Positions 1 through 64,000 of a DNA stretch of 64,000 bases are shown here, piece after piece. A program made the translations under genes and the position numbers. How positions within the stretch are numbered: position 1 is the first letter of the stretch; every line of letters begins with the position of its first letter. This stretch comes from Allobosea vaviloviae (GTDB lineage Bacteria > Pseudomonadota > Alphaproteobacteria > Rhizobiales > Beijerinckiaceae): contig NZ_LGSZ01000025.1 in the NCBI RefSeq assembly GCF_001298265.1, forward strand, positions 1-64,000. The letters run 5' to 3'. The notes beneath the pieces were generated by a model that saw only the letters and a program-made list of their open reading frames with translations, did not search any database and was not told the origin of the DNA.

Positions 1-188
1 CGTTTGCACCAGGCGCGGCCCCCACCCGCACTCACACTTCCCGGCTCCGGCGGCGGCGTCGGAGGGTATAAAGGGCCGGGCTCTGTCCGGCATCGTCCCG
101 CCGAGCGGCACTGCCCCCCACCCCCCCCCCCCCCCCCCCCCAAGCGGGGGGGGGGGGACGAGCCTCGGCTTCCAGCGATGGTCTCGCT
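1..188. repeat. Intergenic repeat with extreme C/G homopolymers (family A, corrupted copy)
   Basis: The stretch downstream of the dppF-like gene ends in CGAGCGGCACTGCCCCCCA followed by 21 C (121-141), AAGC, and 12 G (146-157). The same left flank precedes a normal, mixed-sequence palindrome at about 8960-9013 and 10163-10218. Replacing the few non-C and non-G bases of those copies would give nearly these run lengths, so this looks like the same repeat with a damaged consensus. Positions 1-100 show no gene that I can support. Confidence 0.75.
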
Positions 189-1192
<1,004 letters not shown>

Positions 1193-1196
<4 letters not shown>

Positions 1197-2206
1197 GCTG
1201 CGATCTCCGTGGTCGGCCCGCTGGAGGATGGCTCGTCATAGAGGTGGCAGGCGACCTTGCGGTCGCCGACCGCGATCAGCTCGGGCCGCGCGACATGGCA
1301 GCGCGCGAAGGCCTGGGCGCAACGCGGGTTGAAGGCGCAGCCGGGCGGAATGGCCGATAGCCGCGGCATGGTCCCGGGGATCTGGACGAGCCGCTTCGCC
1401 TCGCCCTCGAGCGAGGGGATCGCGCCCATCAGCCCCTTGGCATAGGGGTGGAGCGGCGCTTTCACCACCTCGCGCACCGGGCCGATCTCGGCGACACGGC
1501 CGGCATACATCACCGCGACGCGGTCGGCCGTCTCGGCGATGACGCCCATGTCGTGGGTGACCAGCATGACCGAGGTGCCGCGTTCCTTGCAGAGGCGCTT
1601 GATCAGCGCGATGATCTGCGCCTGCACGGAGACGTCGAGGGCCGTCGTCGGCTCGTCGGCGATGATGAATTCCGGCTCGGCGCAGAGCGCGAGCGCGATG
1701 ACGACGCGCTGGCGCATGCCGCCGGAGAACTCGTGCGGATAGGAATCGATGCGGCGTTCGGGCGCGGGAATGCCGACCTCGTCGAGCAGGGCGATGGCGC
1801 GGGCGCGCGCCTGGGTGGCGTCGAGATCGGTGTGGACGCGGATCGTCTCGATCAGCTGCTCGCTGATGCGGTAGAGCGGGTTCAGGCTGGTCAGCGGGTC
1901 CTGGAAGATCATGCCGATGCGCTTACCGCGGACTTTCCGCATCGCCTCGTCAGGCAGGTTGTCGATGCGCTCGCCCGAGAGCACGACCTCGCCGCCGGCG
2001 ATGCGGCCGGGCGGGTCGATCAGGCCGATGATGGCCGAGCCGGTGACCGACTTGCCGGCGCCGGATTCGCCGACGACGCCGAGCACCTCGCCGCGCGCGA
2101 CGTCGAAGGAGACGCGATCGAGCGCCCGCAGGGTGCCGCGACGGGTGACGAACTCGACGGTGAGGTCGCGGACGGAGAGAACGGGCAGGGTCGGATGTTC
2201 AACCAT
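1193..2206 (-). CDS. Peptide ABC transporter ATPase, first subunit (DppD/OppD type)
   Basis: The 337 aa nucleotide-binding subunit has Walker A GESGAGKS near residue 46, signature SGGMRQR, Walker B FIIADEPTTALD and the C-terminal GCAFNPRCAQAF cysteine-containing tail typical of DppD/OppD. It would heterodimerise with the following DppF-like ATPase and drive the DppB/DppC pore. The ATG is at 2204-2206. A family B palindromic repeat separates it from the upstream permease gene, so the operon is interrupted by a hairpin-forming element here. Confidence 0.95.
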
Positions 2207-2247
2207 TGCTTCGATCCGGCCATCGACTCGCGAACGTCCCTCCGCAT

Positions 2248-2345
2248 GTCATCCCGGGCGACCGAAGGGAGACCCGGGATCCATTCCGGAACGGTTCAGG
2301 CATGGATCCCGGATCGGCGCCGCTGCGCGGCTTGTCCGGGATGAC
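2248..2345. repeat. Family B palindromic intergenic repeat, copy 1
   Basis: The ends GTCATCCCGGG and CCGGGATGAC are inverted, and internal arms (ACCCGGGATCCAT and ATGGATCCCGGAT) give a second inverted pair. Near-identical copies lie at 4554-4654 and 59437-59535. It lies between the DppC- and DppD-like genes of one operon and resembles REP/BIME elements. Confidence 0.9.
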
Positions 2346-2389
2346 AGCGTCATGGATTGTCGCGGCCGTCTCCATCATGCCGATCAACC

Positions 2390-3337
2390 TCACCTCAGCT
2401 TCGGGTTGAGCGCGTCGCGCAGCCAGTCGCCGAACAGGTTGATCGACAAGGCGAGCAGGACCAGCACGAGCGAGGGGAAAAGCAAAATCCACCACTCGCC
2501 GGAGAAGAGATATTGCTGGCCGAAGCGGATCAGGGTGCCCAACGATGGCTGGGTCGGTGGCATGCCGACGCCGAGGAAGGACAAGGTCGCCTCCTCAATG
2601 ACGGCGAGCGCCAGGTTGATCGTGGCGATGACCAGCACGGGGCCGGCGACATTGGGCAGGACGTGCTTGAGCATCACCGGCCAGGCCTTCAGCCCGATCA
2701 GGCGGGCGGCGTCGACATAGACCTTGTTCTTTTCCACCAGCGTCGAGCCGCGCACGGTGCGGGCATATTGCGCCCAGTTCGACAGGCCGATGGCGACGAC
2801 GAGCACGAGCAGCGTCATGCGCTCCTGCAAGGCCGGCGGGATCAGCCCGCGCGCCACGCCAAACACCAGAAGCGCCACCAGGATCGCCGGAAAGGAGAGC
2901 TGCACATCGGCGACGCGCATGATCAGCGCCTCGGTGCGGCCGCCGAGATAGCCGGCGACGAGCCCGAGGCCGACGCCGATGACCAGCGAGAACAGCACCG
3001 AGGCCGCGCCCACCAGCAGCGAAACGCGCGAGCCGTAGAGGATGGCCGAGAAGATGTCGCGGCCCTGCGCATCCGAACCCAGCCAGAAGACCTTGCCGGT
3101 GATCTCGTTGGGCTCCATCGGCCGCGAGAAACCGTCCGACAGATCGAGCGAGGCGGGATCAAAGGGGTCGTATGGCGCGATCAGCGGCGCCGCGACCGCC
3201 GCCAGCACGAGCAGCAGCGCCAGCAGCGTGGCCGCGACCGTGACCGGCGAGGAGCGGAAGGAAAAGGCGAGGTCGGAATCCCAGAGGCGCGCGAGACGGC
3301 CGGGCGGATTGGACGTTTGGGGATGAAGCGTGGTCAA
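2390..3337 (-). CDS. Peptide ABC transporter permease (DppC/OppC type)
   Basis: The 315 aa inner-membrane protein has an N-terminal membrane segment (about 32-52), a periplasmic loop, and a BPD_transp_1 core of five predicted helices with the EAA-like loop around residues 205-225 (ARLIGLKAWPVMLKHVLPN). The DppC hallmark LGSDAQGRDIFSAILYGSR is present near residue 100. The start is TTG preceded by GAGGG at suitable spacing; no upstream ATG fits. It would pair with the DppB-like permease encoded just upstream. A family C repeat lies before the gene and a family B repeat after it. Confidence 0.93.
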   Translation of the reverse strand: MTTLHPQTSNPPGRLARLWDSDLAFSFRSSPVTVAATLLALLLVLAAVAAPLIAPYDPFDPASLDLSDGFSRPMEPNEITGKVFWLGSDAQGRDIFSAILYGSRVSLLVGAASVLFSLVIGVGLGLVAGYLGGRTEALIMRVADVQLSFPAILVALLVFGVARGLIPPALQERMTLLVLVVAIGLSNWAQYARTVRGSTLVEKNKVYVDAARLIGLKAWPVMLKHVLPNVAGPVLVIATINLALAVIEEATLSFLGVGMPPTQPSLGTLIRFGQQYLFSGEWWILLFPSLVLVLLALSINLFGDWLRDALNPKLR

Positions 3338-3352
3338 GGCGCACCCTCTGTC

Positions 3353-3498
3353 TTTCCGGGGCTTCGCGCAGCGAAGAACCCGGAACCCACGACCGGGTGA
3401 GAGGCCTCGCCTCGAAACGTGCTCAGGGAAGGTTGATCCGACCGGGCTCGCCCGGTCGTGGGTTCCGGGTTCGGCCCTACGGGCCGCCCCGGAATGAC
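3353..3498. repeat. Family C palindromic intergenic repeat, copy 1
   Basis: An inverted arrangement of CCGGGGC...GAACCCGGAACCCACGACCGGG and its complement, ending CCCCGGAATGAC. A second copy is at 50539-50673 in the hut locus. It sits between the two permease genes of the first peptide transporter operon. Confidence 0.88.
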
Positions 3499-3526
3499 TG
3501 AGGGGTTGAACGCGATCATCGCGGCC

Positions 3527-4510
3527 TCACTTCGCCATCGCCGGATTGCCGCTGCGCAGGCGCGGATCGAGCGCGACATAGACGAGATCGACGATGAGCG
3601 AGGTCAGCACGAAGACGAAGGCGACGAAGAGCAGATAGGCCGACATCACCGGCACATCGACGAACTGCACGGCGTTGACGAAGAGCGCGCCCAGGCCCGG
3701 CCACTGGAACACCGTCTCAGTGACGATGGCGAAGGCGATGACGCCGCCGAGCTGCACGCCGGCGATAGTGATGACGGGGATCAGCGTGTTGCGCAAAGCG
3801 TGGCGGAACTCGATGCGCCGCTCGGGAATGCCCCGCGCCCGGGCAAAGCGGATGAAATCGGTCCGCATCACCTCCAGCATCTCGGAGCGGACGAGGCGCA
3901 TGATCAGGGTGAGCTGGAGGAAGCCGAGCGTCAGAACCGGCATCACCAGCGATTTCAGCCCGCTGACGGTCAGCAGGCCGGTGCTCCACCAGCCGAGCGC
4001 CACCGTGTCGCCGCGCCCGAAGGAGGGCAGCCAGCGCAATTCGACGGCGAAGATGTAGATCAGCCCGATGCCGATCAGGAAGGTCGGCAGGCTGACGCCG
4101 ATCAGCGAGAGCGACATCACGAGATTGGCGATCCAGCCGTCGCTCCGGATCGCGGCATAGACGCCGAGACCGACGCCGAAGACGAAGGCGAAAATCGCCG
4201 ACAGCACGGCCAGCTCCACCGTGGCGGGAAGCCGCTCGAGGATCAGCGAGGAGACCTTGCGGCCCTGACGGTAGGAGATGCCGAAATCGCCGCGCGCCGC
4301 ATCGCCGACGAAGCGGGCGAACTGCAGCGGCACGGGATCGTTGAGGCCGAGCCGCTCCGTCAGTTCGGCGCGGTCCTGAAGCGTCGCCTCCTGGCCGAGC
4401 ATGTTGACGACGGGGTCGCCGACGAAGCGGAACATCGAGAAGGCGATGAAGGCGACGGCCAGCATCACAATGATGCCCTGCATCAGCGAGCGCAGGATAT
4501 AGGCGAGCAT
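3527..4510 (-). CDS. Peptide ABC transporter permease (DppB/OppB type)
   Basis: The 327 aa integral membrane protein has the DppB N-terminus (first helix about 8-28, then the GDPVVNML motif) and the BPD_transp_1 core with an EAA-like loop (RARGIPERRIEFRHALRNTL, around residue 225). It ends with the family signature VDLVYVALDPRLR. Together with the DppC-like subunit it forms the pore. The ATG is at 4508-4510. The gene follows the binding-protein gene and is separated from it by a family B repeat. Confidence 0.94.
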   Translation of the reverse strand: MLAYILRSLMQGIIVMLAVAFIAFSMFRFVGDPVVNMLGQEATLQDRAELTERLGLNDPVPLQFARFVGDAARGDFGISYRQGRKVSSLILERLPATVELAVLSAIFAFVFGVGLGVYAAIRSDGWIANLVMSLSLIGVSLPTFLIGIGLIYIFAVELRWLPSFGRGDTVALGWWSTGLLTVSGLKSLVMPVLTLGFLQLTLIMRLVRSEMLEVMRTDFIRFARARGIPERRIEFRHALRNTLIPVITIAGVQLGGVIAFAIVTETVFQWPGLGALFVNAVQFVDVPVMSAYLLFVAFVFVLTSLIVDLVYVALDPRLRSGNPAMAK

Positions 4511-4553
4511 CGCGGGGTTACCCTTCGAAGGCCGTCAGAAGACAACTCTCCAC

Positions 4554-4654
4554 GTCATCCCGGGCGGAGCGGAGCGCAGACCCGGGATCCATGCCGGAAC
4601 CGTTCAGGCATGGATCCCGGATCGGCGCCGCTGACGCGGCTTGTCCGGGATGAC
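4554..4654. repeat. Family B palindromic intergenic repeat, copy 2
   Basis: Nearly identical to 2248-2345 in the same operon, with the same outer GTCATCCCGGG / CCGGGATGAC arms. It lies in the gap between the binding-protein gene and the DppB-like gene, a usual position for a 3' stabilising hairpin that keeps binding-protein mRNA abundant; that role is inferred. Confidence 0.9.
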
Positions 4655-4686
4655 GGCGGAGGTTCACGCGCGGATGACGTGAATGA

Positions 4687-6288
4687 CTACGACCCCTTGA
4701 AGCTCACCATCTTGAGCTTCGGGTTGTTGGCGACGTCGACGGGGATGTCGAGCGCGGTGCTCATCGCATAGCTGAGCGACTGGTTGTGGATCGGCAGGTA
4801 GATCGTCTCGTCCTTCAGCCGGGTCCAGAGTTTGGCGATGGTGGCATCGCGCTTGGGCAGATCGACCTCCTTCGAGAGCGACTGGATCATCGTGTCGATC
4901 TCGGCGTTCTTGAAGCCGGTCGCGTTCCAGGAGCCCTGCGAGCCCGTGCGCGAATGGTACATGTAGGAGAAGATGTAGTCGGAATCATAGGTCGGGACGC
5001 CCCAGCCGACGAGGTAGAACTCGGTCTCGGGCGGGTTCTTCTGGATCAGGTTGAAGTGGATCGACTTCGACTGCGAGACCAGGTTCACCTTCACGCCGAT
5101 CTGGCCGAACATGCCGACTGCCGCCTGGCAGATGCCCTCGTCATTGACGTAGCGGTCGTTGGGGCAGTTCAGGGTGACGGAGAAGCCGTTGGGATAGCCG
5201 GCTTCCGCCAGCAGCGCCTTGGCCTTGGCGTTGTCGACCGCCGGGAAGGAGTCCAGTTCCTTGGTCCAGCCATTGACGAAGGGGGGCATGATCACGCCGG
5301 TGGGCACCGACTCGCCGCGCATCACGACGCGCTGGATCGCCGGGCGGTTGATCGCCATGTTGAGCGCCTGGCGCACCTTCTTGTCGGCGAAGGGGTTCTT
5401 GCCCTGGACGTCGTCGCCCTTGAGGTCGGCGGAGGCGACGTCCATGCCGAAGAAGATGGTGCGGTTCTCGGCGCCGGAATTGACCCGCAGCTTCGGCTGC
5501 GTCTTGAGCCTGGCGATGTCCTGCACCGGCACGTCCTGGACGAAATCGACCTCGCCCGACAGCAGCGCCGCGACGCGGGTGGCGTCCTGCTTGATCGGCA
5601 CCAGCGTCAGCTCGGTGATCTCCAGCGGCACCTTGGCCTTGGCCCAGTAGGCGTCGTTGCGCTTCATCACCGTCTTCACGTCGGCCTCGCGCGAGACCAG
5701 GATGAAGGGGCCGGTGCCGTTGGCGTTGCGGACGGCGAAGTTCTCTTCCTTGTTCTTGAAATCCTGCGCCTTGGTGGCGCCGTTCTTCTCCGCCCAGGCC
5801 TTGCTCATGATGCGGATCGAGGAGGTGTTGTTGACCAGAAGCGGGTTCGGCCCCTTGGTCTTGATGCGCACCGTCAGGTCATCGACCTTCGAGACCTTCT
5901 CGACCGAGGTGAGATAGCCCTTGAAGTCGGAGGTCGGCTGCATGGCGCGCTCATAGGAGAACACCACGTCGTCGGCGGTGAAAGGGCTGCCGTCATGGAA
6001 TTTGACGCCCGATTCCAGCTTGAACTCCCAGGTCGTCGCATCGTCGGGCAGCACGCGCCAGGACGAGGCGAGCAGCGGCAGGAGCTTGCCGGCATGGTCG
6101 CGCTCGGTCAGGCTTTCATAGATGTGCTGGTTGAGCGAGGTGGTCGGCCCCTCGTTCTGGCCGTGCGGATCGATCGTCAGGGCATCGCCCGCAGCGGCCC
6201 ATTTCAGCGGCCGGGCCTCGGCTGCACCCAGCGCCAGCAACGAGACCCCAAGCAATGCGGCAGCAAACCCGAAAACACGCGCTTTCAT
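4687..6288 (-). CDS. Periplasmic peptide-binding protein of ABC transporter (SBP_bac_5)
   Basis: The 533 aa protein begins with a Sec signal peptide (cleavage probably after GAAEA, residue ~25) and continues as a family 5 extracellular solute-binding protein: TIDPHGQNEGPT, a conserved LASSWRV...TWEFKLESGVKFHDGSPFTADDVVFSYERA block around 75-120, and a C-terminal YLPIHNQ region. It delivers peptides, or a related solute, to the permease pair encoded downstream. It is the first gene of the operon; the ATG is at 6286-6288. Nothing in the sequence fixes the ligand. Confidence 0.94.
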   Translation of the reverse strand: MKARVFGFAAALLGVSLLALGAAEARPLKWAAAGDALTIDPHGQNEGPTTSLNQHIYESLTERDHAGKLLPLLASSWRVLPDDATTWEFKLESGVKFHDGSPFTADDVVFSYERAMQPTSDFKGYLTSVEKVSKVDDLTVRIKTKGPNPLLVNNTSSIRIMSKAWAEKNGATKAQDFKNKEENFAVRNANGTGPFILVSREADVKTVMKRNDAYWAKAKVPLEITELTLVPIKQDATRVAALLSGEVDFVQDVPVQDIARLKTQPKLRVNSGAENRTIFFGMDVASADLKGDDVQGKNPFADKKVRQALNMAINRPAIQRVVMRGESVPTGVIMPPFVNGWTKELDSFPAVDNAKAKALLAEAGYPNGFSVTLNCPNDRYVNDEGICQAAVGMFGQIGVKVNLVSQSKSIHFNLIQKNPPETEFYLVGWGVPTYDSDYIFSYMYHSRTGSQGSWNATGFKNAEIDTMIQSLSKEVDLPKRDATIAKLWTRLKDETIYLPIHNQSLSYAMSTALDIPVDVANNPKLKMVSFKGS

Positions 6289-6588
6289 GGACGTGACACC
6301 TCCCTGGCAGGCGCGATGGGGCGCCCGAAAGGGGAGATGTTAAGGGCAGGTTGCGCGCGAGTCACGGGGGTAATGCGCGTGGGGCGCATGGGTGGGGGCA
6401 GGATGTGCGCGATTTTGGGGCAGACGGTCAGAAATGGATTTGGAAGCGTAGTCGCGGACAATCGCGAGGGAACATGACCAAAAACTCTATCACCGTCGAT
6501 GCGCTATTGTTTTATCATGCACAGCCGTTCCGGCATGTGGCCTTGACCAACCACAATTCGACATCGCACCGTTCCCCCAACAAAAGGG
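6289..6588. other. Intergenic region between divergent genes
   Basis: The first part (6289-6400) should carry the promoter of the minus-strand peptide-transporter operon. The second half (6460-6588) is noticeably more AT-rich than the surroundings and precedes the plus-strand two-gene cassette. I see no convincing named element or RNA gene in it. Confidence 0.5.
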
Positions 6589-7014
6589 GTGGGCGTGCAG
6601 CGCGGCGAGGCTATCACGGCGGACGATTTTGTCGCACGCGCTGAAGACAAGCGCGCCGTGGCCTATGCGATGGTGAATGATCGCAAGCATTGCCGTGAGG
6701 CTTGGAATGCAGCGGGAACTGCGGTCGAGTTTGAGTTGAAAGCCTTAATCATTCGCCGTCGTCGTTGGAACGCATGGCCCTCCAAAGATAGCTATCCTGA
6801 ACTTTACACTCACGACCTTAAGGTACTTTTTAAAGAGTCGGGTGTTGACCTAACAGCCGTTCCTCCCGAATTGAGGGGCAGGCTCAAGGTTGCATTCGAC
6901 TGGGATCGAATGCACGATTACGATGCTGGCAAGATGGCTAGGATCGTGGCCCGGCAGATGGTTGCAGCGGTTTTCGGAAAGGGAGGCGTCTGCGAATGGC
7001 TGAGATCTCTCTGA
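6589..7014 (+). CDS. HEPN-like small protein, first gene of an atypical cassette
   Basis: A 141 aa soluble protein starting at GTG (AAAAGG just upstream). The central pattern AWNAAGTAVEFELKALI followed by YPELYTHDLKVLF resembles the two helices of HEPN-fold proteins (AGYAxExxLKALI ... HDL). The R-x4-6-H ribonuclease motif of toxic HEPN proteins is not evident, so it may be a non-catalytic HEPN. It overlaps the next gene by 19 bp. Codon use is more AT-rich and less biased than in neighbours, suggesting recent acquisition. The HEPN call rests on pattern resemblance only; otherwise it is a hypothetical protein. Confidence 0.6.
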   Translation: MGVQRGEAITADDFVARAEDKRAVAYAMVNDRKHCREAWNAAGTAVEFELKALIIRRRRWNAWPSKDSYPELYTHDLKVLFKESGVDLTAVPPELRGRLKVAFDWDRMHDYDAGKMARIVARQMVAAVFGKGGVCEWLRSL

Positions 7015-7496
7015 ATCCGGATCCGTTGAGCCCGGAGAGGCGTCAGGCTGCAGCCGACTATTTGGCGGCTCTGCGAGCCCATGGCGTACAGCCGGAAGGC
7101 TTTGCGTGGGCGATCGACGGAAATGGCCAGTTCCACCTCCTGATGGTGACTTCGCTCATTGATCGAGTTGGCCCCCAGGTCGTCTACGACACGCTTTTCA
7201 AAGCGTATGATCGGGCGGTAACTCCAAAGGCGATTGACCCTTGGATAGTTAGTGCGTTCAGCCCGAAAAGCGGTTTTGGGAAGGCCTACTTGGAAATTAT
7301 CGATATCCAGATTGGTGTTCGCACCGAGGACGGCCAGCACGTTAGCGAAGAATTCGCGTTCGTGACGCAGGCTATTGGCCCTTTTCGAATCCGCGCCAAC
7401 TGGATGTATATCAAAGGAAAGCCGATCTCAAACCCCGAGGCTCAGCTTCGAGGCTGGCATAGATTTACAAAAGATATCGAGAAGCTTGCAGCTTAG
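6996..7496 (+). CDS. Hypothetical protein, second gene of the cassette
   Basis: A 166 aa protein I do not recognise. It is soluble, without signal peptide or membrane segments, and mixes alpha and beta character. The N-terminal third (PDPLSPERRQAAADYLAAL) looks helical; the middle contains a run of hydrophobic strands (FAWAIDGNGQFHLLMV, YLEIIDIQIGVR). It overlaps the HEPN-like gene by 19 bp, so the two are almost certainly co-translated and may act together. It is not an evident MNT nucleotidyltransferase (no GSxARG-type motif), the usual HEPN partner. Confidence 0.6.
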   Translation: MAEISLNPDPLSPERRQAAADYLAALRAHGVQPEGFAWAIDGNGQFHLLMVTSLIDRVGPQVVYDTLFKAYDRAVTPKAIDPWIVSAFSPKSGFGKAYLEIIDIQIGVRTEDGQHVSEEFAFVTQAIGPFRIRANWMYIKGKPISNPEAQLRGWHRFTKDIEKLAA

Positions 7497-7530
7497 TAGA
7501 TCATTGCCGGGCGAGCTATCATTGCCCGTA

Positions 7531-7561
7531 ACAAAAGCGAGGCGCCGCCATCGCGCCTCGC
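7531..7561 (-). terminator. Rho-independent terminator of argE
   Basis: On the minus strand a perfect 9-bp stem GCGAGGCGC/GCGCCTCGC with a 7-nt loop is followed by TTTTGTT, 8 bp past the argE stop codon. Confidence 0.75.
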
Positions 7562-7568
7562 CCGAACG

Positions 7569-8735
7569 CTACCGCGCCAGCTCACCAATCACCCCACGCA
7601 CGAACGCTGCCCCCGCCTCCAACTGCGCAACCGTGATGAACTCGTTGGGCTGGTGGGCCTGGGCGATGTCGCCGGGGCCGCAGACCACGGTCGACCAGCC
7701 CTCGCCCTGGAACAGCCCGCCCTCGGTGCCATAGGCGACGACATGGCTGCCATTGTCGCCGGTGAGGCGGCGCGACAGGGCTTCGGCGGCACCATCGGTC
7801 TCCGGCGCGAGCGGTGGCGTCGAGGAGGTGATCTCGACGGTGATCCCGGTCTCCGGCGCGACCGCCTGCATCTGCGCCTCGAGCTCGGCGACCTTGGCCT
7901 TGTAGCGCCCGACATAGTCCATGCGCTCGTCACCGGGAACGACGCGAACCTCATGGGTGAAGCTGCAAAGCTCGGCGGTGATGTTGACGGCGGTGCCGCC
8001 CTGGACCGTGCCGACATGGGTCGTGCTGTAGGGCGGCTCGAAGCCGTTGTCGGGCGAGGTGCGCGCCTTGTTCTCCGCCATGACGAGGTTGTGCCAGTGG
8101 ATCAGCTCGCCGGCGATCATCACGGCGGGCACGCCGATATCGACGCGGCTGGAATGGACGGCGTGGCCGCGCACGGTGGTGCGCATGCGGGTGCCGCCCT
8201 TATGGGCCGTGACGACCTGCATCATCGAGGGCTCGCCGACGATCGCCGCCGAGGGCTTCAGCCCGGCGGCCGTCATCGCCTTGGCGAGCAGGCGCGCACC
8301 GAGGCAGCCGACCTCCTCGTCATAGGACAGGGCAATGTGGATTGGCCGCTTCAGCGGCGCCGCCAGCATCTGCGGCACGAGGGCGAGCACTATGGCATCG
8401 AACCCCTTCATGTCGCAGGTGCCGCGGCCATAGAGCTTGCCGTCGCGCTCGGTCAGCGTCCAGGGGTCTGAGGTCCAGTCCTGGCCCGCGACAGGCACGA
8501 CGTCGGTATGGCCCGATAAAACGACGCCGCCATCCACCTTCGGGCCGATCGTGGCGTAGAGATTGGCCTTCTGGCCGTCCTCGCTGGGCACCAGCGTGCT
8601 CTCGACGCCGAAACCTGCGAGATAGTCGCGGCAGAAATGAATCAGGTCGAGATTGCTGCGCTGCGATTCCGTGTTGAACGAAACCAGCTTCGCCAGCATC
8701 TCCTTCGGCGTCATCGTCTGCGGCGTCATGGTCAC
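7569..8735 (-). CDS. argE: Acetylornithine deacetylase, M20 family
   Basis: Removes the acetyl group from N2-acetylornithine to give ornithine in arginine synthesis, or acts on a related N-acyl substrate. The roughly 388 aa product has the M20 metallopeptidase metal-site blocks in order: LSGHTDVVP (~77), [12 protein letters not shown] (~110), [11 protein letters not shown] (~143) and a C-terminal AHQPNEFI. ArgE-like rather than DapE-like features include the long N-terminal [18 protein letters not shown] block. The start is ambiguous: GTG at 8735 has GGAG nine bases upstream; ATG 8729 and TTG 8750 are alternatives. Monocistronic, ending in a terminator. Confidence 0.88.
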
Positions 8736-8878
8736 GAGGCTGTTCTCCAAAAAGGCGGCGGCAGGCAGGTTTCATGCCGCCGCGCATCATTCGGCTGTCC
8801 TGATATATTGTGTAGGCTCCCTCGCCTTGCATGCCAACGGCGCGTTTGCCGGGCCATTGCTTGCAGGCTGGGCTCATT

Positions 8879-9013
8879 CCCTTTCCCCCGCTTGCGGTGG
8901 GGAAGGGTTAGGGATGGGGGGCCGCAAAGCAGGGCTCGCCCTCACCTTCTTCGTCGCGCCGAGCGGCACTGCCCCCCACCCCGGCCCTCCCCACCGCAAG
9001 CGGGGGGAGGGAG
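8879..9013. repeat. Family A palindromic repeat, paired inverted copy
   Basis: Two inverted halves, CCCCCGCTTGCGGTGGGG...GGGGGGCC and GCCCCCCACCCC...CCCCACCGCAAGCGGGGG, are separated by about 35 bp. The 382-bp gap 8736-9117 between argE and the next gene otherwise holds only promoter-like AT-richer sequence around 8800-8820 (GATATATTGTGTAGG). Confidence 0.9.
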
Positions 9014-9117
9014 CGGCAAACGTCGCGCCTGAGGCGCTTCGGGAGATTGCCCTGGATGCGTTTCCGCATCCGCCCCGACCTTCTATAAGAGCTGCGACGC
9101 AAGCACGAGGCGCAGGC

Positions 9118-10086
9118 ATGAACTTCGACGTCACTCTGGGCGATATACAGGCAGCCGCGGCACGCATCGCCGGCAAGATCAGGCGCACGCCGACCTTTCA
9201 CAGCGCCGGCCTGTCAGCCCGGCTCGGCGTCGAGACGGTGGTGAAGGTCGAGAGCCTGCAGCTCGGCGGCTCATTCAAGGTGCGCGGCTGCTTCAACAAG
9301 CTGATGGGGCTGAGCGACAAGGAGTTGGCGCGCGGCGTCGTCACGGTGTCGGGCGGCAACCATGCCATCGCGGTGGCGCTGGTCGCCAAGTCCATGGGCT
9401 GCCGCGCGCTGGTGCTGATGCCGGCGAACGCGGCGGCCTTCAATGTCGAGATGGCCCGGTCGTTGGGCGCCGACGTCGAACTCGCGGAGGATTCGATCGC
9501 GGCTTTCGCGAAAGCCGAGGATTATGCCGCGCAGGGCATGACCAACGTCCATTCCTATGACGACCCGGCGATCATCGCCGGACACGGTTCGCTCGGCCTC
9601 GAATTGAACAATGATGCTGGCGGACGGCTCGACCATGTCTTCATCTCGATCGGCGGCGGCGGCTTCGCGGCCGGTGTCGGCGCGGCGATGAAGGGGCTCG
9701 ATCCGGCGCTGCGCCTCCATGGCGTCGAGACGGAAGGCGCGACGACGATGACGCAGGCGCTGGCGGCGGGCGAGCCGGTGCCGATCCGGCCGACCTCGAT
9801 CGCGCGCACGCTCGGCGCCCCCTTCGCCACGCAGCGCACCATGGCCGCCGCCCGCCAGTTCCTGGAGGACATCGTGATCGTGCCCGACGCCGAGGCGGTG
9901 CGCGAGATCACCTGGGTGCTGCAGAACGGGCGCGTGCTGCTGGAGCCGGCGGCGTCATGCGTGGTGGCTGCGGCGCAAGCGAGCAAGGCGATGTTCAAGC
10001 CCGGCGAACGCGTCGGCCTCGTGCTTTGCGGCTCGAACGTGGCGCTCGACGACATCGCCGCCTGGCGGACGCAGTTCGGGGTTTGA
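9118..10086 (+). CDS. Threonine/serine dehydratase-like PLP enzyme
   Basis: A 322 aa fold-type II PLP enzyme that should deaminate a hydroxy amino acid (threonine, serine or hydroxyaspartate). The PLP lysine is K54 in GGSFKVRG; the substrate/PLP phosphate loops are SGGNHAIA near 80 and SIGGGGFAAG near 180; the C-terminal LCGSNVALD matches the catabolic threonine dehydratase family. It lacks the C-terminal ACT-like regulatory domain of biosynthetic IlvA. The open frame extends to 8653, but that extension runs through a family A repeat, so the ATG at 9118 is chosen. The exact substrate is unknown. Confidence 0.88.
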   Translation: MNFDVTLGDIQAAAARIAGKIRRTPTFHSAGLSARLGVETVVKVESLQLGGSFKVRGCFNKLMGLSDKELARGVVTVSGGNHAIAVALVAKSMGCRALVLMPANAAAFNVEMARSLGADVELAEDSIAAFAKAEDYAAQGMTNVHSYDDPAIIAGHGSLGLELNNDAGGRLDHVFISIGGGGFAAGVGAAMKGLDPALRLHGVETEGATTMTQALAAGEPVPIRPTSIARTLGAPFATQRTMAAARQFLEDIVIVPDAEAVREITWVLQNGRVLLEPAASCVVAAAQASKAMFKPGERVGLVLCGSNVALDDIAAWRTQFGV

Positions 10087-10088
10087 TG

Positions 10089-10218
10089 TCCCCTCCCCCG
10101 CTTGCGGTGGGGAGGGTTAGGGTGGGGGGCCGGAAAGCCAGAGCGCGATCCTGGATGGTCTCGCCGAGCGGAACTGCCCCCCACCCCGGCCCTCCCCACC
10201 GCAAGCGGGGGGAGGGAG
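10089..10218. repeat. Family A palindromic repeat, second paired inverted copy
   Basis: Same paired structure as 8879-9013 (CCCCTCCCCCGCTTGCGGTG ... CACCGCAAGCGGGGG), directly after the stop of the dehydratase gene. It could form a very stable 3' hairpin. The remaining gap up to 10370 shows no gene. Confidence 0.9.
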
Positions 10219-10370
10219 AAGAGGGGCGCAGTGCCGCGGGCGCGCGGCAGGGTCGCGGCGCCCGGCCTTGACGCTGCTCCGCGTTCGGGTTTTGGGAGGA
10301 TGTGCCGCGCTTGCCAGATCCGGCGGGGGGCCGTCTCGACGGGGCGCGGACGAAGCTGAGGGAATGCGAG

Positions 10371-10760
10371 ATGACGATCCTCGACCACAAGACGCAGCCG
10401 CAGGACAAATGGCGCGATGGCGTGATGACACAGGTGCGGGTCTCCGCGCTGGTCCAGAGCAGGCAGCTCTGCATCTTCGAGCAGTTCTGCGAACCTGGCC
10501 TGGGCGCCCCGATGCATCTGCATGCGGTCGAAGAGGTGCTCGAGGTGATGGGCGGAACGGCCGAGATCTATTTGCGTGACCAGACCATGGTCGTCACCGC
10601 CAACCAGTCGGTGCTGGTGCCAGCGGGCGCTCGCCACGGCTTCAAGAACATCGGCACGGACACGCTGCATGTCCGCGCCACCCTGGCTGCCGCCATCTTC
10701 GAGGCGTCCTATGACGACCGCAACGAATTGTCGCGCCGCTACGTCCCCGCCGACGCCTGA
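10371..10760 (+). CDS. Small cupin-domain protein
   Basis: A 129 aa single-domain cupin. The two conserved beta-barrel motifs are visible: GAPMHLHAVEEVLEVMGG (about 46-63, with the metal-binding His residues and Glu) and VPAGARHGFKNIG (about 84-96). The ATG at 10371 has GAGG upstream and fits the domain start; an upstream in-frame ATG (10302) would add an unconserved, Arg-rich tail. It precedes an M20 hydrolase and an FAD oxidoreductase in the same direction, so it is probably part of that catabolic unit. Function beyond the fold is unknown. Confidence 0.85.
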   Translation: MTILDHKTQPQDKWRDGVMTQVRVSALVQSRQLCIFEQFCEPGLGAPMHLHAVEEVLEVMGGTAEIYLRDQTMVVTANQSVLVPAGARHGFKNIGTDTLHVRATLAAAIFEASYDDRNELSRRYVPADA

Positions 10761-10834
10761 CCGGCTCCGCTGACAATCTGCTTGCCCTGCGATCCGCCCC
10801 CAGCGGATCGGTTCCGCCCCTTTTCGAGGTCACA

Positions 10835-12007
10835 ATGCCCAAAGCCGAACTCATTGCCGCGATTCATCCCGAGCTGACCGCGATCCGCCGCGACCTCCAC
10901 CGTCATCCCGAGCTGATGTACGACGTCCACCGGACGGCCGGCGTCGTCGCGGAGAAGCTGAAGGCCTGGGGTGTCGACGAGGTCGTCACCGGCATCGGCC
11001 AGACCGGCGTCGTCGGCGTCATCAAGGGCCGCAACCAGGGCTCCGGCAAGGTGATCGCGATGCGCGCCGACATGGACGCGCTGCCGATCCATGAGGAGAC
11101 CAATCTCGAGCATCGCTCGACCGTGCCGGGCAAGATGCACGCCTGCGGCCATGACGGCCACACCACCATGCTGCTGGGCGCAGCCAAGTACCTCGCCGAA
11201 ACGCGCGATTTCGACGGCACCGCGATCGTGATCTTCCAGCCGGCGGAGGAAGGCGGGGCCGGCGCCAAGGCGATGATCGATGACGGGCTGATGACACGCT
11301 TCGGCATCCAGCAGGTCTACGGCATGCACAACAAGCCGGGGTTGGCCGTCGGCCAGTTCGACGTCCGCAAGGGCCCGACCATGGCCGCCGCCGACCGCAT
11401 CCACATCAAGATCGAGGGCAAGGGCGGCCATGCCGCCGCGCCGCATCGCGTCAACGACCCGATCGTCGCCGCCTGCCAGCTCGTGACCGCGCTGCAGACG
11501 ATCTCCTCGCGCAATGCCGACCCGCTGGATTCAATCGTGGTTTCAGTCACCGCCATCAATGCGGGCGAGGCCTTCAACGTCATCCCGCAGACCGTCGAGC
11601 TCAAGGGCTCGGTGCGGACGCTGACGCCGCAGATGCGCGAGCTGGCGGAGAAGCGGATCAAGGAGGTGACGGCGGGCATCATGGCCGCCTTCGGCATGAG
11701 CGTCGTTTGCGACTATCTCCACGGCTACCCGGTGACCTTCAATCACGCGGAGCAGGCGGACTTCGTGGTCGGCACGATCGAGGCCGCCTTCGGCGCGGGC
11801 AAGGTCGACACCACCGTGCCGCCGACGATGGGCTCGGAGGACTTCTCCTACATGCTGGAGGAGCGCCCCGGCGCCTTCATCAATATCGGCAATGGCGAGT
11901 CGGCTGGATTGCATCACCCGGCCTATGAGTTCAACGACGCGGTCATCCCGGTCGGCGTGACCTACTGGGCGAACCTGATCGAAACCGCGATGCCGGCCCG
12001 AGCCTGA
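10835..12007 (+). CDS. M20 family amidohydrolase (N-acyl amino acid / hippurate hydrolase type)
   Basis: A 390 aa cytoplasmic metalloamidase expected to release an amino acid from an N-acyl conjugate. Diagnostic blocks: RRDLHRHPEL near 27-36, MRADMDALPI near 84, HACGHDGHTTMLLGAA near 105-120, FQPAEEGGAGAKAMI near 135 and the C-terminal MGSEDFSYML near 330. The order matches the M20D hydrolases (AbgA, HipO, IAA-amino acid hydrolase). GAGGT lies just before the ATG. It is followed after 11 bp by an FAD oxidoreductase gene, so the two probably share an mRNA. The natural substrate is unknown. Confidence 0.92.
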   Translation: MPKAELIAAIHPELTAIRRDLHRHPELMYDVHRTAGVVAEKLKAWGVDEVVTGIGQTGVVGVIKGRNQGSGKVIAMRADMDALPIHEETNLEHRSTVPGKMHACGHDGHTTMLLGAAKYLAETRDFDGTAIVIFQPAEEGGAGAKAMIDDGLMTRFGIQQVYGMHNKPGLAVGQFDVRKGPTMAAADRIHIKIEGKGGHAAAPHRVNDPIVAACQLVTALQTISSRNADPLDSIVVSVTAINAGEAFNVIPQTVELKGSVRTLTPQMRELAEKRIKEVTAGIMAAFGMSVVCDYLHGYPVTFNHAEQADFVVGTIEAAFGAGKVDTTVPPTMGSEDFSYMLEERPGAFINIGNGESAGLHHPAYEFNDAVIPVGVTYWANLIETAMPARA

Positions 12008-12018
12008 GGGGCACGCGC

Positions 12019-13125
12019 ATGCATGACATCGATTGCCTGGTGATCGGGGCCGGCGTCGTCGGCCTCGCCGTCGCTCGCGCGTTGGCGCTGGCCGGGCGCG
12101 AGGTCGTCATCGCCGAGGCGGCGGACGGCATCGGCACGCAGACCTCGGCCCGCAACAGCGAGGTCATCCATGCCGGGATCTACTATCCGCCGGGCTCGCT
12201 GAAGGCGCGGGTCTGTGTCGACGGCCGCAAGCGTCTCTATGCCTATCTCCGTGAACGAGGCCTGCCCCACAAGGCCTGCGGCAAGCTGATCGTCGCCACC
12301 TCCGCCACGCAGAAGCCGGCGCTGGAGACGATCATGGCCCGCGCCCAGGCCTCGGGCGTCGACAGCCTACGCTGGCTCGACGCCGCCGAGGCGAAAGCCA
12401 TGGAGCCGGAGGTGCGTTGCGAGATCGCGCTACTCTCTCCGGAAACCGGCGTGGTCGACAGCCATGCCTTCATGCTGTCGCTGCTCGGCGAATGCGAGGC
12501 GGCGGGCGGGTCGCTGGCCCTCAACACGCCGATCGCCGGCTGGCGCCGCGAGGCGGATGGCTTCAGCGTCGATTTCGGCGGCGAGGAGCCCGCGACCTAT
12601 ACGGTCAAGACGATCGTCAATTCGGCCGGCCATGGAGCGCCGAAGCTGCTCGGGCAATTGGAGGGGTTCCCGGCCGAGCATGTGCCCGTGCAGCACTACG
12701 CCAAGGGCAATTACTTCGCGCTTCTGGGTAAGCAGCCCTTCTCGCATCTGGTCTACCCCGTTCCCGAGGCAGCGGGCTTAGGCATCCACGCCACGATCGA
12801 CATGGGCGGGCGGGTCAAGTTCGGGCCGGATGTCGAATGGGTCGATGACGATCAGGACCTGATCGTCGATCCCCAGCGGGCCGAAAAGTTCTATGCCGCG
12901 ATCCGGACCTATTGGCCGGCGCTGCCCGATGCCGCGCTCGTCGCCGACTATGCCGGCATCCGCCCCAAGCTGCACGGACCGACCGAGCCGATGCCGGATT
13001 TCCGCATCGACGGGCCGGATGTCCACGGCGTCGCCGGGCTCGTCAACCTGCTGGGCATCGAGAGCCCCGGGCTGACGAGTTCGCTGGCGATCGCGGAGAT
13101 CGTGGCGGAGCGGCTGGCGGCGTAG
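12019..13125 (+). CDS. FAD-dependent oxidoreductase, L-2-hydroxyglutarate dehydrogenase (LhgO) type
   Basis: A 368 aa DAO-superfamily flavoprotein. The N-terminal dinucleotide-binding motif VIGAGVVGLAVARALALAG (about 7-26) is followed by the LhgO-like block ARNSEVIHAGIYYPPGSLKA (46-65). The C-terminal GIRPKL ... LLGIESPGLTSSLAIAE is also typical of that subgroup. LhgO enzymes oxidise L-2-hydroxyglutarate to 2-oxoglutarate and pass electrons to quinones; a related 2-hydroxy acid or amino acid is possible here. It is the last gene of the cupin-M20-FAD unit. Confidence 0.88.
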   Translation: MHDIDCLVIGAGVVGLAVARALALAGREVVIAEAADGIGTQTSARNSEVIHAGIYYPPGSLKARVCVDGRKRLYAYLRERGLPHKACGKLIVATSATQKPALETIMARAQASGVDSLRWLDAAEAKAMEPEVRCEIALLSPETGVVDSHAFMLSLLGECEAAGGSLALNTPIAGWRREADGFSVDFGGEEPATYTVKTIVNSAGHGAPKLLGQLEGFPAEHVPVQHYAKGNYFALLGKQPFSHLVYPVPEAAGLGIHATIDMGGRVKFGPDVEWVDDDQDLIVDPQRAEKFYAAIRTYWPALPDAALVADYAGIRPKLHGPTEPMPDFRIDGPDVHGVAGLVNLLGIESPGLTSSLAIAEIVAERLAA

Positions 13126-13130
13126 CGCGC

Positions 13131-13238
13131 GTCATGCTCGGGCGAAGACCCGACCATCTCAGACCGATGAGGCCTCCGTGCCAGCGTTTTATTCTGCAAG
13201 AGATTCTCGGGTCCGCGCTGCGCTTGCCCGAGAATGAC
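13131..13238. repeat. Family D palindromic intergenic repeat, copy 1
   Basis: GTCATGCTCGGGC ... GAGATTCTCGGGTCCG ... GCCCGAGAATGAC, an imperfect inverted element in the gap between convergent genes. Relatives lie at 47919-47993 and 62369-62477. Confidence 0.85.
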
Positions 13239-13246
13239 GCGAGCGG

Positions 13247-13900
13247 TCAGCCCCGCAGCGCCTTGAACGCGGCGCTCGCCTCTTTCGCGAGCTGCGTCAC
13301 GCGCTTCCAGTCGCCGGCCGCGATGGCATCGGCCGGGACGAGCCACGAGCCGCCGACGCAGATGACCTGCGGCAAAGCGAGATAGGACGACAGGTTGGAG
13401 AGGCCGACGCCGCCGGTGGGACAAAAGCTCATCTGCGGGAAGGGGCCCGACAGCGCTTTCAGGGCCGGCGGCCCGCCGGCCGTCTCCGCCGGGAAGAACT
13501 TGGCGACGGTGCGGCCGGCTGCGACCGCGCGCATGCAGTCCGACGCCGTGGCGACGCCCGGCAGCCAGGGCAGCCCCGCCGCCTTCAGCGCCTCATCGAC
13601 CGCCTCGCTGAAGCCGGGGCTGACGACGGCCTGCGCGCCGGCATCCTTGACCTGCGCGACCTGAGCCGGCGTGACGACGGTGCCGGCGACGGGAAGCGCG
13701 TTCGGCACCGACTTCGCGATGGCCTCAAGGGCCGCCAAGCCAGCCGGCCGGCGCAGGGTGACCTCGACGACGTCGATGCCGCCGGCGACGAGGGCATGGG
13801 CGAGATCGATCGCGCGCGAGGCGTCCTCGATCACCACGACCGGAATCACGCCACAGGCCTTGAGCCGGGCAATCGCGGCAGTCTCGTCCATCGTCAGCAT
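13247..13900 (-). CDS. eda: KDPG aldolase (2-dehydro-3-deoxy-phosphogluconate aldolase)
   Basis: Cleaves 2-keto-3-deoxy-6-phosphogluconate to pyruvate and glyceraldehyde 3-phosphate, the last Entner-Doudoroff step. The 217 aa TIM-barrel protein shows EVTLRRPAGLAAL (catalytic Glu region, ~46), GTVVTPAQ (~73), the Schiff-base lysine in TVAKFFPAE (~133), and PTGGV (~161) for phosphate binding. The ATG is at 13898-13900. It lies 46 bp downstream of pgl in the zwf-pgl-eda order; edd is not in this window. Confidence 0.95.
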   Translation of the reverse strand: MLTMDETAAIARLKACGVIPVVVIEDASRAIDLAHALVAGGIDVVEVTLRRPAGLAALEAIAKSVPNALPVAGTVVTPAQVAQVKDAGAQAVVSPGFSEAVDEALKAAGLPWLPGVATASDCMRAVAAGRTVAKFFPAETAGGPPALKALSGPFPQMSFCPTGGVGLSNLSSYLALPQVICVGGSWLVPADAIAAGDWKRVTQLAKEASAAFKALRG

Positions 13901-13946
13901 CTTTCAATCGGTTGAATACCTGTCCCCTTCCGGAGACCTGGCGGGT

Positions 13947-14648
13947 CTACTCTTTCGCCCAATAGACGTCGAGACCCTGTCCTCGCGCCAGCAGGAGATC
14001 GACCGGCAGGGGCGAGGCACGCTCCGCGGCGGTCTTCAGAACGGCTTCCTTGACCGCCCCCGAGACCAGCAGACTGGCCCAGCCGGCGCCGGTCAGCCTG
14101 CCGGGGGAAAGCGACAGGCGCGGCGGCAGGCCCGGCGGGCGGGCGATGACGATGCCGCTGTCGGGCGCGGCCGAGAAGCCCGATTCGCCGCCCGGGAACA
14201 GCGAGGCGATATGCCCGTCCGTGCCCATGCCGCTGACCAAAAGATCGAGCGGAGGTGCTTCCGCGAGCTCGGCGCAGAGCACGGCGGCGGCGGCCTCGAT
14301 GTCGCTGCCATGGCCGTGGAAGGACAGGAAGGTGACGCGACCGTCGCGCAGCGGGGCGAACTGTTCGCGGATCATGCGCTCGTTCGAGGCCGCGTCATCG
14401 GCCGCGACGAAGCGCTCGTCGGTCGGCAGCAGCGTGACGTCCTCCCAGGCCAGATCGATCGCGCCAAGGGCGGCGAGGAAGCGGGACGGGGTGGTGCCGC
14501 CGGGCACGGCGAGCGACGCCCTGCCCTGCCCCGCCAGAAGCGCGCGCAGGCGGATCGAGACGGCCTCGGCCAGGGCTTCCGAGGCATCGGCCAGGGTGGC
14601 GAAGCGATGCCAGGCAATGGTGCCGCCGATCGGAGACGTCGGCTGCAT
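13947..14648 (-). CDS. pgl: 6-phosphogluconolactonase
   Basis: Hydrolyses 6-phosphogluconolactone made by Zwf. The 233 aa protein belongs to the NagB/DevB-like family: VPGGTTPSRFLAAL near 48, LLPTDERFVAADDAASNERM near 77, and SGMGTDGHIASLFPG near 136, all expected active-site blocks. Its ATG overlaps the zwf stop by one base (TGATG), indicating translational coupling. Length is normal. Confidence 0.96.
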   Translation of the reverse strand: MQPTSPIGGTIAWHRFATLADASEALAEAVSIRLRALLAGQGRASLAVPGGTTPSRFLAALGAIDLAWEDVTLLPTDERFVAADDAASNERMIREQFAPLRDGRVTFLSFHGHGSDIEAAAAVLCAELAEAPPLDLLVSGMGTDGHIASLFPGGESGFSAAPDSGIVIARPPGLPPRLSLSPGRLTGAGWASLLVSGAVKEAVLKTAAERASPLPVDLLLARGQGLDVYWAKE

Positions 14649-16150
14649 CAGACGAGATCCGGGTCGGCCCAGGACCGGCCCTCGCGCTCGATCAGGCCGA
14701 TCGCCTGCGAGGGGCCCCAGGAGCCGGCCGCATAGCGATGCGGATGGGGGCTGTATTCCTGCCAGCCGGCGATGATCGGATCGACCCAGGTCCAGGCCTG
14801 CTCGACCTCGTCGCGATGCATGAACAGGGTCTGGTCGCCGCGGATCACATCGGTGAGCAGGCGCTCATAGGCGTCGGGCGTGCGCTCGTCGAAGGCGGTC
14901 GAATAGCGAAGATCGAGCTGGCGCGGCACGACCTTGAGCCGGCCGGAGCCCGGCACCTTCATCATCAACTGGAGCTGCACGCCGTCATTGGGCTGGAGCC
15001 GGATGACCAGCCGGTTGGCGTCGAGCCGGTCGCAGGAGCCACCGCCGAAGATCGAATGCGGCACCGGTTTGAAGGTCACCGCGATCTCGGAATAGCGCTG
15101 CGCCATGCGCTTGCCCGTGCGCAGATAGATCGGCACGCCGGCCCAGCGCCAGGTGTCGATCTCGCAGCGGATGGCGACAAACGTCTCGGTGTTGCTGGCA
15201 TGGCCGAGTTCGTCCGCGTAACCGCGCACGCGCTGGCCGTCGATCTGGCCGGCGACGTACTGGCCGCGCACGGTGAAGCGCTGGACGTCCGGCCCCACGA
15301 TCGGGCGCAGCGCCTTGAGAACCTTGATCTTCTCGTCGCGGACGGCGCCGGCCTCCAGCATGTTCGGCGGCTCGATCGCAAACAGCGTCAAAAGCTGCAT
15401 GAGATGGTTCTGCACCATGTCGCGCATATGGCCGGACTTGTCGTAATAGCCGGCCCGCTGCTCGAGCCCGACCGTCTCGGCGACCGTGATCTGGACGTTG
15501 TCGATGTCGCGGCTCGACCAGGAGCGCTCGAACAGGGTGTTGGCAAAGCGCAGCACCAGCAGGTTCTGGACCGTCTCCTTGCCGAGATAATGGTCGATCC
15601 GGTAGGTCCGGCTCTCCGGCAGGATGCGCGCGACGGCATCGTTGATCTCGCGCGCCGAGGCGAGGTCGCGCCCGAGCGGCTTTTCCAGGATGACGCGCGA
15701 GGTCGGCGTCAGAATATCGGCTGCGGCGAGGTTTTCGCAGATCGGGATGAACAGGTCCGGCGGCGTCGAGAGATAGAACGAGCGCACCCGGTCATTGTCG
15801 CCCAGCGCCGTCTTCAGCGCCTTGAAGGTCTCGGGCTTGACCGCATCCAGCATGACCACGGTGAGGCGCTGCAGGAAGGCCTTGACGTCGTCCTTCGACA
15901 GGCCCTCCTCCGTCAGGCGCTTGGCGATCTGCTTGGGCAGGCCCTCGATATCCTCCTGCTTGCGGACGATGCCGAGGATGCGGCTCTCGGGCGGCAGGAC
16001 GCCCTCGCGGCTGCGCTGGGCCAGAGCCGGAAACAGCTTGCGCAAGGCGAGATCGCCGCCCGCACCGAAGATCACCAGATCGAAGGACGGAACCGGGGTC
16101 CGCTCGGGGATCGTTTCCGGCCGGAGGGCGGTGTTGGCGATGGCGTCCAT
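14648..16150 (-). CDS. zwf: Glucose-6-phosphate 1-dehydrogenase
   Basis: Oxidises glucose 6-phosphate to the lactone with NAD(P)+, feeding the Entner-Doudoroff and pentose phosphate routes. The 500 aa protein has FGAGGDLALRKLFPAL near 28 (coenzyme-binding GAxGDLA), the active-site motif RIDHYLGKETVQN near 185-198, and the C-terminal domain with VPIYLRTGKRMA near 340. The ATG is at 16148-16150. First gene of the zwf-pgl-eda unit; the promoter should lie in 16151-16279. Confidence 0.97.
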   Translation of the reverse strand: MDAIANTALRPETIPERTPVPSFDLVIFGAGGDLALRKLFPALAQRSREGVLPPESRILGIVRKQEDIEGLPKQIAKRLTEEGLSKDDVKAFLQRLTVVMLDAVKPETFKALKTALGDNDRVRSFYLSTPPDLFIPICENLAAADILTPTSRVILEKPLGRDLASAREINDAVARILPESRTYRIDHYLGKETVQNLLVLRFANTLFERSWSSRDIDNVQITVAETVGLEQRAGYYDKSGHMRDMVQNHLMQLLTLFAIEPPNMLEAGAVRDEKIKVLKALRPIVGPDVQRFTVRGQYVAGQIDGQRVRGYADELGHASNTETFVAIRCEIDTWRWAGVPIYLRTGKRMAQRYSEIAVTFKPVPHSIFGGGSCDRLDANRLVIRLQPNDGVQLQLMMKVPGSGRLKVVPRQLDLRYSTAFDERTPDAYERLLTDVIRGDQTLFMHRDEVEQAWTWVDPIIAGWQEYSPHPHRYAAGSWGPSQAIGLIEREGRSWADPDLV

Positions 16151-16279
16151 AGGTCTTCAGTCTCCATGCCCGATCCGTTGTCCGATCGATGGCGGTAAAG
16201 GACTTCGGGCTTGCGACGAGAATGAGACCAAGCCGCGCGATTGCCAAACGCTTTGGCGACACGCTGATCCGGCGCTCCC

Positions 16280-16353
16280 GTCATTGCGAGCGCAGCGAAG
16301 CAATCCAGCGTCTCGCGCAGTCCCCTGGATTGCTTCGCTGCGCTCGCAATGAC
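16280..16353. repeat. Family E palindromic intergenic repeat, copy 1
   Basis: Long perfect inverted arms: GTCATTGCGAGCGCAGCGAA and its complement TTCGCTGCGCTCGCAATGAC, with CAATCCAG/CTGGATTG continuing inward. It is located between zwf and the last gene of the second peptide ABC operon. A diverged copy lies at 53345-53428. Confidence 0.93.
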
Positions 16354-16360
16354 GGCATTC

Positions 16361-17116
<756 letters not shown>

Positions 17117-17151
17117 GCAAACGCTCCGCCCTGCCGCTGGGCGCAACAGGG

Positions 17152-17180
17152 TCCCCTCCCCCCGCAAGCGGGGGGAGGGA
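17152..17180. repeat. Family A repeat, single half
   Basis: CCCTCCCCCCGCAAGC followed by GGGGGGAGGG, a short hairpin-forming half of the family A element, lies between the two ATPase genes of the second peptide ABC operon. Confidence 0.85.
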
Positions 17181-17217
17181 GTGGCGCTCGCTTCCGGCGC
17201 CTTGATTGCCTGCATCA

Positions 17218-18099
17218 TCATGCCAGCCATGCCGGATCGCGGTTGAGCGTGGCGAGCTCCGCCTTGGGATGGTCGAGATCCGGCAGGCAGCCGAGCAGGC
17301 CCAGCGTATAGGGGTGGCGTCGAGCACGGGCCGACTCGTCGGCGAGTTCGGCGGCGGGCAGCGTCTCCATCGCCTTGCCGCCATACATCACGATGACGCG
17401 GTCGCAGAAGGACTGCACCAGATGCAAATCGTGGCTGATGAAGATCAGCCCCATGCCGCGCTGCGTCACCAGATCGTCGAGGATCTTCAGGATCTGGAGC
17501 TGGACGGTGACGTCGAGCGCCGAGGTCGGCTCGTCGGCGATCAGGATGTCGGGCTCGGCGATCAGCATCATCGCGATCATGACGCGCTGGCCCATGCCGC
17601 CGGAGACCTCGTGCGGATAGAGCTCGTAGACGCGCGCGGGTTCGCGGATCTGCACCTGCTCCAGCATGGCGAGGCTGCGCTGCCTGGCCTCGCGGGCGCT
17701 CGCCTTGTGGTGAACGCGATAGGCCTCCGCGATCTGGTCGCCGACGGTGCGGACCGGGTTGAGCGAGAATTTCGGGTCCTGCATCACCATCGAGATATGG
17801 CGGCCGCGCAGCTTGCGGCGGGCGCGCTTGTCCATCGTCAGCAGATCCTGGCCGCGATAGGTCAGGCGGTCGGCCCTCACCTCACCGGGATGGGGGATCA
17901 GGTCGAGGATGGCGCGGCCAGTCATCGACTTGCCGGAGCCGGATTCGCCGACGATGCCGAGCCGCTCGCGGCCGAGCGTGAAGGACAGGCCGCGCACGGC
18001 CTGGACGATGCCGGTCGGGGTGTGGAAATCGACGCGCAGATTGTCGAGTTCGAGGAGGGGCTGTTCGCTGGTGCTCTCATTCATGGCGCTCTGATTCAT
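17218..18099 (-). CDS. Peptide ABC transporter ATPase (first of pair)
   Basis: A 293 aa DppD-like subunit: Walker A GESGSGKSM near 49-57, QDPKFSLNPVRTVGDQI (Q-loop), signature VSGGMGQRVMIAM, Walker B ILIADEPTSALDVTVQLQ, and a C-terminal HPYTLGLLGCLPDLDHPK segment. Position 2 of the signature QR motif reads GMGQR rather than the usual GMRQR. The ATG at 18097-18099 has GAGGTGAG upstream and lies 5 bp after the permease stop; the much longer open frame to 19068 is a shadow of the permease. Confidence 0.93.
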   Translation of the reverse strand: MNQSAMNESTSEQPLLELDNLRVDFHTPTGIVQAVRGLSFTLGRERLGIVGESGSGKSMTGRAILDLIPHPGEVRADRLTYRGQDLLTMDKRARRKLRGRHISMVMQDPKFSLNPVRTVGDQIAEAYRVHHKASAREARQRSLAMLEQVQIREPARVYELYPHEVSGGMGQRVMIAMMLIAEPDILIADEPTSALDVTVQLQILKILDDLVTQRGMGLIFISHDLHLVQSFCDRVIVMYGGKAMETLPAAELADESARARRHPYTLGLLGCLPDLDHPKAELATLNRDPAWLA

Positions 18100-18104
18100 G
18101 GCGC

Positions 18105-18995
18105 TCACCTCGCATCCATGACGTCGCGCAGGCCGTCGCCGAGCAGGTTGAAGCCCAGCGCGACGACGCAGATCGCCAGGCCGGGGAAGGTCGCGACCCA
18201 CCACTGGTCGAAGATCTGCTCGCGGCCGGCCGAGATCATCGCGCCCCATTCGGGAATCGGCGGCTGGGCGCCGAGACCGAGGAAGCCGAGGCCGGCCGCG
18301 ATCAGGATGATGCCGGCCATGTCGAGCGTCGTGCGCACGATCAGCGAAGGCAGGCACATCGGCACGACATGCTTCCAGACGATGCGCCATTGCGAGGCGC
18401 CCTGCAGGCGGATCGCCGCGATATAATCCTGCTGGCGGATGATCAGCGTTTCGGCGCGGGCGACGCGGGCATAGGGCGGCCAGGCCGTGATCGCGATGGC
18501 GATGACGGCGTTTTCCAGGCCGGGGCCGAGCGCCGCGACGAAGGCCAGCGCCAGGACGAGGCGGGGAAAGGCGAGGAAGACATCGGTGATGCGCATCAGC
18601 AGGCGGTCGACCCAGCCGCCGAGATAGCCCGAGGTCGCGCCGATCAGCAGGCCGATCGGGCCGACCGTGATGACGACGAGCAGCACGATCACCAATGTGA
18701 CGCGGGTGCCGTAGACGATGCGGCTGAAGATGTCGCGGCCGAGCGAATCGGTGCCAAAGAGGTTTCCGCCCGAGGGCGGCAGCAGGCGCCGGTCGAGGTT
18801 CTGCGCCAGCGGATCGGCAGTCGCGATCAGCGGCGCGAAGGCTGCGACCAGCAAGAGCGCGACGATGATGGCGAGCCCGAACATGGCCAGCGGATTGCGC
18901 CGGAAGGCGAGCCATTTGCGATAGGCCTGGCCAAGCCGGGCCTGACGCCGGGACGCCGGAGAATCGCTGAGGAGATAGTCGGTCCAGGTGGTCAT
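18105..18995 (-). CDS. Peptide ABC transporter permease (DppC type)
   Basis: The 296 aa inner-membrane subunit has the DppC signature FGTDSLGRDIFSRIVYGTR (about 90-108) and a BPD_transp_1 core with the EAA loop IRLQGASQWRIVWKHVVP near 195. It partners the DppB-type permease encoded at 19683-20747. Its ATG overlaps the TGA of the upstream antitoxin gene (ATGA) and has no clear Shine-Dalgarno of its own, so its translation probably depends on ribosomes finishing the antitoxin. That is unusual for a transporter operon. Confidence 0.93.
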   Translation of the reverse strand: MTTWTDYLLSDSPASRRQARLGQAYRKWLAFRRNPLAMFGLAIIVALLLVAAFAPLIATADPLAQNLDRRLLPPSGGNLFGTDSLGRDIFSRIVYGTRVTLVIVLLVVITVGPIGLLIGATSGYLGGWVDRLLMRITDVFLAFPRLVLALAFVAALGPGLENAVIAIAITAWPPYARVARAETLIIRQQDYIAAIRLQGASQWRIVWKHVVPMCLPSLIVRTTLDMAGIILIAAGLGFLGLGAQPPIPEWGAMISAGREQIFDQWWVATFPGLAICVVALGFNLLGDGLRDVMDAR

Positions 18996-19285
18996 GCGAG
19001 TTCAAGACGGATGTGTCGCCCGACCGCCTTGGCGGCACGCGACAGCATCCCCAGCGTGACGGAGTCATTATTGGGGTCGAGCAGCCGGTTCAACTGTGCC
19101 CGACTGGTGGCGAGGCGCCGTGCCATTTCGACCTTGGTGATCTTCTGCTCCTGCATGATCGCGCTCAACTGCCAGGCAATGACGCGCTTGACCGCCGTTT
19201 CGGCGACCTCCTCGTAAATGCCGTCCTCCTTGAGGAAGTCATCGAAGGACTGCCCCAGGCGGCCTTGCTCGGTATCCTCGCTCAT
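18992..19285 (-). CDS. higA: HigA-like antitoxin, XRE-type HTH
   Basis: A 97 aa protein with an Xre/Cro helix-turn-helix: KITKVEMARRLATSRAQLNRLLD (about 49-71) and the downstream helix VTLGMLSRAAKAVGR typical of HigA antitoxins that pair with Gp49-like toxins. It should neutralise the HigB-like toxin encoded immediately upstream and repress the pair. ATG 19285 overlaps the toxin stop (TGATG) and is preceded by GAGGTG; the open frame to 19447 is a toxin shadow. The 3' end overlaps the start of the DppC-type gene. Confidence 0.9.
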   Translation of the reverse strand: MSEDTEQGRLGQSFDDFLKEDGIYEEVAETAVKRVIAWQLSAIMQEQKITKVEMARRLATSRAQLNRLLDPNNDSVTLGMLSRAAKAVGRHIRLELA

Positions 19286-19641
19286 CACCTCAGTCCCTTC
19301 ATCCGTCTTAGCGCAACCTCGATCTCGCGATCGGGCGTCTTCTGCGTCGTCTTCTCGAAACCGTGCAGCAGAGCCATGTGCCCGCCATGGACACAGAACA
19401 GAACGCGTGCGATCCGCCCTCCCGCCAGACTGCTCCGCACCTCCCAAAGTCCCTTGCGTCCCGTGATCGCGCGGCAGAGCGGCATTCCGATCGGCCAGCC
19501 GAACTCCACCGCCTTGATATCCGCCCCGATCACTTTCCGGTCTTCCGACGACAAACCCAACAGCCAGTCGCGCACAGGCGCGGTCCCCCGCTCGGTCTCA
19601 TAGAACGCAGCCGGCAATCGCTTTCCGACAGGTTCGATCAT
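19285..19641 (-). CDS. higB: HigB/RelE-like toxin (Gp49 family)
   Basis: A 118 aa basic protein of the phage-derived Gp49/HigB family, probable ribosome-dependent or free mRNA interferase. The family blocks are RDWLLGLSSEDRKVIGADIKAVEFGWPIG (about 24-52), LWEVRSSLAGGRIARVLFCV (66-85, with basic residues of the RelE-like active site) and LLHGFEKTTQKTPDREIEVA (92-111). Toxin precedes antitoxin, the order typical of higBA. It is inserted between two permease genes of a peptide transporter operon, 41 bp after the DppB-type stop. Confidence 0.9.
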   Translation of the reverse strand: MIEPVGKRLPAAFYETERGTAPVRDWLLGLSSEDRKVIGADIKAVEFGWPIGMPLCRAITGRKGLWEVRSSLAGGRIARVLFCVHGGHMALLHGFEKTTQKTPDREIEVALRRMKGLR

Positions 19642-19648
19642 GTCACTT

Positions 19649-19668
19649 ATGTACTAAAAATGATACAT
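19649..19668 (-). promoter_or_regulatory. Probable HigA operator upstream of higB
   Basis: In the 41-bp AT-rich gap before the toxin, ATGTA-N10-TACAT forms a perfect inverted repeat ending 7 bp upstream of the toxin ATG. It is a likely antitoxin-binding site overlapping an internal promoter. Inferred from position and symmetry. Confidence 0.55.
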
Positions 19669-19682
19669 CTATCTAAGCTGCC

Positions 19683-20747
19683 TCATCGCGTCCGGGGATC
19701 GACGAGCCGGCCGAGGATGTCGGACAGCAGGTTGACGCCGATGAAGACGGCCCCGATCACCAGCGTGCCGCCGAGCACCGCGTTCATGTCGGCGTTGAGC
19801 AGCGAGTGGGTGAGATAGCGTCCGAGGCCAGGCCAGGCGAAGATCGTCTCGGTCAGGACCGAGCCTTCGAGCAGGTGCATGTAGGAGACGGCGATGACCG
19901 TCACCAAGGGCACGAAGGCGTTGTGCATGGCGTGGCGCCAGACGACGCGGAACTCCGAGAGCCCCTTCACGCGCGCCGCGATGACGTATTGCTGCTGCAG
20001 CTCGGTGATCATGAAGCTGCGGGTCATGCGGCTGATATAGGCGACGCTGAGGATGCCGAGCACGGCCGACGGCAGGATCAGATGGGACCAGGCGTCGCGG
20101 AAGGCCTCCCAATCGCCCTCGATCGCGGCGTCGATGACAAGGATGCCGGTGATCGGGGTGATCAGGTCCTGAAAGGCGACGCCGGCGCGGCCCGGCCCGC
20201 CGACCCAGCCGAGCTTGGCGTAGAACAGCAGCAGGCCCATCAGGCCGAGCCAGAAGACGGGGATCGAATAGCCGAAGAGGCCGATGACGCGGGCGACCTG
20301 GTCCGGCCAGCGGCCTTGATAGACCGCCGCCAGCACGCCCAGGGGGATGCCGAGCAGGCAGCCGATCAGCGTGCCGAGCGTGGCGAGTTCGAGCGTGGCC
20401 GGAAAGACGCGGCGGATGTCGTCGACGACGGTGTTGGAGGTCAGGACCGAGCGGCCGAGATCGCCGGTGAAGACCTTGCCGACATAAACAGCGAATTGCT
20501 GCCAGAGCGGCTTGTCGAGACCGAGCTCGATGCGCGCGGCGTCATAGGTCTCGGGGCGGGCGTTGTCGCCAACGACGGCCAGCACCGGGTCGATCGGGAT
20601 GACGCGGGCGATGAAGAAGGTGATCAGCAGCAGGCCGAAGATGGTGATCGCGACCGTGCTGAGCTCACGCGAGGCGAGTTTCGCCCAGCGTCGCGCCGTC
20701 TCGCTCCATGATCGCCTTCGGATCGGGCCTTGGGCCACGCTGCTCAT
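19683..20747 (-). CDS. Peptide ABC transporter permease (DppB type)
   Basis: The 354 aa inner-membrane protein has the first helix at about 31-50, ARVIPIDPVLAVVGDNA after it, and the BPD_transp_1 core with EAA loop ARVKGLSEFRVVWRHAMHN near 255; it ends ILGRLVDPRTR. Its ATG is taken at 20747 (MSSVAQ). The open frame reaches 21023 but the extension would overlap the binding-protein gene and the terminator hairpin. The gene follows that hairpin by about 72 bp and precedes the higBA pair. Confidence 0.92.
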   Translation of the reverse strand: MSSVAQGPIRRRSWSETARRWAKLASRELSTVAITIFGLLLITFFIARVIPIDPVLAVVGDNARPETYDAARIELGLDKPLWQQFAVYVGKVFTGDLGRSVLTSNTVVDDIRRVFPATLELATLGTLIGCLLGIPLGVLAAVYQGRWPDQVARVIGLFGYSIPVFWLGLMGLLLFYAKLGWVGGPGRAGVAFQDLITPITGILVIDAAIEGDWEAFRDAWSHLILPSAVLGILSVAYISRMTRSFMITELQQQYVIAARVKGLSEFRVVWRHAMHNAFVPLVTVIAVSYMHLLEGSVLTETIFAWPGLGRYLTHSLLNADMNAVLGGTLVIGAVFIGVNLLSDILGRLVDPRTR

Positions 20748-20818
20748 GCCATGTTTCCGTTTCCGGGATTCTTGATCCGGGCCTTCGCTCCGGCCGGGCC
20801 GCGCGAGCAGCCGGAAGC

Positions 20819-20857
20819 AAAAGCCCCGCCACGGCCGCGCAGGGCCGTGGCGGGGCT
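20819..20857 (-). terminator. Strong hairpin, partial terminator after the binding-protein gene
   Basis: A perfect 15-bp stem AGCCCCGCCACGGCC with a 6-nt loop, followed by TTTT on the minus strand, lies 15 bp past the stop of the binding-protein gene and before the permease gene. It probably terminates most transcripts and stabilises binding-protein mRNA, lowering permease and toxin-antitoxin expression. Confidence 0.85.
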
Positions 20858-20871
20858 TGCGGCCCGTTGCG

Positions 20872-22476
20872 TCAGTTCTTGGTGATCGGCGCGTAGAAGT
20901 TGGTGTCCGAGCTCGGGCCGATGGCCCAGCCCTTGACGCCCTTGCGATCGGCCGAGACCTCGACCTGCTGGAACATGATGACGAAGGGCGAGACCTTCTG
21001 GTGCTCACGCTGGAGATCGCCATAGATGGCGGCGCGCTTGGCGGCGTCGGTCTCGAGTACGTTGGCCTGCGTGGTCTTGGTCATCTCCGGGATGTCCCAG
21101 GCATTGCGCCAGGCCAGCGTCTTCGACTTGGCGTCCTCGCCATTGTTCTCGTTGATGGCGAAGGTCTCGGCATTGGTGTGCGGGTCGAGATAGTCCGGGC
21201 CCCACTGGCCGATATAGATGTCGTGGGTGCGGGCGCGGTACTTGGTCAGCGTCTGCTTGCCGTCGCCGGGGATCAATTCGAGCTTGATGCCGGCCTGGCC
21301 CCAGCTCGACTGGATCGCCTGGGCGATGTCGGTGATCGGGTTGACCGAGCGGACGTCCATGGTGACCGTGAAGCCGTTGGGCAGGCCGGCCTTGGCGAGC
21401 AGCTCCTTGGCCTTGGCGGGGTCGAACTTGTAGGGCTTGTCGCTGATCGCGCCGAGGAAGCCCTGCGGCAGGAAGGATTCATGGGCCTTGTAGGTCCCCT
21501 CGACGATGTTGCGCTCGATGGAGGCGTAATCGACGAGATACTTCAGGGCTTCGCGCACTTCGGGTTTGGCGAGGTTGGCGTTCTTCGAGTTCAGGCCGAG
21601 ATAGAGGATGTAGCCCTTGTCGCCCTGGACGATCTCGACATCCTTGTTGCTTTTGACCGCGGCGAGCTGGTCCTTGGAGAGGTTGCGGGCGATGTCGATG
21701 TCGCCCTTCTCCAGCAGCAGGCGCTGCGAGGCCGGCTCGGCGACGTGGCGCACGACGATGCGCTTGTTCTTCGGCGCGCCCTTGTACCAGCTCTCATTGG
21801 CGTCGAGCGCGTATTGCTCGTTGGGGCGATAGGCGCGCACCTTGTAGGCGCCCGAGCCGGCCGAATTGAGCTTCAGCCAGCCATTGCCGAAATCGCCATC
21901 CTTCTCATTGGCCTTGACCAGCTTGGTGTCGACGATCGAGGCGACGCCCGAGGTCAGGCAGTTCAGGAAGAAGGTCGGGGCGAAGGGCTTGGAGACGGTG
22001 ATGACAACGGTGGCGTCATCGGTGGCCTTCACCTTCTCCAGGACATTGTCCTTGGTGAAGCCGAACTGGGCCAGGATGAAGCCGGGCGACTTGTTGAGCG
22101 TCACCGCACGCTGGAACGAATAGACCACGTCGGCGGCCGTCAGCGGGTTGCCGGAGTGGAACTTGACGCCGGGGCGCAGCTTGAAGGTGTAGGTCAGGTT
22201 GTCGGGCGAGACGCTCCAGCTCTGGGCGAGCTCGGTCGTCAGCTCGTTGTTCTTGGCGAGATCGACGCCCATCAGCTTGTCGTAGAGGTTGGTGACGACC
22301 TCGACGCCGGAGAATTCGAAGGCCTCGGCCGGATCAAGCGAGATGATGTCGTCGATCTGCTTGGCCATGACCACCGTGTCCTTCGGGGTCTGGGCAAAGG
22401 ACACCGTGGTCTGGGCAGTGGTGGTCAGCAGCGTGGCAAAGGCCGACGCCACCATCAGTTTCGCTACGTGACGCAT
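20872..22476 (-). CDS. Periplasmic peptide-binding protein of ABC transporter (SBP_bac_5)
   Basis: A 534 aa secreted binding protein with a Sec signal peptide (MRHVAKLMVASAF..., cleavage probably after VSFAQ) and the family 5 blocks SLDPAEAFEFSG, LTYTFKLRPGVKFHSGNPLTAADVVYSFQRA, and a C-terminal QHQKVSPFVIMFQQ-like region. It captures the peptide or opine imported by the downstream permeases. ATG 22476 has GGGGA five bases upstream; ATG 22488 would add four residues. The frame further upstream (to 22680) is not conserved-looking. Head of the second ABC operon. Confidence 0.92.
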   Translation of the reverse strand: MRHVAKLMVASAFATLLTTTAQTTVSFAQTPKDTVVMAKQIDDIISLDPAEAFEFSGVEVVTNLYDKLMGVDLAKNNELTTELAQSWSVSPDNLTYTFKLRPGVKFHSGNPLTAADVVYSFQRAVTLNKSPGFILAQFGFTKDNVLEKVKATDDATVVITVSKPFAPTFFLNCLTSGVASIVDTKLVKANEKDGDFGNGWLKLNSAGSGAYKVRAYRPNEQYALDANESWYKGAPKNKRIVVRHVAEPASQRLLLEKGDIDIARNLSKDQLAAVKSNKDVEIVQGDKGYILYLGLNSKNANLAKPEVREALKYLVDYASIERNIVEGTYKAHESFLPQGFLGAISDKPYKFDPAKAKELLAKAGLPNGFTVTMDVRSVNPITDIAQAIQSSWGQAGIKLELIPGDGKQTLTKYRARTHDIYIGQWGPDYLDPHTNAETFAINENNGEDAKSKTLAWRNAWDIPEMTKTTQANVLETDAAKRAAIYGDLQREHQKVSPFVIMFQQVEVSADRKGVKGWAIGPSSDTNFYAPITKN

Positions 22477-22720
22477 CGCATTCCCCATCGTTTCGGATTG
22501 GCGGCCGTACGCGCCGGCCATTGGCGTGAATGTGGAACCAGTCGGCGGCTTCTGTCCAGCAGGACGAGGCCCGTGTCCAGATGTTGCTGCACAGTTCTTG
22601 TGCATCGGGCTGCCCGGATCGTGCAATGCGTCGCGAGATGCGGCTTTGCGAGCCTTCCCGGCCTCGCTAACGTGGAACATCCCGGCCCTCGCCGGCCCAT
22701 GACCAACAGGTGCTCAGCTC

Positions 22721-25700
22721 TTGGCCATCATCGCCGCGCTTCATCACGTCACCCATTACCGTTATGACCGGCCGGTCACGCTCGGGCCGCAGATCATTCG
22801 GCTGCGGCCGGCGCCGCATTGCCGCGCCGCGATCAACAGCTATTCGCTGAAGGTTTCGCCGGCCGAGCATTTCGTAAACTGGCAGCAGGACCCGTGCGGC
22901 AACTGGCTGGCGCGCTATGTCTTTCCCGAGCCGGTGAGCGAGTTCCGCATCGAGGTCGATCTCGTCACCGAGTTGTCGATCATCAATCCGTTCGACTTCT
23001 TCGTCGAGACGGATGCCGAGATCTTCCCCTTCACCTATCCCGAAGAGCTGCGGGCGGAGCTTGCGCCCTATCTTGTCACCGAGCCGGCCGGGCCGCTGCT
23101 GCAAGCCTTCCTCGCCACCATCCCGCGCGAGCCGACCAACACCGTCAACTTCGTCGTCGACCTCAATGCGCGGCTCGCGGGCGGCATCGCCTATGGCATC
23201 CGCATGGAGCCCGGCGTGCAGGAGCCCGAGCACACGCTCGACATCAAGTCCGGCTCCTGCCGCGATTCGAGCTGGCTGCTCGTCCAGATCCTGCGCCATC
23301 TCGGGCTCGCCGCCCGTTTCGTCTCGGGCTACCTGATCCAGATGAAGGCCGACATCGACCCGTTGGAGGGTCCGCGCGGCACCGACAAGGACTTCACCGA
23401 CCTGCACGCCTGGGCGGAGGTCTATATTCCCGGCGCCGGCTGGATCGGGCTCGACCCGACCTCGGGCCTGCTGACCGGTGAGGGCCACCTGCCGCTGGCG
23501 GCGACGCCGCATTACCGTTCCGCCGCGCCGGTCTCGGGCGTCGCAAGCTATGCCGAGACGACCTTCGATTTCGAGATGAGCGTGGCGCGCGTTCATGAGG
23601 TGCCGCGCATCACCCTGCCTTTCTCGGATGAATCCTGGCAGCGGCTGGATGCGCTCGGCGAGCAGGTCGAGGCCGATCTCCAGGCCGGCGATGTGCGCCT
23701 GACCATGGGGGGCGAGCCGACCTTCGTCTCGATCGACGACCAGACCGGCGAGGAATGGAACATCGCCGCTGTCGGCCCGACCAAGCGCCAGCGCGCCGAT
23801 GTGATGATCCGGCGCCTGCGAGAACGCTTCGCGCCCGGCGGCATGCTGCATTACGGCCAGGGCAAATGGTATCCGGGCGAGAGCCTGCCGCGCTGGGCCT
23901 TCGCGCTCTACTGGCGAGCCGATGGCGAGCCGATCTGGCGCGACGCCGCGCTGATCGCGCGCGAACCGGGCGCGCCGACCGGCGGCGACCGCGAGCTGGA
24001 AGCCGGCGCCACGATCGCCGAAGCCGAGGCGCTAGCCGAGGGTCTGTCGGACAAGCTCGGGCTCGGCTCCGATTATGTCGTGCCGGCCTATGAGGACACC
24101 GGCTACTGGCTGCTGAAGGAGGCCCAGCTTCCCGACAATGTCGATCCACTCGACCCGCGCCTGGCCGACCCGGAGGAGCGCGCGCGCATGCAGCAGGTCT
24201 TCCAGCTCGGGCTGGGCAAGCCGCGCGGCTATGTGATTCCGGTGCAGCGCTGGCAAGCACAAGCCGGCGACAAGCGCTGGCGCTCCGAGAAATGGAAGCT
24301 GCGCCGGGGCAAGCTCTTCCTCGTGCCGGGCGATTCCCCCGTCGGCTACCGCCTGCCGCTCGGCTCGCTGCCGGTGGTGCCGAAGGCCGAATATCCGCAT
24401 ATCCACCCGCAGGATCCGATGGAGGAGCGCGCGCCGCTGCCGCGCGCCGCCGGCGGCTTCGGACCAGCGGCCGACCCGCCGCCCGCCGAGGCACCGATCC
24501 GCGTCGAGCCGCACGCCTCCCAGGACTTACCGCCGCATCAGATGTCGCGCACGGTCGAGGCCAGCGGCGCTTCCGCCCAGGATCGCACCGAGCAGGAGAT
24601 CGGCGGCGAACATGTGCGCACCGCCATCAGCCTCGAGATCCGCGACAATGTGCTGTGCGTCTTCCTGCCGCCGGTCGAGCGGCTGGAGGATTATCTCGAC
24701 CTCATCGCCAGCGTCGAGCAAGTGGCGCGCGAGCGCAACCAGCCCGTCCATATCGAGGGCTATCCGCCGCCGCACGACCCGCGCCTGAACGTCGTCAAGG
24801 TCACGCCCGATCCCGGCGTGATCGAGGTCAACATCCATCCGGCGCGCAACTGGCGCGAGGCGGTCGAGATCACGCGCGGCGTCTATGAGGAGGCGCGGCA
24901 ATCGCGGCTCTGCGCCGAGAAGTTCATGGTGGACGGGCGCCATACCGGCACCGGCGGCGGCAACCATGTCGTGCTCGGCGGCTCAACCCCGCCCGACTCG
25001 CCGTTCCTGCGCCGGCCGGACCTGATCAAGAGCCTCGTGCTCTACTGGAACCGGCACCCTTCGCTGTCCTATCTGTTCTCCGGGCTGTTCATCGGCCCGA
25101 CCAGCCAGGCACCGCGCATCGACGAGGGGCGCCACGACGCGCTCTACGAGCTGGAAATCGCGCTGGCGAAGATCCCGCAGCCGGGCGAGGCTGCGATCCC
25201 GCTCTGGCTGGTCGACCGGCTGCTGCGCAATCTCCTGGTCGATGTTTCCGGCAACACCCACCGCACCGAGATCTGCATCGACAAGCTCTATTCGCCGGAC
25301 GGCCCCACGGGACGGCTCGGCCTGATCGAGTTCCGCGGCTTCGAGATGCCGCCGGATGCGCGCATGAGCCTGGCGCAGCAACTCTTGGTGCGGGCGCTGA
25401 TCGCCTGGTTCTGGCGCGAGCCGCAGACCGGCGGGCTGGTGCGCTGGGGCACGACGCTGCATGACCGCTTCATGCTGCCGGAGATGGTCTGGCAGGATTT
25501 CAAGGACGTGCTCGGCGATCTCGGCCGCGCCAGCTATGCCTTCGACCCGGTCTGGTTCGAGGCGCAGGCCGAGTTCCGCTTCCCGTTCTTCGGCAAGGTC
25601 GAGCATGGCGGCGTCGAGATCGAGATCCGGCAGGCGCTCGAGCCCTGGCACGTCATGGGCGAGGAAGGGGCGATCGGCGGCACGGTGCGCTATGTCGACT

Positions 25701-26128
25701 CGTCGGTCGAACGCCTGCAGGTCAAGGCGAAGGGGCTGGTGCCCGGCCGCCACCTGATCACCTGCAACGGACGACGCCTGCCGATGACGCCTGCGGGGGG
25801 AGCCGGCGACAGCGTCGCGGGGCTGCGCTTCAAGGCCTGGCAGCCGGCGTCCGGCCTGCATCCGACAATTCCGGTGCATGCGCCGCTGACCTTCGACATC
25901 GTCGATACCTGGGTCGGGCGCTCGCTCGGCGGCTGCGTCTACCATGTCGCGCATCCCGGCGGTCGCAATTATGACACTCCGCCTGTGAATTCCTACGAAG
26001 CGGAGGCGCGCCGGCTCGCACGTTTCGAAGCGATCGGTCATACTCCCGGCGCGCTGGCGATTCCGCCTGAAGAGCGCAGCGCCGAATTCCCGTTCACCCT
26101 GGATTTGAGGCGTCCCCCCGGAGTGTAG
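22721..26128 (+). CDS. Transglutaminase-like protein with DUF2126 domain
   Basis: A 1135 aa cytoplasmic protein. Residues ~1-290 form a bacterial transglutaminase-like N-domain plus cysteine-protease-fold core; the triad is intact: C180 in [10 protein letters not shown]229 in [10 protein letters not shown]245 in GLDPTSG. The remaining ~800 residues are the DUF2126 region (e.g. [20 protein letters not shown] near 335, [25 protein letters not shown] near 745). The start is TTG at 22721 (typical family N-terminus [14 protein letters not shown]). It heads a three-gene operon with an ATP-grasp/alpha-E protein and a second transglutaminase. Families of this type are predicted to form or transfer amide bonds; no substrate is known. 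Confidence 0.93.
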
Positions 26129-26137
26129 ACGCAAGCG

Positions 26138-28699
26138 ATGGCATTGCAGGGGCGATCACCGTCGGCGCGCACCAGAACGGAGCGGCGCAACGTACTGCTG
26201 GCCGGATATCGGCCGCTTCCGGGCGTGCATGACGAGCTGATCGGCCGCGACGGCCAGGTGCGCCCGCAATGGGAGCCGTTCCTGGCCGAGTGGTGCGCCC
26301 TGTCGCCGGAGGAGCTGATCCAGCGCTTTGGCCTCGCTGACCGGCATGTCCACGATACCGGCGTGTCCTACCGCGTCCATGGCGACCTCGACGGGCAGGA
26401 CCTGACCGCGGGCGAACGGGCATGGCCGCTCAGCCATGTGCCGCTCGTCATCACCGGCGCCGAATGGGCGACGATCGCGGCAGGCGTGGCGCAGCGTGCG
26501 CACCTGCTGGGCACGCTGCTCGACGACATCTACGGCCCCGGCGAGATGATCGCCAACGGGCTCCTGCCCGCATCCGTCGTCACCGGGAGCGCCGATTATC
26601 TGCGCCCGCTGCAGGGCGCGCCCGGCGGCGGCGCGCTGCAGCTCTATGCCGCCGATCTCGGGCGCGGGCCCGATGGGCGCTGGTGGGTGCTGCAGGACCG
26701 CACCCAGGCGCCGTCAGGAACCGGCTACGCCCTGGAAAACCGGCTCGCGCTGTCGCGGGCCTTCCCGGACATGTTCCGGACGATGAACATCGAGCGGCTG
26801 GCCGCTTTCTTCCAGGGCTTCCGCGCGGGACTGGTGGCGAGTTCGAAGCGCGTCGAGCCGCGCATCTGCCTTTTGACGCCCGGCCCCCTCAACGAGAGCT
26901 ATTTCGAGCAGACCTATCTCGCGCGCTATCTCGGCTTCCTTCTCGTCGAGGGCGGTGACCTGATCATGCGCGAGGGGCGCGTGCATGTTCGCACCATCGC
27001 CGGGCTGAAGCGGGCCGACGTGATCTGGCGGCGCATCGACGGCGATTTCGCCGACCCGCTGGAACTCAACGCGCATTCGGCGCTCGGCGTCGCCGGCCTG
27101 GTCCAGGCCGTGCGCCAGGGCAGCGTGCATATCGCCAACGGGCTCGGCTCGGGCGTCGTCGAGGCCCGTGCCCTGATGGGCTTCCTGCCGGCGCTGGGGG
27201 AGAAACTCCTCGGCGAGGAGATGATCCTGCCCAATGTCGCGACCTGGTGGTGTGGCCAGCCGCGCGAGCGCGCCGCCGTGCTCGACCGTCTCGACGAGAT
27301 GAGCATCGCGCCGGCCTTCCGCAGCGCGGGCGGTGGGCTCGACACCGGGCCGGTCGTTGCGGCCGACCTGCCGCCCCGGGAGCGCGACGCCTTGCGAGCC
27401 CGGATCGAGGCGCGCGGCATGGACTATGTCGGGCAGGAGGTCGTGCGGCTCTCGACCACGCCGGTGTTCCAGAACGGCCATCTGGAGCCGCGCCCGATGA
27501 CGCTGCGCGTCTTCGCCGCCAACACACCCGACGGCTGGAAGGTGATGCCCGGCGGCTTCTGCCGCATCTCCGACGAGCCGGATGCGCGCGCGGTCAGCAT
27601 GCGCAGCGGCGTGCGCTCCAGCGATGTCTGGGTGACGTCCGACGCGCCCGTCGAGCAAGTGACGCTGCTGCCGACGGCCGACCGCATCACCATCCGCCGG
27701 GTCACCGGCACACTGCCGAGCCGGGCCGCCGACAATCTGTTCTGGCTCGGGCGCTATCTCGAGCGCACCGAGGCGACGCTGCGGCTGGTGCGGGCGCTGC
27801 TCGGCCGGCTGATCGATGCCGACGTCACCAACCCGGCCCGTCCCGACACGGTGCGGCGGCTGGCCAATATCCTGGTCGCCTGGGGCGCCGCCCCCAATGC
27901 CAAAGGCTTGGCGTCGAAGGGGCGCGGCCCTGCCGTCGGAAAGGTCTCTCCGGCTCTCGCGCAGGCGACGGCTGCGCTCTACGATGCCGCCGAATACGGC
28001 TCGGCGCGCGCCAATGTCGGCGAGGCAAGGCGCACCGCCTCGGTCATCCGCGAGCGCTTGTCGATCGATGCCTGGCGTCTCTTCGGCGATCTGCTGCGCC
28101 AGTTGACGCTCGAGCCGGGGCGGCAGCCGAGCGAAGGCGAAGTCTACGAGGTTGCGGACCGGGCCCTGAAGACGCTCGCCGCCTTCTCCGGGCTGAGCCA
28201 GGAGAACATGGTGCGCGGGCCGGGCTGGCGCTTTCTCGACATCGGCCGCCGGATCGAGCGCGGCATCGCGACCTGCCGCTTTGCCCGCCATTTCGCCGAG
28301 ACGACGGCGCCGAGCGACGGGCTCGACGCACTGCTCGACCTGACCGATTCCCAGATCACCTACCGCTCGCGCTACATGGTCGGCGCCAGCCTTCAGCCGG
28401 TGCTCGATCTCGTCATGCTCGACCCCTACAATCCGCGCTCGGTCGCCTTCCAGGTCGACCGGCTCGACACCGAGATCCGCGACCTGCCATCCCTGACCGA
28501 GGATGGCATGCTGGAAGCGCCGCGCCGGCTGATCCTGAAGCTCGCCGCCGAATGCCGCACGGCGGAAGCCTCGCGGCTCGACCGCGCCAGTATCCTGTTG
28601 TTCGAGCAGTTGCTGATGGGCGTTTCGAGCGCGATTGCCGACCGCTATTTTCTGCAGAACAGCGGTCCCGAAGGCTCCCGGTTGACAGGCATCGCGTGA
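26138..28699 (+). CDS. Circularly permuted ATP-grasp protein fused to alpha-E domain
   Basis: An 853 aa protein combining two proteins that are usually separate. Residues ~1-490 are the circularly permuted ATP-grasp domain (RPLQGAPGGGALQLYAADLGRG, WVLQDRTQAPSGTGYALENR near 195, EARALMGFLPALGEKLLGE near 350). Residues ~520-850 are the helical alpha-E domain, starting ADNLFWLGRYLERTEATLRL (529-548). ATP-grasp enzymes activate carboxylates as acyl phosphates; with transglutaminase partners a peptide ligase or tagging role is predicted. The start is 9 bp after the upstream gene and its stop overlaps the next GTG. Confidence 0.93.
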   Translation: MALQGRSPSARTRTERRNVLLAGYRPLPGVHDELIGRDGQVRPQWEPFLAEWCALSPEELIQRFGLADRHVHDTGVSYRVHGDLDGQDLTAGERAWPLSHVPLVITGAEWATIAAGVAQRAHLLGTLLDDIYGPGEMIANGLLPASVVTGSADYLRPLQGAPGGGALQLYAADLGRGPDGRWWVLQDRTQAPSGTGYALENRLALSRAFPDMFRTMNIERLAAFFQGFRAGLVASSKRVEPRICLLTPGPLNESYFEQTYLARYLGFLLVEGGDLIMREGRVHVRTIAGLKRADVIWRRIDGDFADPLELNAHSALGVAGLVQAVRQGSVHIANGLGSGVVEARALMGFLPALGEKLLGEEMILPNVATWWCGQPRERAAVLDRLDEMSIAPAFRSAGGGLDTGPVVAADLPPRERDALRARIEARGMDYVGQEVVRLSTTPVFQNGHLEPRPMTLRVFAANTPDGWKVMPGGFCRISDEPDARAVSMRSGVRSSDVWVTSDAPVEQVTLLPTADRITIRRVTGTLPSRAADNLFWLGRYLERTEATLRLVRALLGRLIDADVTNPARPDTVRRLANILVAWGAAPNAKGLASKGRGPAVGKVSPALAQATAALYDAAEYGSARANVGEARRTASVIRERLSIDAWRLFGDLLRQLTLEPGRQPSEGEVYEVADRALKTLAAFSGLSQENMVRGPGWRFLDIGRRIERGIATCRFARHFAETTAPSDGLDALLDLTDSQITYRSRYMVGASLQPVLDLVMLDPYNPRSVAFQVDRLDTEIRDLPSLTEDGMLEAPRRLILKLAAECRTAEASRLDRASILLFEQLLMGVSSAIADRYFLQNSGPEGSRLTGIA

Positions 28700-29574
28700 T
28701 CTACGACGTCCGGCACATCACGACCTACGGCTACAGCCGCATGGTCCCCTTCGCGCGCTGCATCCTGCGGCTGCAGCCGCGCAGCGATGGCGGCCAGACC
28801 GTCGCGTCCAGCGAACTCATCATCACGCCACGCCCGGCCGAACGCGTCGATGGAATCTGCTTCTTCGGCAACCCGATGACGACGCTGACGATCTCCAAGC
28901 CGCATCGCGAGCTCAGGGTCGAGATGCGCGCGCGTGTCGAGGTGAACCGGCCGCCCCCGCCCTTTCCCGGCCTGACGCGGCATTGGGAGGAGGTCTGCGC
29001 GCTGGCGCTGGCCTCCGACAGTCTGGCGCCGGAATCCCCTGCGCATCATCTCTATCCGAGCCGGCTGGTGCCGCCCGTTCCAGCGGTGACCGATTATGCC
29101 AGGGCGAGCTTCCCGCCGCTGCGGCCCGTGCTCGAAGGCGCCAGCGAACTGATGGCGCGCATCCGCCGCGAGTTCACCTATGACCCAGACGCGACAGAGG
29201 TCTCGACGCCGCTGGAGGAAGCCTTCCGCAACCGCCACGGCGTCTGCCAGGATTTCGCGCATGTGATGATCGCGGGGCTGCGGGGCCTCGGCCTGCCGGC
29301 GGCCTATGTCAGCGGCTATATCCGCACCATCCCGCCGCCGGGCGAGAAGCGGCTCGAAGGCGCCGATGCCAGCCATGCCTGGGTGATGCTCTGGTGCGGG
29401 CCCGAGACCGGCTGGATCGGGCTCGACCCGACCAATGATTTGATCGTCGCCGACGACCATATCGTCACGGCTTTCGGCCGCGACTATGCCGACGTCTCGC
29501 CGCTGGACGGCGTGGTGGTCGGTCCGGGCTCCCAGAAGATCGGCATCGCGGTCGATGTCATCCCGGTGATCTGA
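28696..29574 (+). CDS. Transglutaminase-like cysteine peptidase/ligase
   Basis: A 292 aa protein with the bacterial transglutaminase N-terminal beta domain (IYDVRHITTYGYSRMV) and the catalytic core: C184 in HGVCQDFAH, H227 in SHAWVMLW, D244 in GLDPTND. All three residues are present. It may cleave or form the amide link made by the ATP-grasp partner. GTG 28696 overlaps the upstream TGA (GTGA), implying translational coupling; the 775 aa open frame reaching 27247 is a shadow of the ATP-grasp gene. Last gene of the operon. Confidence 0.93.
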   Translation: MIYDVRHITTYGYSRMVPFARCILRLQPRSDGGQTVASSELIITPRPAERVDGICFFGNPMTTLTISKPHRELRVEMRARVEVNRPPPPFPGLTRHWEEVCALALASDSLAPESPAHHLYPSRLVPPVPAVTDYARASFPPLRPVLEGASELMARIRREFTYDPDATEVSTPLEEAFRNRHGVCQDFAHVMIAGLRGLGLPAAYVSGYIRTIPPPGEKRLEGADASHAWVMLWCGPETGWIGLDPTNDLIVADDHIVTAFGRDYADVSPLDGVVVGPGSQKIGIAVDVIPVI

Positions 29575-29676
29575 GCTCTCGCAAGTCCTCATCCCGCGAG
29601 ACGCAGCCTTGGCTGTTCCTCCGGATGAGGGCTGCGGAATGGACGCGAACGCAGCATCCAAAACGCTTCCTTTTGA

Positions 29677-30930
<1,254 letters not shown>

Positions 30931-31027
30931 AGTGTGAGGCCGAGCACGTTCGGAACTCCTGCGCCGAAAAACCGTTCCTCCAATGCCTCAGCACTTTTTC
31001 GCAGGGGCGACAGCAGAAAGGAACGTC

Positions 31028-31303
31028 ATGCAAAGACGCTCATTTTTGGCCGTTCTGGTCGGAGGACTGACCGCAGCGGCGAGCAGCGCGGCCCTGGCGA
31101 CATCCACGGGGGTCGATGAGGTACAGGCGGCAGCGGTCGTCGATCCATCGGCGCTCGACGAAACGGATGCCGAATTCGCTCATATGCCCCCGGGACCGCG
31201 ACATCGGGCGCATCGTGAATGGCATCGGCGCCGCTGGGCCCGGAGACGGAGGCGCCGGATGCGCCGCCGCTGGCATCGCGGACGCTGGCACTATTACTGG
31301 TAG
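31028..31303 (+). CDS. Small secreted Arg/His/Trp-rich protein with Tat-like signal
   Basis: A 91 aa protein with AAGGA before its ATG. The N-terminus MQRRSFLAVLVGG followed by an Ala/Ser-rich hydrophobic run resembles a twin-arginine signal (RRxFL), cleaved probably after AALA. The mature middle is acidic; the C-terminal 40 residues are almost entirely Arg, His and Trp (PGPRHRAHREWHRRRWARRR onward). I know no function; a nucleic-acid, membrane or metal interaction is conceivable. Tail composition is reminiscent of short basic exported proteins common in Hyphomicrobiales. Confidence 0.75.
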   Translation: MQRRSFLAVLVGGLTAAASSAALATSTGVDEVQAAAVVDPSALDETDAEFAHMPPGPRHRAHREWHRRRWARRRRRRMRRRWHRGRWHYYW

Positions 31304-31354
31304 ATCCGCCGTAGCCGGGGCGCCGAAGCGAGGCCCGGCCACAATCTGTGTCGC

Positions 31355-32359
31355 TCAGACGGGCGTGGGGAACTCCGCGCCCGTCCATTCGACGGGGACC
31401 TTCAGCGAGCCAGCGATGATGGAGCTCGCTGCCGCCTCGATCCGGCCCCGTATCTCGACAGGAACAGAGGGGGCCATGACGAGGCGAACCGCCTCAGGGG
31501 TCTGCAGACCTAGATGCTTGACCTCACCTGCCGCAAACTTGCCGGCGGTGAAATCCGCCACCGCATCGAACAGCGCCCGGCCGGAATCAGCGAAGGCGGA
31601 GGCGATGAAGACGTCGGGAGCGATCGCGGTCCAGTCGCCGACATTGCCGATCTGCTTGACGCCAAGTTCACGGCACGCAGCGATGACCCCGTTGCGGCCG
31701 GCGTTGAGCATGGTGAAGATGACCTGCGCGTCCTTGGCGATCATCGCGCGGGCGATCTTCTCCGACAGGGCGTTGTCGTCCTGGTTGCCGGAGAAATTCG
31801 TCAGCAGCATCACCTTCGGATCGGCATGGGCGACGCCGGCCGCATAGGCCGCCCGGCCCTTCAGGCCCGGCGTGACGCGGATGCCCGACATGTGGCCGAC
31901 GACGCCGGTGCGGGTCGTCAAGGCGGCGAGCATTCCGGCGAGGAAGGCCGACTGCTCCTGCAGCACCTCGTAACTCGCGAGATTAGGCCCCGTCACATTG
32001 CCCTGGGTGACGACGAAGCGGACCGCCGGGAACTCGGCCGCGACCGCCTTGGCGGCGGCGTTGTTCTGGCCGCCATGGGCGATGACGAGATCGGGCCCGG
32101 CGGCGGCGAGTTCGCGCAAGGCGGCGGTCAATTCCTCCGGCTTCGGCTGGACGCCCTGCCGGAAGGCGACGGAGACGCCGAGGCGCGCTTCGGCCAGCTT
32201 CAGCCCGTCATAGCCCGCCTGCATGAAGCCGCGATCGTCGATGCGCCCGGCAAAGAGCGCGGCGACCTTCTTTGGCGTCTGGGCGCGTACGGAACCGGCG
32301 GCGAGCGCTGTGCCCGCCAGTGCCAACAGGCTCCTCCGGTCAATTCTCATCGGGCTCAT
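31355..32359 (-). CDS. BMP-family ABC substrate-binding protein
   Basis: A 334 aa exported binding protein. The signal IDRRSLLALAGTALAAGSVRA has a Tat-type RRxLL motif. The mature part is the basic-membrane-protein (Med/PnrA) fold: FAGRIDDRGFMQAGYDGL near 38, LVIAHGGQNNAAAKAVAAEF near 92, VGHMSGIRVTPGLKGRAAYAAG near 150. Relatives bind nucleosides or other small organics. ATG 32359 is chosen because GGGG sits 6 nt upstream; 32350 and 32365 are alternatives. No permease or ATPase genes are adjacent, so it is an orphan component. Confidence 0.88.
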   Translation of the reverse strand: MSPMRIDRRSLLALAGTALAAGSVRAQTPKKVAALFAGRIDDRGFMQAGYDGLKLAEARLGVSVAFRQGVQPKPEELTAALRELAAAGPDLVIAHGGQNNAAAKAVAAEFPAVRFVVTQGNVTGPNLASYEVLQEQSAFLAGMLAALTTRTGVVGHMSGIRVTPGLKGRAAYAAGVAHADPKVMLLTNFSGNQDDNALSEKIARAMIAKDAQVIFTMLNAGRNGVIAACRELGVKQIGNVGDWTAIAPDVFIASAFADSGRALFDAVADFTAGKFAAGEVKHLGLQTPEAVRLVMAPSVPVEIRGRIEAAASSIIAGSLKVPVEWTGAEFPTPV

Positions 32360-32432
32360 ACTCATCCCCTTTCGTCGTTGGCGCGCCTGCTCCAGCAAGC
32401 GCCATGCCCAGACGCGCGCCAGCGCGCTGGCC

Positions 32433-34247
32433 TCATACCCCTGTCAGGTCGCGACTCTGCCGGTCGAGTTCGGCGTTATAGCGGCGCAATGCGAACTGCT
32501 CCGTCAGGAGGCCGAGAACGCACAGGCGCTCGCGATCATCGACGACGACGAGTTCCTCTGCCTGGGACGTGGCGAACAGGCTGGCGGCCTCGCGGATGTT
32601 CATGCTGGGGAGCAGCACGTCCTTGCGGTTGCGGGCGAGATCCGCGACCGTCTCGGCAGTGGTGTCCTCGGCATGGGCATCGGCGACCAGCACGATGCCC
32701 GCATAGCGGCCGAGATCATCGACGAGAACCGCGCGCTGGTTGGCGCCGAGCGGAAAATCCCGCCGGAACTGGGCCAGCGTGTTCGAGGCCGGGACAGTGC
32801 GGATGTCGCGCCGCATCATCCGACCGACGCTGAGCTCGCGCATCCAGCCGATATCGGCGGCGCTGCGAATGGTCTCGCCGCGCAGGTGGAAGCGCCAGGT
32901 CGCGAAGGAATAGCCGAAGGTGCGGCGCACCGTCAGCGACGAGACGACCGACGCCGCCAGCACCGCGATGGTCAAAGGCAAGCTGCCGGTCGTTTCCAGC
33001 GCGAGGAACGACATGGTCAGCGGGCCGCCGAGCACGGCCGTCGCCATCGCGCTCATGCCGATGACCGCGATCACCAGGGATGGGGTCTGCAGCCCAAGCC
33101 CGGAAATCCAGACGAGCGCGACGAGCTTGCCGAACATCGCGCCAATGAACAGCGAGGCGAAGAACAGGCCGCCGCGAAAGCCCGAGCCGATCGAGACCGC
33201 CGAGGCCACGGCCTTGAGCACGATCAAGGTCAGCAGCACCATCGCGGAATAATCGGCGGCGAAGCCGACATGCAGCGCCGAATGGCCCGAGGACAGCACC
33301 GCCGGTGTGATCAGCGCCAGCGATCCGACGATCAATCCGCCGACCGCCGGCCGAAGCGCAAGCGGGATGCGGCTGCGCCGGAACAGGCTCTCGGCCAGCG
33401 CCACGCCGCGCATCAGGACGATGCCGAGGCCGGCACAGAGCCCGCCCATCAGGATCACCAGCACATAATCCGCGCCAGTCAGCGGCTGCGAGAACCCGAC
33501 ATGGAACGGGATCGGCGTCACCAGCAGCCGCGCCACGCCGATCGCGCAGATCGAGGCGACGACGACCGGCGCCAGCGTCGCGATCGCATAGCTCGCGATG
33601 ATCAGCTCGAACGCATAGAAGGCGCCGGTCAGCGGCGCATCAAACGCTGCCGCGATCGCGCCCGCGGTGCCGCAGCCGACCAGCATGCGCAGATCGACGC
33701 GCCTGACCTTCAGCAGGCGTCCGAGGCCCGACGCCAGCGCAGCGCCCCCTTGCGTGTAACCGGCCTCCATGCCGACCGAGGCGCCGAAGCCGTTGGAGAT
33801 GATCGTCTGGACGACAAGGACGAGACTGTCTCGGAACGAGAGCCGTCCGCCATGGAGGGCATTGGCCTCGACCGGATCGACCACCGTGCCGCGCCCGCGC
33901 CTGGCCAGCACGATGCCGAGCGCTCCCATCAGCAATCCGCCGAGAACCGGCATGCCGAAGGCGCGCAAGGGCTCGACGAAAACCGCGCCGCTGACCTCGC
34001 CCTTGGCGGTCGCGAAAAAGGCGGCGTGAAGCAGTTTGGAGATGCCGACCATCGCCGACACCAGCAGCCCCGACATGATGCCGATGACACCTGCGACGAG
34101 AACGATGGCGAGATCGTCACTGCGCAGCAGACGCGGCAGGTTGCGACGGAAGCGGAGCCAAACGGCGCGTGCATCGCGGCGGCTCTGCGCAAGGCGGCCG
34201 CGGCGGGGCGGGACTGGGCTGATCGGGGCGTCGGAGAGGCTTGTCAT
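32433..34247 (-). CDS. ClC-type chloride channel/transporter with CBS domains
   Basis: A roughly 605 aa membrane protein: a ClC core with about ten or more hydrophobic segments (residues ~45-450) followed by two CBS motifs (~465-600; VGRMMRRDIRTVPASNTL ... VLLPSMNIREAASLF). The filter motifs are unusual. Where GSGIPE is expected there is GRGTVVDPVEA; where GREGP is expected there is VGMEAGYTQ, keeping the gating Glu but not the Arg or Pro. The start is uncertain (ATG 34247, 34265 or 34343). It probably moves chloride or another anion; transport mode cannot be told from sequence. Confidence 0.88.
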   Translation of the reverse strand: MTSLSDAPISPVPPRRGRLAQSRRDARAVWLRFRRNLPRLLRSDDLAIVLVAGVIGIMSGLLVSAMVGISKLLHAAFFATAKGEVSGAVFVEPLRAFGMPVLGGLLMGALGIVLARRGRGTVVDPVEANALHGGRLSFRDSLVLVVQTIISNGFGASVGMEAGYTQGGAALASGLGRLLKVRRVDLRMLVGCGTAGAIAAAFDAPLTGAFYAFELIIASYAIATLAPVVVASICAIGVARLLVTPIPFHVGFSQPLTGADYVLVILMGGLCAGLGIVLMRGVALAESLFRRSRIPLALRPAVGGLIVGSLALITPAVLSSGHSALHVGFAADYSAMVLLTLIVLKAVASAVSIGSGFRGGLFFASLFIGAMFGKLVALVWISGLGLQTPSLVIAVIGMSAMATAVLGGPLTMSFLALETTGSLPLTIAVLAASVVSSLTVRRTFGYSFATWRFHLRGETIRSAADIGWMRELSVGRMMRRDIRTVPASNTLAQFRRDFPLGANQRAVLVDDLGRYAGIVLVADAHAEDTTAETVADLARNRKDVLLPSMNIREAASLFATSQAEELVVVDDRERLCVLGLLTEQFALRRYNAELDRQSRDLTGV

Positions 34248-34356
34248 CGAACACGCGGCCCGCATGCAAAAGGCGGAGCCGCACCGGACGCGCCAACGGG
34301 TCTTTCGCCGTGTCCTGTAGGTTTGGCGCGCTCGCCGCGTCAACCTCGTCGCTACG

Positions 34357-34385
34357 AAAAAGGCCGCGCTCCGGAGAGCGCGGCC
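34357..34385 (-). terminator. Rho-independent terminator of the aldehyde dehydrogenase gene
   Basis: On the minus strand GGCCGCGCTC-TCCG-GAGCGCGGCC, a perfect 10-bp stem with a 4-nt loop, is followed by TTTTT, 24 bp after the stop at 34409. Confidence 0.88.
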
Positions 34386-34408
34386 CTGTTCACGTCACGT
34401 CCGCAGGT

Positions 34409-35854
34409 TCAGGCCAGCGTGTAGGCCGTCTTCACCGTGGTGTAGAACTCCTTGGCGTAGGCGCCCTGCTCGCGCGGGCCGTAGCTCGAGCCCTTCCGGC
34501 CGCCGAAGGGCACATGGTAGTCGACGCCGGCCGTGGCAAGGTTGACCATCACCATGCCGGCCTCGGCATTGCGCTTGAAATGCGTCGCATGCTTCAGCGA
34601 GGTCGTGCAGATGCCCGAGGACAGGCCAAACTCGGTGTCGTTGGCCACAGCGAGCGCCTCCTCGTAGTCCTTGACGCGGATGATGTTGGCGACGGGGCCG
34701 AAGACCTCCTCGCGCGAGATCCGCATGCTGTTCGTCGTTTCGGTGAACAGTGCCGGCTGGAGGTAGAAGCCGGGGGTCTCGCGCTTCAGGAGTTCGCCGC
34801 CGAAGGCGAGCTTGCCGCCCTCGTCCTTGGCGATCTGGATGTATTTCAGGTCCTGGTCGAGCTGGCTCTGGTCGACGACCGGGCCGATATGTGTGCCGCT
34901 TTTAAGCGCGTCGTCGACGACCACGCCCTTCAGCCGCTCGATGCAGGCCTCGACGAAGCGGTCATGGATGCCGGCCTGGACGATCAGGCGCGAGGACGCC
35001 GTGCAGCGCTGGCCGGTGGAGAAGAAGGCGCCGGTGACGGCCGCCTCGACGGCCGTCTTCAGGTCGGCGTCGTCGAGCACGACGAGCGGGTTCTTGCCGC
35101 CCATTTCGAGCTGGACCTTCTTCATCGGCGAGGAGGCGATGCAGGCCTCGGCGATCTTGCGGCCGGTCGCGACCGAGCCGGTGAAGGAGATCGCGTGCAC
35201 GTCCTTGTGCTGCAGCAGCGCCTGGCCGACGACCGAGCCGCGGCCCATGACGAGGTTGAGCACGCCCTTGGGCAGGCCGGCGCGCTGGAGGATGTCGACC
35301 AGCGCCCAGGCCGAGCCCGGCACCAGGTCGGCCGGCTTGATGACGACGCAGTTGCCGTGGGCGAGCGCAGGCGCGATCTTCCAGGCGGGGATCGCGATCG
35401 GGAAGTTCCAGGGCGTGATCATGCCGACGATGCCGACCGGCTCGCGCGTGATCTCGACGCCGACGCCCGGACGCACGGAGGGCAGCATCTCGCCGCTCAG
35501 GCGCAAGGCTTCGCCGGCGAAAAAGGCCATGACCTGGCCGGCGCGGCCGGCCTCGCCAATGCCCTCTGCGAGGGTCTTGCCCTCCTCGCGCGAGAGCAGC
35601 TTGCCGAGCTCTTCCTTGCGGGCCAGGATCTCGTCCGAGGCCTTCTTCAGGATCTCGTAGCGCTCCTGCGGGCTGGAGCGGCTCCAGGCCGGGAAGGCGG
35701 CCTTGGCGGCGGCGACCGCGTCATTGAGCTGGTCGACGGAGCCTTGCGCATACTCGCCGACGACGTCGTTGGTGTTCGACGGGTTGATGTTGCGCGAGGC
35801 GTTGCCCGATGCGGCCCATTCGCCGGCGATCAGGTTCTTGAAAATCTCTGTCAT
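34409..35854 (-). CDS. NAD(P)-dependent aldehyde dehydrogenase (semialdehyde type)
   Basis: A 481 aa ALDH-superfamily enzyme. ITPWNFPIAIPAWKIAPALA (~138-157) and FTGSVATGRKIAE bind the cofactor, the catalytic Glu lies in QLEMGGKNPLVV (~248) and the Cys in FFSTGQRCTASSR (~282). The N-terminus FKNLIAGEW and overall order match alpha-ketoglutaric semialdehyde dehydrogenases (2,5-dioxovalerate) and related semialdehyde enzymes, but the substrate cannot be fixed here. ATG 35854 has GGGAGG at proper spacing. Single gene ending in its own terminator. Confidence 0.9.
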   Translation of the reverse strand: MTEIFKNLIAGEWAASGNASRNINPSNTNDVVGEYAQGSVDQLNDAVAAAKAAFPAWSRSSPQERYEILKKASDEILARKEELGKLLSREEGKTLAEGIGEAGRAGQVMAFFAGEALRLSGEMLPSVRPGVGVEITREPVGIVGMITPWNFPIAIPAWKIAPALAHGNCVVIKPADLVPGSAWALVDILQRAGLPKGVLNLVMGRGSVVGQALLQHKDVHAISFTGSVATGRKIAEACIASSPMKKVQLEMGGKNPLVVLDDADLKTAVEAAVTGAFFSTGQRCTASSRLIVQAGIHDRFVEACIERLKGVVVDDALKSGTHIGPVVDQSQLDQDLKYIQIAKDEGGKLAFGGELLKRETPGFYLQPALFTETTNSMRISREEVFGPVANIIRVKDYEEALAVANDTEFGLSSGICTTSLKHATHFKRNAEAGMVMVNLATAGVDYHVPFGGRKGSSYGPREQGAYAKEFYTTVKTAYTLA

Positions 35855-35966
35855 GAGGTTGCCTCCCACGGCTTCTGGCGTTCGTGGGGGGTTTAGCGTC
35901 TTTGGGACCGGAAGACCAATGCCGCAGAGAGATCGCCCGATCCCGCTGGCGTAGGATCAGCCTTCG

Positions 35967-36623
35967 TCAGAACTCCGCGTCGAGCTCTTCCAGCTCTTCC
36001 GGCTCGGTCTTGGCGGCCTCGATCCAGCGCTTGAGCGCAGGCCAGGCCGAAATCGCCTTGCAATAGGCCTGGGATGCCGGATCGAGCGGGACGTCATAGG
36101 TCAGGAAGCGCAGGCAGACCGGCGCGTACATCGCGTCGGCCATGGTCAGCGTCTTGCCGAAGAGATAGGGGCCGCCATGGCTCGCGAGGCATTCGCGCCA
36201 GATCTCGGTGACCCTATCGATGTCGGCCTGGGCGCCGGCCCAAACCTTGAAGCCAGGATAATGCGCCTTGAGGTTCATCGGCAGCGCCGAGCGCAGATTG
36301 GCGAAGCCGGAGTGCATTTCGCCGCAGATCGCGCGGCAATGCGCCCGCGCGGCGGCGTCCTTCGGCAGCAGCCCGGCCTGCGGCCTGATCTCATCGAGAT
36401 AGGCCGCGATCGCCAGCGTGTCCCAGACCGTGATGCCGTCATGGGTCAGACGGGGCACGAGGAAGGAGGGCGACAGCAGCAGCAATTCGGCGCGGGCGGA
36501 GGGGTCGTCGACCGAGAGCATATGCTCCTCGACCTCCAGCCCCGCCAGTACACACAGCAGCCAGCCACGCAGCGACCAAGAGGAGTAGTTCCTGCTGCTG
36601 ATGGTCAGGGTGGCTGCGGTCAT
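35967..36623 (-). CDS. Glutathione S-transferase family protein
   Basis: A 218 aa GST: thioredoxin-like N-domain (LTISSRNYSSWSLRGWLLCVLAGL, with the putative catalytic serines at SSWS; VPRLTHDGITVWDTLAIAAYLDE with the cis-Pro and glutathione-binding WDT in place of ESxAI) and the helical C-domain (FGKTLTMADAMYAPVCLRF). The start at ATG 36623 matches the family; the frame to 36989 is an antisense shadow of the divergent promoter region. Detoxification or a dehalogenase/isomerase role is possible. Confidence 0.88.
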   Translation of the reverse strand: MTAATLTISSRNYSSWSLRGWLLCVLAGLEVEEHMLSVDDPSARAELLLLSPSFLVPRLTHDGITVWDTLAIAAYLDEIRPQAGLLPKDAAARAHCRAICGEMHSGFANLRSALPMNLKAHYPGFKVWAGAQADIDRVTEIWRECLASHGGPYLFGKTLTMADAMYAPVCLRFLTYDVPLDPASQAYCKAISAWPALKRWIEAAKTEPEELEELDAEF

Positions 36624-36803
36624 GGGCGTCGTCCTCGACGGAGAGGCTCTTAGCATAGCAAGAGATGTTCCAATGCGTGGCGTACAATAGAAAGATTCTT
36701 GCGGAAATCCAATTTTGCGGTGCAACATGATCGCCACAGGGAGCCACCCGCCGGCATCGCCGTCGGCAGGGGGCCGTGCCTTGTCCGCCGGGGTCGCACA
36801 CTG

Positions 36804-38018
36804 ATGCTCTATCTCGCCTATCAGGCCCAGTCCGACGTCATGAATCCGGCCAAGATGCTGGCCCAGGGGGCGCTGGCCGCGCTCGGAGCGCGGGCCATGT
36901 CGGGCCAGCCCGTCGATCTGCGCGCGGCCTCGGCCGCCTATGAGATGGTGACGCGCGCCGGGCTGACCCATGAACGCCCGCCCTATCACATCGACAGCGT
37001 GCGCGACGGCAATCGCGACGTCGCCGTCAAGGAAGAGGTCGTACTGAGCCTGCCCTTCGGCAGCCTGCTACGCTTCCGCAAAGACAGCGACACGCCCCAG
37101 GCGAAAGTGCTGGTGGTGGCGCCGATGTCGGGCCATTTCGCGACGCTGCTGCGGGGCACGGTCGCGACGCTGCTGCGCGACCACGACGTCTACATCACCG
37201 ACTGGCACAATGCCCGCGATGTCAGCCTCGAACACGGCCCGTTCGGCTATGACGATTACGTGGATACGCTGATCCGGTTCATCGAGACGTTGGGAGACCA
37301 GACCCATGTTGTCGCGGTGTGCCAGCCCTGCGTGCAGGTGCTCACTGCGGCTGCCGTCATGGCGCAGGCGGGCAGCCCCTTCCAGCCGCGCAGCATGACG
37401 CTGATGGCGGGGCCGGTCGATACCCGGGTCAATCCGACGACGGTCAACAAGCTTGCGATGGACAAGCCGATCGAGTGGTTTCGAAAGAACCTGATCGCCA
37501 CCGTGCCGTCGCGCTATCCGGGCGGGGGCCGCAAGGTCTATCCAGGCTTCGTCCAGCTCGGGGCGTTCCTGGCGATGAACATGCAGCGGCACATCAACGC
37601 CCATATCGACCTGTTCACCCATCTTGCCACCGGCGAGACGGAGGAGGCGCAGAAGATCAAGTCGTTCTACGACGAGTATTTCGCAGTGCTCGACCTGCCG
37701 GCCGAATTCTACCTCGAGACCGTGCAATGGATCTTCCAGGAGGCGCGGCTGGCGGCTGGTACGCTGACCTATCGCGGCGAGACCGTCGATTGCCGCGCGA
37801 TCCGCAAGACCGCGCTTTTGACCGTCGAGGGCGAGCGCGACGACATCTGCTCCCTCGGGCAGACATCGGCGGCGCACGATCTCTGCTCGGGGCTCAAACC
37901 CTTCCGCAAGCGCCATCACATGCAGGCCGGCGTCGGGCATTACGGCGTGTTCTCGGGCCGCAAATGGGACGGGCAGATCTACCCGATCGTCCGCAACATG
38001 ATTGTCGCCAACAGCTAG
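36804..38018 (+). CDS. phaZ: Intracellular polyhydroxyalkanoate depolymerase
   Basis: Breaks down stored PHB/PHA granules to 3-hydroxybutyrate oligomers in the cytoplasm. The 404 aa alpha/beta hydrolase has APMSGHFATLLRGTVATLL near 103, ITDWHNARDV near 130, and the lipase-box-like VVAVCQPCVQVL near 170, where a Cys nucleophile replaces Ser as in intracellular depolymerases. The C-terminal HHMQAGVGHYGVFSG supplies the catalytic His. ATG 36804 fits known PhaZ starts (MLYLAYQAQ); its ribosome-binding site is weak. Confidence 0.94.
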   Translation: MLYLAYQAQSDVMNPAKMLAQGALAALGARAMSGQPVDLRAASAAYEMVTRAGLTHERPPYHIDSVRDGNRDVAVKEEVVLSLPFGSLLRFRKDSDTPQAKVLVVAPMSGHFATLLRGTVATLLRDHDVYITDWHNARDVSLEHGPFGYDDYVDTLIRFIETLGDQTHVVAVCQPCVQVLTAAAVMAQAGSPFQPRSMTLMAGPVDTRVNPTTVNKLAMDKPIEWFRKNLIATVPSRYPGGGRKVYPGFVQLGAFLAMNMQRHINAHIDLFTHLATGETEEAQKIKSFYDEYFAVLDLPAEFYLETVQWIFQEARLAAGTLTYRGETVDCRAIRKTALLTVEGERDDICSLGQTSAAHDLCSGLKPFRKRHHMQAGVGHYGVFSGRKWDGQIYPIVRNMIVANS

Positions 38019-38046
38019 GCGGAGGTGTCGGGCGGCGCCGGACCGC

Positions 38047-38199
38047 CTACTTCTCCTTGATCGACAACCCGTTCTTGCCGACGGAGATCTCGACGCCTTC
38101 GGGCTGCTTCTTCTCCTGATAGAGCGCGTAGCCGGTGACGGCCAGGCCAACGACGAGGAGGACGACAAGCGCGACGAGCAGATTGCGGGATGCGGGCAT
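38047..38199 (-). CDS. Small single-pass membrane protein
   Basis: A 50 aa protein preceded by GGAAG five bases before ATG 38199. One hydrophobic helix (NLLVALVVLLVVGLAVTGYA, residues 6-25) is followed by a short charged tail EKKQPEGVEISVGKNGLSIKEK. Nothing identifies a function. It lies convergent to phaZ, ending 28 bp after it. Confidence 0.65.
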   Translation of the reverse strand: MPASRNLLVALVVLLVVGLAVTGYALYQEKKQPEGVEISVGKNGLSIKEK

Positions 38200-38414
38200 G
38201 AGACTTCCAGGTAAAGAACCGCAGGCGGTGCGGCGCGTTCTCAACCCGCAATGCGGCATAAAGTTCCCGCAGTGCAGCGGGGCGCGGGCCCTGGCCCGAG
38301 ACGGTGCGTGATTGACAGCCGGACGGGCCGGCACCTTGATGGGGAACGCCCATGCGGGCGTCGGCGTTTCGTCATGGAGCTGCCGCCGCGATTGTCGCAG
38401 CAGGAGGGCGCACG

Positions 38415-38903
38415 ATGCCGGAAACGGAACTCCAGCAGACGATCTGGTCGGCGCTCGACCGTCACCCCGTCTGGATGGTGACGACGGCCGCCGATGGGGC
38501 GATCCGGACAAGGCCGATGTCAGGGCATATCGACCGTGAAAACCATCGCGTCCTGTTCGTGCCCCACCGCCATACCGGAGCGCTGGCGGAGGCTTTGCGC
38601 TCGCCCAGCGTCTCGATGGCGATCAGCGAAGAGGATCGCAATTTCTATGCTGCGATTGGTTGCTCGGCCGCCGAAATCGACGACCGCGACCTGATCCGGC
38701 AGATCTGGACACCGATGACCAGCGCCTGGTTTCCCGGTGGTCCGGACGATCCCGACGCGATGCTGCTGGCGCTGACGCCGCTTTCGGCGGAAATCTGGAA
38801 TGGGCCCTCCAGCAGCGTGCTCGTGGCCTTCAAGCTGGCGACTGCCAAGATCCTAGGCCGCCAGCCCGACCTCGGCGTCAACGCCACGATCGACATGAGG
38901 TAG
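38415..38903 (+). CDS. Pyridoxamine 5'-phosphate oxidase-like (general stress protein 26) family protein
   Basis: A 162 aa split-barrel flavin-binding-fold protein. The conserved features are the N-terminal helix TELQQTIWSALDRHPVWMVTT, TRPMSGHIDRENHRVLFVPHRHTGALAEAL (about 34-63) and VSMAISEEDRNFYAAIGCSA. It resembles the Xanthomonas/GSP26 type FMN-binding stress proteins. ATG 38415 has CAGGAGG upstream. Substrate unknown. Confidence 0.82.
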   Translation: MPETELQQTIWSALDRHPVWMVTTAADGAIRTRPMSGHIDRENHRVLFVPHRHTGALAEALRSPSVSMAISEEDRNFYAAIGCSAAEIDDRDLIRQIWTPMTSAWFPGGPDDPDAMLLALTPLSAEIWNGPSSSVLVAFKLATAKILGRQPDLGVNATIDMR

Positions 38904-38918
38904 GACCGGCCCGTACCG

Positions 38919-39599
38919 TCAGGCGCCCGGGCCGGCATCGGGCGGATCGGCCGCCGCCATTTTGCGACCGAGCAAGGCCACGGCGAGGCTCGACCAGGCG
39001 ATCCCCAGGCACCAGCCGCCGATCACGTCCGTCGGCCAGTGGACTCCGAGATAGACGCGGCTGACGCCGATCAGGACGATCATCACCCAGGCCAGCCAGA
39101 TGCAGAGCCGCGCGATGTCGTCCCGGTGCGAGGCGAGGCCGATGAAGCCGGCGATGCTCAGCATGGTGACCGCGGAGAGGAAGGCGTGCCCGCTCGGGAA
39201 GCTCGCCGTGAAGGTCAGTGCGGCATGTTCGACGATGTCGGGCCTGTCACGGCCGATCACTATCTTAAGCCCGGTGCTGACCAATGTCGCCGAGATCACC
39301 GTCACCGCCAACCCGATTGAGAGATGCCGATAGCGGCAAAGCCACAGCGTCAGGCTGGCAGCGATTGTCATCATGCCGAGCCCGACAAAACTGCCGAGCG
39401 CCGTCACATCGCGCATCGCCTCGCGAAACCAGGCGGGGCCGAGCGGCATCGACAGGTCGTCGCTCTCTCGAAACAGCAGGACGAGGCTGCGATCGAACGC
39501 AAAGCTGCGGCCCGACGCAATGAACAACGCCAGGCCCAGAAAGGCAAAGGCGGCAGCGACCGGGATGAGAAAACGCGGCTTCAGCAAGGAGACGGCCAA
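38919..39599 (-). CDS. PAP2-family membrane phosphatase
   Basis: A 226 aa protein with about six transmembrane segments and the three phosphatase motifs KIVIGRDRPD (~113-122), FPSGHAFLS (~135-143) and SRVYLGVHWPTDVIGG (~181-196). It should dephosphorylate phosphatidic acid, undecaprenyl pyrophosphate or a related lipid at the periplasmic face. The start appears to be TTG at 39599. It ends 16 bp from the convergent PPOX-like gene. The adjacent lipid-kinase-like gene makes a lipid phosphate cycle plausible (inference). Confidence 0.9.
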   Translation of the reverse strand: MAVSLLKPRFLIPVAAAFAFLGLALFIASGRSFAFDRSLVLLFRESDDLSMPLGPAWFREAMRDVTALGSFVGLGMMTIAASLTLWLCRYRHLSIGLAVTVISATLVSTGLKIVIGRDRPDIVEHAALTFTASFPSGHAFLSAVTMLSIAGFIGLASHRDDIARLCIWLAWVMIVLIGVSRVYLGVHWPTDVIGGWCLGIAWSSLAVALLGRKMAAADPPDAGPGA

Positions 39600-39663
39600 T
39601 CCGAGCGTTGAATCGAGGGGCAGGTCTGCGACGCGATCGTAGATAGACGATGCGCTCGCGCTT

Positions 39664-40563
39664 TCAATCGGGCTGCCTGCGCGCCGCGATCAACCGAATG
39701 GCGCCGGGCAGCAGCTTGTAGACCAGCGGGCCCGCCTTGCGCTCGACCTCGCCGTCGAAGGTGATATGGCCGCGACGCTTGTCGCGCCGCGTCAAGGTGA
39801 CCTCCGAGCCGGTGAACGAGGTGAGGTTGTCGGAGGTGCGCCACTTACCGGAAACGATCGAGAACGCCGCCTTGCAGCGGGAGTAGAGCCCGCCGGCATT
39901 GAGGATATGGACCTCGAAGACGCCGCCATCCAGCTTGTCGCGGCGCCATTCCGCGCCTTCGAAGCTGTTGACCGTGACCAGCACGGCATCCGCCTGGACC
40001 ACGCGGCGCTCGTCGCCGATGCCGACATCGACGGTGATCGCCCGGGTGAACAGGATCGAGCGCGTCGCGGCCACCATGAACGCCACCGCGCGGCTGAACG
40101 GAAAGCGGCGGCGGGCAAATTCGCGCTCGCGGGCCATCAGACTGAAGAAGCCCATGCCCGAGAGCGAGTGGAACAGCCGGTCGTTGACGCTGCCGACGTC
40201 CAGGACCACGGGCGCACCGTTGCAAACCGCCGCGATCTGATCTTCGAGCGAGCCGGTCAGGCCGAGATCCCGGCCGAGCACGTTGACAGTGCCCAGCGGC
40301 AGGACGCCAACAGGCCTGTTCGCTTGCAGCAAGACGGGAAGAACGCCGTTGAGCGTGCCGTCGCCGCCCGCGATCACGGGCATGCAATCCTGATCCTCGA
40401 TCGCCAGCGAGAGCGCATCGTCCAGCTCGCGCGGATGCACCAGCTTGACCTCGGCGGAGCAAGCTTGGGCCTCGAACGCTGCGATGATGCGCGCGGCAAA
40501 AGCGTCTGCGCCGGCTTCGAGGACGGTGCCGGCGCGGGCGTTGACGACGACGACGTGATGCAT
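39664..40563 (-). CDS. Diacylglycerol/lipid kinase catalytic-domain protein (YegS/DgkB type)
   Basis: A 299 aa DAGK_cat protein: nucleotide-binding PVIAGGDGTLNGVLPVL (~62-78) and VLPLGTVNVLGRDLGL (~86-101), then a beta-sandwich C-domain. LGTVN replaces the more common LGTGN. It should phosphorylate a lipid such as diacylglycerol at the membrane face. The ATG is at 40561-40563. It lies 64 bp upstream of the PAP2 gene in the same direction, so both may be one unit. Confidence 0.88.
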   Translation of the reverse strand: MHHVVVVNARAGTVLEAGADAFAARIIAAFEAQACSAEVKLVHPRELDDALSLAIEDQDCMPVIAGGDGTLNGVLPVLLQANRPVGVLPLGTVNVLGRDLGLTGSLEDQIAAVCNGAPVVLDVGSVNDRLFHSLSGMGFFSLMAREREFARRRFPFSRAVAFMVAATRSILFTRAITVDVGIGDERRVVQADAVLVTVNSFEGAEWRRDKLDGGVFEVHILNAGGLYSRCKAAFSIVSGKWRTSDNLTSFTGSEVTLTRRDKRRGHITFDGEVERKAGPLVYKLLPGAIRLIAARRQPD

Positions 40564-40609
40564 GGGGCGCCGAGAAGGGAGAAGCCCCGGTCCGGGGCAG
40601 GACGGCGAT

Positions 40610-40625
40610 GCGGTCGATCGACCGC
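40610..40625. repeat. Perfect 16-bp palindrome GCGGTCGATCGACCGC
   Basis: Located between the transglutaminase-like gene and the lipid kinase gene, just after a short hairpin GCCCCGG-T-CCGGGGC (40584-40598). No T-tract follows, so termination or protein binding are both open. Confidence 0.5.
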
Positions 40626-40638
40626 CCGGACTATAGTT

Positions 40639-41529
40639 TCAGACGGTCGCGTGCGCCATGGGCCGCACGTTCGCCGGCGTCCGCACGGCGATCTCGACCT
40701 GTGGTTCGTCGACCTCCTCGGTCGTCACCTCGAAGCGCTGCAGAACATGCGGCCCAAAGGAACTGATCATCGCCACATCCGTCGCGTCGCGCCCCCTGGC
40801 GATGACCACCCGGCCGATGCGCGGCATGTTGTGCCGGGCATCGAAGGTATACCAGCGCCCGCCGAGGAAGACCTCGAACCAGGCGTTGAAGTCCATCGGC
40901 GCCGGATCTCGCGGCACGCCGATATCCCCGAGATAGCCATTGCAATAGCGTGCCGGGACATTGACGCAGCGGCACAGCGCAACCGCGAGATGCGCGAAAT
41001 CACGGCAGACGCCGATGCGCTCCTCGAAGGCCTCCGCCGCCGTGCGCGTGCTACGAGCAAAATGGTAGCCGAAGGTCAGGTGGTTGTGGACGAAATCGAC
41101 GATCGCCTGAACGCGCTGCCAACCCGCCGGGATATGACCGAACAGGCTCCATGCCTGCGCCGACAATTTATCGGTCTCGCAGTAGCGGCTGCCGAGCAGG
41201 TAGATCAACGCTTCGTCGGGAAGGCGCGAGGGCGGCACCTCGCCAGCGGCGGTGTTGATCGGATCGGCTACACCCGAATCCTGGACGATTCCATCGGCCC
41301 GCAACGCTATCCCACCGGGGGGCGCCGTGATCCTGCGGCAGATGTTTCCGAACGGGTCGATATGCTGCGTCGCTTCGATCCGCAGCGCCGGATTTCGCAG
41401 AGACGTCACGGCCATGTCGCCGGGGGTCAAAAGATCGTGCCGGCGGGAGGGATGCACGTCGAGCAGCGTGATGAGAGGCAATTCCTGCTGGCAGACGATC
41501 TCGATATTGTAGCCATAGCGAATGTGCAT
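40639..41529 (-). CDS. Transglutaminase-like protein, catalytic His replaced
   Basis: A 296 aa protein of the same superfamily as 28696-29574 but a distinct subgroup (N-terminus HIRYGYNIEIVCQQELPLITLL). The nucleophile C175 is kept in RIGVCRDFAH and the Asp D230 in WYTFDARHN. The position of the His is Asn215 (MDFNAWFEV, codon AAC). That substitution should cripple classical triad chemistry. The start at ATG 41529 fits the domain; the open frame to 41655 adds an unlikely Arg-rich tail. It is unlinked to the three-gene operon at 22.7-29.6 kb. Confidence 0.88.
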   Translation of the reverse strand: MHIRYGYNIEIVCQQELPLITLLDVHPSRRHDLLTPGDMAVTSLRNPALRIEATQHIDPFGNICRRITAPPGGIALRADGIVQDSGVADPINTAAGEVPPSRLPDEALIYLLGSRYCETDKLSAQAWSLFGHIPAGWQRVQAIVDFVHNHLTFGYHFARSTRTAAEAFEERIGVCRDFAHLAVALCRCVNVPARYCNGYLGDIGVPRDPAPMDFNAWFEVFLGGRWYTFDARHNMPRIGRVVIARGRDATDVAMISSFGPHVLQRFEVTTEEVDEPQVEIAVRTPANVRPMAHATV

Positions 41530-41691
41530 GATGCTCTCATGGGGTTCGCATCGAATGGCCTTCCGCCGTCGATGCCGGACACGGCGGTCCGGGGCCTGCT
41601 GGTGCTCGTCTGCCCGTTCACAGGAATAGAGGGGCCGTCGGCGCACCCGTCTCACTCACACAGCCAAGAGCGGAGCTCTCATAAAACGGAA

Positions 41692-41715
41692 GATGCGGGC
41701 CTTTCGGCCCGCATC
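41692..41715 (-). terminator. Hairpin after the PRC-barrel gene
   Basis: Perfect 10-bp stem GATGCGGGCC with a 4-nt loop, followed on the minus strand by TTCCGTTTTATG, 62 bp past the PRC-barrel stop. The T-tract is interrupted, so a weak intrinsic terminator. Confidence 0.6.
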
Positions 41716-41777
41716 CCGCCGCCACGACGGTTCGGCTGGGGGGATAGCAACCGCCGCGACCTGCGTCTGGGCGTCGC

Positions 41778-42173
41778 CTACATCATCCAGTAGGGCATCG
41801 TGCCGTAGTAATCATGGACGCGCTTGCCATAGGCCTTGTCGTCCCAGTCGGGCTCGCCCTCGCTATCGTACATGGGGGCCGCCTCGAGCTTGTCCTTGGT
41901 CAGCGGAACGACGTAACCGCCGCGTTCGCTGTCGAAATCGAGCACGCTCCACGGAATCGGGTGGTACTTCTCGCCGAGGCCGAGGAAGCCGCCGAACGAC
42001 ATGATGGCGTAGGCGACCTTGCCGGTCTGCTTGTCGAGCATGACGTCATAAATCTCGCCGAGATGGTCGCCGTTGGAGTTGTAGACGTCCGTGCCAGCGA
42101 CACGCGCACCGGCGATGAGGGGGTTTGACGAAGACGTCTCCCCGAGGCGTGACGGTGTGTCGTTCAGGGTCAT
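41778..42173 (-). CDS. PRC-barrel domain protein
   Basis: A 131 aa soluble protein. Residues ~18-95 form a PRC barrel (LIAGARVAGTDVYNSNGDHLGEIYDVMLDKQTGKVAYAI, followed by GEKYHPIPWSVLDFD). The C-terminus is rich in acidic and aromatic residues. PRC-barrel proteins of this length are common in Hyphomicrobiales and are often stress-associated, but no specific role is known. The ATG is at 42171-42173. Confidence 0.88.
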   Translation of the reverse strand: MTLNDTPSRLGETSSSNPLIAGARVAGTDVYNSNGDHLGEIYDVMLDKQTGKVAYAIMSFGGFLGLGEKYHPIPWSVLDFDSERGGYVVPLTKDKLEAAPMYDSEGEPDWDDKAYGKRVHDYYGTMPYWMM

Positions 42174-42524
42174 ATGCGGATCCTCCGACTATGCAGCCTG
42201 TCATGCTGCGAGATTGCCGGATCAACGTGGCTTGCCGGAGAAAGTTCCCCGCTTGGAAGCGAACCTAAACTGTGAGTTTTGGTGCACCCTTCCTGACCGG
42301 ACTCGATGATCCGACAGCCTGATCCGATTGGACTGACCGCACACCAGCAGGGAGACCGTCCAGGCAGCGGTCGAGCCAGGCGCGCCGCAAAGCTCGCCAG
42401 GGAACCTTTGGGACGGGCAGCCGTTAGGTTGGGACGGTCGGTCATGGCCGTGCCGAGCGGCGTGCCCTAAGCCGGCACAGCACGATGCCGTCGCTTTGAA
42501 TCATAAGCGCCAAGGAACGATACA
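42174..42524. other. Intergenic region with divergent promoters
   Basis: 351 bp between the PRC-barrel gene (minus) and the glycine-zipper lipoprotein gene (plus). I see no gene, strong palindrome or repeat family here. The part nearest 42480-42520 is AT-richer and should carry the lipoprotein promoter. Confidence 0.5.
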
Positions 42525-42788
42525 ATGAAAAAGATCATGATTATCGCTGCCCTCGCAGCATCGCTTGGTGCCTGCACCGCCCAGGAAGAGCGAGTCGGCG
42601 GCGGGGCGCTGATCGGCGCCGGCACCGGTGCCGTGATCGGCGGTCTGGCGACGGGACGTGCGGGCGGTGCGCTCGCTGGCGCGGCTATCGGCGGCGTTGC
42701 CGGCGGTGCCATCGGTGGCGCGACCTCGCCGACCCGCACCTGCGTCGGTCGCGACGAGTACGGCCAGCGCTTCCGCTACGATTGCTGA
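42525..42788 (+). CDS. Glycine-zipper lipoprotein
   Basis: An 87 aa precursor with a lipoprotein signal (MKKIMIIAALAASLGAC, lipobox LGAC, Cys17) followed by a glycine zipper (GGGALIGAGTGAVIGGLATG... through GGATSP) of the YMGG/OmpA-like type, and a short Cys-containing tail (RTCVGRDEYGQRFRYDC). It would be anchored in a membrane facing the periplasm. AAGGAAC precedes the ATG. Function unknown. Confidence 0.88.
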   Translation: MKKIMIIAALAASLGACTAQEERVGGGALIGAGTGAVIGGLATGRAGGALAGAAIGGVAGGAIGGATSPTRTCVGRDEYGQRFRYDC

Positions 42789-42803
42789 TCGCCTGACGAT
42801 CAG

Positions 42804-42831
42804 GCCGGGCTGCCCTTCCGGGCGGCCCGGC
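42804..42831 (+). terminator. Hairpin after the lipoprotein gene
   Basis: GCCGGGCTGCCC-TTCC-GGGCGGCCCGGC, a 12-bp stem with one G.T pair, starts 15 bp after the stop codon. No T-tract follows, so confidence is limited. Confidence 0.45.
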
Positions 42832-42886
42832 ATCATGTCGATACCGCTCTGGATCGGGCTATCCAGCCCAGGCTGCGCCCATCCAG

Positions 42887-43675
42887 CTAGACCTGACCAT
42901 AAGGTCCGAACCTGCCGACGAAGCGATGCCGGCTGCCTGGATAGAGCAGCCGAACGGCCGTGACCGGCGAACCCTGGTTCCAGGTACGGCGCTCGATCAG
43001 GAGACAGGGCTCGCCCGCTCCGATGTCCAGAAGCTGCGCGTCGTCCGGCTCGGCCGGCACGGCGCTGATCGCGTGCTCGGCCTGTGACCAGAGGCTGTTG
43101 CCAAGCAGCCAGTCGCCCGGTGGGGTCTTGCTGAAATCCTCGGCAGCGGCGGCCGGGACCGTCGCCAGATGGATCACCCGCTCTTCGAGGACATGAGCCT
43201 TGCCGTCGGCGCGATGCAGCGTGACGAGATGGGCGACCTTCTCGCCTCGCTTCAAGCCAAAGCGAAGAGCGAGCTCGGCGGAGGGGCGCCCATCCTCGCG
43301 TGACAAAACCTCATAATCATAACGCTGTCCGAGCCGTTCGACCTCCTCGGGAATCGAGAGGATGTCGAGCATGGCGTGGCTCGCCGGAGGGCTCGCCACG
43401 ATGGTGCCGGAGCGACGGCGCCGCGTGATCAAACCCTCGCGGGCGAGTTGCACCAGCGCGCGATGAACCGTCATCCGCGACGCACCAAGCTGCTCCATCA
43501 GCGCATGTTCGGGCGGCACCGATGTCCCCGGCGGCCAAGTTCCTGCCAAGATAAGATCACGGACCGCGCGCCGGATCTGATCGTAGATCGGGCCGGCACC
43601 ATCGAGCCTCACCGCATCGAGACGCGTCTGCGTCATGGCTTCCTGCGTCATGCCGGCTTGGTTCATGGCCGTCAC
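42887..43675 (-). CDS. hutC: Histidine utilization repressor, GntR/HutC family
   Basis: A 262 aa regulator: winged HTH (PIYDQIRRAVRDLI ... LMEQLGASRMTVHRALVQLAREG, about 29-85) and a UTRA ligand-binding domain (LVTLHRADGKAHVLEERVIHL and LLIERRTWNQGSPVTAVRLLYPGSRHRF). HutC proteins repress hut genes and respond to urocanate. It overlaps hutF by 4 bp (GTGA). Starts at GTG 43675, ATG 43666 or ATG 43636 are possible; the last has AGGAAG upstream. The likely operators are the two palindromes at 45058-45100. Confidence 0.93.
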   Translation of the reverse strand: MTAMNQAGMTQEAMTQTRLDAVRLDGAGPIYDQIRRAVRDLILAGTWPPGTSVPPEHALMEQLGASRMTVHRALVQLAREGLITRRRRSGTIVASPPASHAMLDILSIPEEVERLGQRYDYEVLSREDGRPSAELALRFGLKRGEKVAHLVTLHRADGKAHVLEERVIHLATVPAAAAEDFSKTPPGDWLLGNSLWSQAEHAISAVPAEPDDAQLLDIGAGEPCLLIERRTWNQGSPVTAVRLLYPGSRHRFVGRFGPYGQV

Positions 43676-45039
43676 AGGGCTGCGAGCAGCTTGCGCATGA
43701 CGGCGGCGAGGCGCGCCTTCACCGCCGCACGCGCGGGGTGATGTCCGCCCGAGACCACCTGCCGGCCGCCGACGAAGACGTCCCGCACGGGCAGCGCATT
43801 GCCGATGAAGATCGCGCTGTCGAGCGCCGCTTCACCTGTCTTGCCGATCAGAGCGGGGTGGTCGGGATCGAGCGTGACCAGATCGGCGCGCAGCCCCGGT
43901 GCGAGCGCGCCGAGCGCCCGGCCGCAGGCCTGGGCGCCACCGGCCGCCGCCGCGCGCCAGAGCGCGACGCCGGTCGAGGCGTCGGCCTCCGCCATCAGGG
44001 CGCGGCGGCGGTCGCGGAAGCGCTGGGAATACTCGAGCAGGCGCAGTTCGGACCCTGCGTCGATCTGGATGTTGGAATCGCTGCCGACGCCGTAGCGCCC
44101 GCCCGAAGCCCGGTAGCGCACGCCGTCGAAGATGCCGTCGCCCAGGCTGGCCTCGGTGATCGGACACAGGCCGGCCACGGCGCCGCTTGTCGCGATGGCA
44201 TCGCGCTCGGCATCGTCGAGATGGGTGGCGTGGATCAGGCACCAGCGCCGGTCGAGCTCGATGGTGTCATTGAGCAACGCGACGGGACGACGGCCCATGA
44301 TCGCGACGCTGTCCTCGACCTCGCGCATCTGCTCGGCCACATGGATGTGAAGCGGCCCGTCGGGGCGCAAGCCTGCGAGCCAGGCGAGGTCGTCGAGCGC
44401 TACCGCCCGCAGCGAATGCGGGGCGAGGCCGAGTTTTGCATCAGGGAGATGACGGATCGCGGCCTCGCTCGCCTCGATCAGCCTGAGATAGGAGTCGCGG
44501 TCGTTGACGAAGCGGCGCTGGCCATGGACGGACGGAGCCTGGCCGAAATTGCCGAAGCGGTAGAGCACCGGCAGCAGGGTCAGGCCAAGCCCGGTCTCCT
44601 CGGCGGCAGCGGCGATGGCGGCCCCCATCGCGGCGATGTCGGCGTAAGGGCGGCCGTCCTTGTCGTGATGCAGGTAATGGAACTCGGCCAGCGCCGTGAA
44701 GCCGCCTTCCAGCATCTCGACGAAGGCCTGGGCGGCAAGCGCCTGGACATCGTCGGGGTCGAGCCGGTCGAGGAAGCGATACATGACCTCGCGCCAGGTC
44801 CAGAACGAATCCTCCCTTGCCCCGCGGCGTTCGGCGAGCCCGGCCATGCCGCGCTGGAAGGCGTGGCTGTGCAGGTTCGGCATGCCCGGCAGCGCAAGGC
44901 CGGAAAGCCTGACATCATCGGTGCTGGCCGCGGCGCCGGGCTCGACTGAGGTGATCGTTCCGTCCGCGACGACGAGCCTTACATTGTCGGCGAAGCCGCT
45001 TGGCAGGAGTGCCTGCTCCAAATGAAGGGTCAGGTTCAC
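43672..45039 (-). CDS. hutF: Formimidoylglutamate deiminase
   Basis: Converts N-formimino-L-glutamate to N-formyl-L-glutamate plus ammonia, the fourth step in the five-step histidine route. The 455 aa amidohydrolase-superfamily enzyme has the metal site MPNLHSHAFQRGMAG (~53-67), HIHVAEQMREVEDS (~230), THLDDAERDAIATSGAVAGLCPITEASLGDG (~270) and GSDSNIQID (~318). It is transcribed away from hutI and followed, with overlap, by hutC. Confidence 0.96.
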   Translation of the reverse strand: MNLTLHLEQALLPSGFADNVRLVVADGTITSVEPGAAASTDDVRLSGLALPGMPNLHSHAFQRGMAGLAERRGAREDSFWTWREVMYRFLDRLDPDDVQALAAQAFVEMLEGGFTALAEFHYLHHDKDGRPYADIAAMGAAIAAAAEETGLGLTLLPVLYRFGNFGQAPSVHGQRRFVNDRDSYLRLIEASEAAIRHLPDAKLGLAPHSLRAVALDDLAWLAGLRPDGPLHIHVAEQMREVEDSVAIMGRRPVALLNDTIELDRRWCLIHATHLDDAERDAIATSGAVAGLCPITEASLGDGIFDGVRYRASGGRYGVGSDSNIQIDAGSELRLLEYSQRFRDRRRALMAEADASTGVALWRAAAAGGAQACGRALGALAPGLRADLVTLDPDHPALIGKTGEAALDSAIFIGNALPVRDVFVGGRQVVSGGHHPARAAVKARLAAVMRKLLAAL

Positions 45040-45057
45040 GGCATCGCTCCCAACATC

Positions 45058-45100
45058 AATTGCATATGCAATTAACCTCTTGCCATTTGCATATGCAATT
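45058..45100. promoter_or_regulatory. Two HutC-type operators in the hutF/hutI divergent promoter
   Basis: AATTGCATATGCAATT (45058-45073) is a perfect 16-bp palindrome; a second near-copy ATTTGCATATGCAATT lies at 45085-45100, with centres 27 bp apart. Both sit between the divergent hutF and hutI starts. GntR/HutC proteins bind inverted repeats of this type, and urocanate would relieve repression. A shared core TGCATATGCA reappears at 60666. Confidence 0.8.
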
Positions 45101-45142
45101 AGATAGCATATTCGGACGTAAGGATAGCCGAGAGGAGCTGAC

Positions 45143-46375
45143 GTGGCGACGATGTCCGGTGAGCCCCCGACCTGCGACAGGCTCTGGACGAAGGCGCGGC
45201 TGGCGACGATGTCGCCCTCAGTGGCGGCTCCTTATGGCGCCGTCGAGGATGGTGTCGTGGCCGCCCGCGATGGGCGCATCCTCTACGTAGGGCCGCGCAG
45301 CGACGCGCCTGCCTTCCGCGCCGCAGAGACAATTGATTGCGGCGGGCGCTGGATCACGCCCGGGCTGATCGACTGCCACACCCATCTCGTCTATGGCGGC
45401 GACCGCGCCCATGAATTCGAACTCCGCCTGCAGGGCGCGAGCTATGAAGAGATCGCGCGCTCCGGGGGCGGCATCCTGTCGACGGTCAAGGCGACACGGG
45501 CGGCGAGCGAGGCCCAGCTGTTCGCCAGCGCCGACAGGCGGCTATCGGCGCTGATCGCCGAGGGCGTCACCACCGTCGAGATCAAATCCGGCTACGGGCT
45601 GGAACAGCAGGCCGAGATCAAGCAGCTCAGCGCGGCGCGGCGACTTGGGCGCGAGCGGCCGGTCCGGGTCCGCACCACCTTCCTCGGCGCCCATGCCGTG
45701 CCGCCCGAATTCAAGGGGCGCTCGGGCGATTACACCGATCTCATCGCCGGCTCGATGCTCGACGCCATCGCGGCGCAGGGGCTGGCGGACGCGGTCGACG
45801 TCTTCTGCGAGGGCATCGCGTTCTCCCCGGAGGAGACGCGGACCGTCTTCGCGGCGGCGAAAGCCAAGGGGCTGGCGATCAAGATCCACGCCGAGCAGCT
45901 GTCCAATCTCGGCGGTGCGGCGCTGGCAGCCGAGATGGGAGCGCTGTCGGGCGACCATCTCGAATATCTCGACGAGGCCGGCGTGATGGCGATGGCGCAG
46001 GCCGGCATGGTCGCCGTCGTGTTGCCCGGCGCCTTCTATTTCCTGCGCGAGACGCAGAAGCCTCCGATCGAGCTCTTGCGGAAGCATGGCGTCGCAATCG
46101 CGCTGGCGACCGACGCCAACCCCGGCTCCTCGCCTCTGACATCGCCGCTGCTGGTGATGAACATGGCCTGCACCCTGTTCCGGCTGACGCCGGAGGAGGC
46201 GCTGGCGGGGCTGACGTGCCATGCCGCGAAGGCTCTCGGCCTTCAGGACGAGATCGGCACGCTCGAGGCCGGCAAGGCCTGCGATCTCGCGATCTGGGAC
46301 ATCGAGCGCCCGGCGGAGCTCGCCTACCGCATCGGCTTCAACCCGCTTCACGCCCGGATCTGGAACGGCCAATGA
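45143..46375 (+). CDS. hutI: Imidazolonepropionase
   Basis: Opens the ring of imidazolone propionate to N-formimino-L-glutamate. The 410 aa amidohydrolase has the metal motif [27 protein letters not shown] (starting ~75), [18 protein letters not shown] (~148), GAHAVPPEF and [12 protein letters not shown], and a C-terminal [24 protein letters not shown] 45143 has GAGGAG six bases upstream, better than ATG 45152. Its stop overlaps the hutH ATG (ATGA). Confidence 0.96.
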
Positions 46376-47907
46376 GCACGCTTCTCCCGATCGAGCCCGG
46401 CCATGCCGCATTGACGCAATGGCGCGACGTGATCCACGGCGCGCCGATCACGCTGTCGGAGACGAGTGCGGATGCGATTCATGCCGCCCAGGCGATCGTC
46501 GACGACATCGTCGCGGCCGGCACCGTGACCTATGGCGTCAACACCGGCTTCGGGAAGCTCGCCAGCGTGCGGATCGCGGACGCCGACCTCGCCACGCTGC
46601 AGCGCAATCTCATCCTGTCGCATGCGGTGGGCACCGGCCCTGCCCTGCCCGACGGCGTGGTGCGGCTGATCCTGGCGATGAAGGCGGCAAGCCTGGCGCG
46701 TGGAGCCTCGGGCGTGCGGCCGGTCGTGGTCGAGGCGCTGCTCGGCGCGCTGACGAATGAGGCGCTGCCGATCGTGCCGGCCAAGGGCTCGGTCGGCGCC
46801 TCGGGCGATCTCGCACCGCTCGCTCACCTGACGGCCGCGCTGATGGGCGTCGGCGAGATCAGGCTGAAGGGCGAGGTGATGCCGGCGGCGGACGCGCTCG
46901 CGCGGATCGGCCAGGCGCCGCTCGCGCTCGGCCCTAAGGAGGGGCTGGCGCTGATCAACGGGACGCAGGTCTCGACCGCGCTGGCGCTCACCGGCCTCAC
47001 CGCCATGGCGCGGGTGTTCGACGCCGCGCTGGTCGCCGGCGCGCTCTCGGTCGATGCACTGAAGGGCTCCGACACACCGTTCGACCCGCGCATCCAGGCC
47101 CTGCGCGGCCAGCCCGGCCAGATCCGCGTAGCGGCGCTGCTGCTCGAACTGATCGCCGGTAGCGAAATCCGCGACAGCCACCGCTTCGGGGACTCAAAGG
47201 TTCAGGACCCCTATTCGCTGCGCTGCCAGCCGCAGGTGATGGGCGCGGTGCGCGACCTGCTCGCCAATGCGGCGGTAACCCTTGCGATCGAGGCCAACGC
47301 CGTCACCGACAACCCGCTGGTGCTGGGGCCGGGCGAGGTCGTCTCGGGCGGGAACTTCCATGCCGAGCCAGTGGCCTTCGCCGCCGACATGCTGGCGATG
47401 GGGCTGTGCGAGATCGGCAATCTCTCGGAGCGGCGCATCGCGCTTCTGGTCGACCCCGTGATGAGCGGCCTGCCGCCCTTCCTGGCGCGCGATGCGGGGC
47501 TGAACTCCGGCTTCATGATCGCGCAGGTGACGGCGGCCGCGCTGGCGTCGGAGAACAAGCAGAAGGCCCATCCGGCCTCGGTCGACACCATCCCGACCTC
47601 GGCCAACCAGGAGGACCATGTCTCGATGGCGACGCATGGCGCCTACCGCCTGCTCGACATGGCCGCCAACGCCGCGAGCATCGTCGGCGTCGAATTGATG
47701 GCGGCAGCCGAGGCGATCGAGCATCATCGCCCAATGACCACGAGCCCAAGGCTGGAGCCTGTGCTGGCGCTGCTGCGCGGCAAGATCGCGCCGCTGACTG
47801 AGGACCGCTACCTCGCGCCCGATCTCGCGGCGGCGACGGAGCTGGTGCTGTCGGGGGCTGTGGGCCAGGCGGCCGGGCTGGATTCGTTTGCGGAGTTCGG
47901 GGCTTGA
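46372..47907 (+). CDS. hutH: Histidine ammonia-lyase
   Basis: Deaminates L-histidine to urocanate. The 511 aa enzyme carries the Ala-Ser-Gly triad that forms the MIO cofactor in [15 protein letters not shown] (~142-156), [11 protein letters not shown] near 54, the N-terminal domain [12 protein letters not shown], and [16 protein letters not shown] near 280, plus [15 protein letters not shown] near 412. ATG 46372 overlaps the hutI stop, so expression is coupled. Normal length. Confidence 0.97.
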
Positions 47908-47918
47908 GGCTCGCGCGC

Positions 47919-47993
47919 GTCATTCTCGGGCGGAGCGCAGCGCAGACCCGAGAATCTCGGGCAGGAGATGCTCGGGTCAAGCCCGAGCATGAC
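47919..47993. repeat. Family D palindromic intergenic repeat, copy 2
   Basis: GTCATTCTCGGGC ... GAGCATGAC lies between hutH and hutG, within the hut operon. It contains ATGCTCGGGTCAAGCCCGAGCAT, a perfect hairpin ending just before the hutG ribosome-binding site. Confidence 0.85.
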
Positions 47994-48006
47994 GGAGCAT
48001 GAACGC

Positions 48007-48813
48007 ATGACCTCGATCGTCACCGTCACCCAGGGCCCCTCCCCGCTGATCCTGTCGATGCCCCATCCCGGCACCGGGCTGCCGCCGGAGGTTCATGCCG
48101 CGCTGAACGAGACCGGCCGCACCGTGCCCGATACCGACTGGCACATGCGCGAGCTTTATGCCTTCGCGGAGCGCTTCCAGCCGACCATCGTCGAGGCCGG
48201 GCTGTCGCGCTATGTCATCGACCTCAACCGCGACCCGTCGGGCGTCTCGCTCTATCCGGGCCAGGCCACGACGGAGCTGGTGCCCACGACCACCTTCGAC
48301 GGTGAGCCGATCTGGACGACGCCGCCCGACGCGGCCGAGATCGAACGGCGGCGCGAGACCTACTTCCAGCCCTATCACGATGCGCTGGCCGCCGAGATCG
48401 CGCGCGTCCGGAAGGCGCATGGCTGGTGCCTGCTCTGGGACTGCCACTCGATCAAATCGGTGATCCCGCGCCTGTTTCCCGGCACGCTGCCGACGCTGAA
48501 TCTGGGCACAAATTCAGGCCAGAGCTGTGCGCCCGCCGTCGAGACGGCTGCGGCCGCCGCCATGGCCGGCCATGAGCTGACGCAGATCGTCAATGGCCGC
48601 TTCAAGGGCGGCTGGATCACCCGGCACTACGGCCGCCCGCAGGACAATGTTCACGCGATCCAAATGGAGATCGCGCTCAGCGCCTATCTCGCGCAGGAGG
48701 CGTCGCCCTGGCATTTCGACGCCGCACGCTCCCGCCCGCTTCAGGCCGCGCTCGAAAGCATCATCGACGCGGCGCTCGCTGCCGCGATGGTCGAATCCGT
48801 CGGCCTCGGCTGA
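48007..48813 (+). CDS. hutG: N-formylglutamate deformylase
   Basis: Hydrolyses N-formylglutamate to glutamate and formate, the last step of the HutF/HutG route. The 268 aa FGase-family protein has [17 protein letters not shown] (~12-28), [13 protein letters not shown] near 46, [13 protein letters not shown] near 70, [13 protein letters not shown] near 150 and [11 protein letters not shown] near 208. ATG 48007 has GGAG upstream; ATG 47968 would place the N-terminus inside a repeat. The enzyme family is shared with HutG of Pseudomonas, not with arginase-type HutG. Confidence 0.95.
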
Positions 48814-48863
48814 CGACCAACCACGCCGCATCTCAAACCGCCCTGCCCCGAACGGAGCCGTCC

Positions 48864-50531
<1,668 letters not shown>

Positions 50532-50538
50532 GCCCACT

Positions 50539-50673
50539 GTCATTCCGGGGCGCCCGAAGGGCGAACCCGGAACCCACGACCGGGTGAGCCAGCCAGACAC
50601 CCTCGGCCAATATGGAATGTCGTCGCCCAGTCGTGGTTCCCGGGTTCTCCGCTGCGCGGAGCCCCGGAATGAC
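50539..50673. repeat. Family C palindromic intergenic repeat, copy 2
   Basis: GTCATTCCGGGGC ... GAACCCGGAACCCACGACCGGG and the inverse GCCCCGGAATGAC frame this element between hutU and hutD. It shares the CCCGGAACCCACGACCGGGTGAG core with the copy at 3353-3498. Confidence 0.88.
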
Positions 50674-50699
50674 AAAGGGTCGGCATGCAAAGGAAGCCC

Positions 50700-51278
50700 A
50701 TGCGCATCATCCGCGCCGCCGACCGCACGGTCATGCCGTGGAAGAACGGCAAGGGGATCACGACCGAGATTGCCGTCTTTCCCGAGGGAGCCTCGCTGAG
50801 CGATTTCGACTGGCGCATCTCGACCGCGGACGTCGCGGCAGACGGACCATTCTCGCCCTTCCCCGGAGTCGACCGGACGCTCGCCTTCCTCGACGGGAAC
50901 GGCATGCGCCTGTCGTTCGACGATGGCGAGACAGTCGCGCTCGACCACGCCTCGCCGCCCCATGGCTTCGATGGCGGCAGGCCGGTCACCGGCCTGCTCA
51001 CATCTGGGCCGATCACCGATCTGAATGCCATGAGCCGGCGCGGGCGCTGGACCCATGACATGGTGCGGCTCGACGGTCCCGGGACGCATCGTTGGGAAGC
51101 CCCCGGAGGTCTGCTCGTCCTCGTCGCGCATCGCGGCGCCTGGAGCGTGACGAGCGGTGACCGCAGCGAAAGCCTTGGAGCCGGCGACAGCGCCATTCTC
51201 GACGCCACCGCCAGCGTCAAGGCTGCGGCGACGCTGGGGGGCGCCCTCTACGTGATCAGCCTGCGCCGGCTGTCATAG
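50700..51278 (+). CDS. hutD: HutD family cupin protein
   Basis: A 192 aa double-stranded beta-helix protein of the HutD/Ves family, found in hut loci of Proteobacteria and proposed to buffer hut pathway intermediates. The conserved segments are MPWKNGKGITTEIAVFP (~12-28), FDWRISTADVAADGPFSPFPGVDRTLAFLDG (~37-67) and PPHGFDGG. ATG 50700 has AAGGAA five bases upstream and is preferred over ATG 50685. It is the last gene of the hut operon. Confidence 0.93.
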   Translation: MRIIRAADRTVMPWKNGKGITTEIAVFPEGASLSDFDWRISTADVAADGPFSPFPGVDRTLAFLDGNGMRLSFDDGETVALDHASPPHGFDGGRPVTGLLTSGPITDLNAMSRRGRWTHDMVRLDGPGTHRWEAPGGLLVLVAHRGAWSVTSGDRSESLGAGDSAILDATASVKAAATLGGALYVISLRRLS

Positions 51279-51287
51279 AGCCGGCGC
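51263..51287. terminator. Hairpin between convergent hutD and TRAP genes
   Basis: GCGCCGGCT-N7-AGCCGGCGC, a perfect 9-bp stem overlapping the hutD stop codon. No T-tract; it may act bidirectionally or with Rho. Confidence 0.45.
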
Positions 51288-51309
51288 GCATCGACCGCGC
51301 TCGGCCACC

Positions 51310-52716
51310 CTATCTGATCATCCCCATCGTGCGCGGCAGCCAGAGCGTCAGCTCGGGGATGAAGGTGATCGCGAAGAGCGCCGCAAACAGCGGAATCAAC
51401 CAGGGCAGGATCGCCATGGTCGTCCGCTCGACCGAGAGATTGGCGACGCGCGAGAGCACGAACAGCACCATGCCGAGCGGCGGATGCAGCAGGCCGATCA
51501 TCAGGTTCAACGTCATGATCAACCCGAAATGGATCGGGTCGACGCCGAGCTTGAGCGCGATCGGCAGCAGGATCGGCACGACGATCGTGATTGCCGCGAT
51601 GGTGTCGAGGAAGCAGCCGATGAACAGCAGCAGCAGGTTCACCAGGATCAGGAAGACCCATTTGTTCTGGGTCAGGCTGAGGATCGCGTCCGACATAATC
51701 TGCGCGGTGTTCGAGACCGTCAGCAGCCAGGCGAAGATGGAAGCCGCGGTGACGATGAAGAGCACCGAGGCGGTCGTCTCGATGGTGTCGAAGGTCGCCT
51801 TGGTCAGGGTTCGCAGCGTCATCGAGCGATAGCGGACGAGGCCCAGGAACAGCGACCAGATCACGGCGGCCGCGGCGGCTTCCGTCGGCGTGAACCAGCC
51901 CATTGTCATGCCGCCGATCAGGATGACCGGCGTCATTAGCGCCATTACCGCCGAGAAGTCGAAGTAATAGTCGAGGGCCAGCAGCAGCGCGAGAGCCAGC
52001 CCGATGGCGACATTGTCCGACAGGCCAACCCAGATCAGGCCATAGGCGACGATCGGGAAGCCGAGCACGATCGCGACTTCGATGCCGGCCGTTCCGATTT
52101 CGCGCCACGAGAACGCCGAGTCGGAGCCCCATTTGTAGATGCGCGCGAAGATCGCCACCGTCGCCATCATGAACAGGGTCATGACCACCCCGGGGATGAC
52201 GCCGCCGAGGAAGAGCGCGCCGATCGAGGTGTTCGACATCATGCCGTAGATGACGAAGGGCAGCGAGGGCGGAATGATCGGCCCCAGCGTGGCCGAGGCT
52301 GCCGTGACGCCGACGGCGACCTCGGCAGAATAGCCGTGGTCCTTCATCGCCTTGATCTCGATCGTGCCGATGCCGGCGGCATCCGCGATCGCGGTGCCCG
52401 ACATGCCCGAGAAGATGACCGAGCCGATAATGTTGACCTGCGCCAGGCCACCCCGCATCCAGCCGACGAGCGCGACCGCGAAGGCGTAGATGCGCCCGGT
52501 CACGCCAGCGATGTTCATGAGGTTGCCGGCGAGGATGAAGAAGGGCACCGCGAGCAGCGGGAAGCTCTCGACGCCTGCGATCATGCGCTGGGCCAGGATG
52601 ACGTCGGGCACCGTCCCCGAGACGAGGATGAAGGCGAGGGAAGCGACGGCCATGGCGATCGCCACAGGCACGCCGAGTATCATCAGGGCGAGGAAGGAAC
52701 CGAGCAGGATGAGCAT
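51310..52716 (-). CDS. dctM: TRAP transporter large permease (DctM type)
   Basis: A 468 aa protein with about 12-13 transmembrane helices and the DctM family blocks GSVIFSGMSGTAIADAAGIGTIEIKAMKDHGYS (~113-145), ATLGPIIPPSLPFVIYG, FTPTEAAAAAVIWSLFLG near 270 and HFGLIMTLNLMIGLLHPPLG near 408. It works with DctQ and DctP to import an organic acid or sugar acid using an ion gradient. It starts 8 bp after the DctQ stop. Convergent to hutD. Confidence 0.94.
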   Translation of the reverse strand: MLILLGSFLALMILGVPVAIAMAVASLAFILVSGTVPDVILAQRMIAGVESFPLLAVPFFILAGNLMNIAGVTGRIYAFAVALVGWMRGGLAQVNIIGSVIFSGMSGTAIADAAGIGTIEIKAMKDHGYSAEVAVGVTAASATLGPIIPPSLPFVIYGMMSNTSIGALFLGGVIPGVVMTLFMMATVAIFARIYKWGSDSAFSWREIGTAGIEVAIVLGFPIVAYGLIWVGLSDNVAIGLALALLLALDYYFDFSAVMALMTPVILIGGMTMGWFTPTEAAAAAVIWSLFLGLVRYRSMTLRTLTKATFDTIETTASVLFIVTAASIFAWLLTVSNTAQIMSDAILSLTQNKWVFLILVNLLLLFIGCFLDTIAAITIVVPILLPIALKLGVDPIHFGLIMTLNLMIGLLHPPLGMVLFVLSRVANLSVERTTMAILPWLIPLFAALFAITFIPELTLWLPRTMGMIR

Positions 52717-52724
52717 GTCTGGTC

Positions 52725-53303
52725 TCAGGCCTCCGAGCCGTCGAAGGCCGCGGGCTTTTCCAGGACGGAATAGCCGCGGCGCAAATTCTGCCAGGCGACA
52801 TGCAGCGCCCGCAGCGTCATCAGCGCGAAGGCGAGAACGACCGCGTTGAAGACGATCGATTTCGGCAGGTCGACCGTCGTCATCATCTCGTCAGGGATCA
52901 GCGAGGCGTATTTGTACGTCAACCAGGTGCCATAGGCGAGGAAGCCGATGCGGACGATATCGACGAAGGTCGCCATGATGCGGCCCAGGCGAGGCGACAT
53001 GTAGCGGTAGAGAAAATCCACCTGGATGTGTCGAGAGGCGCGCACGCAGAGCGAGGCGCCGAGAAAGACCACGATGACGAGGGCATTGATCGCGATCTCT
53101 TCTGTCCAGGCGAAGGAGTTGTTGAGAACGTAGCGGGTGAAGAATTGCAGGATGACGCAGCCGACCATGACCCAGAACGCGGCGAGGGTCAGCCAGTCCT
53201 CAATGCCATAGACCGATAGATCGGCGGGCGGCGCCGTCTCGTCGAAGACGTGGGCGAGTTCCTCGCTGGTAACCTTGGTGTGAATCTCGGGGGTCGTGTT
53301 CAT
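52725..53303 (-). CDS. dctQ: TRAP transporter small permease (DctQ type)
   Basis: A 192 aa protein with four hydrophobic segments (about 33-53, 69-87, 108-128, 146-166), including ILQFFTRYVLNNSFAWTEEIAINALVIVVFLGASLCVRASRHIQVDFLY, the DctQ signature region. The N-terminal 30 residues are soluble and acidic. It pairs with the large permease encoded 8 bp downstream. A family E repeat lies between it and the binding-protein gene. Confidence 0.92.
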   Translation of the reverse strand: MNTTPEIHTKVTSEELAHVFDETAPPADLSVYGIEDWLTLAAFWVMVGCVILQFFTRYVLNNSFAWTEEIAINALVIVVFLGASLCVRASRHIQVDFLYRYMSPRLGRIMATFVDIVRIGFLAYGTWLTYKYASLIPDEMMTTVDLPKSIVFNAVVLAFALMTLRALHVAWQNLRRGYSVLEKPAAFDGSEA

Positions 53304-53344
53304 AGGTTGGTCCAGTCGTGAGGAACTCGGCCAAGGCGGCCTTC

Positions 53345-53428
53345 GTCATTGCGAGCGCAGCGAAGCAATCGAGGAGGTTGGCTTAGCGGCTCTCGATTGC
53401 CTCGTCGGCTGCGCCTCCTCGCAATGAC
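53345..53428. repeat. Family E palindromic intergenic repeat, copy 2
   Basis: GTCATTGCGAGCGCAGCGAAGCAATCGAG... with an imperfect complement ending CCTCGCAATGAC, between the TRAP binding-protein and DctQ genes. Outer arms match copy 1 at 16280-16353; the inner loop has diverged. Confidence 0.88.
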
Positions 53429-53461
53429 GAAAACGTCGTCGCGAGGAGGCAGGATCAAGAC

Positions 53462-54433
53462 TTACTTGATCGCCTGGATGCGATCCCAATCGGCCTTGCG
53501 GTAGCCGAACTGCTCGAAGGTGACGTTCTTCTGCACATTGGCGAGGAACTCCGCCTTGTCGACCTCGGTCACGGTCAGACCCTTGTCCTTGAAGAACTGG
53601 ACGAGCTTGGCCTCGGAGGCTTGGATCTGCTTGGTGGCGCGGGCCGAGGCCTCCTGCGCGACTTCGCTGAAGATCTTGCGATCCTCGGGCGAAAGCTTGT
53701 CCCAGAGCTGCTTGGCGACGACCGTGTTGAGGTGGTCGACGATGTGGCCGGTCAGGACGATGTGCTTCTGGACCTCGTAGAACTTCTTGGCCTCGATCGT
53801 GGTCAGCGGATTCTCCTGCGCCTCGACGGTGCCGTTCTGGAGCGCGAGATAGACCTCGGCGAAAGCGATCGGCGCCGTGTTCGCGCCGCAGGCACGCGGC
53901 ATGGCGAGATAGGCCGGCACGTCGGGCACGCGGATCTTGAGGCCCTTCATGTCGGCGCAGCTCTTGATCGGCTTGTTCGAGGTGGTGTGGCGCGTGCCGT
54001 AATAGGTCACCGAGACGATCTGGTGGCCGGTCTTCTCCTGGTACCCCTTGGCCATGTCGGTGAACACATCGCTCTTGGTGTAGGCCAGCAGATGCTCCGG
54101 GCTGCGGAAGGTGAAGGGGTAATAGGTCACGCCGATCGGCGGAAAGGCGCGCGCGGCAAAGCTCGAGCCGGAGATGATGATGTCGACGGTGCCGAGCGTC
54201 AGGCCCTGGTTGATGTCGGTTTCCTTGCCGAGCTGAGACGCCGGATAGACCGTGATCTCGTAGCGGCCATTGGTGCGCTTCTTGAACTCGTCTGCCGCCC
54301 AGACGGATTCCGTGTGGAAGGGCTCGGAGGTCTCGTAGACATGCGCCCATTTCAGCTTGGTCTGAGCCTGTGCCGGCGCGCCGGCGACGATCAGGCTCGC
54401 GGCCACCGCCGCCATCGTCAGATAGGTCTTCAT
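53462..54433 (-). CDS. dctP: TRAP transporter substrate-binding protein (DctP type)
   Basis: A 323 aa secreted binding protein: signal peptide MKTYLTMAAVAASLIVAGAPAQAQ, then KWAHVYETSEPFHTESVWAADEFKKRTNGRYEITVYPASQLG, the conserved Arg region KGLKIRVPDVPAYLAMPRACGANTAPIAFAEVYLALQNGTVEAQENPL (~145-195), where the arginine that binds the ligand carboxylate is kept. The ligand is a carboxylic acid; C4-dicarboxylates, uronates or keto acids are all possible. ATG 54433 follows GGGAGGG. It is first in dctP-dctQ-dctM, preceded by a GntR regulator gene. Confidence 0.93.
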   Translation of the reverse strand: MKTYLTMAAVAASLIVAGAPAQAQTKLKWAHVYETSEPFHTESVWAADEFKKRTNGRYEITVYPASQLGKETDINQGLTLGTVDIIISGSSFAARAFPPIGVTYYPFTFRSPEHLLAYTKSDVFTDMAKGYQEKTGHQIVSVTYYGTRHTTSNKPIKSCADMKGLKIRVPDVPAYLAMPRACGANTAPIAFAEVYLALQNGTVEAQENPLTTIEAKKFYEVQKHIVLTGHIVDHLNTVVAKQLWDKLSPEDRKIFSEVAQEASARATKQIQASEAKLVQFFKDKGLTVTEVDKAEFLANVQKNVTFEQFGYRKADWDRIQAIK

Positions 54434-54475
54434 CGCTTTGGTCCCTCCCATGGGATCGATCGTGTTGCCACCGTT

Positions 54476-54534
54476 TGTGTCAGTCTTCTTCTTGCGTCAG
54501 TTGTTTTTCTTGCGTCAGTTCTTGTCGCGTCAGT
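54476..54534. repeat. Four short direct repeats (T/C-G-T/C-GTCAGT) before dctP
   Basis: TGTGTCAGT at 54476, TGCGTCAGT at 54493 and 54511, and CGCGTCAGT at 54526, spaced 15-18 bp apart, in the only gap between the FadR-type regulator and dctP. The last one covers the regulator stop codon. Possibly tandem regulator sites or an unstable microrepeat. Confidence 0.65.
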
Positions 54535-55309
54535 TCCTTTTGGCAAGACGGGAAACGACGCTTCCCCGCCCGCTTCCACGGCTGTTGGATCCTCCATTCG
54601 GAAGACCCTCCCCGAAGCTCTGTGAAAACCGCTCCTGAGAGCGTTGCAGATGGCGGCGCATCGCCATCCGTGCGCCATCGCCGGTTCCCGCCGCGATCGC
54701 GTCGCGAATCTCGCGGTGCTCGGCGACGGCCTGCCGCCAGGACTCGGCGTTCTCGAAATAGCTCGCGAGCTGCTGGAAATACGGATTGATGCGCTGATCG
54801 AACAGCATGCCGACGAAACGCGCCAGCACCCCATTGCCGAGACTGGAGGCAATGCCGACATGGAAGGCGCGGTCCAGAGCGACGAGTTCGTCGCTGGAGA
54901 GGCCAGGCGTTTCCATGCGGGCGAGAATCTCGTCGAGCGCCGCGATGTCGTTTGGTCGCGCGCAGGTGCCGGCTTCAGCGCAAACCGCGCTCTCGACCAG
55001 TTCGCGCGCCTTGAGGACCTCGAAGGGTCCCTCGGGCGCTTCCTCCGCCACCCCGGCAAGGGACGCATGCCCGGCGGGCCTGTCGATGACATAAACGCCG
55101 GAGCCCATCCGGATGCGGACCAGACCCTCGACCTCCAGCGCGATCAGGGCCTCGCGGACGGAGGGGCGGGAGACGCCGAGCTTTTCCGCCAGTTCGCGCT
55201 CGGGCGGCAGCCGACCGCCCACCGGATACTCGCGCCGATCGATGAGATGGCGGAGCTGGTCGGCGATCTGACGATAAAGGCGTGGCGACTCGACAGCTTC
55301 GAGCGGCAC
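54530..55309 (-). CDS. FadR-subfamily GntR transcriptional regulator
   Basis: A 259 aa regulator: winged HTH (LPPERELAEKLGVSRPSVREALIALEVEGLVRIRMGSGVYV, ~34-74) and an FCD all-helical ligand domain with the metal-binding pattern (D in VALDRAFHVGIA, His in EHREIRDAI and RRHLQRSQERF). FadR-type regulators next to TRAP genes commonly respond to sugar acids. GTG 55309 has GGGAG seven bases upstream. A serine/arginine-rich low-complexity tail (SNSRGSGRGSVVSRLAKRN) ends the protein in the repeat array region. Probable regulator of the downstream TRAP operon. Confidence 0.92.
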   Translation of the reverse strand: MPLEAVESPRLYRQIADQLRHLIDRREYPVGGRLPPERELAEKLGVSRPSVREALIALEVEGLVRIRMGSGVYVIDRPAGHASLAGVAEEAPEGPFEVLKARELVESAVCAEAGTCARPNDIAALDEILARMETPGLSSDELVALDRAFHVGIASSLGNGVLARFVGMLFDQRINPYFQQLASYFENAESWRQAVAEHREIRDAIAAGTGDGARMAMRRHLQRSQERFSQSFGEGLPNGGSNSRGSGRGSVVSRLAKRN

Positions 55310-55481
55310 AGTTTGCTCCCGGTTTCCATCCCCGGCTCCCGTGGACGGAAGCTCGATTTGGCCATGTGGTCAGGCCAATTGCGGGAGAAACAAGCACTCT
55401 CGCGGCGGACTGTCAATCAGACCCGGCGGGCGCCAGGACCCGACCGCACTCCCGCAAGGCGAGCAGACACCGCAGCGCGGC

Positions 55482-56561
55482 TCATGCCGCGGCTTGCGGC
55501 CTGGGGCCGACATAGACCGATTGCGGACGAACCAGCTTGCCCCCGGCGATCTGTTCGCGGGCGTGGGCGAGCCAGCCGGTCGTGCGGCCCAGCGCGAAGA
55601 CGCAGGTGAAGGCTTCGGGCGGGAAACCGAGCGCTTCCAGCAGCAGAGCGGTGTAGAACTCGACATTCGTTTCAAGCGTCCGGTCGGGCTTGCGCTCCCG
55701 CAGGATAGCCAGCGCCGCCTGCTCGACCGCTTCCGCCAGGACCAGGCGGCCGGTCTCTGCGCCCAGCTCGCGGATCGCGCCCTTCAGCGCGTCGGCGCGC
55801 GGATCGCGCACGCGGTAGATGCGGTGTCCGAAGCCCATCAGCCGATCGCCCCGGTCGAGCGCCGCCTCGAGCCAGGGCCTGGCGTTCTGCGCCGAGCCGA
55901 TCGCATCCAGCATGTCGATGACAGGGCCTGGCGCGCCGCCATGCAGCGGTCCTTTGAGCGCACTGATTCCGGCCAGCACCGCCGAGACGAGACCGGCACG
56001 GGTCGAGGCCACGACGCGGGCGGCGAAGGTCGAAGCGTTGAGGCCGTGATCGGCTACGGTGACGAGGTAGGTGTCGAGCGCCGCCGCTTGCTGCGGTCCG
56101 GGCGTGGTCCCCGTCAACATGCGCAGCGTGTCTGCTGCCTGGGACAGCGTGGCATCGGGTGCGATCGGATCCAGTCCCGCACGCAGGCGCAACACGGCGG
56201 GGGTGAAGACCGCCGGAGCCGCCAGCAGCTTCAGGGCGGTTTCGACACTCTCGCCGTCGGGAATGAGCGCGGTCAGCGCCCGCACGAGTTCGACCGGACC
56301 GAGCCGCAGCGGCAAGGACGCGGTCTGGACGATCGTCTCGAACAGGTCGCAGCGCGCCGCCGCCAGCGCTGCCGGCACGGCGTCGGGGGTCGGCCAATCC
56401 GGCAGGAAGCCGCCGAGCATGCGCCCCGCCATCTGCTCGAAGGAGGTTCGGCCGGCGAGTTCGTCGAGGCTGTGGCCGCAGATGATCAGTCGTCCGGCCG
56501 CGCCGTCGACGTGCGACAGGACGGTATGAGCGGCGACGATGTTCTCGAGTCCATTGGACAT
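55482..56561 (-). CDS. Citrate synthase family protein
   Basis: A 359 aa citrate-synthase-fold enzyme lacking the long N-terminal extension of GltA. Catalytic His positions are present in ADHGLNASTFAARVVAST (~185) and GFGHRIYRVRDPRADAL (~250); LKGPLHGGAPG precedes them. At the catalytic Asp position the sequence is TNVEFYTALLL, i.e. Glu instead of Asp (usual pattern PNVDFY). It may use a different acyl-CoA or keto acid, or serve as a partner for the divergent homologue. ATG 56561 faces the HTH-citrate synthase gene across an 85-bp gap. Confidence 0.9.
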   Translation of the reverse strand: MSNGLENIVAAHTVLSHVDGAAGRLIICGHSLDELAGRTSFEQMAGRMLGGFLPDWPTPDAVPAALAAARCDLFETIVQTASLPLRLGPVELVRALTALIPDGESVETALKLLAAPAVFTPAVLRLRAGLDPIAPDATLSQAADTLRMLTGTTPGPQQAAALDTYLVTVADHGLNASTFAARVVASTRAGLVSAVLAGISALKGPLHGGAPGPVIDMLDAIGSAQNARPWLEAALDRGDRLMGFGHRIYRVRDPRADALKGAIRELGAETGRLVLAEAVEQAALAILRERKPDRTLETNVEFYTALLLEALGFPPEAFTCVFALGRTTGWLAHAREQIAGGKLVRPQSVYVGPRPQAAA

Positions 56562-56618
56562 GGCAGTGGCTCCTCAATCCAGATGGTTGAGGATCAGGGT
56601 CGTTGCCGTTAGAATCAA

Positions 56619-56639
56619 TCTTGAACAATATAATCAAGA
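56619..56639. promoter_or_regulatory. Palindrome TCTTGA-N9-TCAAGA between divergent citrate synthase genes
   Basis: Perfect 6-bp arms (56619-56624 and 56634-56639) surround AT-rich sequence, within the 85-bp divergent promoter and 7 bp before the start of the HTH-citrate synthase gene. A probable operator; the neighbouring HTH protein is the obvious candidate binder. Confidence 0.65.
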
Positions 56640-56646
56640 TATCTCG

Positions 56647-57801
56647 ATGAGCGATTGGCTGACGGCACAGGAGGTGATGGAGCAACTGCGGCTGAAGCCA
56701 CAGACGCTCTATGCCTATGTCAGCCGCGGCTTGATCGAAGCACGGGCGGATGGCGCCGATTCCCGCCGCAGGCTCTACCGCGCCGCCGACATCGACAGGT
56801 TGAAACACCGCAAGGCGCGGGGACGCAGGCCAGCGGCGATCGCGGAGGACGCGATCTCATGGGGCGAGCCGGTGCTGGCTTCGACGATCACAACCGTGGC
56901 ACGCGGCACGCTGTGGTATCGCGGCCGGGACGCCGCCATCCTCGCCGAGACGGGTAAGCTCGAGGACGTGGCGCGGTTGCTCTGGGACTGCGGCACCCAG
57001 CGCTTTCCACCGCTCTTCACTCTCGTGCCGGACGGAACCGTATTGCAGCGCGTCTTCGCGGTCGTCGGCGCGCGCGCCGCGATCGATCCCGCAATGGCCG
57101 GGCGGACGAAGAAGGCGCTGTATCTCGAAGCGGCCTCGGTGCTCGATTCGCTGGTCGATGCGATCGCCGGGAGGCCCGGCCAGGGGCCGATCCACGCCAG
57201 GCTCGCCCGCGCCTGGGGCTGCGAGGACGAGGGCGCCGACCTGATCCGCCGGGCGCTGGTGCTGCTGGCCGATCACGAGCTCAACGCTTCGGCCTTCGCG
57301 GTGAGGGTCGCCGCCTCGACGCGGGCCTCTCTGGCTGCCTGCGTGCTCACCGGGTTGGCGGCGCTGTCGGGACCGCTGCATGGCGGCATGGCGCGGCGTG
57401 TCCTGGCCCTGATGCGCGAAGCGGAGCGCGAGGGCATCCAGCCGGCATTGGCGGAGCGTCTCGCGGCCGGCACGGCGGTGCCAGGCTTCGGGCACCCGCT
57501 CTATCCCGATGGCGATCCGCGCGCGGCGGCGCTGCTCAGGGCATTCCAGCCGCCTCCCCTTTATGCGCAGCTACGCTCCGCAGTCTCGGCGCTCACGGGA
57601 GAGGAGCCGAATATCGACTTCGCCCTGACCGCCATGGCGGCGCGACTGCGCCTCACCGAGGAGGCTCCGTTTCTGATCTTCGCAGCGGCGCGCTGCGCGG
57701 GGTGGATCGCCCACGCCCTGGAGCAGAACGAGACCGGCAGGCTGATCCGCCCCCGCGCTCGCTACACCGGACCGGAGCCGGGCTCGGCCCCTTTCCCTTG
57801 A
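56647..57801 (+). CDS. Citrate synthase-like protein with N-terminal DNA-binding HTH
   Basis: A 384 aa protein whose first ~60 residues form an excisionase/MerR-type winged helix (LTAQEVMEQLRLKPQTLYAYVSRGLI ... RLYRAADIDRLKHRK), followed by a citrate synthase domain. Catalytic-site residues look intact: LADHELNASAFAVRVAAST (~219), LSGPLHGGM, GFGHPLYPDGDPRAA (~279) and the Asp in PNIDFAL. It may be a metabolite-sensing regulator, an active enzyme with autoregulation, or both. ATG 56647 is chosen because the domain starts at MSDWL; frame upstream overlaps the divergent gene. Confidence 0.9.
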   Translation: MSDWLTAQEVMEQLRLKPQTLYAYVSRGLIEARADGADSRRRLYRAADIDRLKHRKARGRRPAAIAEDAISWGEPVLASTITTVARGTLWYRGRDAAILAETGKLEDVARLLWDCGTQRFPPLFTLVPDGTVLQRVFAVVGARAAIDPAMAGRTKKALYLEAASVLDSLVDAIAGRPGQGPIHARLARAWGCEDEGADLIRRALVLLADHELNASAFAVRVAASTRASLAACVLTGLAALSGPLHGGMARRVLALMREAEREGIQPALAERLAAGTAVPGFGHPLYPDGDPRAAALLRAFQPPPLYAQLRSAVSALTGEEPNIDFALTAMAARLRLTEEAPFLIFAAARCAGWIAHALEQNETGRLIRPRARYTGPEPGSAPFP

Positions 57802-57852
57802 AGATCGCTGGCGAGACGGAAAGGCCGAGACGTCCAGCGCTGCCTGCGCCTT

Positions 57853-58632
57853 TCAATGATCGGCCGCCATCACCTCGGCGCGGATCTCCTCGACCAGCCG
57901 CTCCTTCAGCGCGACGAATTCCGGGCTCGTCTTGATGGTGTAGGGGCGGGGATGGGGAAGGTCGACGGCGATGTCGGCCTTGATGCGGCCGGGCCGCGCG
58001 CTCATCACCACGACGCGCGAGCCGACGAAGATCGCCTCCTCGATGTCATGGGTGACGAAGAGCACGGTCTTGCGCTCGCGCTCCCAGATGCCGAGCAGCA
58101 TCTCCTGCATCAGAGCGCGGGTCTGGTTATCGAGCGCGCCGAAGGGCTCGTCGAGCAGCAGGATCTTGGGGTCGTTGGCGAGCGCTCGCGCGATCGCGGT
58201 GCGCTGCTGCATGCCGCCGGAGAGCTGCTTGGGAAAGTGATCGACGAAGCTCGACAGCCCGACGCGATCGGCCCATTGCCGGGCGATGTCGATGCGCTCG
58301 CGCTCCGCGACGCCCTTCTCGCGCAGGCCGAAGGCGATGTTCTGGGCGACCGTCAGCCAAGGGAACAGCGTGTAGCTCTGGAAGACGAAGCCGCGATCGG
58401 CGCCCGGCCCGGAGACCGGCACGCCGTCGAGGATGATCTTGCCTTCGCTGGCCGTCTCCAACCCGCCGATGATGCGCAGCAAGGTCGACTTGCCGCAGCC
58501 GGAGGGCCCGAGGATGGCGATGAAATCATTATCGCCCACCTTCAGCGAGGTGGGCATCAGGGCGCGGGTCGGCTGACCGCCGCGCTGGGCCGGGAACACT
58601 TTCCCGACATTCTCGACGAGGAGCTTGCTCAT
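57853..58632 (-). CDS. Nitrate/sulfonate/taurine-type ABC transporter ATPase
   Basis: A 259 aa ATPase of the SsuB/TauB/NrtD type: Walker A ILGPSGCGKSTLLR (~37-50), QSYTLFPWLTVAQNIAFGL, signature LSGGMQQRTAIARAL (~136), Walker B ILLLDEPFGALDNQTR and the H-loop VTHDIEEAIFV. It drives the permease encoded 12 bp upstream. Convergent with the HTH-citrate synthase gene. Substrate unknown. Confidence 0.94.
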   Translation of the reverse strand: MSKLLVENVGKVFPAQRGGQPTRALMPTSLKVGDNDFIAILGPSGCGKSTLLRIIGGLETASEGKIILDGVPVSGPGADRGFVFQSYTLFPWLTVAQNIAFGLREKGVAERERIDIARQWADRVGLSSFVDHFPKQLSGGMQQRTAIARALANDPKILLLDEPFGALDNQTRALMQEMLLGIWERERKTVLFVTHDIEEAIFVGSRVVVMSARPGRIKADIAVDLPHPRPYTIKTSPEFVALKERLVEEIRAEVMAADH

Positions 58633-58644
58633 CTTTGCGACCGA

Positions 58645-59418
58645 CTACCTCTGCGCCCACGGAAACAGGCGCTGGTTGACCGCCTTGAACAGGAAATCCG
58701 AGACCAGCCCGATCAGGCCGATGACGATGATGCCGAAGATGATCTGCCCGGTGTTCAGCAGCGCTTGGCTGTCGGTGATCATGTGGCCGATGCCCGAGGA
58801 CGAGCCGATCAGCTCGGCGACGATGACATAGGTCCAGGCCCAGCCGAGCACGAGCCGGAAGATCTCGGCGATCTCGGGCGCGGCATTGGGCAGGAGCACG
58901 CGGCGCACGACGGAGGTGTCGGTCGCGCCCAGCGTATAGGCGGCATCGACCAGATCGCGCCGGATCGAGCCGACGGACACCGCGATCATTAGGATGAGCT
59001 GGAAGACCGAGCCGATGAAGATGACGAGCAGTTTCTGCGCCTCGCCGATGCCGGCCCAGAGGATCAGGAGGGGAATGAAGGCCGAGGCCGGCAGGTAGCG
59101 GGCAAACGAGACGAACGGCTCCAGGAAGGCCTCGACCGGCTTGTAGGCACCCATCATGATGCCGAGCGGCAGCGCCACGATCACCGCCAGCACGAAGCCG
59201 CCGACGACGCGCCAGATCGTCATGCCGATATCGAAGGCGAAGCCATACTGGACCAGGAGGTTATAGCCCTCGCGCACCATCGTGATGGGGTCGGCGAGAA
59301 ACAGCCTCTGGACATAGCCGCCGAAGGTCGCGACCGACCAGAGCGCCACGAACAGCGCGAAAAAGGCGATGCCGTAGCCGACACGGGCGGGCGCGGAGAC
59401 CGGCTGGAGGGGTTTCAT
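58645..59418 (-). CDS. Nitrate/sulfonate/taurine-type ABC transporter permease
   Basis: A 257 aa inner-membrane protein with six hydrophobic segments and the SsuC/TauC EAA-like loop (DLVDAAYTLGATDTSVVRRVLLPNAAPEIAEIFRLVLGWAWTYVIVAELI, ~155-205). A single permease gene is present, so it likely homodimerises. ATG 59418. A family B repeat and a further hairpin separate it from the binding-protein gene upstream. Confidence 0.93.
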   Translation of the reverse strand: MKPLQPVSAPARVGYGIAFFALFVALWSVATFGGYVQRLFLADPITMVREGYNLLVQYGFAFDIGMTIWRVVGGFVLAVIVALPLGIMMGAYKPVEAFLEPFVSFARYLPASAFIPLLILWAGIGEAQKLLVIFIGSVFQLILMIAVSVGSIRRDLVDAAYTLGATDTSVVRRVLLPNAAPEIAEIFRLVLGWAWTYVIVAELIGSSSGIGHMITDSQALLNTGQIIFGIIVIGLIGLVSDFLFKAVNQRLFPWAQR

Positions 59419-59436
59419 CAGACGAAAATCCGCAGC

Positions 59437-59535
59437 GTCATCCCGGGCGACCGAAGGGAGACCCGGGATCCATGCCTGAACGGTTCAGGCATGGATCCCG
59501 GATCGGCGCCGCTGACGCGGCTTGTCCGGGATGAC
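59437..59535. repeat. Family B palindromic intergenic repeat, copy 3
   Basis: Near-identical to copies at 2248 and 4554, ending CCGGGATGAC. It is followed by an extra hairpin at 59555-59579 (CATGCCCGGG-TCAAG-CCCGGGCATG), both in the gap between binding-protein and permease genes. Confidence 0.92.
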
Positions 59536-59595
59536 GTGGAGTGGTGGGGGACAACATGCCCGGGTCAAGCCCGGGCATGACGCGTGGGAATCAGA

Positions 59596-60561
59596 TCACT
59601 TGCCGACGACGTATTTCGTCTCGACGAGAGACGCCAGATCCGGCTTGGCCTTGATCAGGCCGATCTCCAGCAGCAGGTCGGCGGCCTTGGCCGAGAAGGC
59701 CTGCCACTCGCCCGAGAAGAAGGCCTTGTTGCCGGCGGCGTCCGACCATTTCAGGAAGGCGGCCGACTTGCCGAACTGCTCGCCCGACTGCTTGACGTCG
59801 GCGCCCATGATGCCGAAGGCCTTGTCCTTCTCCTTGGCGATCATCTCGAGCGCCTCGAAGTAGCTCTTGGTCAGAGCGGCGGCCGCCGTGTCGTTGGCGG
59901 CGAGAAAGGCCGGCGTGCAGCCGAAGGTGTCCATCACCATCGGGTAGTCGAGCGTGGTGGCGATGATCTTGCCGGCCTCGGGCTTGTCGCGAACGGCGGA
60001 GAGGTAAGGCTCATAGGTCAGCGCGGCGTCGTTCTGGCCGGCGATGAAGGCCTGCGCGGCCGGACCGGGCTCCATGTTGACGACGGTCACGTCCTTCACC
60101 GACATGCCGTTTTCCTTGAGCATCCAGGCGAGCGCGAAATAAGGCGAGGTGCCGGGCGCGGAAGCCGCGACGGTCTTGCCCTTCAGATCCTTGATCGAGG
60201 CGGTGGCGTTGCGCGTGACCATGCCGTCAGCGCCATAGCTCTTGTCGAGCTGGAAGATCTGCTTGGTCTTCACGCCCGCGCCGTCCCAGACGATCCAGGT
60301 CTCGACGGTGGTCGCCGCGCACTGGATGTCGCCGGACGCCATGGCGAGGTGGCGGTCCTTCTGCGGAATCTTCTTGACGGTGACGTCGAGGCCGTTCCTG
60401 GCGAAGATGCCCGCCTCCTTGGCCAGCACGAGCGGCGCGAAGCCGGTCCAGCCGGAAATGCCGATGGAGACCTTGGTCTGCGCCTGGGCGCTGCCAGCCA
60501 CCGCACATGCCGCAGCCAGGCCAAGGCCTGCCACCACTCCGAAACGCTTCAAACCTGTCAT
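59596..60561 (-). CDS. ABC transporter substrate-binding protein (NrtA/SsuA/TauA type)
   Basis: A 321 aa secreted protein: signal peptide to about AGSAQAQ (residue 28), then KVSIGISGWTGFAPLVLAKEAGIFARNGLDVTVKKIPQKDRHLAMASGDIQCAATTVET, the typical NMT1/SsuA N-lobe. The N-lobe motif GWTGFAPLVLAK resembles taurine/aliphatic-amine type binding proteins. It delivers its ligand to the permease and ATPase encoded downstream. ATG 60561; divergent from the ThDP enzyme gene, sharing a 245-bp promoter region. Confidence 0.92.
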   Translation of the reverse strand: MTGLKRFGVVAGLGLAAACAVAGSAQAQTKVSIGISGWTGFAPLVLAKEAGIFARNGLDVTVKKIPQKDRHLAMASGDIQCAATTVETWIVWDGAGVKTKQIFQLDKSYGADGMVTRNATASIKDLKGKTVAASAPGTSPYFALAWMLKENGMSVKDVTVVNMEPGPAAQAFIAGQNDAALTYEPYLSAVRDKPEAGKIIATTLDYPMVMDTFGCTPAFLAANDTAAAALTKSYFEALEMIAKEKDKAFGIMGADVKQSGEQFGKSAAFLKWSDAAGNKAFFSGEWQAFSAKAADLLLEIGLIKAKPDLASLVETKYVVGK

Positions 60562-60665
60562 GTCGGGCCCTTCCCCTCACGTGATGTCCGGCTTCGTGCG
60601 AAGATCAAAATCCATCGCATCGCATGGCGAGGCGAGATGCAACCTTCGTTCCAGCAGACGTTAAA

Positions 60666-60675
60666 TGCATATGCA
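60666..60675. promoter_or_regulatory. TGCATATGCA palindrome in divergent promoter
   Basis: The same perfect core as the two hut operators (45061-45070 and 45088-45097), here flanked by A/T (AAATGCATATGCAAAT). It lies between the binding-protein gene (starts 60561, minus) and the ThDP enzyme gene (starts 60807, plus). A GntR/HutC-type regulator may bind it; whether it is HutC itself is unknown. Confidence 0.55.
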
Positions 60676-60806
60676 AATCCGTCAAGCAGCCGATCACCAT
60701 CATTGGGGACGTCCATGACATTCTCTGGTTTGACAGGCGCGGGGACATCCCTTCCCCTGAGCCCTGCTCGCACGACCTGTTTTTGCTTTGCTCAGGACAC
60801 ATCAGA

Positions 60807-62360
60807 ATGAACGGTGCCGACCGCCTCTGCGACACGCTGCTCGTCAACGGCGTGGATGTCTGCTTCGCCAATCCCGGCACCTCCGAGATGCATTTCGTCG
60901 CGGCGCTCGACCGCAAGCCGCAGATGCGCTGCGTGCTGGGGCTGTTCGAGGGCGTGGTGACGGGCGCGGCCGACGGCTATGCCCGCATGGCCGACAAGCC
61001 GGCGGCGACGCTGCTGCATTGTGGGCCGGGCATGGCGAATGCGCTCGCCAACATGCACAATGCCAGGCGCGCCTGGACGCCGATGCTCAACGTCGTCGGC
61101 GACCATGCGACCTATCATCTCCAGCACGACGCGCCGCTGACCAGCGACATCGAGAGCCTGGCCAGGCCGATGTCGCATTATGTCCACCGGATCGCGACGC
61201 CGGAGGATGTCGGCCCGGCGATCGGCGAGGCCTATGCCGCCGCGATGTCTCTGCCGGGCGTCGCAACGGTGATCCTGCCGGGCGATTGCGCCTGGGGTAG
61301 TGTCGAGCCGGCCGAGGTGACCGCGACCCCCGTGCCGTCGTTCAAGGCCGTGGCGCCCGAGACCATCAGCGAGGTTGCGGCCTTGCTGCGCAAACATGGC
61401 GGCCGGGCGGCGCTGATGATGACAGGCTCGTCGCTGCGCGAGGGGCCGCTCGAAACCGCAGCGCGGATCTGCGCCGCGACCGGCTGCAAGATGTATGGGC
61501 AGATGTCGAACGGACGGATCGAGCGCGGCGTGGGCCGCGTCGCCATCCCCAAGGTGTTCTACCCCGTCGACATGGCGCTGGAGCAGTTGAAGGACATCGA
61601 CCTGCTGGTGCTGGTCGGCGCGCAGATTCCGGTCGGCTTCTTCGCCTATCCCGGCAAGCCCGGCCGGCTGATCCATGACGGCTGCATCGTCGCCACGCTC
61701 GGCGTCATGGGCGACGATCTCAATGGGGCGCTCGCGGCGCTGGCCGAGGAGACCGGTGCGACCAAGGTCGAGCCCGCCTTCATCGCCCGGGCGCAGACCG
61801 AGACGGCGCTGCCATCAGGCGATCTCGACGCCGACAAGGTCTGCACCATCGTGGCGCGGCTTTTGCCGGAGAACGCCATCATCTGCGATGAGTCGGTGTC
61901 GTCTGGCCGCGTCTTCTACCAGCAGTGCCACAACGCGCCGCAGCACGACTATCTGCAGCTCACCGGCGGCGCCATCGGCGAGGGCATCCCGATGTGCGTC
62001 GGCGCGGCGGTGGCCTGCCCGGACCGCAAGGTCATCGGCATGCAAGCGGACGGCTCGGGCATGTACACCGTGCAGGGGCTGTGGACGCAAGCGCGCGAGA
62101 ACCTCGACATCGTCACGGTGATCTTCGCCAACCGGACCTATGCGATCCTGCATGGCGAGATGCGCGCCGTCGGCGTCAATGATTTCGGCCGCAACGCCAC
62201 GCTGATGCTCAACCTCGACGAGCCTGCGCTCGACTGGGTCTCGATGGCGCGGGGCATGGGCGTGGAAGCGGCGCGTGCGACGACAGCCGAGGAGTTCACC
62301 AAGCTGTTCAAGGGTGCGCTCGGCCGGAAAGGGCCGTTCCTGATCGAGGCGGTGATCTGA
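60807..62360 (+). CDS. ThDP-dependent enzyme, acetolactate synthase large-subunit-like
   Basis: A 517 aa thiamine-diphosphate enzyme: N-terminal Pyr domain (NGVDVCFANPGTSEMHFVAAL, ~13-33; catalytic Glu in VLGLFEGVVTGAADGYARM), central domain, and C-terminal PP domain with MQADGSGMYTVQGLWTQ...FANRTYAIL (~413), where the classic GDG reads ADG. It is shorter than biosynthetic IlvB and lacks an adjacent small subunit, so a decarboxylase or lyase acting on a 2-keto acid is likelier than acetolactate synthesis. ATG 60807 is chosen over the longer frame from 60624. Confidence 0.88.
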   Translation: MNGADRLCDTLLVNGVDVCFANPGTSEMHFVAALDRKPQMRCVLGLFEGVVTGAADGYARMADKPAATLLHCGPGMANALANMHNARRAWTPMLNVVGDHATYHLQHDAPLTSDIESLARPMSHYVHRIATPEDVGPAIGEAYAAAMSLPGVATVILPGDCAWGSVEPAEVTATPVPSFKAVAPETISEVAALLRKHGGRAALMMTGSSLREGPLETAARICAATGCKMYGQMSNGRIERGVGRVAIPKVFYPVDMALEQLKDIDLLVLVGAQIPVGFFAYPGKPGRLIHDGCIVATLGVMGDDLNGALAALAEETGATKVEPAFIARAQTETALPSGDLDADKVCTIVARLLPENAIICDESVSSGRVFYQQCHNAPQHDYLQLTGGAIGEGIPMCVGAAVACPDRKVIGMQADGSGMYTVQGLWTQARENLDIVTVIFANRTYAILHGEMRAVGVNDFGRNATLMLNLDEPALDWVSMARGMGVEAARATTAEEFTKLFKGALGRKGPFLIEAVI

Positions 62361-62368
62361 GAAGGCGC

Positions 62369-62477
62369 GTCATTCTCGGGCGCTCGCAGAGCGACCCGAG
62401 AATCTCTTGCCGAATGAGGTCTTCAAAATAAACGGCGGCCATCGGTCACGAGATGGTCGGGTCAAGCCCGACCATGA
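62369..62477. repeat. Family D palindromic intergenic repeat, copy 3
   Basis: GTCATTCTCGGGCGCTCGC ... GACCCGAGAATCTC ... GGTCGGGTCAAGCCCGACCATGAC, between the convergent ThDP enzyme and deacetylase-family genes. Confidence 0.87.
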
Positions 62478-62489
62478 CGCGCGTTGTGG

Positions 62490-63536
62490 CTACCCCTTAA
62501 ACCCACCAATGAACGCGTCGAGGCACTCCCCAATCGCCTCGATCGCGTAGCCGCCCTCCTGGACCACCAGCGTCGGCAGGCCAAAGCCCTTCACCTTTTC
62601 GGCAATCATGCCGAAATCGGTGGCGTCGAGCTTCAGAACGCCGATGGGATCGTCCTTATGGGCGTCGTAGCCGAGCGCGACGATGACGACATCGGCGCCG
62701 AACTCGCGGATCGCGCGCCCGGCCCGGTCGACGGCCGCAGCCATTTCGGCGCCGCCGGCACCGTGGGGCAGCGGCAGGTTGAGGTTGAAGCCCTCGCCCG
62801 GGCCATTCCCACGTTCATCCTCATAGCCGGTGTAGAACGGATAGTAGTTCGAGGGATCGGCATGGACCGAAATCGTCAGCACATCGTCGCGGCGGTAGAA
62901 GATCTGCTGCGTGCCGTCGCCGTGATGGGCGTCGACATCCAGGATCGCGACCTTGGCGTATTTCGAGCGCAGGCGCTGGGCTGCGATGGCCGTGTTGTTG
63001 AGGTAGCAGAAGCCCGTGGCGCGATCAGCGCGGGCATGGTGGCCGGAGGGGCGGCAGAGCGAATAGACGGCGCGCTCGCCGGCGATGATCGCATCGGCGG
63101 CCGTGACCGCCGTCTCGGCAGAGAGCAGCGTCGAGTGCCAGCAATGCTCGCCGATCGGCACCGACATATCGCCGAGATACCAGCCGAGTTGGCCGATGAA
63201 GCCGGTCGGGCGGCAGGGCGGGCGGACATCCTCGTCGGGACGCCCGCTCCAATAGGGGAAGGTGCTGGGCCAGACCTCGGGGCCGCGCTCGGCAGGCAGG
63301 TCCTGCCATTTCGCCCAAGCGGTTTCGAGGAACTTCACGAAGCCGGCATCGTGGATCGCAAGGATCGGCGCGGTGCCGTGCGAGGCCGGCAGCTCAGGCT
63401 TGATGCCGTGCTTCTCGAGCGCGCCGAGCAAGCGCGCCGTGCGCTCCGGCAGGTCCTTGGGCGCGACGACGGCGCCGAAGCGCAGATACTGCTTGGGATC
63501 GTGAAGCGACTGATCGGGATGATAGAAAGCGCGCAT
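62490..63536 (-). CDS. Histone-deacetylase-fold amidohydrolase (acetylpolyamine aminohydrolase type)
   Basis: A 348 aa zinc hydrolase: catalytic His pair in RPSGHHARADRATGFCYLNN (~155-174), zinc ligands in LDVDAHHGDGTQQIFYRRDD (~193-212) and GYDAHKDDPIGVL (~287), and a C-terminal QEGGYAIEAIGECLDAFIGGF. The long N-terminal loop with PYWSGRPDEDVRPP matches acetylpolyamine aminohydrolases (AphA), which deacetylate acetylputrescine and related amines. The ATG is at 63534-63536. The adjacent TetR-type gene is likely its regulator. Confidence 0.9.
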   Translation of the reverse strand: MRAFYHPDQSLHDPKQYLRFGAVVAPKDLPERTARLLGALEKHGIKPELPASHGTAPILAIHDAGFVKFLETAWAKWQDLPAERGPEVWPSTFPYWSGRPDEDVRPPCRPTGFIGQLGWYLGDMSVPIGEHCWHSTLLSAETAVTAADAIIAGERAVYSLCRPSGHHARADRATGFCYLNNTAIAAQRLRSKYAKVAILDVDAHHGDGTQQIFYRRDDVLTISVHADPSNYYPFYTGYEDERGNGPGEGFNLNLPLPHGAGGAEMAAAVDRAGRAIREFGADVVIVALGYDAHKDDPIGVLKLDATDFGMIAEKVKGFGLPTLVVQEGGYAIEAIGECLDAFIGGFKG

Positions 63537-63595
63537 GCCAGCCTGGTGTCCTCTGATCGCGGAGGCGCGCCCATGCGCATCCGCCTGACGACAGG

Positions 63596-64000
63596 CTAGC
63601 GGCTCGCGACCGACGCGTCAGCGCCGAAGAACGCCGCAGCGCCCTGTTCTGCATGCGCGATCAGGGCGGTGAACTCAGCCGCCAGTGCCGCGACGTCGAA
63701 GCGGCCGGGGCGATACCAGTCGATCGAACCGTTGAGCGCGCCGAGCAGGAACAGGCGCAACGCATCGGGCGAACGCTCCAGCGACAAGGCGCCGTTGTGC
63801 TGCAGCTCCGCGATCAGTTCGCGCCAGACATCCTCATAGGCGCGCCGGACGCCACGCACGCTCTCGGGCGTCGGCGTCTGGCCGAAGGTGAAGACCTTGA
63901 TGCTGGCCGAGGTATAGTCGCTGTTGCCGTGCAGCGCGGTGAGATGGGCGCCGATCGCTGCCTCCAGCCGCTGCCGTGGCGGCGCGTTCCGCGTGGCGGC
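63596..64000 (-). CDS. TetR-family transcriptional regulator, C-terminal part (gene runs off the window)
   Basis: An open frame continues from the stop at 63596 to the window edge without interruption (135 codons). The visible part is helical and typical of the TetR ligand-binding domain: RQRLEAAIGAHLTALHGNSDYTSASIKVF, VRRAYEDVWRELIAELQHNGAL, LRLFLLGALNGSIDWYRPG. The HTH lies beyond the window. The start shown inside the window (GTG 63859) would be internal. Transcribed in the same direction as the deacetylase-family gene, 59 bp upstream of it, so possibly in one unit. Confidence 0.85.
   Translation of the reverse strand, partial: AATRNAPPRQRLEAAIGAHLTALHGNSDYTSASIKVFTFGQTPTPESVRGVRRAYEDVWRELIAELQHNGALSLERSPDALRLFLLGALNGSIDWYRPGRFDVAALAAEFTALIAHAEQGAAAFFGADASVASR

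Follow-up and report, generated by a model that had tools for sequence, protein, structure and literature searches.

The three-gene cluster studied here lies in a window of 64,000 nucleotides from Allobosea vaviloviae (contig NZ_LGSZ01000025.1, positions 1 to 64,000). We read it, with moderate confidence, as the second module of a two-operon system for the ligation and cleavage of amide bonds, of which the first module would be the Anbu operon located on another contig (C4) of the same genome. The two operons may represent complementary halves of one system, as is suggested by their live and dead parts, which mirror each other.

Gene layout and domain content of the cluster

Three abutting genes of the forward strand (22721-29574) encode a transglutaminase-like protein (TGase) extended by a DUF2126 region, a circularly permuted ATP-grasp fused to an alpha-E domain, and a second TGase. 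The products of ORF1, ORF2 and ORF3 are named P1, P2 and P3, and the three genes together are referred to as module 2. ORF1 and ORF2 are separated by 9 nt, and ORF2 and ORF3 overlap by 4 nt. The GTG start of ORF3 was chosen by us, the listed ORF being longer. The features of the locus are the following:

16361-22680, reverse strand: divergent oligo/dipeptide-type ABC transporter (Pfam: SBP_bac_5 binding protein, two permeases, two ATPases)
22721-26128, forward strand: P1 (ORF1), TTG start, 1135 aa; TGase at residues ~7-246, then DUF2126
23258-23260, 23405-23407 and 23453-23455, forward strand: codons of the P1 triad Cys180, His229 and Asp245 (triad in 81/81)
23552-26110, forward strand: DUF2126 region; predicted glutamine synthetase (GS)-fold part to about P1 residue 960, then beta-rich C-terminal part
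26138-28699, forward strand: P2 (ORF2), ATG start, 853 aa; circularly permuted ATP-grasp fused to alpha-E
26441-27568, forward strand: circularly permuted ATP-grasp of P2 (Pfam), predicted to be non-catalytic
26693-26701, forward strand: Gln186-Asp187-Arg188 of P2; Glu-Asp-Asn in stand-alone relatives, where Glu and Asn are presumed Mg ligands
27308-27310, forward strand: Ala391 of P2; Lys in stand-alone relatives, the presumed ATP-phosphate lysine
27713-28651, forward strand: alpha-E of P2 (Pfam)
28696-29574, forward strand: P3 (ORF3), GTG start, 292 aa; stand-alone TGase
29245-29247, 29374-29376 and 29425-29427, forward strand: codons of the P3 triad Cys184, His227 and Asp244 (C184 in 69/70)

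The Pfam profiles recognized in ORF1 are Bact_transglu_N (92.1 bits), Transglut_core (59.2) and DUF2126 (1333.5, over residues 278-1130). ORF2 matches CP_ATPgrasp_2 (468.2, residues 102-477) and Alpha-E (233.1, residues 526-838), and ORF3 matches Bact_transglu_N (81.3) and Transglut_core (67). Circularly permuted ATP-grasp, alpha-E and TGase are thus encoded together at this locus. The order P1-P2-P3 is observed in 70 of 80 related loci; this arrangement is therefore common and not due to chance. Three other loci contain P1-P2 without visible P3, six contain P1 without P2 and P3 behind it, and one is truncated at a contig end. Across the 80 loci surveyed, the fusion of ATP-grasp and alpha-E is the ordinary form. 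An Anbu query gave no match in these 80 module 2 loci, and the cluster of the window is not itself an Anbu operon. The ORF coordinates, the Pfam matches and the survey of loci bear out the sequence-only reading, which had described three coupled genes with these domains and a cluster of the ATP-grasp/alpha-E/TGase type.

The two catalytic triads that this reading had called intact (C180-H229-D245 and C184-H227-D244) are numbered exactly and are near-invariant in the alignments. Each triad residue of P1 is conserved in the 81 sequences aligned. For P3, H227 and D244 are found in 70/70 sequences and C184 in all but one, the sole Cys-less row being the TGase of the other operon, included for comparison. 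The sequence of P3 also matches 6g49 and 3isr. P1 and P3 are predicted to be transglutaminase-like Cys enzymes, acting in the transfer or cleavage of amide bonds.

DUF2126 is predicted, from its structural model, to be an amidoligase with the fold of GS and glutamate-cysteine ligase (GCS), which makes it the likelier ligase of the cluster. It resembles the GS/GCS2 amidoligases (YbdK, GmaS) by this predicted fold and by its invariant acidic, His and Arg residues, and differs from them by the N-terminal TGase domain and the beta-rich C-terminal part of P1. Residues E679, E702, H749, E870 and R872 of P1, invariant in 81/81 sequences, are candidate metal-binding residues, unaligned to GS or GCS2: no sequence similarity between DUF2126 and GS or GCS2 was detected and no sequence alignment could be obtained. 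A Foldseek search with the DUF2126 model gave no match at E <= 0.001, the best TM-score on the target being 0.35-0.36 with an rmsd of 9-10.

The fused ATP-grasp and its stand-alone relatives

Four residues (D, E, N and K) are kept in 36/36 stand-alone relatives of the ATP-grasp. Among the 85 fused ATP-grasps, N is never kept, E is kept once and K six times. P2 of the window retains D173 and has Q186, R188 and A391 at the other positions. The presumed counterparts of these residues in trypanothione synthetase are described as binding Mg and the ATP phosphates. The D, E-x-N, K pattern of the stand-alone relatives resembles that of glutathionylspermidine and trypanothione synthetases, whereas the fused subfamily lacks E, N and K and the profile comparison is not significant. 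The mapping of E162 and N164 onto E330 and N332 of GspS comes from an hhalign segment with a negligible score (probability 0.2%, E 0.3) and from similar spacing, and that of K370 onto K533 from a separate, equally weak hhalign segment obtained with the fused profile.

Judged from its residues, the fused ATP-grasp looks catalytically dead. Since the presumed metal and ATP-phosphate ligands are lost, P2 is most likely a non-catalytic scaffold or a substrate-binding partner. The sequence-only reading had instead taken the fused protein for the ATP-dependent ligase of a self-contained peptide-tagging operon, and this is not supported for a domain without three of the four residues invariant in its stand-alone relatives. 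We consider such a self-contained operon very unlikely, as the presumed Mg/ATP ligands are lost across the whole fused subfamily, although R298, D306, N334 and G337 are kept in 85/85 fused sequences and phosphate release from ATP has been reported for the ATP-grasp of a Yersinia Anbu operon (PMC6376114). It would also accord with three genomes where the fused gene was detected and a stand-alone ATP-grasp was not (G177, 95% complete, G069 and G099); however, the stand-alone gene of the last two may be unassembled, because these genomes are only 78 and 84% complete. The same 40 of the 115 genomes sampled in the class carry both ATP-grasp and alpha-E, which upholds the earlier claim that the two domains belong together and indicates that the system is widespread.

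The Anbu operon and the loss of its transglutaminase

A classical ATP-grasp/alpha-E/TGase/Anbu operon (module 1) was found on C4, and the single Anbu match of the genome adjoins it. Its ATP-grasp keeps D, E, N and K, and its TGase has lost the Cys. This full copy contains the same three domain families as the window; module 2 differs from it by the fusion of ATP-grasp to alpha-E, the loss of the presumed ligands and the addition of the TGase-DUF2126 protein. In the class sample, the Anbu search gave no match in 4 of the 17 genomes with DUF2126. PMC5666114 takes its Anbu data as making a role in peptide synthesis less likely and reports no new form upon co-expression; PMC6376114 reports no specific partner in a pull-down with Yersinia Anbu. 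The rlo genes (RloABC, compared with RimK-RimB) likewise pair an ATP-grasp, an inactive TGase-like protein and a peptidase, but their families differ according to PMC12239564: a membrane TGase, an ATP-grasp 24% identical to RimK and an aspartic peptidase.

In a sample of 60 genomes of the family, the module 1 TGase is intact in 15 of 15 genomes without module 2. Of the 41 genomes with module 2, it is intact in nine, Cys-less in 20 and absent in 12, where a strongly diverged TGase could have escaped detection. Fisher's test gives p = 8e-8 counting the missing genes and 1e-5 leaving them out, both values ignoring ancestry, which may itself account for the association. None of the 14 class genomes with TGase and without module 2 has a Cys-less copy (genome G070 is counted in both samples). 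The replacing residues vary (P, A, G, S, V in the family sample; P, G, Y, S in the class sample), and the loss of Cys corresponds to seven changes on a tree of 44 rows.

These data also bear on the alternative of two unconnected pathways, in which the TGase loss would merely track the lineages where module 2 happens to occur. Genomes with module 2 cluster on the tree, and the independent pairs (1-3 for and 0 against, of 5 on well-supported branches) have no power. The adjacent TGase is also absent in 4 of 18 class genomes without module 2, and the nine intact copies indicate that its loss is permitted rather than required. Separate pathways nevertheless seem unlikely to us, given the absence of Cys-less TGases where module 2 is missing, the differing replacements and repeated changes, and the loci where modules 1 and 2 are neighbours. 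DUF2126 is present and the fused gene absent in G162, where the module 1 TGase is intact, and in G134 and G175, where it is Cys-less; the fused gene is thus not required for every Cys loss.

Domain content, predicted DUF2126 fold, ligand loss, Cys loss and co-distribution were computed, and we infer from there the loss of activity, the partnership and the order of steps. In the two-module system, the live ligases (module 1 ATP-grasp and DUF2126) would form an amide or isopeptide bond via an acyl phosphate. P2 would bind the same kind of substrate and hold it for P3 (and P1), which would transfer or cleave the bond via a Cys acyl-enzyme, and Anbu would work further down the pathway. The module 1 TGase would be free to lose its Cys or to vanish because P3 or P1 took over its job. 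A more specific version, which we put forward tentatively, is that two paralogous operons decayed complementarily and that live and dead paralogues among their products assemble into mixed complexes, so that neither operon would function by itself. Operon 1 would have kept a live ATP-grasp and lost its TGase; operon 2 would have kept live TGases and gained the GS-fold ligase, its ATP-grasp/alpha-E fusion being a pseudo-ligase.

Probable link to nitrogen and implications

The two-operon system is probably linked to nitrogen. Module 1 relatives are induced by nitrogen limitation in Pseudomonas putida, and in Burkholderia this induction includes TGase-DUF2126. In Burkholderia cenocepacia H111, NtrC-dependent transcription concerns four genes annotated DUF404/407, DUF403, TGase-like and large TGase-like, which match by order the stand-alone ATP-grasp, alpha-E, TGase and TGase-DUF2126 of another strain. 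A cluster of Acidithiobacillus caldus has glnL/ntrC, two Anbu-like genes and an aliphatic amidase gene nearby. The 400 bases upstream of P1 in the window contain no -24/-12 sigma-54 site, even when 3 mismatches are tolerated. The scan covered 85 upstream stretches, mostly ahead of P1 and in three cases ahead of a stand-alone ATP-grasp; a site with at most 2 mismatches occurs in 14 of them (in 5 on the reverse strand), against an average of 3.4 in shuffles.

The induction by nitrogen limitation, the NtrC dependence and the gene neighbourhood in Acidithiobacillus caldus, with the divergent peptide transporter of the window, would also suit a system in which the TGases are deamidases or peptidases that salvage nitrogen in starvation, with no tagging. 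We regard this as quite unlikely: it leaves the retention of two ligase folds unexplained, the full transporter set adjoins P1 in only 2/80 loci (the closest relatives, L027 and L028), and Anbu had no peptidase activity on the substrates tried in PMC6376114. The transporter is a neighbour, and at most an unproven candidate member of the system.

The window thus does contain three genes of a peptide-modifying system that had been predicted before. An assay of ATP hydrolysis with the fused protein alone may well turn out negative and would then say little about the system. Should modules 1 and 2 be complementary halves, assays of a single protein or a single operon would be expected to fail in such hosts, and the genomes with module 1, module 2 or both constitute a natural series for guilt-by-loss tests.

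The window operon and its relatives

The window contains an operon of three genes. Their coordinates, their order and the Cys-His-Asp triads of the two transglutaminases (TGases), as proposed by the sequence-only reading, were confirmed with the window ORFs, Pfam and alignments:

22721-26128, forward strand: P1, TGase-DUF2126 protein, 1135 residues, TTG start
26138-28699, forward strand: P2, circularly permuted ATP-grasp fused to alpha-E, 853 residues
28696-29574, forward strand: P3, TGase, 292 residues, with a 4 nt overlap between its start and the P2 end

According to Pfam, a peptide-type ABC transporter lies divergently upstream of P1, and a gene with a FAD_binding_3 domain is found downstream of the operon. 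The alpha-E part (27680-28696) is confidently predicted to be all-helical (pLDDT 90.3), and comparison of this model with the PDB gave no clear match. Invariant in 40 alpha-E sequences, and numbered here within this part, are W22, R25, R29, R35, G171, F185, G189, R190, D223, N251 and R253.

A scan of the genome collection detected at least 593 stretches with P1 relatives, the nearest among the matches listed being from a Hyphomicrobiales MAG (95%) and from Bosea (83%). In the best 80 of these loci, the order P1-P2-P3 is observed 70 times; in three loci P1-P2 is visible but P3 is not, with 255 to 2249 bases remaining after P1, six have neither P2 nor P3 after P1 and one is cut off. Most of the matches have alphaproteobacterial titles; others are from a Pseudomonas (L100), a Planctomycetaceae MAG (L103) and a Nitrospirales MAG (L104). 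The same three genes are present in the acidobacterium Granulicella. Among 115 sampled genomes of the class, DUF2126 was found in 17, alpha-E in 40, ATP-grasp in those same 40, and Anbu in 29 (13 of the 17 DUF2126 genomes have it). By these locus counts and frequencies, the operon is not rare, and the same holds for the fusion.

Several neighbourhoods were recorded in the P1 loci. P1 has no nearby P2 or P3 in L053, L072, L077, L085, L086 and L106; a gene of one common family follows P1 in L085 (with one gene between) and in L086 (GGDEF). A putative zinc-binding metallopeptidase (PF15887) is located near P1 in nine of the best 80 loci (e.g. L038:8529-9761), seven times divergent and directly before P1, and in Caballeronia between the stand-alone ATP-grasp/alpha-E pair and P1 (L122:7814-8875); it is a candidate for an extra component of the system. 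Downstream of P3, ten mostly rhizobial loci (L057, L058, L060, L061, L064, L067, L069, L071, L073, L081) contain a Tad/VWA protein gene and glycogen genes: phosphorylase and GlgB, with a nucleotidyl transferase next in most of them.

Residues of the fused and stand-alone ATP-grasps

Another contig of the window genome (C4) carries a complete classical operon (module 1, the window type being module 2), encoding an ATP-grasp (477 aa), an alpha-E (365 aa), a TGase (280 aa) and an Anbu (266 aa) that matches solved Anbu chains with E-values of 1.7e-84 (designed Anbu) and 9.2e-71 (5nyj). The ATP-grasp comparison covered 130 distinct copies, of which 36 are stand-alone, 85 are fusions with alpha-E and nine are cut by the locus end. 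D149, E162, N164 and K370 (C4 numbering), all present in C4, are kept in 36/36 stand-alone copies. In the fused copies, the first position is D in 56/85 and E in the remaining 29, E is kept in one (L042), N in none (R in 77/85) and K in six; the glycine-rich loop after K is also scattered. P2 displays D173, Q186, R188 and A391 at these positions, and the nine cut copies lack E and N too. R298, D306, N334 and G337 are invariant in 85/85 fused copies, which argues that the fused domain is maintained; by its residues, it nevertheless looks catalytically dead.

The D-x(12)-E-x-N spacing resembles D318-x(11)-E330-x-N332 of GspS, the aligning profile match being without statistical weight; D318, E330, N332 and K533 are invariant in 22 of 22 GspS sequences. 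In trypanothione synthetase, the corresponding residues bind Mg and the ATP phosphates, according to a modelling study on crystal structures (PMC3581523).

State of the module 1 transglutaminase

The C4 TGase has Pro at the expected nucleophile position; the predicted defect of the C4 operon is the opposite of that of the window operon. Of the genomes with the fused gene, 37/38 in the family and 17/19 in the class also have a stand-alone ATP-grasp. In the class sample, the TGase adjacent to a readable stand-alone pair is intact in 3, Cys-less in 5 and absent in 9 of the 17 genomes with the fused gene, G035 and G042 being scored absent though P3 itself adjoins the pair; without module 2 (n=18), the values are 14, 0 and 4. 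In one further genome DUF2126 is present but the fused gene is not, and the TGase is absent; four of the 40 were unreadable. For G044 the contig ends about 1 kb beyond, G096 has its intact TGase, which is of another type, at a distance of 1.2 kb, and G065 has a second pair with no TGase.

In the family sample (n=60; G000 and G070 are in both samples), module 2, defined as fused gene or DUF2126, is present in 41 genomes (fused 38, DUF2126 34), 15 have the stand-alone operon only and four neither. The module 1 TGase is intact in 15/15 genomes without module 2 versus 9/41 with it; the latter include all 20 Cys-less TGases, and in 12 no such gene was found. The lost Cys is replaced by A, P, S, G or V, with Asp kept in 20/20 and His in 19/20. 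Where the fused gene occurs without DUF2126 (seven genomes), the TGase is Cys-less once and missing six times, once together with the stand-alone ATP-grasp (G177). Fisher's test gives p = 8e-8 (1e-5 excluding missing genes), uncorrected for ancestry. On an alpha-E + Anbu tree of 44 rows, Cys loss corresponds to seven changes; the independent pairs, of which there were five, a number too small for a decision, gave 1-3 in favour and 0 against. A B. cenocepacia relative has Ser at the nucleophile position. One genome (G154; contigs C66 and C8, L264 and L265) has two Cys-less module 1-type TGases with identical residues around the lost Cys. The literature searched yielded no earlier description of complementary decay of two operons.

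The modules are adjacent in L113, L114, L117 (Burkholderia), L122 (Caballeronia) and L119 (Halomonas). In L112, P1 is divergent from stand-alone ATP-grasp, alpha-E and Anbu, with no fused gene; L107-L110 have P2-P3 without DUF2126. L120 (Acidithiobacillus caldus megaplasmid) has two Anbu-like genes and stand-alone ATP-grasp and alpha-E, no fused gene, and a P1 that is split into two parts with 1.45 kb between them and may be broken; its DUF2126 cluster neighbours glnL/ntrC and the genes for an aliphatic amidase and an amino acid permease.

Nitrogen response and proposed roles

In published data, Pseudomonas putida on nitrate versus ammonium shows PP_2685 up 4.44 and PP_2688 up 3.99 log2 units (PMC8050072); under nitrogen limitation, PP_2686-2688 change by 11 to 37 and the Anbu gene PP_2685 by only 1.1 to 4.8 (PMC7801951), PMC3325844 being a further source on this response. 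In a B. cenocepacia H111 ntrC mutant, the genes annotated as DUF404/407, DUF403, TGase-like and large TGase-like change by -6.0 to -9.4 (PMC5491218); by order, they match the stand-alone pair, TGase and TGase-DUF2126 as read in another strain. Operon expression unchanged under various conditions, as reported in PMC5666114, counts against a general nitrogen rule. No NtrC/sigma-54-type promoter was seen in the 400 bases scanned before P1 in the window.

The observation of the three-gene operon stands, and a system of such kind was reportedly already predicted by Iyer in 2009. The sequence-only reading favoured the fused ATP-grasp as ligase; with E, N and K missing in P2, this mechanism is to be moved elsewhere. 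DUF2126 and the ATP-grasp of the partner operon would be the ligases, P2 would be a non-catalytic partner, and P1 and P3 would be the TGases that relieved the TGase of the partner operon.
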